Shown here: piece after piece, positions 1-30,367 of the stretch
How the letters are laid out: every line of letters starts with the position of its first letter
Position numbering within the stretch: position 1 is the first letter of the stretch
Virus record (IMG/VR): IMGVR_UViG_3300036817_000033
Location: 1-30,367 of that record
Length of the DNA stretch: 30,367 bases
From: a virus
Reading direction: 5' to 3' (one strand)
Notes under the pieces: generated by a model
What the model was told of the DNA's origin: nothing
Databases searched by the model: none
What the model saw: the letters and a program-made list of their open reading frames with translations, nothing else
Program-made: the position numbers and the translations under genes

Positions 1-1
1 C

Positions 2-766
2 AGTGAAATGCGCGACGAGGGCCGGTCTGACGCCTACACATTGTTCAAGACGATCGCCAGCGGCAACCCGATCATCCAGATCCACCCAAAATATCGAAAC
101 GTCTATCCCGCCGCCAATGTCGCAGGCGTCGTCATCTTTTCCAACGAAAAACATCCCCTCCGCATCCCCTCAGACGATCGCCGCTTTTACGTGGTTTCCA
201 ATTTCGATCAGAAACCGGAGTCGCCCCAGTATTACACCGCATTGGTCAAGCTGTTCGATCAGCATTGGCCGATGATCGCCGAATACCTCCATACCCTGGA
301 GATCAGTGAGGCCGATCTCGCCATGCTGTCGGGCAATGCTCCTGCATCGGCCGCCAAAGCTATGATGGCGGAGCAAACCTGGGAGCAAATTTACCTCGAA
401 ATTGTTGGCGACATCGAAAGCGGCACGCCGCCGCCGGGCTACCTGCCGGTCACCACCACGACCGACATCATCAAATGGTTCAAAGCCGCTGAACTCTCCC
501 CCGCTGACCTGCCAAACCGGCGTGAATTTCCTGGTGAACTTTATCGTCTTGGCGCTCGACCGTTGAACCCAGACCATGACGACCCAAAAAAGGCGGGCTC
601 GATCCTGGGCGCGCGGCTGTGGCGCATTGCGCGTACCTGGCGCGACCAGAAGGGCGTCGACTGGAACATTGAGGCGATCAGCCCGACCCGCCTCGCCAGG
701 CTTTATCTCGATCACGCAATGCCGCCCGCCGATCTCGGCGCTGTCGATGACGAGGACATCGTCTGA
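2..766 (+). CDS. Phage primase/helicase, C-terminal part (5' truncated by window edge)
   Basis: The frame is open to the window edge, so the true start lies outside; about 254 C-terminal residues are visible. The stretch near the N-terminus reading NVYPAANVAGVVIFSN, followed by DDRRFYVV, matches the C-terminal part of superfamily 3 / D5-like helicases attached to phage primases (DUF5906-type), where an Asn-rich segment is followed by a conserved Arg pair. Walker motifs would lie upstream and cannot be checked. The rest is a helical tail ending in an acidic DDEDIV. Its stop overlaps the ATG of the next gene (TGATG), so they are translationally coupled. In phages this protein unwinds DNA at the fork and primes replication. 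It marks the plus-strand replication operon that faces the structural operon. I am fairly sure of the helicase assignment, less so of the exact family. Confidence 0.7.
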   Translation, partial: SEMRDEGRSDAYTLFKTIASGNPIIQIHPKYRNVYPAANVAGVVIFSNEKHPLRIPSDDRRFYVVSNFDQKPESPQYYTALVKLFDQHWPMIAEYLHTLEISEADLAMLSGNAPASAAKAMMAEQTWEQIYLEIVGDIESGTPPPGYLPVTTTTDIIKWFKAAELSPADLPNRREFPGELYRLGARPLNPDHDDPKKAGSILGARLWRIARTWRDQKGVDWNIEAISPTRLARLYLDHAMPPADLGAVDDEDIV

Positions 767-1014
767 TGCGCGCCGGGGAACTGATCGAGATCGCGCACGA
801 GGAGATCGCCCGAGTCGGCGGCGTCATCGACTGGGCGCGCACCAGCCGCCACGAGCTGATCTACTGGTCGCTGGGCGAGCGCAAGTTCATGACCCCGGTG
901 CCGCGCATCGGCGGCGGTCCTCGCGCCCCCGACAATCTGCGCGCCCAGATCCGGCGCAAAGCCCGAAATTGGAACCTCGATGACGCCCCGAAAGAAAAGA
1001 CCGCCTCGCGTTAA
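766..1014 (+). CDS. Small conserved-looking phage protein, function unknown
   Basis: An 82-residue ORF whose ATG overlaps the stop of the helicase gene and whose 3' end overlaps the next gene by 35 nt, so it belongs to the same plus-strand operon. GC at third codon positions is high, as in its neighbours. The protein is mixed: an acidic N-terminal helix (GELIEIAHEEIARVGG), a central WARTSRHELIYWSLGERKF segment, then a basic tail. I do not recognise a domain. Its place directly after a replication helicase suggests a role in DNA metabolism, but nothing in the sequence proves it. Confidence 0.6.
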   Translation: MRAGELIEIAHEEIARVGGVIDWARTSRHELIYWSLGERKFMTPVPRIGGGPRAPDNLRAQIRRKARNWNLDDAPKEKTASR

Positions 1015-1168
1015 AAGACCCCGTGCGATCGATGATGACAACGTCGCGGTCATCCCAGGCGGGTGCCCCCACTGCGGCGAACCCCTGTACGTCAAACCAC
1101 TTGCGATCTACGGCCTCTGTCAATTCTGCGGGCCAATCAACTTGGCCATGCTTGACAGTTTCGACTAG
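980..1168 (+). CDS. Small zinc-ribbon-like protein
   Basis: A 62-residue protein with a strongly basic N-terminus (PRKKRPPRVKRPR, residues 3-15) and two CxxC knuckles: C29-P-H-C32 and C47-Q-F-C50, 14 residues apart. This is the spacing of a small treble-clef or zinc-ribbon fold that binds one zinc, and the basic tail suggests nucleic-acid contact. It overlaps the preceding gene by 35 nt and is the last gene of the plus-strand operon. A GGA lies about 7 nt before the ATG. It could be a small transcription or recombination accessory factor, but the specific role is unknown. Confidence 0.6.
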   Translation: MTPRKKRPPRVKRPRAIDDDNVAVIPGGCPHCGEPLYVKPLAIYGLCQFCGPINLAMLDSFD

Positions 1169-1397
1169 CTCGCAGGAAAACGCAGGACGTGAGAAATCAG
1201 TGGTTTAGCCGGGCCAAATCCGCAGGATTTCGGCTTGAAATGCCCACACTACGCACAACACCAACACCCTTTGTTCACGGCAGACGCCCGGATTTCCTAG
1301 GGTTTTCGTGTCGGCCGGTGTTGACTTGGTTAGTTCAAGGAAAACTAATCGGATGAGCCTCTAAAACCGCGGCCGCGGCGCAAAAACGCTAATGATT
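1169..1397. other. Non-coding convergent junction between replication and structural operons
   Basis: These 229 bases separate the plus-strand replication genes from the end of the minus-strand late operon and contain no credible ORF. They hold three hairpin-forming elements: AAATCC-GCA-GGATTT (1216-1230), TTAGTT-7 nt-AACTAA (1330-1348), and the perfect palindrome CCGCGGCCGCGG (1367-1378, containing a NotI site). One copy of the TCGTGTCG octamer (1306-1313) is also here. The expected job is to stop transcription from both sides, but no stem is followed by a clear U-run, so any terminator would be non-canonical. Confidence 0.5.
1213..1234. terminator. Candidate terminator hairpin after plus-strand operon
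   Basis: AAATCC and GGATTT are perfect inverted arms around a 3-nt loop (1216-1230), and the stem can be extended by GCC/GGC with one bulged C. It lies 45 nt past the last plus-strand stop codon, where a terminator would be expected. There is no strong T-run on either strand, so the call rests on position and stem only. Confidence 0.3.
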
Positions 1398-1601
1398 TCA
1401 AGGGTTGTCGAGGTGTTGGGCGATGTCGGGTGTTGCGGCTGAAACGCAGGATTTCTGCGTCGCTTCGATCGTCTTCAAAGCCTCCAAAACGGCTCGCGCG
1501 CCTGCCAGATACCATTCACGCACACTTCCGCGCGTGTCGGGCCATTTGTAAAAACCGCTAGCCTCACAGAAAGCCTGCGCAGCACGTTCAACTGTGTCCA
1601 T
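1398..1601 (-). CDS. Small helical phage protein, function unknown
   Basis: A 67-residue ORF at the end of the late operon. I chose the ATG at 1601 because GAAGTAAGG sits directly upstream and because it follows the stop of the preceding gene by 2 nt; a longer in-frame version would run over that gene. The sequence (AAQAFCEASGFYKWPD then VREWYLAGARAVLEAL) has the look of short helical phage proteins that carry an ...AICEADG... N-terminus, which are widespread and uncharacterised. No catalytic motif is visible. Confidence 0.6.
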   Translation of the reverse strand: MDTVERAAQAFCEASGFYKWPDTRGSVREWYLAGARAVLEALKTIEATQKSCVSAATPDIAQHLDNP

Positions 1602-1603
1602 CC

Positions 1604-1813
1604 TTACTTCCCCAGAAAATGGACGAGGACGCCGCCCACAGCGGCACCGGCGACGAAGACGGCAGCTGCGGCCGACGTCGCCTGGATGAACAGGCGCGGA
1701 CCCTCGAACGTCTTCATCTGTCGAACCTGCTCGGATCTCGCCTCGATGTCGAGCAGGAGCAGATCCCATTGAGCGCGCTGACGCTGTTCGTCTGACGGGA
1801 TCGCGGCGGGCAT
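1604..1813 (-). CDS. Small protein with one C-terminal membrane segment (possible holin or lysis accessory)
   Basis: A 69-residue protein with a charged, helical N-terminal half (residues 8-40) and a single Ala/Val/Gly-rich membrane segment at about residues 46-66, ending LVHFLGK. A near-consensus GAGGAGG ribosome site lies 7 nt before the ATG. Size and single TM segment recall small phage holins such as T7 gp17.5, but topology differs (charged N-terminus, C-terminal TM) and no sequence signature proves it. It is the best holin candidate among the leftmost late genes; the alternatives are a membrane anchor or an unrelated small membrane protein. Confidence 0.65.
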   Translation of the reverse strand: MPAAIPSDEQRQRAQWDLLLLDIEARSEQVRQMKTFEGPRLFIQATSAAAAVFVAGAAVGGVLVHFLGK

Positions 1814-1875
1814 TTGTAACCTCCTCAGTTGGCGCTTATATCACAAACGCAAACCATAGGACACTTGAGAAACAC

Positions 1876-2115
1876 TTAACCCAACGAGATGCCTGGCGGC
1901 ACGTCTTGCACCACCTCGTCGCCGGTGAGCCTGGTGTGGACGATGCCGCCCGGCACCCGACGATCGCCGGGGTCGGGGGTGGGCACCGGCCCAAGTTCCT
2001 CGATCGTAAACGGCACCGGCGTCATCCGGTAGACGTGGCCGGTGTCGCTGAACATGTAGATTGCCCCGTCCATGGGGCAGACGGCGACGAGCTGCCCGTC
2101 GAGTGTCGCAGCCAT
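1876..2115 (-). CDS. Small beta-rich protein, function unknown
   Basis: A 79-residue ORF. The ATG at 2115 is chosen because CTGGAGG stands about 7 nt upstream; a longer in-frame ORF to 2424 would cross the facing gene and the ART gene end. Residues read as short beta strands (GQLVAVCPMDGAIYMFSDTG, then HVYRMTPVPFTIEEL) with a Pro/Asp-rich linker, and no domain is recognised. Its ribosome site overlaps, head to head, the ribosome site of the plus-strand ORF at 2140. Confidence 0.6.
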   Translation of the reverse strand: MAATLDGQLVAVCPMDGAIYMFSDTGHVYRMTPVPFTIEELGPVPTPDPGDRRVPGGIVHTRLTGDEVVQDVPPGISLG

Positions 2116-2121
2116 TTTTAA

Positions 2122-2131
2122 CCTCCAGGAG
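2122..2131. promoter_or_regulatory. Palindrome-like double ribosome-binding site CCTCCAGGAG
   Basis: The ten bases contain AGGAG reading to the right, 8 nt before the ATG at 2140, and GGAGG reading to the left, 7 nt before the ATG at 2115. The two divergent genes therefore share one compact site, only 24 nt separating their start codons. No promoter fits between them, so transcripts from both strands would have to begin elsewhere. Confidence 0.5.
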
Positions 2132-2139
2132 TTGGACCC

Positions 2140-2376
2140 ATGGTCGTTCGATGGAAAAACAAGGACGGCACCGGCGGCGTCGTCACGAACCCTTTGACGC
2201 CCGCCGAGCGCCGGTACCTCAAGAACCTCGACAATGCCGATCACGGCGGGCCTGTCGTCACTGTTGGCCCTGGTCCTGGCCCGAGAAACGCTGCGCTTGG
2301 AGTTGCCGCCACCAATCGTCGAACTGAGGCGACGAGCCGATCGGCGGCGGACGCTGTTCCTGATCCGATTGGCTGA
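2140..2376 (+). CDS. Candidate small gene on the opposite strand, overlapping the end of the ART gene
   Basis: A 78-residue ORF on the plus strand inside the minus-strand operon. The first 40 codons, which lie outside any minus-strand gene, end almost always in C or G, as the confirmed genes here do, and an AGGAG stands 8 nt before the ATG. After 2258 it runs antisense to the last 40 codons of the ART-like gene and third-position bias falls, as expected where another frame is under selection. The N-terminal half (VVRWKNKDG, LTPAERRYLKNLDNADHGG) is plausible protein; no family is recognised. It may be a moron or a chance ORF. Confidence 0.45.
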   Translation: MVVRWKNKDGTGGVVTNPLTPAERRYLKNLDNADHGGPVVTVGPGPGPRNAALGVAATNRRTEATSRSAADAVPDPIG

Positions 2377-3694
2377 CGTCCTGGTATGGTGGTTGAGGCT
2401 GCTCGGCCGCGACCGCGCTTCCATCAGATGACGACGGATTATTCATCAGCGCGCCCGCGCCAACACTAAGGCCAAGTCCGGGAATGCCGTAGCGTTTCAG
2501 GATGTCGATCATCTTGTCATTGAACATGACATAATTGCTGGTGCCGGTCCCTGCGCCGCGCGAACCCTGGTCGAGGTACTTTATGCCAGGAACGCCCTTG
2601 GAAGCCAACGCCGCAGCGGCAGCGCCTTGCGGATCAGCGTCGCCCGCCGCTCCGTAAGTCGTTGCGATCGCCGCATGGATTGAGTCTCCTCTATCGCCTG
2701 AACTAGAAGCGACGAAAGGCGGATTTGTTCTGCCCTCCAGGGAGCCGCCTTTGTCAGTCCAAAGGTCACGGATCGCCTGTTGAACATTGGGGGATTGTTC
2801 GGCGAAAGGTTTGTCCCAATCGAGCAGCTGATTGGGATCGGCGTTGAGCTGAACCTGGTACATCGAGCCGGGATTTCGACTGACGCCGCCCGCGTCCTTA
2901 AATCCCTGCAAGACCCCAATGTCGTGCTGCAGCATCGGCGCTGTTTGCTCGCTGGCTTTCGGCAATAATTGTTGAGCCCGTGCGATTGTGGCGTCCAGGT
3001 CTTCACCATTATTCCTGGCCGCGACTCGGACGTTCAAATGTTGCAGTTGGCTTTGCGGATCGAAAATTTGCCCGTCAGGGGTTCGAAGGGTGTCTGACGA
3101 TAATTGATCCCTATAGCCCCTTGCCACATCCTCATTGCCCGCGAAATAGAGCCCATGCCCATACGCTTGCGCGCCCTCGCCGGTGCCGATCTTGCTGATG
3201 TCGAACTGATCGAACTGGTACGGACTGCCGTGGTAGGCGGTGAAACCGGGCGGCGCAGCTGATGGAGTCGCTTCGCCCACCGGGTGAGGCGTCGGAAGGT
3301 TCGGCACGCCTGTGCCGGGGCCTTCGACTGATCCTGGTTCGGATCTCGCGGCCAGGGTGCTGGCGACGCTGGCGTCATCCTCGGCAGCGTGGCCGCCCTT
3401 CTTCAGCCGACGCGCGCCGATCGCCAACGGAGCCGCCGCCACCTCGGGGTTATGCGCGAGGCCCCCACGCGGTTCATCGAGTATCCCGGTGATCGCGCGA
3501 CCGAACCCTTCGGGGTCAGGGAACCCCGGCACCTTGCTTGCGCCCCAACCAGCCGCATTACCGGCAGCTTCCGTGCCCGCGCCGTAGAGGCCGCCAGCAA
3601 CCGTCCTCGGGTCGACCGGGAACAGGTCATTGAGAAAGCCTCGGCTGGGAGGCGGCGTCGGCCGGTAAGGCGAGCCCGGCAGCGGGTCAGCCAT
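2258..3694 (-). CDS. Phage ADP-ribosyltransferase-like (ART, polyvalent-protein type) virion-linked protein
   Basis: A 478-residue protein. Residues 152-190 (AYHGSPYQFDQFD, then GHGLYFAGN) and 367-402 (GVPGIKYLDQGSRGAGTG, NYVMFNDKMIDIL) carry the pattern of ART domains found in phage polyvalent and MuF-associated proteins. Such enzymes transfer ADP-ribose from NAD to host proteins. His155 and Tyr183 fit the H-Y-E triad; the third position appears to be Asn387 (NYVMF where PARP-type enzymes have EY..Y), so activity is uncertain. Residues 1-150 are Pro/Gly/Ala-rich and contain GFLNDLF (19-25), a motif shared with neighbouring genes. A GGAGG lies 8 nt before the ATG, and the gene overlaps the previous one by 8 nt. 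Base composition over the ART core (about 2690-3110) is visibly more AT-rich than flanking genes, suggesting acquisition. By position it should be made late and could enter the host with the DNA. Confidence 0.75.
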   Translation of the reverse strand: MADPLPGSPYRPTPPPSRGFLNDLFPVDPRTVAGGLYGAGTEAAGNAAGWGASKVPGFPDPEGFGRAITGILDEPRGGLAHNPEVAAAPLAIGARRLKKGGHAAEDDASVASTLAARSEPGSVEGPGTGVPNLPTPHPVGEATPSAAPPGFTAYHGSPYQFDQFDISKIGTGEGAQAYGHGLYFAGNEDVARGYRDQLSSDTLRTPDGQIFDPQSQLQHLNVRVAARNNGEDLDATIARAQQLLPKASEQTAPMLQHDIGVLQGFKDAGGVSRNPGSMYQVQLNADPNQLLDWDKPFAEQSPNVQQAIRDLWTDKGGSLEGRTNPPFVASSSGDRGDSIHAAIATTYGAAGDADPQGAAAAALASKGVPGIKYLDQGSRGAGTGTSNYVMFNDKMIDILKRYGIPGLGLSVGAGALMNNPSSSDGSAVAAEQPQPPYQDVSQSDQEQRPPPIGSSPQFDDWWRQLQAQRFSGQDQGQQ

Positions 3695-4115
3695 TGCTGC
3701 CGCCTCCGAACAGGTTCTTGAGCCAATCCAGGTTGCCGGTGGTGTAGATCGGCGCGCCCCGGTTTCCGACCATGCCAGCGCCCGGCGAATAGATGCCCGG
3801 CATGCCGCCAGCCTGTGGCGCTACAGCGGGGCTAGGAGCCCCGCCCAGGCCCGCGGGGCGTGGTGGAGGCAGCGGAGGCCACCAGGGCGGCGTTTGGGCT
3901 CCTGGGGCTCCTGAACGCCCCTGTTGTGGGAGGGCGGGCGGTGGCCCGGCCGCCTGACCTCGGAACGGGTTTACCGGCGGCAAAGGCGTCGGCGGCGCGG
4001 GAGCGTTGTAGTCCTGCCCGACCTCGGTCGGCAGTTGCTGCGCGCCCGGCAGCTGCATCGGCGGCCCAGGCTTGGTCGGGTCGGGCATCATCTTGCCGCT
4101 TTTGTTGACCGCCAT
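3687..4115 (-). CDS. Proline-rich late protein with C-terminal WLKNLF motif
   Basis: A 142-residue protein, the ATG at 4115 chosen because it follows the stop of the SleB gene by one base (TGAGATG). It is almost entirely low-complexity: PPTPLPPVNPFRG, QTPPWWPPLPPPRPAGLGG, then a Gly/Pro segment. It ends NLDWLKNLFGGGSNG. Both the PPTPxPPVNPFR module and the terminal WLKNLF recur in the double-hydrolase gene at 4921. No enzyme domain is visible; it is likely an extended linker or adaptor protein of the virion. Gene order between two wall hydrolases and the ART protein suggests a shared complex. Confidence 0.6.
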   Translation of the reverse strand: MAVNKSGKMMPDPTKPGPPMQLPGAQQLPTEVGQDYNAPAPPTPLPPVNPFRGQAAGPPPALPQQGRSGAPGAQTPPWWPPLPPPRPAGLGGAPSPAVAPQAGGMPGIYSPGAGMVGNRGAPIYTTGNLDWLKNLFGGGSNG

Positions 4116-4116
4116 C

Positions 4117-4722
4117 TCAAGGCCCCTGGCTGACGAGAGTGGGATTGTAGCCTGGACCCGCAGGTCCAGTGCCGACAAACCGTTGACCGCCGATCGTCAC
4201 ATCGTTTGCCTGGGCGAGCGGCGCGGCCCACGGCGGCGGACGGCGGCCGGGCATCGAGGCTGGCGCGTAATAGTGGGTCGCGCCGCCGGTCGGGTCGGGG
4301 ATCAGCCCGGCGGAAACCTTGTCGACGAGGTCGCCGATCTGAGCGTATTGCGGCGAGTTCGGCGCGAGACTGTGCGTGGTGGCGCTACTCTCGGCGACGC
4401 CAGGCGGGTTCCAAACCGAAAACTGATGGTACTGCGAGCCCGGCTTGACCGGCGCTGTCACCACGCCGGAAACCCCATCGCCATAGCCCCCACTGGCCAC
4501 GCGGTTCATGATCACCTGCGCCACGCCCGCCTGCCCGAGCTGCGGCTGGTTGCCTGCTTCACCGGCAATGGTGCGGATCATCATGTCCCGGTCCTGCGGC
4601 GACAGCGTTCCCTGAGCGCCGCCAGGCGGCGCAGCGAATTGGTTGGGCGTCGGCATGGCGTTCGGCGGCCATGAATTGGCGGCGATCTGACCAAGCGCCT
4701 GCGGGACTGTTGGGTCAGCCAT
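4117..4722 (-). CDS. SleB-type cell wall hydrolase (Hydrolase_2 family)
   Basis: A 201-residue protein. From about residue 40 it follows the SleB/CwlJ hydrolase pattern: RDMMIRTIAGEAGNQ with the predicted catalytic Glu55, GVAQVIMNRVASGGYGDGV, the HQFSVWN segment, and GGATHYYAP near residue 150. These enzymes cleave the glycan strands of peptidoglycan, mostly as lytic transglycosylases. There is no signal peptide, so it acts either from the virion at entry or with a holin at lysis. AGGTGA lies 5 nt before the ATG. It is a paralogue of the N-terminal domain of the gene at 4921, only one small gene away, so a local duplication is likely. Confidence 0.85.
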   Translation of the reverse strand: MADPTVPQALGQIAANSWPPNAMPTPNQFAAPPGGAQGTLSPQDRDMMIRTIAGEAGNQPQLGQAGVAQVIMNRVASGGYGDGVSGVVTAPVKPGSQYHQFSVWNPPGVAESSATTHSLAPNSPQYAQIGDLVDKVSAGLIPDPTGGATHYYAPASMPGRRPPPWAAPLAQANDVTIGGQRFVGTGPAGPGYNPTLVSQGP

Positions 4723-4725
4723 GGA

Positions 4726-4917
4726 TCACCTACCCAACGGCGTCGGCTGTTGAAAAAGCTGGTTCACCCAACTCATCTTTTGCATGCCCTGGCCCGGCGC
4801 ATAGGTCGGCGTCGCCACATAGGTCACCGGCGGCAAGCCGACCGGCGGCGTCGGTGGAACTACAGCTAGGGAAGCGGCTGTCGCCGGAACTGAAACGGCG
4901 GCGTTATTCCTGGCCAT
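4726..4917 (-). CDS. Small proline/valine-rich protein with WVNQLF motif
   Basis: A 63-residue ORF lying between the two SleB-family genes, 3 nt from each. It is made of V/P/T/A repeats (VVPPTPPVGLPPVTYVATPTY), then SWVNQLFQQPTPLGR at the C-terminus. The PPTPPV module and the W-V-N-Q-L-F sequence link it to the genes at 2258, 3687 and 4921. It has no catalytic motif or membrane segment. Third codon positions are G/C-rich and it fills the gap exactly, so I take it as real. The likely role is a small structural adaptor in the virion. Confidence 0.55.
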   Translation of the reverse strand: MARNNAAVSVPATAASLAVVPPTPPVGLPPVTYVATPTYAPGQGMQKMSWVNQLFQQPTPLGR

Positions 4918-4920
4918 GGG

Positions 4921-6438
4921 TCACCCGAACAGACGATTGATCAACCCGGTGACCAGGTCAGGTGGTCGCGGGGGTGGCGTCGGTGGGTTTCGAAGGTCGA
5001 TCTGTCCAACGCGGAATGGGTTGACCGGCGGCGTCGGGGGGTTGTTGACGTCGTAAATAAGCCCGGTCTGCGCTGGCGCTGGCCAGGGGAGCGGATTGTT
5101 CCGGTCGATCGGTGTTGTCGCGCCATCATCCTGCACGGTTGCAGGAGCGGGGGCCGGTGCCGGTGCCGGTGCTGGCGCGGGGGCCGGTGCTGGCGCAGCT
5201 GCAGGGGCGGGCGCGCCTGGCGCGGCCCCACCCCCGCCAAGGTTGAGGCTGGTGAACATCTGCGGCCTGGGGCCGCCCTGCGTCGTCGTGCCAGTGTTGA
5301 GTTGGAACTTGGCGTTCGGATCAGGCGCGCCAAGCGTGGGGGCGGGCGCAGGCGTGGATGATCCAGCGCCTGGCAATGGCGACGGCGCATAGGGGGCCTC
5401 CATCGGCTTCGGCGCAGCTGGCGTGGCTGCAGGCACGCTGGAGCTGTAACCATAGGCGCTCGGCACTGGGGGCACGTCGGCACTCCCGAGCCCGTGGCTC
5501 ATGGCGTTGGGGATCAGAGCGCGTTGCGCGGGCGTCAAGCCGTTCGCCCAGTCGCCGCCGCCCATCGGCACGTTGCCGGTATCGAAGTGCATGAGATCGG
5601 TCGCGCCATAGACGCCGCCAGGTCCGGTCTTGCCGCCGAAGTAGCCGCCCCAGCGGATCGGCGCGCCACCATTGGCGACGTTCAACTGGTGGACCCTCTG
5701 GGCGAATTGTTCGTAAGTCGCGAAATTGGCTTCGTTCTGGTAGTTCGCCAAAGGCTTGCCGCTCGGGTCGATCAGCTGGATGTCGAGCGCCTTGCCCTGA
5801 CCGTGAAAGCGCGGATCGCCAGCGCGGAAGCCCGACGTCATCTGCGCCGACCAACCCGGCGGCAGGTATTGGGTCGCCTGCTTGACCGTGTCGAGCAGAT
5901 TTGGGTCGACACCCTGTGCCACCGCGTTCGGCGCGACCGAGAACCTGACCTGGCCGGAAGCCGTCTCGGGCGGCCTGTAGCTGGTCAACGCGGTGCCCCC
6001 AGTCGAGGCTGGGGTCAGCGGCACGGTCATGAAAACGTGGTCGCCGATCCGGCGCACGTTGGTGCCCTGGTTCGCCCATTGCGGCGTGCCCTCAACCGCC
6101 TGCGGATTAAAGAAATGCGTCGCCCCTTGCGTGTTGTCGGGGTCAGCGCCGGTGCCGAACACGTTGTCGACCACCTGACCAATACGCTGGTAGGTCGGGT
6201 CATTCGGGTTAGCCCCGCGCGCGAGGTCGCCAGCGGGGTTGCCAGGGTTGTAGGTCGAGAATTGCTTGGGCGCGTAAACGACGCGCCCGATCGCGCCCTG
6301 CGTCGGCCCCCAGGCTCCGCTGTCGACGCGGTTCTTGATCACATGCGCGACCCCGCGCCAGCCGTCGACGCCCTGATTGCCCGCTTCACCGATGATGGTG
6401 CGGATCACCTGATCGCGGGCTTGTGGGGTGATCGTCAC
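4921..6438 (-). CDS. Two-domain wall hydrolase: SleB-type glycan hydrolase plus M15-like peptidase
   Basis: I prefer GTG at 6438 (AGGGG 7 nt upstream) over an in-frame TTG at 6477 that lies inside a hairpin; this gives 505 residues. Residues 4-140 are a SleB domain (RTIIGEAGNQ with Glu18; GVAHVIKNRVDSG; KQFSTYN; GATHFFNP). Residues about 195-300 look like an M15 zinc peptidase (D-Ala-D-Ala carboxypeptidase/VanY-like): FHGQGKALDI gives His212 and Asp219, and TDLMHFD gives His284 and Asp286. Together they could cut both glycan and peptide bonds of peptidoglycan. A long (AP)n-rich linker follows, then PPTPPVNPFR and the terminal LINRLFG. Such long Pro/Ala tails are usual in virion proteins. It probably opens the wall during DNA entry; use as the endolysin is also possible. 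Confidence 0.8.
   Translation of the reverse strand: MTITPQARDQVIRTIIGEAGNQGVDGWRGVAHVIKNRVDSGAWGPTQGAIGRVVYAPKQFSTYNPGNPAGDLARGANPNDPTYQRIGQVVDNVFGTGADPDNTQGATHFFNPQAVEGTPQWANQGTNVRRIGDHVFMTVPLTPASTGGTALTSYRPPETASGQVRFSVAPNAVAQGVDPNLLDTVKQATQYLPPGWSAQMTSGFRAGDPRFHGQGKALDIQLIDPSGKPLANYQNEANFATYEQFAQRVHQLNVANGGAPIRWGGYFGGKTGPGGVYGATDLMHFDTGNVPMGGGDWANGLTPAQRALIPNAMSHGLGSADVPPVPSAYGYSSSVPAATPAAPKPMEAPYAPSPLPGAGSSTPAPAPTLGAPDPNAKFQLNTGTTTQGGPRPQMFTSLNLGGGGAAPGAPAPAAAPAPAPAPAPAPAPAPAPATVQDDGATTPIDRNNPLPWPAPAQTGLIYDVNNPPTPPVNPFRVGQIDLRNPPTPPPRPPDLVTGLINRLFG
5135..5220. repeat. Low-complexity (Ala-Pro)n coding repeat
   Basis: A run of degenerate GCCGGT/GCGGGG hexamers encodes an alternating Ala-Pro tract of about 25 residues in the double hydrolase. 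Such tracts form stiff extended rods and change length easily by slippage. It is a coding repeat, not a CRISPR or regulatory array. Confidence 0.8.
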
Positions 6439-6460
6439 CCAACTACCCCTGTTGGTTGTA

Positions 6461-6479
6461 AGTTGGCTTTCGGCCAACT
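6461..6479. promoter_or_regulatory. Perfect 7-bp hairpin between divergent genes
   Basis: AGTTGGC, loop TTTCG, GCCAACT. It sits in the 53-nt gap between the minus-strand hydrolase start (6438) and the plus-strand membrane gene (6492). No U-run follows on either strand, so it is more likely an operator or mRNA leader structure than a terminator. The adjoining GTTGGTTGTAAG (6451-6462) resembles a sequence in the same relative place at 18352, also between divergent genes. Confidence 0.45.
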
Positions 6480-6491
6480 ATATGTTCGGGC

Positions 6492-6866
6492 ATGCCCATC
6501 GTCCTCGCCATCCCCGTCTCATTTCACGCCCTCGCGGTTCTGCTCGGAACCGGGTTCGGCCTTTTCATTGTGCTTGGCCTGCTCTTCGTCCTGGTGGGCC
6601 TAGTGGTCGCCATATTTCTGGGGCTGTTCGGTTTTCTGCGCGTGCTCGGCGAAATATTCGGCCTGCGCAACGCCCCTTTGGAGCCGTGGGAGGTCAAAGC
6701 GCGCGAGGCGATGATCAAGCGCATTGACGGTCCCGCCCTCACTGCGGCCCCCGCAAACCTGCCGCCACGCCCTGCCGGTTCGCGTATTGCGCCAGCAACG
6801 AGGGGATATCGGTACGGCCAGCCCGCGCCCGAAGCACCGAAGGCGTCTCAAGCGCGCCCGCTGTAA
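6492..6866 (+). CDS. Plus-strand membrane protein inside the late operon (moron candidate)
   Basis: A 124-residue protein. Residues 3-49 are nearly all hydrophobic and can form a hairpin of two membrane helices (about 3-23 and 25-47), followed by LRVLGEIFGLRNAPLEPWEV and a Pro/Ala/Arg-rich tail. The region 6492-6738 has no gene on the other strand, and codons there end in G/C at a rate like true genes. The last 128 nt run antisense to the end of the ejection-protein gene at 6739. No clear ribosome site precedes the ATG. Its orientation opposite to the operon and its membrane nature suggest a host-modifying function such as superinfection exclusion, or a lysis role, but this is inference. Confidence 0.6.
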   Translation: MPIVLAIPVSFHALAVLLGTGFGLFIVLGLLFVLVGLVVAIFLGLFGFLRVLGEIFGLRNAPLEPWEVKAREAMIKRIDGPALTAAPANLPPRPAGSRIAPATRGYRYGQPAPEAPKASQARPL

Positions 6867-8754
6867 GGGCCGCAACCTTAGGATGGTTCGCCAGCATCGC
6901 CGCCAACCCGCCGAGAAAACCGATCGAATTGCTCATGCCCGGCCGCTCGGGCTGAAGGTCGAACGCGCGTCCGCCAATCGCGGCGTTTTCCAAGTAGGGC
7001 GTTGCGGTCGGCGCGTTGTCAGCAATGAACTGCTTGGTCCGATCGTTGACCCCCGCATAGTCGCTCCCCCAACGCGACGGCGTGGACTGATCCTTGATCC
7101 GTCCGAGATTGCTCAGGACGTCCGCCAGGGTATTTCGCGCCGGGCCAAGCCCGAGTTGCGTGTTGATGTCATCCAGATACCCAGGATTAGAACCTGGGAT
7201 CGCGTTTGCCCGGCTGGCGATCGTCGCCGGGCTCGGCTGCACGTCAGAGTCCAGCTTGCCGCCCTGCCGCTCAAGCCACGGCTGGTTCACCTGCTTGAAG
7301 GTCGAATAGTCGAGGTTCGCCTGATCGAATTGCGGTCCTTGCCCGGCCTCCTCGGCCCCGCCCCGCATGGCGTCGGTGTAAGCCCCGTAAGCCTCGTTGT
7401 AGGGCGGTCCCTTAACCGGGTCGGTGGTCGCGGTTTTCTCCCCAAGATCGGTGCGCAGCACCTTCAGATGTCCATATGGCGCGGTCAATTCAGGCGCGTA
7501 AGGCTCATCAGGGTGCATTGCCGCGTAATTGTCGCCGGGGCTCACCGACTGATAGAGATCACCCACACGCGGACGGATAACCCGAGTGATCGGCGCTGGG
7601 CCGTTGTTCGCCAGAGTGCTGAGCGTGTCAGCCAAATCCGAAACATTGGTCGGGCGGTCGGTGCCGATCGCATCCTCCAACGCTTGTTGTTGAGCAGAGA
7701 GTTGCTCTTGTTGTGATTGGTTGGCCTCCCGCGACAGATTGATGATCCGCGAGGCGGTGACATCTGGACTGACCGGCGACGTCGTCGGCGCTCGATCGCC
7801 GACCTCGCCGATCCCGGTGGCGACAGCGTTGGTGATCCCCTCCTCGGCATTTGCCCGCTGCGCCCTGACGCCGGAACGGAGGATCGGCACCGCCTCGACG
7901 GCCTTCTCGAACTGCTTGCCGGTCGGGCCGCTCAACTGACCGTAGGTCGGCATGGCGTTCGGCCCCGCGGGGTTAGTCATGGCGTCGAAGATCGCGCCCG
8001 CATTTGGGTCTGCAGTCCCTTGCTGCATCCAGCCAAAACCGCGCTGCACTGCCGGTCGAGCGCCGCCGCCAAACAGTGATCCGACAAACGCGCCTTCTGG
8101 TCCGCCGATCAGCTTGTCGCCAGCCATGCCGCCCAAGTACGACAGCGCGGCGTCGGTTCCGGCACCGGCGACATAGCCCAAACCTTCCGCTGTCTTGTTG
8201 ACTGCGCCGGTTGCTTCGTTGACCCGACCGACCGCGCCACGCGCGCCAGAAGCGAGAAAAGGCAGGACGTAGTCCGCCACCTTCATCGCGGTCCCAGCGT
8301 TCGGGTCCATCTGGACGCCGGTGCTATTGATAAGCGCCTGGCTCGGCGAAGGCAGGCTGGCGTTCGGCCCGCCGCCGATCACTGCGCCGTTATTATCGAC
8401 CAATGTTGGGGCTGGCGATCCAAAGCCCGATCGATCCCAGGCGTGAGCGGCAGCGTTGACGCCTCCCGTCATGAGATCCAAAGGCGCGAGCCAGCGACGC
8501 TCGGCAGTGCGCGCGAGCAGCTTGCCGCCAGCTTCCGCATTGCTCAGCGCCCAGTCGCCCCAACCCTGAGATTGATCTGGCCGCGGGGCATCGGGCACCA
8601 GGCGAAGCTTAGGTTGCGCTGACGCATCGGGCGTCGCCACGACGGGCGCTGCAGGCGCTGTAGCGTCAGGCGTCACCACCGGCGCTGCAGGCGTTGTAGG
8701 GGTGACGGGCGCTGCGGGCGTCGTCGGCGCTGTCGTGTCAGGGATGAGCCGCAT
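6739..8754 (-). CDS. Large internal virion / DNA ejection protein
   Basis: A 671-residue protein with no recognised enzyme domain. Residues 5-55 are a Pro/Thr/Ala repeat linker (PVVTPDATAP-like units). Residues 70-240 alternate with Gly/Ala-rich, weakly hydrophobic stretches (GLGYVAGAGT, GPEGAFVGSLFGGG) seen in phage proteins that insert into membranes. Residues 335-370 (REANQSQQEQLSAQQQALEDA) should form a coiled coil, and the C-terminal third is helical. It is the third of three consecutive genes after the gp14-like protein, the place held by gp15/gp16 in T7, so a role in the ejected trans-envelope channel is likely. Unlike T7 gp16 it shows no N-terminal transglycosylase; separate SleB genes downstream may supply that. 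It begins 2 nt after the previous stop. Confidence 0.6.
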   Translation of the reverse strand: MRLIPDTTAPTTPAAPVTPTTPAAPVVTPDATAPAAPVVATPDASAQPKLRLVPDAPRPDQSQGWGDWALSNAEAGGKLLARTAERRWLAPLDLMTGGVNAAAHAWDRSGFGSPAPTLVDNNGAVIGGGPNASLPSPSQALINSTGVQMDPNAGTAMKVADYVLPFLASGARGAVGRVNEATGAVNKTAEGLGYVAGAGTDAALSYLGGMAGDKLIGGPEGAFVGSLFGGGARPAVQRGFGWMQQGTADPNAGAIFDAMTNPAGPNAMPTYGQLSGPTGKQFEKAVEAVPILRSGVRAQRANAEEGITNAVATGIGEVGDRAPTTSPVSPDVTASRIINLSREANQSQQEQLSAQQQALEDAIGTDRPTNVSDLADTLSTLANNGPAPITRVIRPRVGDLYQSVSPGDNYAAMHPDEPYAPELTAPYGHLKVLRTDLGEKTATTDPVKGPPYNEAYGAYTDAMRGGAEEAGQGPQFDQANLDYSTFKQVNQPWLERQGGKLDSDVQPSPATIASRANAIPGSNPGYLDDINTQLGLGPARNTLADVLSNLGRIKDQSTPSRWGSDYAGVNDRTKQFIADNAPTATPYLENAAIGGRAFDLQPERPGMSNSIGFLGGLAAMLANHPKVAALTAGALETPSVLRARAGRTDIPSLLAQYANRQGVAAGLRGPQ

Positions 8755-8756
8755 CG

Positions 8757-10046
8757 CTATTCACCGACCGTGAAGGACGCGCCATTCGGCCCCCCGATCT
8801 TGACCTTGCTGCCTTTCGGCAAATGCCCGGCGGCCACTGCAGCCTCGGCCGACGCTTGGTCGGGATAAATATAAACCGAACCGCCGTCGCCGCCTTCGCT
8901 CGACGGCTTGATCCCGGCGGACGCATAAGCCGCACCTTCCTGCGCGGCGTTCGCGCCCTTCTCCTGCAAGAAGGTGTTGTAAGCCTGTGGCGTCGGGTTC
9001 GCGAGATACTTCATCGCAGCCTGACCGTCTTTGGACTGCCGGGCCAACGAAGTCTGCAGCGCCTGAAGCGTGCTCTTGAACCGCTCGGGCTCGGCGGTCG
9101 GGTCAGGGAATTGCTGCATGATCTGATCGAGGCCGCCTCGGAACATCGGCTGCCCCTGGCTGTCACGCAGGTTGGCGACCATGCTCGCGAACATTTTCTT
9201 GATCTCATTCCTGGCGTCCGCAGTGCTGGTGAAACGACTAAGATCCAGACCCGTCGCGTCCGACAGCTTCTGTTTAATTTCCTCCGTAAGAATGCCGGTC
9301 GGGTTCGCGTTGGGGGCGACGAACTGATTGTAGATCCCCAAAATCTTTTGCGTCTTGCCCAGGTTGGCGTCGGCCGCCGCGCCCGTCTCAGCGTCAGCCT
9401 TGGCCGCTGTCGGGTCTTGCTGGCCGCCTGTCCGCTCGACCGTCGAGCCGTATTCGGACCCGCCGCTGATCGTTGGGCTGCCGGGTTGCCCGGTGGTGTT
9501 GATGACGGTGCCGGGGCTGAGCGGCGTCGTCGAGCGCGTGGCGATCGCCTGGTCGGTGTTGCCTGGGCCTCGCGTCTGCGCCTGGCCAGTGTTGATCGCC
9601 GTCTTCAACGCATCCGGCGACATGCGCCCGGCCATGATCTCGTTGGCGACAAACTTCTGGTAAGGCGTGAAGCCTGACGTGTTGAGCACCGTGCGCCCGC
9701 TCGGCCCCGCGCTCGCCTGGCCCGCGTTGATGCCGCTGCCATTGCCGCCATCGGGCGGCTGCGCTACGGCGGCGACCGCGCCAGGAACGCCACCGCCGCT
9801 GCCATCAGGCGGCACAGCGTTAGCGCCGAAGGTCGACAATATCCCCGGCGCAGCGGCTGCAGCCTGCTCGGCCGCGTTCACCGTGTCCGACAGTTGACGG
9901 TTCTGCCAATCGGCCTGCTCTGATTGAAGCTTGATGAGCGCCGCCTTGGCTTGGTTCTCGGGTGAAAACGCGCCCGCCAGGCCGCCGAGCGCATTGCCGA
10001 GCGCGCTCGATGTCGCGCCGCCGTCGTTGAGGTAGATGCCAGGCAT
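8757..10046 (-). CDS. Internal virion protein, probable ejection protein
   Basis: A 429-residue protein in the slot between the gp14-like and the large ejection proteins. It opens with a Gly/Ala segment (SSALGNALGGLAGAFSPENQ), has a Gln/Ala-rich helical stretch to residue 70, a Gly/Pro linker (75-110), and then a helical body (about 245-370: TQKILGIYNQFVAP, LTEEIKQKLSDATGLDLSRF). The C-terminus turns to beta with SVYIYPDQASAEAAVAAG and KGSKVKIGG. No catalytic motif or known domain is seen. Starts and stops are packed (1 nt from the previous stop), showing co-translation with its neighbours. Function is assigned by synteny only. Confidence 0.55.
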   Translation of the reverse strand: MPGIYLNDGGATSSALGNALGGLAGAFSPENQAKAALIKLQSEQADWQNRQLSDTVNAAEQAAAAAPGILSTFGANAVPPDGSGGGVPGAVAAVAQPPDGGNGSGINAGQASAGPSGRTVLNTSGFTPYQKFVANEIMAGRMSPDALKTAINTGQAQTRGPGNTDQAIATRSTTPLSPGTVINTTGQPGSPTISGGSEYGSTVERTGGQQDPTAAKADAETGAAADANLGKTQKILGIYNQFVAPNANPTGILTEEIKQKLSDATGLDLSRFTSTADARNEIKKMFASMVANLRDSQGQPMFRGGLDQIMQQFPDPTAEPERFKSTLQALQTSLARQSKDGQAAMKYLANPTPQAYNTFLQEKGANAAQEGAAYASAGIKPSSEGGDGGSVYIYPDQASAEAAVAAGHLPKGSKVKIGGPNGASFTVGE

Positions 10047-10047
10047 C

Positions 10048-10722
10048 TCAGACCGTCCCCGCCTTCAATTTCGAGCCGAACGCATTGCCCGCCATCTGCC
10101 CGAGCGTGCTGGCGATCGTCCCGGCGATGTTCGAGCCTTGCGCGTATTGCACCGGCTGAATTTGCTGGGTGACGCCGAGCGTTTTGGCGATGCCGCCTCT
10201 AATATCGCTCTGCAGGGCGATGTCTTGATTGCCTTGCGTGATCGCGTTGCTGGCGACCTGGCCCATGTCGCCTTGACCGCTGCCGTAGGACGTCAGGCCC
10301 GCCAGCGCGGCGATGCGGCCTTGCGCTTCACGCGCTGCGTTGGTGACCCGCGTCGCCATGTCGGTCGTGACGCCAGGGTCAGTGCCCGTGTCACCCTGGC
10401 CCGCCAGCATCTTGACGTTCTGGTTGGGGTCCGCGCCGCTGCCCGCCTCGAACTGGGTGGTGAGGTTCGCAGCCTGGTTCGCTTGGGTCGCCTGCTCAGC
10501 CTGCGGATTGACCGTCTGTTGGGTCGTCTGCATCGCCGCCACGGCCTTTTGGCGCGCGGCTTCGTCATCGGCGGCAGCCTTCTGCGACGCCGCCTGTTGC
10601 GTGGCGACCCAGTCATTGTTGGCCTGGTTCTGGGCGCTGACGGTCGCTTGCTGGCCCATGTAGTTGACGCCAGCGGAAGCGGCGCTAACGGCGGCGAGTC
10701 CAAGGGTAAGGGGGTCACACAT
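10048..10722 (-). CDS. Internal virion protein, gp14-like
   Basis: A 224-residue protein beginning MCDPLTLGLAAVSAASAG, a hydrophobic small-residue start typical of gp14-type internal virion proteins of T7-like phages. It continues with a long Gln/Ala/Asn-rich amphipathic helix (residues 22-95, GQQATVSAQNQANNDW onward) and ends with GSNIAGTIASTLGQMAGNAFGS, another Gly/Ala helix. In T7 gp14 is ejected first and goes into the outer membrane to start the channel. Order here (adaptor, nozzle, gp13-like, then this) fits. Sequence identity cannot be measured by eye, so the family call rests on the N-terminal signature, composition and position. Confidence 0.65.
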   Translation of the reverse strand: MCDPLTLGLAAVSAASAGVNYMGQQATVSAQNQANNDWVATQQAASQKAAADDEAARQKAVAAMQTTQQTVNPQAEQATQANQAANLTTQFEAGSGADPNQNVKMLAGQGDTGTDPGVTTDMATRVTNAAREAQGRIAALAGLTSYGSGQGDMGQVASNAITQGNQDIALQSDIRGGIAKTLGVTQQIQPVQYAQGSNIAGTIASTLGQMAGNAFGSKLKAGTV

Positions 10723-10728
10723 AGCCGC

Positions 10729-11646
10729 TCACGAATAGTTGGATTTCACGCCACTACTGGCGTTGGCGCTCGTTGGCGTCGGACCCGTCGTGATCCCCGT
10801 GTACGGAGTGCCGGTGTAAGCTGAATAGGGGCTCAGATAACTCGACGCCGCCGCGCCCGCCGCCGTCAACGCGGGAGTGAACAAAGCCGCCGCAGGGGTC
10901 AAGGTCGGCGTCGCCAGCTTGGTGGCGTTAGCGGCGCTTTGCGCCAGGTTCGCAGTCAAGGTCGGATCTTCGGTCGCATAAAGCTGATTGATCAGATCCT
11001 GCTTCTGACCCTGCACCGACGACTGCAATTGCCCGACAGCATTGTTGGCGTTCGCCTGGATCGTCGCTCGGGCGTTAGCGTCGTTGTAAGCGAGGTCGCC
11101 AGCCTTGTCGGCAGCGGTGCTCGAGTTGAGCGTCCCGGCCCGCGCCAGGTTGTAGGTGAGATCGCGCTGCGCCTCGGAATATTGCTTGGCTTCGTCGGGC
11201 ATGTAGTAGTTCAAATACGTGTTTTTGTAGTTGTTATAAAAATCGTCGCCAAAGCCGCCGGTCGTCTGCCCGGTCGGCGTTTGCGTCGTGTACGACAGCG
11301 GCTGACCTTTGGAGTAAGTCTTGCCATCCGGCCCTTGGACTGTCGTCGCGCTGGTGGCTGTATATCCGGTCGGAAGACTCGCGTCGGAATAGGTCGTTCC
11401 CCAGCCCGCCGCAGGTTGACCAGCAATGTATGGCGTGTACCCGCCAGTGGCGGTCGGGTTGAACTTCGACCAATCATAATTCTGCGTCGTGGTCTGCATC
11501 ACCGGCTGCGGATCGAACAGCGCATTGATCGCGGCCTGACCCTGGGTGAGGTTTTGCTGGCGCAACGCATCTTTCGCGTCGGCTTCCGCCGCCTGTTGCT
11601 GCTCAAAATCGACCGCCTGGTTATTGGTTGGCTGCGAGCCCGACAT
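10729..11646 (-). CDS. Virion structural protein of podovirus type, with INALF motif
   Basis: 305 residues from the ATG at 11646, which overlaps the GNAT gene stop (TGATG) and has GGAGG 5 nt upstream; an in-frame extension to 11889 would run over the GNAT gene and lacks a ribosome site. Residues 12-45 are a Gln/Ala helix ending AAINALFDPQP. Residues 46-130 are Thr/Tyr/Gly-rich and disordered. Residues about 134-240 (DDFYNNYKNTYLNYYMPDEAKQYSE, ARAGTLNSST, QLQSSVQGQKQDLINQLYATED; shown in parts) resemble a family found next to internal proteins of alphaproteobacterial podoviruses. It is probably part of the internal core or tail hub. The INALF sequence matches motifs in four genes nearer the left end. 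Confidence 0.6.
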   Translation of the reverse strand: MSGSQPTNNQAVDFEQQQAAEADAKDALRQQNLTQGQAAINALFDPQPVMQTTTQNYDWSKFNPTATGGYTPYIAGQPAAGWGTTYSDASLPTGYTATSATTVQGPDGKTYSKGQPLSYTTQTPTGQTTGGFGDDFYNNYKNTYLNYYMPDEAKQYSEAQRDLTYNLARAGTLNSSTAADKAGDLAYNDANARATIQANANNAVGQLQSSVQGQKQDLINQLYATEDPTLTANLAQSAANATKLATPTLTPAAALFTPALTAAGAAASSYLSPYSAYTGTPYTGITTGPTPTSANASSGVKSNYS

Positions 11647-12131
11647 CAAAGCCTCCGAGAAAACGCGCCGCCCATCGGCTTGAAACCCGTGCGACGGAGG
11701 AGATTGCATAAGCGTCGACCGGCGATCGAGGTCGGCGCGATGGTGGCGAAGAAGGCGCTTGCGCCATCCTTGCGCGCCATTTCGAGCGCGAACCAGAGCA
11801 ACATGCGGCCGACCGCGCTGCGCCGGTGCGGCGGCATCACGTAGAACATCCACAGGATGCCGATCGGCTGGGCAGTGAAGACGTGGCAAAGCGTGTAGCT
11901 GACCATGCCGACGACCTCGTCGTTCTGCATCGCCAGAATGAATGGCGTCTCGCCGCGCTTGATCTGCGCCGCCATCACGTTCGTCGCGCGTTCGATGTCG
12001 AACGGCGAAAACTCGTCGAACCCGGCTTCGTGGAAAAAATCAGACCCGTACTTGTCGAGCAACGGGCGCACGTCTTCTGGCGTGCCGAGCCGAAACGTCA
12101 GCCTCGGGTTAGTGCGGCCGAATGTGGTCAT
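11646..12131 (-). CDS. GNAT-family N-acetyltransferase
   Basis: A 161-residue protein with the GNAT layout. N-terminal RLTFRLGTPEDVRPLL is the usual first strand and helix; TPFILAMQNDEVVGMVSYTL gives strands 2-4; WMFYVMPPHRRSAVGRML (residues 94-111) is motif A, with the acetyl-CoA pyrophosphate loop HRRSAVG; the C-terminal RRLCNLLRRTGFKPMGG is the closing strand. Such enzymes move an acetyl group from acetyl-CoA to an amine; the substrate here is unknown. AAGGG lies just before the ATG. It overlaps the preceding gp13-like gene by 23 nt and the next gene by 1 nt, so it is firmly inside the late operon. Two GNAT-fold genes in tandem suggest divergence of a duplicate. Confidence 0.8.
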   Translation of the reverse strand: MTTFGRTNPRLTFRLGTPEDVRPLLDKYGSDFFHEAGFDEFSPFDIERATNVMAAQIKRGETPFILAMQNDEVVGMVSYTLCHVFTAQPIGILWMFYVMPPHRRSAVGRMLLWFALEMARKDGASAFFATIAPTSIAGRRLCNLLRRTGFKPMGGAFSRRL

Positions 12132-12585
12132 GGCCCTTAGTCCGAGCGAAGAGGACGAAGTCCTCGCGCCCCTGGCCGAATTGGGCGGTCACGGCCTCTG
12201 GCTTGAACCCGATAAACTTGAGCCAACGATGATCATTGCTGGCCAGCGGTCGGCACTCGATCCGGTGAAACCCGGCACGGTCGAGCGCAGGCAGGATAAA
12301 CCGCTTGACGAACCGCGTCACCTCCCTCCCGACCTCGGGCCACTCATCGGTGCCCCACAGCCAGCCGTGCGCTAGACCGGGCCAGACACATGAAAAACCT
12401 CCGACCACAGCGGGCCGTCCTTCAGCGGTGCGCGCCTCCCACTTCGCGCCAGCCACCCCCTCGATCAGACGACAAGTCAACTCAATGTCGCCTTGATCGA
12501 TCGTCGCCCTGACTTCGGCTGCGTCTTCAGCCCGCAAGTGCGTCATCACATAACGCAAGCCAGGGTGAGTGAGGTCGACGATCAC
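12109..12585 (-). CDS. gp13-like GNAT-fold protein (DUF2833 type)
   Basis: A 158-residue protein starting at GTG 12585, four bases overlapping the previous stop (GTGA). Residues 9-25 (GLRYVMTHLRAEDAAEV) and the closing GFHRIECRPLASNDHRWLKFIGFKPEA are the signature of the T7 gp13-like / DUF2833 group, which has a degenerate GNAT fold. The central region (PAVVGGFSCVWPGLAHGWLWGTDEWPEV, in parts) matches the beta core. In T7 gp13 is needed for virion assembly of the internal core and is not a proven enzyme. Its place between the tail nozzle and the gp14-like gene is the T7 order. Confidence is good for the family and low for any activity. Confidence 0.7.
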   Translation of the reverse strand: MIVDLTHPGLRYVMTHLRAEDAAEVRATIDQGDIELTCRLIEGVAGAKWEARTAEGRPAVVGGFSCVWPGLAHGWLWGTDEWPEVGREVTRFVKRFILPALDRAGFHRIECRPLASNDHRWLKFIGFKPEAVTAQFGQGREDFVLFARTKGHDHIRPH

Positions 12586-13976
12586 AGCTGTTCGCCGTCC
12601 TCGTACATCAGCATCACCTGGCCGAGCTTTGCCTGGCTGGCGTCGGTGGTGCGGAAGCGCAACGAGATGTGGGTCGACTGTTCCGGCATGGTCATCTCGG
12701 GATTGACGTAAGTCGCCCCGGTGAAGGTGGCGACGGGCTCCTCGGTCGCCTGGTTGTTCGGATCGCAGCCGACCGACAGCGTCCAGGTGCCTTGGCCGCC
12801 AACGTCAAAGCCATGAAAGAGTTTGGTCCGCGACGGGCTATCGCAGGAGAGCGCGGGCGTGATCACTTCAGCTTCAGTGTCGTCGTAGGTCTGCAGGAGA
12901 TCGCCGCCATACTGGTAGATGTTATTATCGCTGCCGCGCAGCATGATGTAAGGCTCAGCGACGCAAGCGGCGGTGAACTGGAACGGTGCGTCGAACGTCG
13001 CCCAGGCCGTGATCGCCGGTTCCTGGAACGTCGACAGCACCAGAATTTGACTGGGGAGCACGACGAACAACCGCCCGGTGCGCGGCTGGATCAGCATGCG
13101 GGCGTCATAAAACCAGTCCGAGCCATTGGCGATCAGCAACTGACGGATCAGCTCGTCGACCGGCGTGCCGACGTCGGTCGTGCCCGCCGTCAGGCTAATG
13201 TTCTGGACCCTGAGCGAACGCACACCGTAGGGCGACAGGTACATCGTGTCGTTGCCGAACTGGGTCGCGCAATTGTGCCCCAAGAGCCCGGTCGACCGCA
13301 GAAGCTGCACGAACTGGTTCTGACCAGGGTCGGGGTCGACCTTCCAGAATTGCGTGCTTAGCCCCGAGAAGACCGCCAGTTGGTTGGTGTAGACTTCAAG
13401 CCCGACCAGGCTGGTCGAGTCGGCGTCCTGGGCGCTGAGATCGATGTAGCCAGAGCCGTCGTTGGTCGAACCGCTCGGAGGCGTCCATGCAATCGGATTG
13501 TTGATCGCCGAGAACCGCAGCAAACGACCATCGACGCCATACATCTTGGTGCCGTAGGTGCGGATCGACGACGCGGTCGCCATACCGTCGGTGACCAACG
13601 CCTGAATGTAATAATGCCAGTAACGCGATGCGCCCTGCAGCACGATATAGAACTCACCGTTGAACAAATCCCAGTCCATCACGCGATAGACGGTCTCTTG
13701 GTAAGGCAGCGAGATAATCCCTGGAGCCGAGCCAGTCGGATCGACGATGCCCGATGCGCCGTTCTGCACCACGTAGGTCAGGCCATTGCGTGACAGGAGG
13801 CCCATCGTCGCCGCCGATGTCGGATGCCACAGCTGGAACGTGCTGCGCTTCTCGATCTCGGCACCGGCGGTGATGAAGGCGTTGCGCAGGAGCCTGAGCG
13901 AACCGGCTGGCGCGGTGCAATACGTCTTGCGCAAGTCCATCCCGGCCTTGAAGTCTTGGATGGAGTAGGCGGGCAT
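12582..13976 (-). CDS. Tail tubular protein B / tail nozzle (gp12-like)
   Basis: A 464-residue protein. The N-terminus (IQDFKAGMDLRKTYCTAPAG, LRNAFITAGAEIEKRSTFQ) is the pattern seen at the start of podovirus nozzle proteins: short strand, Gly, Arg, Pro-Gly-Ser, a helix, then GxEIEKR. The body is beta-rich with regularly spaced aromatic residues (YVVQNG, YWHYYIQ, LAVFSGLSTQFWKVDPDP), as in the gp12 beta-propeller. T7 gp12 is about 790 residues, so this is a shorter form, of a size common in other podoviruses. It forms the distal tail tube through which DNA leaves. It lies one HNH gene downstream of tail tubular A. Confidence 0.75.
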   Translation of the reverse strand: MPAYSIQDFKAGMDLRKTYCTAPAGSLRLLRNAFITAGAEIEKRSTFQLWHPTSAATMGLLSRNGLTYVVQNGASGIVDPTGSAPGIISLPYQETVYRVMDWDLFNGEFYIVLQGASRYWHYYIQALVTDGMATASSIRTYGTKMYGVDGRLLRFSAINNPIAWTPPSGSTNDGSGYIDLSAQDADSTSLVGLEVYTNQLAVFSGLSTQFWKVDPDPGQNQFVQLLRSTGLLGHNCATQFGNDTMYLSPYGVRSLRVQNISLTAGTTDVGTPVDELIRQLLIANGSDWFYDARMLIQPRTGRLFVVLPSQILVLSTFQEPAITAWATFDAPFQFTAACVAEPYIMLRGSDNNIYQYGGDLLQTYDDTEAEVITPALSCDSPSRTKLFHGFDVGGQGTWTLSVGCDPNNQATEEPVATFTGATYVNPEMTMPEQSTHISLRFRTTDASQAKLGQVMLMYEDGEQL

Positions 13977-13979
13977 CGA

Positions 13980-14366
13980 TCAGGCGGCCTTCTGATAACG
14001 ATGCGCCATATTCTCGGCGTTGGTCGCCCACTCCAAATTGACCTGATCATTATTAAAGCGATCGAAGTCTCGATGATTGACACCATGCTCAGGCGTCGGA
14101 GGCAGCCCCTTAAAAGCGAGACAAACGAGACGGTGGACTTTTTCGATTTTAACCTTGCCTCGACCAAGACACAGATTGACGGCCCGATATTTGTAACCCG
14201 GCTTACCATTCAAATGCTGCGCCAAGATGCGCGGCTTCGCGGTCCATAAACCAAACCCGCTAGACCACCCATAACGTCGAACGTAGGTCCGACCGCACGT
14301 TCGAACACGACCCTTGTCCGACACCTCAAAACCGGGGTAGCCGGGAATGACCCGCCATTCTTCCAT
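13980..14366 (-). CDS. NUMOD4-HNH homing-type endonuclease
   Basis: A 128-residue protein. Residues 2-25 (EEWRVIPGYPGFEVSDKGR) are a NUMOD4 DNA-binding module. Residues 70-120 are an HNH_3 nuclease: VHRLVCLAF (His78), GVNHRDFDRFNN (Asn97, His98, Asp100), and QVNLEWATNAENM (Asn110). These enzymes cut DNA and spread as free-standing homing genes. Its ATG overlaps the stop of tail tubular A (TAATG) and it ends 3 nt before tail tubular B, so it splits a gene pair that is usually adjacent. The DNA around 14040-14170 is visibly more AT-rich than the phage genes beside it, consistent with recent arrival. Confidence 0.88.
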   Translation of the reverse strand: MEEWRVIPGYPGFEVSDKGRVRTCGRTYVRRYGWSSGFGLWTAKPRILAQHLNGKPGYKYRAVNLCLGRGKVKIEKVHRLVCLAFKGLPPTPEHGVNHRDFDRFNNDQVNLEWATNAENMAHRYQKAA

Positions 14367-15100
14367 TATGGACCTGGTATATAATCAATGTACGGCGTTG
14401 ACCCTTGCGCGTAGGTCGGCTGATTCATCGTCCCTTGGCCGAGCGCATAGACGTCGCGCTTGTTCGCCCCCATGCGGCCGATCAGACGACGGATATAGGC
14501 TTGCGCCTTGTTGCCCTTGAGCGACGCCGTCTCGCTCTTCTGCGCGCCAAGCAATTCGGCCGCAGCCGTCAAGACGATCGCCGTCGAGTCGATCATGCAG
14601 GTGTCGGTGTCAACCAGGAGCGGATTGAGCGGAGCCTGACCGATCCATCGCAGGTGGGTAGCTTGATTGGGTATCGGCCACAGTTGCGCCTGACCGGCAT
14701 ATTGAGTGAGCCCGCTGGTCGGATCGACCGTCACCACATTACGCCACCGCTTCGGCGGATTGCTGCTTAGGGTTTCGTTGATCCAGTCCTCGAACCCGTA
14801 GCGCAACCGGAACCATGATTGCATCGCGCTCGGATTATAGTTGTACCAAAGCGACAGCACGTTCTCGAACGGCATCGTCGGGTCGTAGCTCAGGAACTGA
14901 GTGTTGGCGGCGACGTTCGGCAAGTCGATGCGATATTGCAGGTGCGGCCATTCGTACTGGTTCCACAGCTCGCGCTGGGTCCGCGCCAGAATGGCGTTCT
15001 GCATGTCGACGCTACTGAGCCCGTGCGCGGGCAAGAGGCTCGAATAAATCTCGGCGCGCAGCTCGTAGCGCAGTTCGCTAAGCTGAACGCCGAGCGGCAT
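14366..15100 (-). CDS. Tail tubular protein A / head-tail adaptor (gp11-like)
   Basis: A 244-residue protein. The N-terminal pattern (LSELRYELRAEIYSS, then TQRELWNQYEWPHLQYRIDLP) is typical of gp11-like adaptors, which begin with a helical segment and a W-x-x-Y-x-W-P-x-L motif. The C-terminal helical part (TAIVLTAAAELLGAQKSETA, KAQAYIRRLIGRMG) is also conserved in this group. In T7 twelve copies join the portal to the nozzle. GAGG is 9 nt before the ATG. The order capsid, small protein, gp11, gp12 matches T7 apart from the two inserted HNH genes. Confidence 0.78.
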   Translation of the reverse strand: MPLGVQLSELRYELRAEIYSSLLPAHGLSSVDMQNAILARTQRELWNQYEWPHLQYRIDLPNVAANTQFLSYDPTMPFENVLSLWYNYNPSAMQSWFRLRYGFEDWINETLSSNPPKRWRNVVTVDPTSGLTQYAGQAQLWPIPNQATHLRWIGQAPLNPLLVDTDTCMIDSTAIVLTAAAELLGAQKSETASLKGNKAQAYIRRLIGRMGANKRDVYALGQGTMNQPTYAQGSTPYIDYIPGP

Positions 15101-15104
15101 GGGC

Positions 15105-15521
15105 CTAAACCTCTTCGCGTTGCTGCTTGCCGCGCCTGGGCGGCATGGTCAGCGCGACTTCGTTCTCTTCCGCTTCGCCAGCCAGGCGCTCGCGCGTCTC
15201 GCGCGTCGGCGGCTCGACCTTCGCCGGGCGCATACGGCCCGCCTCGACCTTGTCGCCGGGAAAGTCGAGTTCCATCATCGGCCGCGCGCCAGGGAACAGT
15301 TCGTTGATCGGCGTCGCGCCATAGATCCCGAGCAGTCGGCGCTTTTCACTCTGCGCGCTCGAAACCTCCGAACGCACGAACTCGCAATCGTAGACGGCAT
15401 CGTCGCCGTGAATGTATTGCAGCACGGTCACTTCGGGCCAGCTGACCGGTCGATCGGGACCGCGATACATGACGTTGGCCACATCGCCGCTCAAGGCGAT
15501 CTTTGCGGTAACATAGTCCAT
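15105..15521 (-). CDS. Conserved podovirus late protein between capsid and adaptor
   Basis: A 138-residue protein with an AGGAGG ribosome site 4 nt before the ATG. The N-terminal half is beta-rich (YVTAKIALSGDVANVMYRG, then PEVTVLQYIHGDDAVYDCEF; in parts); the pattern with VLxYIHGxDAV occurs in small proteins next to the capsid gene of many podoviruses. Residues 58-80 include RRLLGIYGATPINELFPG. The C-terminal 45 residues are charged and probably disordered. Role unknown; position suggests head maturation, such as a decoration or completion factor. Confidence 0.65.
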   Translation of the reverse strand: MDYVTAKIALSGDVANVMYRGPDRPVSWPEVTVLQYIHGDDAVYDCEFVRSEVSSAQSEKRRLLGIYGATPINELFPGARPMMELDFPGDKVEAGRMRPAKVEPPTRETRERLAGEAEENEVALTMPPRRGKQQREEV

Positions 15522-15530
15522 TAGACCTCC

Positions 15531-16070
15531 TCAGATCACCAAGTTGCGCTTATGCTTGTTGGCGTCAGGCGTAAGGTACTGCAAATTCCACGGCACATGC
15601 AGACCGCAAAAATCGTCGCCGCCATTGAGGGGATCGATGTGGTCAACCTCAAGACCCGGCGGACAGTTCGCGTAAATCTCTCGTAACTCCGCGTGAAAAT
15701 AATCTGAAATGCCCTGCCCAACTCGATTGCGCGCCGTATGAAGCCGCTTGGTGAGCCGGTTCGCCAGACGGAGACGCTCACGGTTAGCGCGCTCCCACTG
15801 CAACGCACGCTCCTTGTTTGCCCGGTACCATTCCTTGGCCCGCTGCCGCGCCTTCTCGGCATTCTCGGGCTTGGCGCGATATGCCGCCAACTCACGTTGC
15901 ACGCGCGCCGGATCACGCGCTTTCCGCTGCCGACAGAGTTCTGCGTTGCGCCCAGGATGGGCCTCTCGCCAGGCCGCAACATAAGTTGCCCGACAAGTTC
16001 GACATTGCGCGTAGCCCGTAGCCCGCTGAGCATCAGCAAACTCACCTGAACACTTGGAACATCGAAACAT
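15531..16070 (-). CDS. HNH endonuclease with N-terminal zinc knuckles
   Basis: A 179-residue protein. Residues 4-26 hold two CxxC pairs (C4/C7 and C23/C26), likely a zinc finger for DNA binding. Residues 45-115 are a highly basic/acidic helix with repeated RANRERL-type units. The C-terminus is a standard HNH domain: CPPGLEVDHIDPLNGG (His144), then WNLQYLTPDANKHKRN (Asn162, Asn170, His173). It is one of two free-standing nucleases in the structural block and interrupts the capsid-to-adaptor order. A 11-bp inverted repeat lies just upstream, between it and the capsid stop, which is unusual in an otherwise packed operon and may give it its own expression control. Confidence 0.85.
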   Translation of the reverse strand: MFRCSKCSGEFADAQRATGYAQCRTCRATYVAAWREAHPGRNAELCRQRKARDPARVQRELAAYRAKPENAEKARQRAKEWYRANKERALQWERANRERLRLANRLTKRLHTARNRVGQGISDYFHAELREIYANCPPGLEVDHIDPLNGGDDFCGLHVPWNLQYLTPDANKHKRNLVI

Positions 16071-16079
16071 TCTGGCCTC

Positions 16080-16120
16080 GTGTCGGTTTGGTAGCTAGAT
16101 GTTAGCCAACAAACCGACAC
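16080..16120. promoter_or_regulatory. 11-bp perfect inverted repeat upstream of HNH gene
   Basis: GTGTCGGTTTG (16080-16090) and CAAACCGACAC (16110-16120) are exact inverted arms with a 19-nt loop. The element fills the gap between the capsid stop (16131) and the HNH start (16070). Each arm holds the TCGTGTCG/CGACACAA octamer found in other gaps of this genome. There is no U-run, so an operator, processing site or attenuating stem fits better than an intrinsic terminator. Confidence 0.5.
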
Positions 16121-16130
16121 AAGTCACGCG

Positions 16131-17243
16131 CTAGGCTATATCGATCACGAGAGAAGAATTACGCTGCGTGGCAACCATTTGTCCTGTAGAAGTTATACTC
16201 TTATAAAGGACGAACTGATTGGCGGGGCGCGCCGGGGTGTGATCCTTACGCCATTCCTCGGTCATCTTGGCCAAGAAAATCTTCTTCGGATCGAACCAGT
16301 AGCAACGCTTTTGCAGACCCAGGTCGTCGAGGCTCGGATCGTACTGGAACGGCGTGCCCATGTAGTTCAATTCACCCATGCTGACGTCGCGCGCGGGCGC
16401 AAAGCCGGTCATAGTGTAATTGCCGTTCGCCCGAACCTCCATTTCCATCGCGCCGATGAAGTCCGAACCGCACAGGGCCATGGTGGGTTTCCCACCATAC
16501 CGGATCAGCTGCCGATATTCGGTCTGCAGCACGGTCAGGAGCGCGCCACCATTAGCCGGATCAGAGGTGATAAGGTCGCCACCCCAAGCCCCGAGCGATG
16601 GCGTGCCGCTGACCTTGGCCCCGAACGCCGCGGTGTGGGCGCGATTGCGCCACCAGCTGTTGGCGGTCAGCGACTGATCGAGGCCGCCGATCACGCCGAC
16701 CGATGGGTCGACGCTGATCAGGTACTGCATGCCCGCGAGCGCCTTGGGGTCAGCGGTGCCGTCAGCCCAGAGCAGGCCATTCATGCCGCGCGCATATTGC
16801 TCGCCAAGCTCGAACAGCTTGTCCTGGAACAGGTTGACCAGCACCGTCTCTTCGCGGTCGGTGTGCTCGACCGTCTCCCGACCATCGGTGTCGACGACGC
16901 TGATGCCATCGATCTTCAGCTCGGTGTGGGTGAGCGTCAGACCGATGTGGTGCTCTTTCCAGGGATAGTTGCCGCGCACGATGTTGGCGGGAGTGAAGAA
17001 CCCGACCGTGTCGTTGTGCGTGTACCCCTTGACGACGTCGTTGCCCGAACCATCGCCGAACTTGCCGTGCAGCGCGACCGAGATGTTGCCCTTGCCGCCA
17101 GGGAAGGTCTTAGCGCCCGTCCCCTCGTAATATTTCAGAAGCGGCTTGTCCTGCAGCGTCTGGAAGAACTCTTCCGGCCGCGCCCAATAGTAGTCCAACG
17201 CCGCATTGGCGATGTTGGTAATTTCACCGGCTGTGAAGGCCAT
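16131..17243 (-). CDS. Major capsid protein
   Basis: A 370-residue protein following scaffold and portal, as expected for the coat protein. GGAG lies 8 nt before the ATG. Content is alpha/beta with a typical head-protein opening (EITNIANAALDYYWARPEEFF) and segments such as TVGFFTPANIVRGNYPWKEH, ETVLVNLFQDKLFELGEQYARG and QLIRYGGKPTMALCGSDF, resembling HK97-fold coat proteins of P22-like and T7-like phages: N-arm, E-loop-like beta region, then A-domain. It is the main shell protein, made in the highest amount, assembled on the scaffold. The exact subfamily cannot be set by eye. Confidence 0.85.
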   Translation of the reverse strand: MAFTAGEITNIANAALDYYWARPEEFFQTLQDKPLLKYYEGTGAKTFPGGKGNISVALHGKFGDGSGNDVVKGYTHNDTVGFFTPANIVRGNYPWKEHHIGLTLTHTELKIDGISVVDTDGRETVEHTDREETVLVNLFQDKLFELGEQYARGMNGLLWADGTADPKALAGMQYLISVDPSVGVIGGLDQSLTANSWWRNRAHTAAFGAKVSGTPSLGAWGGDLITSDPANGGALLTVLQTEYRQLIRYGGKPTMALCGSDFIGAMEMEVRANGNYTMTGFAPARDVSMGELNYMGTPFQYDPSLDDLGLQKRCYWFDPKKIFLAKMTEEWRKDHTPARPANQFVLYKSITSTGQMVATQRNSSLVIDIA

Positions 17244-17265
17244 GAGGATCGCTCCGAGCGTTTGG

Positions 17266-18339
17266 TCATCGCGAACGCTCCAAAGCCAGATGCACCGCTT
17301 CCTTCAGCGATGACGGGGCTGGCAGAGCGCCGTTGACGCGGTTGATGCTGCTCGGAACTTGTCTCGTCGGTCGGGGTTGAGGGTTGAAACGCGAGGTGAT
17401 CGCGTTCGCTCGATCGTAAGCCAGTCGCGCAATGTCGACGGCTTCCTGTGGCGAACGCGGCGGCCCGCGCTCCTGAACTACGGCGTGGAGCAAGTCCCTG
17501 ATCAGCGGCTCTTTGCGCGCGTAGTCGGGATCGGCCCTTTTGACCTCTTGTTCCCAGGTGGCGACGGTCTGCGCGACAGACGCTTGAAACTGTTGCCGCG
17601 CTTCCGCTTGATTGCGGGTGGTCACCTCGCCGTTGACGCGATTGAACCGAGTCTCGGCAAGCTGCCGGGCGGTTCGCTCTTGCGCCACGTACTTGGCCGC
17701 ATCCTGGGTCATGTGGCCTTGCCGAACCGCCTGAGCGAGATCGGGTGGCAACGTGATGCCCAGGCTCTCCTGCGCCAGCTGCACATAAGGCATGACGCCC
17801 TGAAGGAAACTCTGAAAGTCTCCCCGCCGCATCGCGGCGGCCAAGTCCAACACCAAGCCGAAATCTTCCTTGGCAATGTCGGATTGCTTGAGGAAGTTCT
17901 GCAGCTGGGTCGTCGTGTCGGCCTGCGACCTGAGCGGCTGCATTTGCCGCTTCAGGTCTTCGTTCTCCGTGAGCAACTGTGCGACGCGCTTTCGAGTGCG
18001 CGGGTGGTAACCATCCATTTCCGCCTGGGTCAGCGGTCCTAAAGCCTCTCCTTGTCCTTGCGCGTTTGGAGCAGGCGACGCTCCTCGACCTGTCTCGCTT
18101 CTCGCGCCGTCTTGGACTGGCTGTCGCTCCTTCTGCGGAGCCGCTTTGCGGACGACGTCAAGAAGCGTCTCACGGGTTTCTGCCGTAGGCGTTTCACCGG
18201 ATGGCGTAGGCGACGAAGTCCTACCGGCGTCGGCATTCGCTGGGGTTGAGGCAGCGGATGGAGGGGCTTCGCCAGACGCCGGTGCGCCTGTCGATGGAGC
18301 CTCAGTTTCAACAGTGGACGGGCTGTCGACCAAGTTCAC
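17266..18339 (-). CDS. Head scaffolding protein
   Basis: 357 residues from GTG 18339. An in-frame TTG at 18333 is spaced better from the AGGA, so the true start may be two codons downstream. Residues 1-100 are Pro/Ser/Thr/Ala-rich and disordered. Residues 115-145 (RKRVAQLLTENEDLKRQMQ) form a coiled coil, with further helices to about 260 (KYVAQERTARQLAETRF), and the C-terminus is basic (LKEAVHLALERSR), as scaffolds use to bind coat protein. It lies between portal and capsid, the standard scaffold slot. Scaffolds guide procapsid assembly and are then removed. The gap upstream is long and contains a plus-strand gene, so its transcript may be separately controlled. Confidence 0.78.
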   Translation of the reverse strand: MNLVDSPSTVETEAPSTGAPASGEAPPSAASTPANADAGRTSSPTPSGETPTAETRETLLDVVRKAAPQKERQPVQDGARSETGRGASPAPNAQGQGEALGPLTQAEMDGYHPRTRKRVAQLLTENEDLKRQMQPLRSQADTTTQLQNFLKQSDIAKEDFGLVLDLAAAMRRGDFQSFLQGVMPYVQLAQESLGITLPPDLAQAVRQGHMTQDAAKYVAQERTARQLAETRFNRVNGEVTTRNQAEARQQFQASVAQTVATWEQEVKRADPDYARKEPLIRDLLHAVVQERGPPRSPQEAVDIARLAYDRANAITSRFNPQPRPTRQVPSSINRVNGALPAPSSLKEAVHLALERSR

Positions 18340-18368
18340 GTCCTATCAAGGTGTTGGGTTGTAAGCCG

Positions 18369-18431
18369 AAAACGCCCAACCGCGCAACATCGCTAACATT
18401 CTTGTGTCGTGGTGTTGGCAAAACGCCAACC
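18369..18431. promoter_or_regulatory. Paired AAAACGCC(C)AACC repeats and hairpin between divergent genes
   Basis: AAAACGCCCAACC (18369-18381) and AAAACGCCAACC (18420-18431) are near-identical direct repeats about 50 nt apart. The second forms the stem GTTGGC-AAAAC-GCCAAC (18414-18430). Between them is a TTGTGTCG octamer (18402-18409). The gap separates the scaffold start from the plus-strand gene at 18471, so the repeats are well placed for a repressor or activator acting on both. Confidence 0.4.
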
Positions 18432-18443
18432 AACACCTACATC
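18415..18443 (+). promoter_or_regulatory. Weak candidate promoter for the plus-strand gene
   Basis: TTGGCA, 17 nt, TACATC. The -35 matches the sigma-70 consensus at five of six places, the -10 at only three. It would place transcription start a few bases before the ribosome site of the gene at 18471. The -35 overlaps a hairpin and repeat, so the match may be coincidence. Confidence 0.25.
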
Positions 18444-18470
18444 ATGGGCTCACTACTGGAGCCTGTTAAA

Positions 18471-18671
18471 ATGAAACGAAGACACCTCGACCTGAGCCAC
18501 TGGACCGACGAGCAACTCCAGAAAGGCTGGGAGGCGGGCTTTGAAAACCGGGTCAAATCCGGCCGCCACAAAGGCTGCATCACCGTCCGCGCCGCCCGCC
18601 TTGGCGACGCCATCATCGCCGAAGCTGGGCGTCGCGGCTTTCGCCTCGCAACCCCCGCCAAGTACCAGTGA
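18471..18671 (+). CDS. Small plus-strand protein with its own terminator (moron)
   Basis: A 66-residue basic protein on the plus strand between portal and scaffold genes, both of which run the other way. GGAG stands 9 nt before the ATG at 18471; an in-frame ATG at 18444 lacks a ribosome site. The sequence reads HLDLSHWTDEQLQKGWEAG, then GCITVRAARLGDAIIAEAGRRG: two helices joined by a loop, compatible with a small DNA- or protein-binding fold. No family is recognised. A perfect terminator follows 10 nt after the stop. An independent gene with its own expression signals inside a late operon is the definition of a moron; such genes often alter host or rival-phage behaviour. Confidence 0.7.
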   Translation: MKRRHLDLSHWTDEQLQKGWEAGFENRVKSGRHKGCITVRAARLGDAIIAEAGRRGFRLATPAKYQ

Positions 18672-18680
18672 AGACTACCC

Positions 18681-18710
18681 AAAACCGGGGCCGAAAGGCC
18701 CCGGTTTTTT
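18681..18710. terminator. Bidirectional Rho-independent terminator
   Basis: AAAACCGGGGCC, loop GAAA, GGCCCCGGTTTT: a perfect 12-bp stem capped by a GNRA tetraloop, followed by two more T on the plus strand. It ends the plus-strand gene at 18471. Read on the minus strand the stem also ends in TTTT, directly after the portal stop codon (18709-18711), so it may also limit read-through from portal into scaffold. Confidence 0.9.
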
Positions 18711-21192
18711 AATGCGTCGGCCCGCTCAGGCGGTGCATGCCTGGCGCTGGCGTGCCCTGCGCCGGGCCTGACGGCTGACCGGGCGTCGGCGGCGGGAACG
18801 AGCCGCCTGGCCGCGGGTTCTGCGGCGCGTTCTGGTCGCCTGCCGGGGCCTGCATCTGCGGCGAGGGAGGCGTCGCCCCCTTGGCTGGCGCAGCCATCTG
18901 CCCGATGCCGGGCGGGCCTGCCCCCATGCCGCCGCCCTTCATCGCGGTGTTGAGCGCCACGATCGACGGCAGCATCGGCTTGAACGCCTGGCTAAGGTCG
19001 AGCTTGTCGTCGAGGCGGCTCAAGAGATCACGAGCCAGGAACTCGGGATCGATGCCAGGAAGCTGCATCACCAGCGGGTAAATCTTCTGCGCGTTGGCAA
19101 TCTCCTGCGCCTGGTTCGGGTTGCCCGACGAACCCGCCTCGACCTCCAGCCAAACCTCTTCGCTGATCTGTTGGCGGGTCAGTTCCGGCCACACCGCGCC
19201 GACGCCGACCACCCGCTTGACCGTGGACTCGCTGACATTGGCGAGTAGGAGCTGCCCGCCGTAGCGCGCCAGATGGGTCAAAAGGTCGTCGAGGTCATCG
19301 ACGTTCGAGTCCATGGTGGTCGTGCGCGACGCCTCGGCGATCTGCGACTGGGTCGCGGTGTCGGAATTGGTCGGCCCCATGTTCGCCTCCTGGAAGCCGA
19401 CGACGCGCAAGGTGTCATCGAAGTAGGGCGAGACGTCATAGAGCGCCGGATTGATCTCGGGGCCGGTGTACGGCTGCAGGAGATCGGTGACCTTCTGGCC
19501 TGGCTGCAGGCCATTGAGTTCGAGGATGGCGTTGTCGGGGTGGTTCTCGAGTTTCGCCATGTCGTCGGCGTCGAGCGCCCCGGCGCTGACCGCTGTCTTC
19601 GGCCTGGCGGCCTTGCGGTGCTCACGCATGCCCTGCCGAGCGCGATTGTAGTCGAGCTGCATGTTGACCATCAACCGCACGTCGCTCGGCGGGTAGATGT
19701 CGTCTTCGTGGTCGATCTCGTTGAAGGTCAGGGTGAACCACGGCCAGAACCGTTCGAGCGGCGTGTCGGGCGCGCCAGGCTCCTGCAGGAAGTCCTTGTA
19801 GCCGTCGCAAACGACGTACACGAGCCCGTCCTTGCGATTGTAGATCTCCCACACGCAGGCGCATTGCTTGTCGTCGCCGGTGCCCTTGCCTTGCCGATCG
19901 GGGGTCATCGCCATCATGCCGTCCGCCCGGGTGGCGACGTTCTGACCGCTGTCGGGCCGCCGGTAGCTGATATAGTTTTTGCCGATGTCCTTTTTATAGA
20001 TTTCTTTGATCTCATTGACGCTCAGGATGTACTCCTCGGCGACCCAGTCCGAGCCGAGAAACCCGCGCAGGTGAAGGCACTTGGTGTCGGGAATGATGGC
20101 AAAGCTCGACGGGTAGTCGAAGGTCAAGCCTTCGCGGGCGATGAATTGGCGCTCGTTCTGCAGATCCTGCACCAGGAGGGTGAGCTGCTCGGCCTCGGCC
20201 GACGTCGGGTCGTCCTCGCCATCGGCGATGTCGGCGGCCAGGCGCTCCAGGGTGCCGAGCCGCTCGGAGATGTCGCTGAGCTTGGCGACCACATCCGGCC
20301 GATCGGCCATGGCGCGCTCAAACCCGAGCTTGACGTAGGCGACCCCGACGGTCAGCGCCCGGCGCACCGTCATCTTCATCAACTGCTTGAACGGGTGCAA
20401 CTGTTGGCTGATCTCGTAGGCATAGAGCAGCTGCAGGGTGTGAGCGATCTTGTCCAGCATCGCCTCTTGCTGCTTGACCTGGGCGGCGTCCTGCATGATC
20501 GCCATGCCCTGTTGGATCGCAGGGGCAGCGGCTCCGAACGCTCCCAATGCCGCTCCTGCGGCTCCAGGAGGCGCGCCAGGGCCTCCAGGAGGCCCAGGAG
20601 GCGTTCCGGCCCCATTGGGGCCTGGCGGGGCTCCTGGAGCCCCTGGAGGCCCGCCTGGGGGCATTCCCGGCGGTGGGCCGCCCGGCGGCGCGCCCGGCAT
20701 CGGCGGCCCGCCAGCCATGCCGACGCCAGGACCGCCAGCCGCCAGACCCGCCATCGCCTGTTGAGCCGCCTGCATCAGCGACTGCAGTTGGCCCTCGGTG
20801 CCGTCCCAGATGGTGTTGAGGATCATCTCGCGGCGCTTGGCGACCGCCTTCGGGTTGCGGGCGTAGAGGAACGCCACCCGTTGCGCGACCTCGCGCAGAG
20901 TGATGTTGGCCACATAACGCTTGTCCTTGATGTTCTTCGACCACTGCCGCCCGGCGCAGAAGTCTTGGTCCTCGCGCATGCGCTCGAATGCGGGCTTCCA
21001 GTGTTTCTTGGCGTGCTTGACCTCCTCGGTCCAGGCGTTGACCAGAGCCTTGCGTTGCTGCGGCGGGTCAGGCGGATCGCGGTCGATCATCTTCGACTGC
21101 GCCATGCCGGTCTGCAGCACGTCCTGGCCCGACACCCCCTGCGCGGGGCCGAACACCTGTTCGAGCATGGCGTCGTTAGGGTTCTGCGGCAT
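18709..21192 (-). CDS. Portal (head-tail connector) protein with collagen-like insertion
   Basis: An 827-residue protein between terminase and scaffold, the portal position. The N-terminal part (KALVNAWTEEVKHAKKHWKPA, DQDFCAGRQWSKNIKDKRYVANIT; in parts) and the core (NEIDHEDDIYPPSDVRLMVNMQ, QLDYNRARQGMREHRKAARP) match large podovirus portals, where a conserved IYPPSDVR segment precedes the stem helices. Residues 152-211 are a Gly/Pro run with many G-x-P steps (PGGPPGAPGAPPGPNG), not expected in portals. The last 80 residues are Pro/Gln/Gly-rich. It forms the ring through which DNA is packed and ejected and which nucleates procapsid assembly. Third-position bias continues through the insertion, so it appears to be translated. 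Confidence 0.85.
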   Translation of the reverse strand: MPQNPNDAMLEQVFGPAQGVSGQDVLQTGMAQSKMIDRDPPDPPQQRKALVNAWTEEVKHAKKHWKPAFERMREDQDFCAGRQWSKNIKDKRYVANITLREVAQRVAFLYARNPKAVAKRREMILNTIWDGTEGQLQSLMQAAQQAMAGLAAGGPGVGMAGGPPMPGAPPGGPPPGMPPGGPPGAPGAPPGPNGAGTPPGPPGGPGAPPGAAGAALGAFGAAAPAIQQGMAIMQDAAQVKQQEAMLDKIAHTLQLLYAYEISQQLHPFKQLMKMTVRRALTVGVAYVKLGFERAMADRPDVVAKLSDISERLGTLERLAADIADGEDDPTSAEAEQLTLLVQDLQNERQFIAREGLTFDYPSSFAIIPDTKCLHLRGFLGSDWVAEEYILSVNEIKEIYKKDIGKNYISYRRPDSGQNVATRADGMMAMTPDRQGKGTGDDKQCACVWEIYNRKDGLVYVVCDGYKDFLQEPGAPDTPLERFWPWFTLTFNEIDHEDDIYPPSDVRLMVNMQLDYNRARQGMREHRKAARPKTAVSAGALDADDMAKLENHPDNAILELNGLQPGQKVTDLLQPYTGPEINPALYDVSPYFDDTLRVVGFQEANMGPTNSDTATQSQIAEASRTTTMDSNVDDLDDLLTHLARYGGQLLLANVSESTVKRVVGVGAVWPELTRQQISEEVWLEVEAGSSGNPNQAQEIANAQKIYPLVMQLPGIDPEFLARDLLSRLDDKLDLSQAFKPMLPSIVALNTAMKGGGMGAGPPGIGQMAAPAKGATPPSPQMQAPAGDQNAPQNPRPGGSFPPPTPGQPSGPAQGTPAPGMHRLSGPTH
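20560..20739. repeat. Collagen-like Gly-Pro coding repeat within portal
   Basis: About 60 codons encode Gly/Pro-rich triplets; the plus strand shows repeated CCAGGAGG/CTGGAGGCC units. The repeat lies between residue 151 and 212 of the portal protein, inside the N-terminal region before the stem. Confidence 0.8.
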
Positions 21193-21198
21193 CGTCGT

Positions 21199-22767
21199 CT
21201 AGGTCCAGCCCCCGGTGATGCTTTCCTGCTCGCGCTCATGGCGTTTGGTCATCGCCTTGATCCAGCCGAGCGTCAGCGGCTTCGGCCCCGACTCGATCAC
21301 CTTGATCCGCCCTTTAGCGGGGATCTGCTTCATCAGCCCGAGCCCGAGCAATGACAGCGTGTCGACGAAGTCATCGTGCGCGCCATGCGGGAACTTGAGG
21401 ATCTGATCGCGCGCGTCGGCGAACCACCGGGTGAAGCGCGGGAAGTAGACCCGCCCCATGCTCATCCGGCCGTTGATCGATTGCGCGCGGGCCTGCTTGT
21501 CGGCGATCGGCGCGATCTCGTCGATCACGCAATAGATGCGCTTTTCGAGCATGCGTTTGCGCAAAAAAGGACCGACCGATTTTTGAATGACGCCCTTCTC
21601 GGCGAACCACAGCATCGGGCGATATTTCGCCATCAGGCTGATGACGACGTCGACCGAGTGATCGGACGGCATGCGCTGCCAGGTCAGGTCGGGCATGATC
21701 CACAAGTTTTCGTTCTCGTCGACGCCGACGATCATGTGGCAGGACTTGTCGTTCTCCTGGCGGGTGGCGACAGCAAAGTCCGACGCGCCATAGAAGCGCA
21801 TGCCCTCGAACGCGGGCACGTCGGTCATCTTGTTGTAGGTGCGAATGTAGTCGGACTTGAAGAACGCGCCTTCGGCTGGCGTCGGCCGACCCTGGTAAAG
21901 CGCAGTGAAGCCGCGCGGGTCGTTGCGGCGCATGTCGAAGAAGAACGGCGCGTCAAAACGGTCGGGCCAGAGGGGCTCGTCGATCTCGCGCCCGAGCGGA
22001 TCATCCTCCTCGGCGAGCGCGGGCAGGTTGATGATCCGCCAGGTCGACGCCTCCTCCTCGTGATAGTGCGCATTCATCGGGTCGAGGTGACGGCCGATCA
22101 GGTCGTCTTCGTTCCAGCGCGTGGCGATGATGATCAAAGCCGCGTCCTTGGTCATCATGCGCGAGCGAAACACGCTGGCGTACCAATTCCACACCTTGTC
22201 GCGCACGACGATCGAGTCGGCCTCCTGGCGGTTCTTGATTGGGTCGTCGAACAGATTGATGTCGCCGCCGCGGCCGGTGAGCGTGCCGCCGACGCCGACG
22301 AAGAACAGGTCGCCCCCGCCGACGATCGACAGCTTGTCTGCCGCCGCGCCGCCATAGCGCAGCTTGAGGTCGGGGAAGACGTGCTTGTACAGCGGCGACT
22401 GCATCAGCGTCTTGACGTTGCCGCCGATGTCGATCGCGTATTTGTCGTTGTAGGTCGCGACCACGACGCTCTTGTTCGGCTTGCGGCCGACGCACCAGGC
22501 TGGGAACAAGGTCGAAGCGAGGCGGGTTTTGCCATGGCGAGGCGGACAAGAGATGATCAGGCGCTTGATGCGGCCTGCCTCGACCTCCTCCAGGGCCGCG
22601 CCGATCACCCGGTGATGCTTGGCCGCCTCGTAAGCCGAGAAACGCGCGTCGGCGCGCCGGTTGGGGTCCGGTTGCATGTAGCGCGCGAACGGCACCATGC
22701 CGTCGCGCGCCTTGAGGATCGCCTTCTTGCGCTCAAGCAGAAGAAAACGTCGGTCAGCGGCGTTCAA
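21199..22767 (-). CDS. terL: Terminase large subunit (ATPase and nuclease)
   Basis: 522 residues from TTG 22767, which overlaps the previous stop (TTGA); the only later in-frame ATG is at residue 24, inside conserved sequence. ATPase: Walker A SCPPRHGKT (73-81), Walker B NLFDDP (171-176), coupling motif IIIATRWNEDD (212-222). Nuclease: YGASDFAV (Asp330), WFAEKG (Glu390), GAHDDFVDTLSL (Asp465/466), the three acidic metal-binding positions of the RNase H-like fold. It pumps DNA into the procapsid and cuts it at the end of packaging. It sits next to the portal, its docking partner. A small terminase subunit is not obvious; the acidic protein just upstream occupies that place but lacks a recognisable HTH. 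Confidence 0.95.
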   Translation of the reverse strand: MNAADRRFLLLERKKAILKARDGMVPFARYMQPDPNRRADARFSAYEAAKHHRVIGAALEEVEAGRIKRLIISCPPRHGKTRLASTLFPAWCVGRKPNKSVVVATYNDKYAIDIGGNVKTLMQSPLYKHVFPDLKLRYGGAAADKLSIVGGGDLFFVGVGGTLTGRGGDINLFDDPIKNRQEADSIVVRDKVWNWYASVFRSRMMTKDAALIIIATRWNEDDLIGRHLDPMNAHYHEEEASTWRIINLPALAEEDDPLGREIDEPLWPDRFDAPFFFDMRRNDPRGFTALYQGRPTPAEGAFFKSDYIRTYNKMTDVPAFEGMRFYGASDFAVATRQENDKSCHMIVGVDENENLWIMPDLTWQRMPSDHSVDVVISLMAKYRPMLWFAEKGVIQKSVGPFLRKRMLEKRIYCVIDEIAPIADKQARAQSINGRMSMGRVYFPRFTRWFADARDQILKFPHGAHDDFVDTLSLLGLGLMKQIPAKGRIKVIESGPKPLTLGWIKAMTKRHEREQESITGGWT

Positions 22768-23030
22768 TCCCAGTCGCTGCCCTTCAGCTCGTCCTGTTGA
22801 TCTTCGGGCGTGTTGATGTGCGACGAGCTGCCCTTGGGCTTGTACTTGTTGACCATCGCATCGCCATCGGGGCTCTCGCCGCCATAGGACATGTCGGCCT
22901 GATACCGGCCGCCGCTGTCACGTCCCGAACCGCCGCCGCTCGGGCCTTGCGCCGTGCCGTGCGGGTTGTTGAATTGATCGCTGTCGGTCGACTTGCCGGG
23001 CTTCGCCGGATCGATCGTCGGTTGGGCCAT
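22764..23030 (-). CDS. Small Gly/Ser-rich acidic protein directly upstream of terminase
   Basis: 88 residues from ATG 23030 (AGGA 8 nt upstream); an in-frame GTG at 23036 is less well spaced. Its stop overlaps the terminase start (TTGA), so the two are translated together. The protein is polar and Gly/Ser/Asp-rich (GPSGGGSGRDSGGRYQADMS), with KYKPKGSSSHINTPEDQQDE at the C-terminus, and appears disordered. The position is that of a small terminase subunit, but no helix-turn-helix or oligomerisation core is visible, so that function is doubtful. Confidence 0.6.
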   Translation of the reverse strand: MAQPTIDPAKPGKSTDSDQFNNPHGTAQGPSGGGSGRDSGGRYQADMSYGGESPDGDAMVNKYKPKGSSSHINTPEDQQDELKGSDWD

Positions 23031-23032
23031 TT

Positions 23033-23155
23033 TCACTTTCCTTTCGGCTTTGGCTTCGACGGCCCGCCGTAGGGCGGCGTGACGGTCGGGCCTGATGGGT
23101 TGATCGGCGCGCCTCGCGTAGTCGGTTGCGCCGGTTTGGGTGGTTGCTTGGCCAT
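23033..23155 (-). CDS. 40-residue basic proline-rich peptide
   Basis: A short ORF with a very strong ribosome site (AGGAGGAGAAGG) just before ATG 23155. It reads MAKQPPKPAQPTTRG, APINPSGPTVTPPYGGP, then SKPKPKGK and TGA. Its stop lies in the ribosome site of the next gene, so the frame fills the space between two genes exactly. Composition is Pro/Lys-rich, without a fold. The style resembles other small Pro-rich proteins in this operon. I take it as real because of the ribosome site, packing and G/C-rich third positions. Confidence 0.6.
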   Translation of the reverse strand: MAKQPPKPAQPTTRGAPINPSGPTVTPPYGGPSKPKPKGK

Positions 23156-23169
23156 TTTTCCTTCTCCTC

Positions 23170-23580
23170 CTATGCGGTGATAGGACCGACTTGGTTCGAT
23201 AACGCCACCGCCGAACCGGCGGCGTTGCTAGCGTCGACCCGGCAGCTGATCATCGCGCCTTGGTCGTCGATCGCGAACGTGTAGTCCGACGCTTGCGCGC
23301 CAAAGATCTGCAGGCTGTTGCGCAGCCACTGGTAGGCGTAGTCGGTCGGTACGCCGTTCCAGATGCCCATGGTGCAGGTGGCGACGTCGCCGACCGCCAG
23401 CGACGGCGCTTCAACCCACGGCTCGTGAACGACAACCGGCGGTCTTGGCGTCACTTCTGACGGGGGCGGGGGCGCAGCACCATAGCCTTCATGGTATCTC
23501 GCCGCGCGCGGCATCTTGGCGCGCACCTTGGCGAACGAGACGTGCGAGTCGGCGTAAGTTTCGGCCCATGGATCGCTCAT
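23170..23580 (-). CDS. Ig-like domain protein
   Basis: 136 residues from ATG 23580, overlapping the previous stop by one base; a longer in-frame version crosses the membrane-peptide gene and is rejected. Residues 1-50 are a linker with a Pro run (APPPPSEVTPRPP). Residues 52-133 are an immunoglobulin-like domain: Cys69, Trp85 in YQWLRN, and Cys113 in ISCRVDASNAAGS, the usual Cys-Trp-Cys core, with G-D-V-A and SDYTFAIDDQGA strands. Such domains decorate tailed-phage capsids or tails and are thought to bind surface glycans weakly. It has no signal peptide, so it is probably a virion part. Confidence 0.75.
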   Translation of the reverse strand: MSDPWAETYADSHVSFAKVRAKMPRAARYHEGYGAAPPPPSEVTPRPPVVVHEPWVEAPSLAVGDVATCTMGIWNGVPTDYAYQWLRNSLQIFGAQASDYTFAIDDQGAMISCRVDASNAAGSAVALSNQVGPITA

Positions 23581-23774
23581 CAGCGGTACCCCACGAACAG
23601 CCAAATGATGAGGATGAGCAGCACGACGCCAATGACGCTGACGCCGCCCGCGCCGTAACCGTAGCCGTATGACCAACGCCCGACGCCGATCGGGCCGCCC
23701 GTTCCGACGACGCCGCCAAGCAACGCCAGGATGAGGATGACGACGAGGATGGTGACAATCGGATTGCCAAACAT
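23580..23774 (-). CDS. Small two-TM membrane protein, DUF3309-like
   Basis: A 64-residue peptide with two hydrophobic segments (about 6-26, VTILVVILILALLGGVVG, and 45-62, VSVIGVVLLILIIWLFVG) around a Gly/Tyr/Trp loop (GGPIGVGRWSYGYGYGAGG). This layout, including the aromatic Gly loop, is that of DUF3309 small membrane proteins of alphaproteobacteria. AGAGAGG lies 7 nt before the ATG. Function of the family is unknown. In a phage late operon it could be a holin or antiholin, but DUF3309 proteins are also ordinary host proteins, so it may be a captured gene. Confidence 0.7.
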   Translation of the reverse strand: MFGNPIVTILVVILILALLGGVVGTGGPIGVGRWSYGYGYGAGGVSVIGVVLLILIIWLFVGYR

Positions 23775-23794
23775 GGCGAAGCCTCTCTAGCGAC

Positions 23795-23820
23795 CCGCCG
23801 CAGGATTATGCCTGCGGCGG
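23795..23820. promoter_or_regulatory. Perfect 10-bp hairpin after the DPxxRP-repeat gene
   Basis: CCGCCGCAGG, loop ATTATG, CCTGCGGCGG. It lies 8 nt past the stop of the gene at 23828 and 20 nt before the membrane-peptide start. Stem is very GC-rich and exact but not followed by a U-run on the minus strand, so it may be a pause or mRNA-stabilising or processing stem rather than a full terminator. Confidence 0.5.
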
Positions 23821-23827
23821 CTCTTGC

Positions 23828-24484
23828 TCACCGGCGCGAAGGCGGTTGGCGCTCATCATTGCCGATGTCATCCGGCCGCACGGTGGGGTCGGTGACGCCG
23901 GTCGGCCGACGATCGGGGTCGTTGAAGTCATCCGGCTTGCGGTTGGGGTCGGTCAGATAATCCGGCCGGTGGTAAGGGTCGCCTCGGTCAGGCGGCTGAC
24001 GGTTGGGGTCGCTGGCATAGCCAGGCTGACGGTTCGGGTTGCGGTCTTCGTTGCCGTAGTTGGCGCGGGCCTCGTCGGCGCGGCGCTCGTCGAGGTCGCG
24101 ATTGGCTTCGGCGCGCCGCCTGGCCGCCTCCTGGGTGCGCTGGAGTTCGGCTTCGTCGATCGGCTGACCAGCGACATAATCGCGGTCGCCGGGCTTGGCG
24201 AGCCTGAAGTCACGCGGCACCTCTGCGAGCTGACCGCTTTCCTGCGCCGCCGGGTCGAACCTCGGGTCGTTCGGCTTGCCCGCGTCGGGAAGCGGCCCTT
24301 TAGGCGCGCCGGGGGGTTCGCCAGGCACACCTGACGCTGGCTGCGCAGATCGGGGCGGTGCGGGTTGCCCCGGTCGCGGGGCTTGCGCGGGCTGTTGCTG
24401 CGGGCGCGGCTGCGACTGCGGCGGCTGTTGCTGCGGACGCGGCTGTGACTGCGGCGGGCGCGGCGGCTGGGGTTGGTTGGCCAT
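23828..24484 (-). CDS. Disordered repeat protein with tandem DPxxRP decapeptides
   Basis: A 218-residue, highly charged protein with three parts. Residues 1-50 are Pro/Gln repeats: PQSQPRPQQQP occurs twice in a row (11-21, 22-32). Residues 70-145 are helical and charged (EAELQRTQEAARRRAEANRD). Residues 149-208 hold six 10-residue repeats: NPNRQPGYAS, DPNRQPPDRG, DPYHRPDYLT, DPNRKPDDFN, DPDRRPTGVT, DPTVRPDDIG. No known domain is recognised. The gene is flanked by two perfect hairpins. Ribosome site is modest (GGAG 11 nt before the ATG). Possible roles are a flexible virion linker or a binding array for a repeated partner. Confidence 0.65.
   Translation of the reverse strand: MANQPQPPRPPQSQPRPQQQPPQSQPRPQQQPAQAPRPGQPAPPRSAQPASGVPGEPPGAPKGPLPDAGKPNDPRFDPAAQESGQLAEVPRDFRLAKPGDRDYVAGQPIDEAELQRTQEAARRRAEANRDLDERRADEARANYGNEDRNPNRQPGYASDPNRQPPDRGDPYHRPDYLTDPNRKPDDFNDPDRRPTGVTDPTVRPDDIGNDERQPPSRR
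23861..24040. repeat. Six 30-nt tandem coding repeats (DPxxRPxxxx)
   Basis: Each unit encodes ten residues beginning [DN]-P-x-x-[RQK]-P. Plus-strand DNA shows CGGTTGGGGTCG or CGATCGGGGTCG once per unit. Units are diverged at the DNA level, so the array is old and kept at protein level. Confidence 0.8.
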
Positions 24485-24507
24485 GGCGTTTCATTCTCCG
24501 TTGTGTC

Positions 24508-24535
24508 GTTGGGCGGTGTCAAACCACCGCCCAAC
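24508..24535. promoter_or_regulatory. Perfect 11-bp hairpin upstream of the DPxxRP-repeat gene
   Basis: GTTGGGCGGTG, loop TCAAAC, CACCGCCCAAC. It lies between the stop of the gene at 24553 and the start at 24484. A TTGTGTCG octamer (24501-24508) adjoins it. No U-run follows on either strand. Confidence 0.5.
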
Positions 24536-24552
24536 ATCTTAAACGCGCGAAC

Positions 24553-25137
24553 TTACCCCTTCGGCTCGGGCGTCGGCGGCAGCTCATTGCTGGGCGTGTT
24601 GCCGCTGTCGGGCAGACCTTGATCGGGATGCGGGGGCATGACCCATGAACCGGGCGGGATCTCGATCGGATGCGTCGGCTCGCCGCCCGGTTCCATGGGC
24701 GGCATCACCGTTCCGCCATCCGGCAGATAGATCGGCGGCATGGGCCGATTGCCGCTGCCGCCGCCGCCTGACGGAGGCAGGCCGTGATCAGGATAGTTCG
24801 GCGGTTGTCCGCCCCAGATGCCTGGGGGTTGGCCGGGCAGTCCCTGATCGGGATAGCCGGGCAAGCCATGATCAGGACGACCGCCACCGGGAGGCTGCGG
24901 CCACACGCCAGGAGGCTGACCGCCAGGTGCGATCGGGTGCGAGGGTCCGCCAGGGCCGGGCCAGACGCCTGGGGGAGGCCCACCCGGCGCGATCGGGTGC
25001 GTGGGACCGCCAGGACCGGGCCAGATGCCGGGAGGCTGACCACCGCCCGGCGGCGGGTAATAAATCGGCGGCATCACCTGTGGCGGGGGCCAGCCCGGCG
25101 TGATCGGCTCGACGACAACAAGATAGGTTTGCGGCAT
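24553..25137 (-). CDS. Pro/Gly-rich repeat protein (GIWPGPGGPTHPIAP units)
   Basis: A 194-residue protein with GAGGAG 9 nt before the ATG. After a short hydrophobic start (TYLVVVEPITPGW) it is built of 20-residue repeats at 31-90: GGQPPGIWPGPGGPTHPIAP and GGPPPGVWPGPGGPSHPIAP, then a degraded third copy. Shorter YPDxGLPGQPPGIWGG and PMPPIYLP units follow. Residues from 150 on are again PTHPIEIPPGSWVMPP and PDQGLPD. Trp and His at fixed places suggest a regular fibrous or binding structure. Similar proteins occur in alphaproteobacterial phage genomes near the tail genes, without a known role. No catalytic residues are evident. Confidence 0.65.
   Translation of the reverse strand: MPQTYLVVVEPITPGWPPPQVMPPIYYPPPGGGQPPGIWPGPGGPTHPIAPGGPPPGVWPGPGGPSHPIAPGGQPPGVWPQPPGGGRPDHGLPGYPDQGLPGQPPGIWGGQPPNYPDHGLPPSGGGGSGNRPMPPIYLPDGGTVMPPMEPGGEPTHPIEIPPGSWVMPPHPDQGLPDSGNTPSNELPPTPEPKG
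24868..25047. repeat. 60-nt coding repeats (three units)
   Basis: Two near-identical and one degraded 60-nt units encode the GxPPGxWPxPxG blocks of the Pro/Gly-rich protein. Plus-strand DNA repeats GGCGCGATCGGGTGC and GCCAGGACCGGGCC-like strings. Confidence 0.75.
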
Positions 25138-25198
25138 TTGGTTTCACTCCTCAATCGATGTTTGAACGCCTGCTTTCACTCTTTTTCTCGCCGCGCTC

Positions 25199-25444
25199 TT
25201 ATGGCGCGGTCGCCCTGCCGATGTCAGAGCAGGGAATGGCTACAGTGCCTCTGAAGAACCGCGCCCGCGCCTGACAGTCGCGCGCCGGGGGCGCGGCGGG
25301 TTCAATGATTTCCTCGTCGTCCTTCTCGATGATCGTCACGCCTGACGCCGGGGGCGTGATGATCTCCTGCCGGGCGCGGCCGATCTCGAACGAGCCCCGG
25401 CAGCCTGCGAGCGCGATGGCGGCGAATATGACGGCCATTCTCAT
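25199..25444 (-). CDS. Small lipoprotein (possible outer spanin subunit)
   Basis: 81 residues with a lipoprotein signal: MRMAVIFAAIALAGC, lipobox L-A-G-C at Cys15, so the mature protein would start there and be lipid-anchored. ATG 25444 overlaps the previous stop (ATGA); an in-frame ATG at 25438 is better spaced from AAGGG and is equally possible. The mature part has a charged stretch (IIEKDDEEIIEPAAPPARD) and two Cys at 57 and 71. Rz1-type outer spanins are small lipoproteins, but no partner inner spanin is embedded or adjacent, so the call is tentative. Confidence 0.65.
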   Translation of the reverse strand: MRMAVIFAAIALAGCRGSFEIGRARQEIITPPASGVTIIEKDDEEIIEPAAPPARDCQARARFFRGTVAIPCSDIGRATAP

Positions 25445-25647
25445 GACCCTTCGTCGACTGGCGTCTGCGCGGGCGCTTCGTAAGCGTCGATCGTGTAGTT
25501 CCCCTCGACGATCGCGGCATAGTGCCGGTTCATCGGATCGGTCGGCACGAACGCCTCGATCGGCCCGACGAAATCAGCGGCGGTTTCGCCTTCGTCGAGC
25601 GTCACCTTGATCGTGGTTTCTTCGGGGGATGTGTAAGTGAGTTGCAT
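25441..25647 (-). CDS. Small protein downstream of tail fibre, function unknown
   Basis: A 68-residue acidic protein. The core (PTDPMNRHYAAIVEGNY) recalls short phage proteins with a V-P-x-D-P-x-N-R-x-Y motif that often follow tail fibre genes. It starts 2 nt after the fibre stop and lacks a strong ribosome site, so it is probably translated by reinitiation. A tail-fibre accessory role is plausible but unproven. Confidence 0.65.
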   Translation of the reverse strand: MQLTYTSPEETTIKVTLDEGETAADFVGPIEAFVPTDPMNRHYAAIVEGNYTIDAYEAPAQTPVDEGS

Positions 25648-25649
25648 GG

Positions 25650-26882
25650 TCAGAAGTCTGCATCCAACGTAATAAACGAGCCAACATTCGTAGAGAGATT
25701 TATCGTACCAGTCGCCGCCCCCGATAATTGTACTGCATATGAGTTTGCTCCAGCATAGAGGTATTGGGCGCTAACGTTGGTCTGTGTCCACGCTGCACCA
25801 GCAAAAGCAGATGTTGGCGCGGCGCGCATAGTTGGAATGCGTAATGACCAACCAGCAGACAACGCTCCTCCCGTTGCAACATAGGCTTGAAAATACAAAT
25901 CCATTGCAACGACGCCACCGATCTTCTGGTAATACCGCTGGCAGTCGATCAGATTATCGCTGTACTTACGGAACTCCGGCTCGGCGTTGGCCGCCGCTGC
26001 GCCGACCATCAGCGCAACGCCGGTGACGTACCAAGTCGCGCCGTTAGTGGCGATGGGCTTCACCGTGCCAGGAGCATCGATGAAATTGCCCGCCGCCCAC
26101 GCTCCCGCCGCGTGCGAATAGGTCGCGCCGGTTCCCAAGCTAAACGACACTTGCGCAGCGCCCGCGTTCGCTGCGACGAACCATGCCCCGGCGGTGTCAC
26201 CGGGGATCGTGACCCTGATTTTTGTCCAAGCCATCGTCGGGACGGAATAGGTGAACACGTAAGAGCGGGTCTGATTAAAATTCTGGATAGCGCCGCCGTA
26301 CGTGCCTATCACTGAAGCAAGCACCCAGAACTCAATCGTCACCGGCTGCGCGTTCGCCGTGCCCCACAACGCATCATTGAAATTATAACCTTCGATATAG
26401 CTGGTTAACTGGATGTAATCCGCCGCTCCCGGCGTGTAGGCCGTCGTCGTCTGCCAAGCGAAAGCATACTGGAACGGTTGACCGGGGATCATCGAGGCTG
26501 TGCTTAACCCCGCCTGACCGATGTTGCCTTTGCTCGGCGTGGCGCTAATGCTAAATTTCCAACGATCAATCGCATAAGCAACACTATTGGCAGGCGCGGC
26601 GACAAGATTGCCCCCGTTGCGCTGATCGACCGACATGTCGCCGTTGATGATCCGGTTGCGGTAGCGGGCGATGGCGTCGAGTTGCTGCAACGACACCGGG
26701 TTCAAGGCGGCGGTTGCGTCGCCCTTGAGCACGATGTCGCCGGTCATCGTGCCGCCCGCGAGCGGCAGGAAACCCGACGACGTCGCGCCTTGCGTCCACT
26801 TCGCGCCGTCCCAGGTCCACTGGGTGCCGTTGGGCGCGGTGAAGATCTGGCCGGTGGTCGGGGCGTTGGGGAAGTCGATCAT
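25650..26882 (-). CDS. Tail fibre / receptor-binding protein (distal)
   Basis: 410 residues. N-terminal FPNAPTTGQIFTAPNGTQWTWDG is a short adaptor repeat used in phage fibres; FLPLAGGTMTGDIVLKGD (38-55) is the hinge repeat GGxMTGxLxLxGD shared with the two fibre genes upstream. YRNRIINGDMSVDQRNGG (74-91) begins a beta-rich distal domain with a carbohydrate-binding-like layout (VTIEFWVLAS, YYQKIGG near 320). The DNA for the last third (25650-26400) is AT-richer than the rest, typical of exchangeable receptor-binding tips. The start overlaps the previous stop (ATGA). It likely sets host range. Confidence 0.8.
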   Translation of the reverse strand: MIDFPNAPTTGQIFTAPNGTQWTWDGAKWTQGATSSGFLPLAGGTMTGDIVLKGDATAALNPVSLQQLDAIARYRNRIINGDMSVDQRNGGNLVAAPANSVAYAIDRWKFSISATPSKGNIGQAGLSTASMIPGQPFQYAFAWQTTTAYTPGAADYIQLTSYIEGYNFNDALWGTANAQPVTIEFWVLASVIGTYGGAIQNFNQTRSYVFTYSVPTMAWTKIRVTIPGDTAGAWFVAANAGAAQVSFSLGTGATYSHAAGAWAAGNFIDAPGTVKPIATNGATWYVTGVALMVGAAAANAEPEFRKYSDNLIDCQRYYQKIGGVVAMDLYFQAYVATGGALSAGWSLRIPTMRAAPTSAFAGAAWTQTNVSAQYLYAGANSYAVQLSGAATGTINLSTNVGSFITLDADF

Positions 26883-28207
26883 CGGCCCGCCTCCAACGCT
26901 TCGACCCGTTGGGCGAGCGTCTTGACCGCGTTGACCAGAGCCCAGATCAATTCGGACGCATCCACGCTCTTGAGGTCGCTGACCGGCTCGCCGTCGATGA
27001 AGCCTTCACTCTCGCTGACCATGTCGGGAAACACGCTTTCGATGTCCTGCGCGATGACGCCAACAAACTCGGTTTGATTGGCGGCAACATGGGCGTGGGG
27101 CGACGGCTCGTCTTGCGCGGGCGTATCGTTGCCCTTGTAGCTGTAGCGCACCGGCTGCACCGCCATGACATTCTCAAGTCCAAGTTCATAATCACCGATC
27201 ACCGTCTTGATGCGGGCGTCGGAACTGGCCCCCCACGACCCGCCTCCCGGTTTGTAGGCGTTGCCGGTGCAGGTCAGGTCGGGGCCGATGCTTGCGCCGT
27301 TGGTTGAGTTGAGGACGTTACCGTAGATCGTCCCGCTGCAATGCAGATCGGGGCCGATGCTCGCACCGGATGTCACGTTGAGTGTGTTGCAACCAACTTG
27401 CGCAGAGAATGTCGCATTGCCGGTTGAACGCGCGATAGAAAGCGGCGTATCAATGCTCACCCCGGCGTCACTGTAGCGTTTAAGGGTGAAGTCGGACCCG
27501 ACGTTGGCCCCGCTTTCTGCGCCAGAGTTGCCAACCACCATTTGCCAGCGGGTGACGCCTGCGGTTTGGCCATAAATAAAACTGCTTGCGCCAGAAGCAG
27601 CTTTATTGAGCCTGAGCGGCGCGTCGCCGGAAGCGGGCGCGACGATCAACGTTCCGGTCAGCGTCCCGCCCCCAAGCGGCAAGAAACCCGCATTGAGTTG
27701 CTGCAACGTCACCGGGTTCAGGTTCGCCGCAGCGTCGCCCGCCAGCACAAGCGGCCCGGTCATCGTCCCGCCGGTGAGGGCCAGGTACGCGCCGCCGTTG
27801 ATGGTGTTGGCGACCACCCATTGCTTCGAATTGCCGTCGTCGTAATAGCAGTAGAGTTGCCCGCCGACGCTGTCGAACCACAGTTCCCCCGGCTGCGGGT
27901 TGGCGGGGAGCGCGTCGCTGACGACGACCGTGCCGCCGATCTGCGCCCATTGAGAAGCGTTGAATGCTCCCGCGGCGACCGCCTGCGTCGCGCGATAGAG
28001 TTGCCCGGCCTGGATGACGAAATCGCCGATCGCATAAGATGTGAGGGTCGAGAAGAAGCGCACGCCGATCAGGTCTTGCGCCGTGCTCGCCGCATTGACG
28101 ACGCCGAGCTGAGCGTCAGGAAAATTGACGTACAATTCGCCGGGCTGGCGGCCGGTCGGACGCGAAAGCGGCGTCGAGGACCGGAGGGTCTGTACGCGAT
28201 TGACCAT
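26879..28207 (-). CDS. Tail fibre with C-terminal S74 intramolecular chaperone
   Basis: 442 residues. N-terminal RPTGRQPGELYVNFPDAQLG and PANPQPGELWFDSVGGQLY are repeated adaptor units. Hinge repeats TGGTMTGPLVLAGD (145-158) and GGGTLTGTLIV (179-189) follow. The C-terminus is a peptidase S74 / endosialidase chaperone: SSDARIKTVIGDYELGLENV (Ser329 and Lys334 form the cleavage dyad), then FVGVIAQDIESVFPDMV and a terminal trimeric coiled coil (LVNAVKTLAQRVEALEAGR). The chaperone helps the fibre trimer fold, then usually cuts itself off. AAAGG lies 10 nt before the ATG. Confidence 0.88.
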   Translation of the reverse strand: MVNRVQTLRSSTPLSRPTGRQPGELYVNFPDAQLGVVNAASTAQDLIGVRFFSTLTSYAIGDFVIQAGQLYRATQAVAAGAFNASQWAQIGGTVVVSDALPANPQPGELWFDSVGGQLYCYYDDGNSKQWVVANTINGGAYLALTGGTMTGPLVLAGDAAANLNPVTLQQLNAGFLPLGGGTLTGTLIVAPASGDAPLRLNKAASGASSFIYGQTAGVTRWQMVVGNSGAESGANVGSDFTLKRYSDAGVSIDTPLSIARSTGNATFSAQVGCNTLNVTSGASIGPDLHCSGTIYGNVLNSTNGASIGPDLTCTGNAYKPGGGSWGASSDARIKTVIGDYELGLENVMAVQPVRYSYKGNDTPAQDEPSPHAHVAANQTEFVGVIAQDIESVFPDMVSESEGFIDGEPVSDLKSVDASELIWALVNAVKTLAQRVEALEAGR

Positions 28208-28227
28208 GGCTATCTAGCCTTTCTCGC

Positions 28228-28707
28228 TCAGTATGTACCGGCGTCGATGTTCGCTGCGGCGATGGCCGCAGATGCAGCTGCGGCGCTGGTGGTGTCGACA
28301 TAAGCCTTGTCGGCAGCGTCGGCGGCGTTCACCGGATCGCCCGCAAGGGTGAGGGTTCCGGTCATCGTCGCCCCCGTTAGGGGAACGACGGGCGTCCAGG
28401 CGAGCGCATGTCGACCGTAGGTTGAGGCGTCATTAGGGGCCTCTGGCGGGCCTGTCGTCGCCGACAGGTTGACCCACGCGCCATTGGTGCGGGCGTAGGA
28501 TTGCGCGTCGGGCGCATCGGCCTGGATCGGATCGGCGACCCAGGCATTGTTCGACCGATTGTAGAGCGTCGTGTTGACCGGGGCCTCGCTGAACCCCTTC
28601 GCCCATTGGGTCGTCTCGGGCGGCCCGAGACTGGCGACTTGCACAGTCTGGCCAACGGCGGGCGTCTGGGCGGGAACGAAGCTGGCGAGATCGAAGGCTT
28701 TGGTCAT
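28228..28707 (-). CDS. Short fibre-associated protein
   Basis: 159 residues. After an N-terminal adaptor (PAQTPAVGQTVQVASLGPP, TTQWAKGFSEAPVNTTLYNR) it has LTGATMTGTLTLAGDPVNAADAADKAYVD, a hinge repeat of the fibre genes followed by the A-A-x-K-x-Y-V-D sequence that usually ends one such unit, and finishes in an Ala-rich helix. It probably forms the link between the base fibre protein encoded upstream and the distal fibres. Confidence 0.7.
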   Translation of the reverse strand: MTKAFDLASFVPAQTPAVGQTVQVASLGPPETTQWAKGFSEAPVNTTLYNRSNNAWVADPIQADAPDAQSYARTNGAWVNLSATTGPPEAPNDASTYGRHALAWTPVVPLTGATMTGTLTLAGDPVNAADAADKAYVDTTSAAAASAAIAAANIDAGTY

Positions 28708-28710
28708 CGA

Positions 28711-30099
28711 TCAACCTGGCGGGTGATACCAAAGGATGTAGGCGTAGGCGTCTGCGGTCGGGGCGGCAGCGAAGGTCAGGGTGTCGCCGGTGCAGGCGTA
28801 CGCATTGACCGGCTCTTGCGGCACGCCATCGAGACTGATGAAAAGCTCAGTCGCATTGTTGACGGTCGGGGTCGAACCGTCAGCGTTCGTGAGGATGAAC
28901 GATGTCTGCGTCCCGTTGAAGGTCAGGGGCTTGATCTTGTCGATCTTGGTCGCGGCAGGCGCGAGCTGCGCCGGGGGCACGAGGACGTCGACGGCGAGCA
29001 CGTAACCGGCAGGGGCGGCCTTGATGAGATCGATCGCCGACGCTGCAGGATCGATGGTGTAGTCGCCAAGCGTTCCGGTGCCGTCGTCGGGCGTCAGGCG
29101 CACGCCGTTGAGGTAGACGATGACGCCATTCGAGCCATCCGGCTGCAGGGTGAACGCATGCCCGAACTGGTCGCCCGCGGTCGTCGGGTAGGCTGTCTGA
29201 GCGGCGATGGTCGGATAGAACAATGATGCGACGGTGGCGGGCGATGGCGCGCCCAAGGGCGCCCACGCCTGGCCGGTCCAGACCATCATCTCGTTGCGGT
29301 CGGTGTTGAAGTACATCGCGCCTGGCGGGAGAGGATCATTGGTCGGGGTGAAGGGCGTATTGGGCGGCCCAGGATCGGGCCACGCGCCCTGATAAAACCA
29401 GGCCAGCATGCCGAAGGCATTGGCTGACTTGTTCGCCCACCAGCGCGACGACCAATGATCGCCGGTGATCGCATTGATCGCCAGGATGTTGGGCGGGATG
29501 GGGTCGGGCATGTGCTCGGCCCATTCGATCGAGACCTGCGCATAGTCGGCCGACGTGTTGGTCGCGCCCTCGACGTCGCCAGCGTAGAAGCCGCCAGCAT
29601 TCGGGCCGAGAACCTGGGGGCCTTCCAGTCCTGGCGTTGAGGCGGGCTGCGGTTGGGCGCGTGCGCGGGCGTAGTCGGCAGCCACGATGGCTTCGCGGTG
29701 CTCGCGCGTTTGGGCAAGCGCGGTTCTGGCTTCGGCGGCGGCGATCTGGGAGGTGGCCGCCGCCGCCTCGGCCGATGCGAGCGCACTCTCGACGTCACGG
29801 GAAACGACGAGCGCATTCGCTGCAGCCGCATGCGCATTGGCTGCATCCTCCGCGATGCGGGCGCGGAGGATCTCGATCAGTTGCTTGATGAAAACGGGAT
29901 CGAACTTGTCGATCGTCATGGGCTCGCGCATGGCTTCGACCGCACGCGCCAGAGCGTTCGTCGCATCGATCAGGTTGGTGAACTGGGCGTCGAGCCGATC
30001 GCCAGGCGGCGGTTGGGTCGGGGTGCGCTGAGAGAACGCGGTGAAGTCATAGACCCGCTGGGGCCTGGTGATCGCATGCGCCTTGGAAGCTGAAGCCAT
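28711..30099 (-). CDS. Tail fibre base protein
   Basis: 462 residues. The N-terminus (RPQRVYDFTAFSQRTPTQPPPGDRLDAQFTNL, in parts) follows the pattern V-x-Y-x-F-x-x-F-x-x-x-x-P-x-x-P-P-P-G-D, common to podovirus proteins that attach fibres to the tail. Residues 55-155 are a long Ala/Glu coiled coil (ARIAEDAANAHAAAANALVV, ALASAEAAAATSQIAAAEAR). Residues 160-460 are beta-rich with a Trp/Tyr region (WSSRWWANKS; MYFNTDRNEMMVWTGQAW) and two repeats ending ...VYLNGVRLTPDD and ...ISLDGVPQEP, each preceded by F-x-x-x-x-D/A-G-S. No ribosome site precedes ATG 30099, so the start is uncertain. Confidence 0.75.
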   Translation of the reverse strand: MASASKAHAITRPQRVYDFTAFSQRTPTQPPPGDRLDAQFTNLIDATNALARAVEAMREPMTIDKFDPVFIKQLIEILRARIAEDAANAHAAAANALVVSRDVESALASAEAAAATSQIAAAEARTALAQTREHREAIVAADYARARAQPQPASTPGLEGPQVLGPNAGGFYAGDVEGATNTSADYAQVSIEWAEHMPDPIPPNILAINAITGDHWSSRWWANKSANAFGMLAWFYQGAWPDPGPPNTPFTPTNDPLPPGAMYFNTDRNEMMVWTGQAWAPLGAPSPATVASLFYPTIAAQTAYPTTAGDQFGHAFTLQPDGSNGVIVYLNGVRLTPDDGTGTLGDYTIDPAASAIDLIKAAPAGYVLAVDVLVPPAQLAPAATKIDKIKPLTFNGTQTSFILTNADGSTPTVNNATELFISLDGVPQEPVNAYACTGDTLTFAAAPTADAYAYILWYHPPG

Positions 30100-30367
30100 C
30101 GCGAGGCCAGGGAAGTTGGCTGGCTCGGGCCGAACGAGCGCGACGGCAGGCGTTGGTTCTAGCGGTGTTTGATGAAGGTGGAAAGACCCCGGCTATGGAG
30201 ATCGCGGCGATCAGGGGGTTCGAGCGCCGTGTTGAACCGGGGCCTTCCCCGCCTCCAGGCGCGACAGGCAGACGCGCCGCTGGGCGACGATCGGCGGCCG
30301 ATCGCGAGTGGCACCATAGCCCATTTTCACGGGAGCCAAAATTTTTCTACGCCAGGGAGGCAGGGGC
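30100..30367. other. Non-coding leader upstream of the tail fibre operon
   Basis: No ORF of note lies here. Two symmetric elements are seen: GATCGC-G-GCGATC (about 30201-30213) and CGATCGGC-G-GCCGATCG (30288-30304). On the minus strand, TTTGGC, 16 nt, TATGGT (about 30316-30343) is a weak sigma-70-like site pointing at the fibre genes. The region is the likely late-operon promoter zone, but no promoter is convincing. Confidence 0.4.

What the first reader, a model, noticed from the sequence alone, without database searches (positions are those of the whole stretch)
2258..3694. ADP-ribosyltransferase-like protein in the virion block with H-Y-N triad
His155 and Tyr183 of the ART fold are present, but the third position, normally Glu, appears to be Asn387. 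In PARP-type families loss of Glu often means mono-ADP-ribosylation or loss of activity. The gene is late, next to wall hydrolases, AT-richer over its core, and carries the shared LF motif, so it could be an effector injected with DNA, like T4 Alt, but of a different subfamily.
Basis: partly seen in the sequence, partly recalled or inferred. Interest (0 to 1): 0.6.

Follow-up and report, generated by a model that had tools for sequence, protein, structure and literature searches.

The report
Phage-borne ADP-ribosyltransferase with conserved H-Y-N site
This phage carries, at a swappable spot beside its cell-wall-cutting genes, an enzyme that probably attaches ADP-ribose to bacterial molecules at the start of infection; its active site has an asparagine where relatives have glutamate, and that asparagine turns out to be fixed across a large, little-described family rather than a defect.

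Summary
In detail: ORF 2258-3694 (-, 478 aa) has an ART domain (aa ~150-405) with His155, Tyr183 and Asn387. An AlphaFold2 model (pLDDT 91) is an ART fold; end points of structural alignments to tankyrase 1/2 and PARP14 put Asn387 where those enzymes have Glu1291, Glu1138 and Leu1701. Asn387 is not degenerate: in 80 phage loci found through a stretch outside the active site it is 76/76 Asn, with His 79/80, Tyr 82/82, a second (PARP1 Tyr907-like) Tyr 80/82 and a donor-loop Glu (Glu173, GEGxQ) 79/81. Related canonical copies lack that loop and have E/Q/V there; the H-Y-N group is a clade. So 'lost Glu' is the wrong reading: the active site is remodelled family-wide. Relatives lie in head/portal/terminase blocks of short-tailed phages. 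New here: in sister phages the same slot holds proteins with the same N-leader and C-tail but a different core, and the closest sister (major capsid protein 98% identical) lacks the gene. The ART looks like exchangeable cargo of a late-gene slot, probably packaged and injected. Activity, target and packaging are inferred, not shown. Not T4 Alt's (R-S-E) family. Known kind, new variant.

The parts
2258..3694 (-). ART protein, 478 aa; its start overlaps the stop of the upstream late gene
3290..3694 (-). Conserved N-leader (aa 1-~135): PYRPTPPPSRGFLNDLFPVDPR..., shared with slot proteins of sister phages
   Evidence: 54% identity over aa 3-116 in G1185, 77% over aa 5-35 in G1181; alignment
2480..3247 (-). 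ART domain (aa 150-405)
   Evidence: AlphaFold2 pLDDT 91.1, pTM 0.86; ART/PARP/diphtheria-toxin-like folds and cyanophage A4 ejectosome domain
3230..3232 (-). His155, triad residue 1 (strand 1)
   Evidence: 79/80 in the neutral set
3176..3178 (-). Glu173 of the donor-loop motif GTGEGAQ, candidate relocated acid
   Evidence: 79/81; loop absent from the related canonical copies
3146..3148 (-). Tyr183, triad residue 2 (strand 2)
   Evidence: 82/82
3113..3115 (-). Tyr194, 11 residues after Tyr183, the spacing of PARP1 Tyr896/Tyr907 (numbers from general knowledge)
   Evidence: 80/82
2534..2536 (-). Asn387, triad residue 3
   Evidence: 76/76; 157/159 in the first set; structural end points
2273..2377 (-). 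Conserved C-tail (aa ~440-474): PIGSSPQFDDWWRQLQAQRFSG, shared with sister slot proteins
3687..4115 (-). Pro-rich late protein ending WLKNLFGGGSNG; the match to the closest sister stops at its 3' end
4117..4722 (-). Cell wall hydrolase (Hydrolase_2)
   Evidence: PF07486, E 1.5e-13
4726..4917 (-). Small late ORF ending WVNQLFQQPTPLGR, carries the LF motif
4921..6477 (-). Cell wall hydrolase (Hydrolase_2) with Pro/Ala-rich tail ending LINRLFG
   Evidence: PF07486, E 1.3e-16
2063..3696 (.). Variable slot: this 1.6-kb stretch is replaced by 199 unrelated bases in sister phage G1178
   Evidence: blastn breakpoints

Best explanation
The gene encodes an early-infection effector. An H-Y-N ADP-ribosyltransferase domain is held as exchangeable cargo between an N-leader and a C-tail that mark proteins of one slot at the end of the phage's late operon. 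Proposed steps: (1) made late with the wall hydrolases (inferred from position); (2) packed into the head or ejection apparatus, perhaps through leader and tail (inferred); (3) ejected with DNA (inferred from Alt and polyvalent-protein precedent); (4) binds host NAD+ with His155, Tyr183 and Tyr194 (inferred from fold and conservation); (5) transfers a single ADP-ribose to a host macromolecule, with Asn387 orienting the nicotinamide ribose instead of Glu and the donor-loop Glu173 or the substrate itself supplying the acid/base function (hypothesis); (6) this modifies a host factor or blocks a defence (target unknown).
For: Fold: pLDDT 91, strands bearing H, Y and N in ART order; matches to tankyrases, PARP14 and diphtheria toxin at Z about 8, and to the cyanophage A4 pre-ejectosome protein at Z 11. 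Residues: H, E, Q, Y, Y, N nearly invariant in a set chosen through a region outside the active site. Separate clade with coupled GEGxQ and Asn. Context: neighbours of compact phage relatives most often match terminase, portal, scaffold and head-tail adaptor; phiGT1 gp5 lies between portal and scaffold. Slot: sister phages keep leader and tail but carry other cores; precise absence in the closest sister. Precedent: polyvalent ARTs were proposed as injected modifiers (PMC5512222).
Against: No activity or virion proteomics is at hand. Loss of the strand-5 acid can mean low or no transferase activity. The A4 ejectosome relative has Thr at the apparent position and may be structural. Equivalence of Asn387 with the PARP Glu rests on alignment end points, not a residue-level overlay; profile alignment with bacterial PARPs joined only the GHGLYFA motif. 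Z about 8 is modest. The leader/tail chassis is seen in few contigs.
Confidence: 0.56

Rival explanations
1. NAD+-binding or NAD+-cleaving enzyme that does not modify a macromolecule (NADase, or acting on NAD-derived signals or NAD-dependent immunity).
For: The nicotinamide-clamp residues are invariant while the usual acceptor-activating Glu is replaced. [quoted passage not shown]
Against: The long insert between strands, the conserved Arg379 and the donor-loop Glu suggest a defined acceptor surface; nothing shows hydrolysis.
Confidence: 0.2
2. Catalytically dead ART fold used as a structural or ejection protein of the head.
For: The nearest solved fold is a domain of a cyanophage ejectosome protein with H-Y-T. 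Loss of the strand-5 Glu is often read this way.
Against: H, Y, Y, N and the donor-loop Glu are nearly invariant over very diverged sequences, unexpected for a dead site. The gene is absent from the closest sister phage, so it is not an essential structural protein there.
Confidence: 0.14
3. Late-expressed accessory gene that acts in the infected or neighbouring cell (superinfection exclusion, competition between phages) and is not packaged.
For: Presence/absence pattern at the operon's end and a lower-GC core.
Against: Family members sit next to portal, terminase and scaffold genes in many phages; leader and tail are kept while the core is exchanged, as expected for a shared delivery chassis.
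Confidence: 0.1

Closest known systems
ART-PolyVal (PF18760), ARTs of polyvalent proteins, Tox-ART-HYD2 clade (Iyer et al. 2017, PMC5512222)
   Same: H in strand 1, Y in strand 2, phage and plasmid provenance, late-gene context; 101 of 104 family members match the model at E 0.01
   Different: Asn instead of the described Asp at strand 5, a GEGxQ donor loop that canonical copies lack, a long insert; compact single-domain protein; below Pfam's cut-off
PARP/ARTD family (tankyrases, PARP1, PARP14)
   Same: ART fold, HG[ST] motif, GxGLYFA motif, two Tyr 11 residues apart; structural Z about 8
   Different: Third residue Asn, not Glu (or the Leu/Ile of mono-PARPs); only one of 104 members reaches the Pfam PARP model at E below 0.01
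T4 Alt
   Same: Functional analogy: phage ART delivered with DNA
   Different: Alt belongs to the R-S-E clade (PMC5512222); this one is H-Y-N
Cyanophage A-4L ejectosome protein (A4L_27; 9k3a chain B, residues 1420-1608)
   Same: Closest solved fold (Z 11.0, 160 residues, rmsd 5.3); a virion ejection protein
   Different: Apparent H-Y-T, no GEGxQ loop, no detectable sequence match
phiGT1 gp5 (QLB38217.1)
   Same: 40% identical ART domain with Asn, head gene block, leader plus ART plus short Ala/Gly tail
   Different: Does not share the window protein's leader or C-tail; sits between portal and scaffold

Membership tests
ART superfamily (fold) | ART fold with triad residues on strands 1, 2 and 5 | tested here: met
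ART-PolyVal PF18760 | Score over Pfam's curated cut-off (31.2 bits) | tested here: not met
   25.1-26.9 bits, only the first 46 of 140 positions
ART-PolyVal PF18760 | H in strand 1 and Y in strand 2 | tested here: met
ART-PolyVal PF18760 | Asp in strand 5 (Iyer 2017) | tested here: not met
   Asn387 at the strand's front edge; the VVFD position is Asn392 here and only 60/75 Asp in the family
PARP/ARTD | H-Y-E triad | tested here: not met
   Asn at the third place
PARP/ARTD | Match to Pfam PARP PF00644 | tested here: not met
   No match for the window protein at E 0.01
T4 Alt (R-S-E clade) | Arg in strand 1, Ser in strand 2, Glu in strand 5 | tested here: not met
   H, Y, N instead
Alt-like virion-packaged effector (function) | Protein present in virions and delivered to the host | not testable with these tools
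   Only context evidence; a table that may hold the answer for phiGT1 gp5 (Table S3 of PMC10386132) could not be opened
Polyvalent protein | Two or more effector domains in one polypeptide | tested here: not met
   One recognisable domain in 478 aa; about half of the relatives are in larger open frames
Active ADP-ribosyltransferase | NAD-dependent ADP-ribose transfer | not testable with these tools
   No assay possible

The most novel reading that the evidence does not exclude
H-Y-N plus the near-invariant donor-loop Glu (GEGxQ) is a distinct catalytic configuration of ADP-ribosyltransferases, with the acid moved from strand 5 to the donor loop. It is used by a large phage family whose members can ride as interchangeable cargo in a late-gene slot, packaged through conserved terminal tags.
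Probability: 0.33. Interest if true: 0.78.

Novelty: new variant of a known kind. Interest (0 to 1): 0.6.

Why it matters
If active, it would show how an ART works without the strand-5 acid and would give a set of phage tools that modify bacterial molecules at infection. The exchangeable core between fixed leader and tail gives a direct way to find other candidate injected phage effectors: read what sits in the slot of each sister phage.

Tried and rejected
Direct look-up with the single protein found no relatives in viral contigs; alignment queries were needed. PDB sequence search with the family profile gave only chance hits (gp41 and other coiled coils). Profile alignment with bacterial PARPs joined only GHGLYFA and could not place strand 5, so the Asn/Glu equivalence rests on structural end points. 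Foldseek alone gave no PDB hit below E 0.001. The idea that Asp of VVFD is the third residue was rejected because that position varies. The idea of a decayed active site was rejected because of conservation. The Fisher value is not independent evidence, since the two traits follow one clade. A V[DE]HDPF terminal motif was not seen in the neighbours of the ART genes that bear it, so it was not claimed as a general packaging tag. The slot could not be read in every sister record: some contigs end before it, and wrap-around positions in others were guessed from the distance to the major capsid gene.

Full report
Observation. The window is a 30,367-base virus record. ORF 2258-3694 on the minus strand encodes 478 aa. 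Pfam finds only ART-PolyVal (PF18760), aa 153-196, E 3.3e-05, below the curated cut-off.

Fold. A model of aa 149-412 built on 104 relatives has pLDDT 91.1 and pTM 0.86; H and Y lie on the first and second strands and N at the front edge of the strand 238-242 of the model. VIA-align gives cyanophage A4 pre-ejectosome chain 9k3a_B residues 1420-1608 (Z 11.0), tankyrases (Z up to 8.5), diphtheria toxin (8.4) and PARP14 (8.1). Model residue 1 pairs with TNKS2 1025, TNKS1 1178 and PARP14 1595, and residue 258 with 1157, 1310 and 1720. If the ends are ungapped, model residue 7 (His155) falls on H1031, H1184 and H1601, and residue 239 (Asn387) on 1138, 1291 and 1701: the Glu of the tankyrases and the Leu of PARP14 (catalytic residue numbers are from general knowledge). 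This is strong but not a residue-level overlay.

Asn387 is a family trait. In loci fetched with a pattern that includes the second-strand Tyr, Asn is 157/159. To avoid that bias, relatives were fetched with the region between the active-site elements (patterns WDKP... and GIxGI[KR]YLD). There H is 79/80, donor-loop Glu 79/81, Gln 76/81, Tyr 82/82, second Tyr 80/82, Arg 83/87 and Asn 76/76, while the following Asp position is only 60/75. Among related domains gathered from the same loci, those with the GEGxQ loop have Asn in 112 of 113; those without it have E, V, Q and others, and Asn in 3 of 71. The Asn group forms one clade holding 103 of 105 Asn sequences and 1 other, support 1.0. Iyer et al. 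2017 describe the polyvalent ART active site as H-Y-D; no paper found names an H-Y-N group.

Context of the family. Compact phage relatives (about 275-570 aa) have a low-complexity leader, the ART, and usually a short tail of the form ILRKYGIAGLxAGGGAAA. Neighbours of 61 such genes most often match terminase large subunit, P22- or SU10-type portal, scaffold and head-tail adaptor. In phiGT1, gp5 (40% identical domain) lies in the head block between portal and scaffold. Other copies are domains of large polyvalent proteins, among them a Pseudomonas plasmid protein that also bears canonical copies.

The slot. The window's block runs terminase 21199-22767, portal 18709-21192, major head protein 16131-17243..., two Hydrolase_2 proteins, and the ART last. 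Isolate relatives of the head genes are Microcystis phage Mae-Yong1326-1 and Rhizobium phage RHph_N65; 80 loci with related major head proteins were fetched. Of 26 longer records, G1181, G1184 and G1185 match the window protein in its leader (within aa 3-150) and, for G1184 and G1185, its tail; G1182 matches only in the tail; G1187 matches in the ART. Reading the ORFs shows the same N-terminus (PTPPPSRGF[LM]NDLFPVDP in G1181 and G1185; SSRSFLDTMFPVNP in G1184) and the same C-terminus (WW[RKQ].LQ.Q) around one core in G1181, G1184 and G1185, weakly like DUF7178 (E 0.0044, below cut-off), and the C-terminus after a second core in G1182. Two further contigs carry the leader motif in a polyvalent protein (L393) or the tail after the end of another core (L396). 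In G1178, whose major head protein is 98% identical to the window's, both hydrolases and the Pro-rich gene are present, the match stops at window position 3696, two bases before the ART start codon, and resumes at 2063; 199 unrelated bases stand in between. The ART core is lower in GC than leader and tail (57.6% against 70.5% and 63.1%). Together: an accessory cargo gene whose core is exchanged.

LF motif. WLKNLF, WVNQLF, LINRLF (C-termini) and FLNDLF (N-leader of the ART) occur in four neighbouring late proteins, against 0.14 expected. Hydrolases of sister phages also end in LxxLFP. A docking or packaging signal is a plausible reading, untested.

Mechanism. Shown: position, conservation, predicted fold, exchange of the core. 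Inferred: late expression, packaging, injection, NAD+ use, mono-ADP-ribosylation. Hypothesis: Asn387 orients the nicotinamide ribose and Glu173 or the acceptor provides acid/base help.

Limits. No assay and no proteomics; structural equivalence by end points; chassis seen in few contigs; the census of the slot is partial.

Noticed in passing
L017, L019, L026, L033, L072 (ART ORFs): A short V[DE]HDPF-like motif recurs near both ends of several ART proteins; 16 hits over all ORFs against 0.4 after shuffling. L393, a polyvalent protein with the window-type leader, also carries PVDHDPF and PVDYDPF.
   Followed up: partly
L370, L373, L374 (G1181, G1184, G1185), slot gene: A different core, weakly like DUF7178, sits between the same leader and tail; a candidate injected effector of unknown function.
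   Followed up: partly
L371:6764-9109 (G1182) and L396: Another core type with the same C-tail and no confident Pfam or PHROG match.
   Followed up: partly
L366:8090-15415 (Microcystis phage Mae-Yong1326-1): The late block of the isolate relative ends in a 2441-aa protein with LPD1, annotated as peptidoglycan transglycosylase.
   Followed up: no
L180 (Anabaena phage A-4L), A4L_27 C-terminus: A solved ejectosome protein ends in an ART-like domain (apparent H-Y-T) without detectable sequence similarity to this family.
   Followed up: partly
G193:C54:25593-26036 (L183): A weak PARP (PF00644) match lies inside a 4771-aa open frame in a Bacteroidales genome.
   Followed up: no
window:13980-14366 and 15531-16070: An HNH endonuclease and an endonuclease VII-like gene stand among the late structural genes, like the HNH genes near the head genes of phiGT1.
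   Followed up: no
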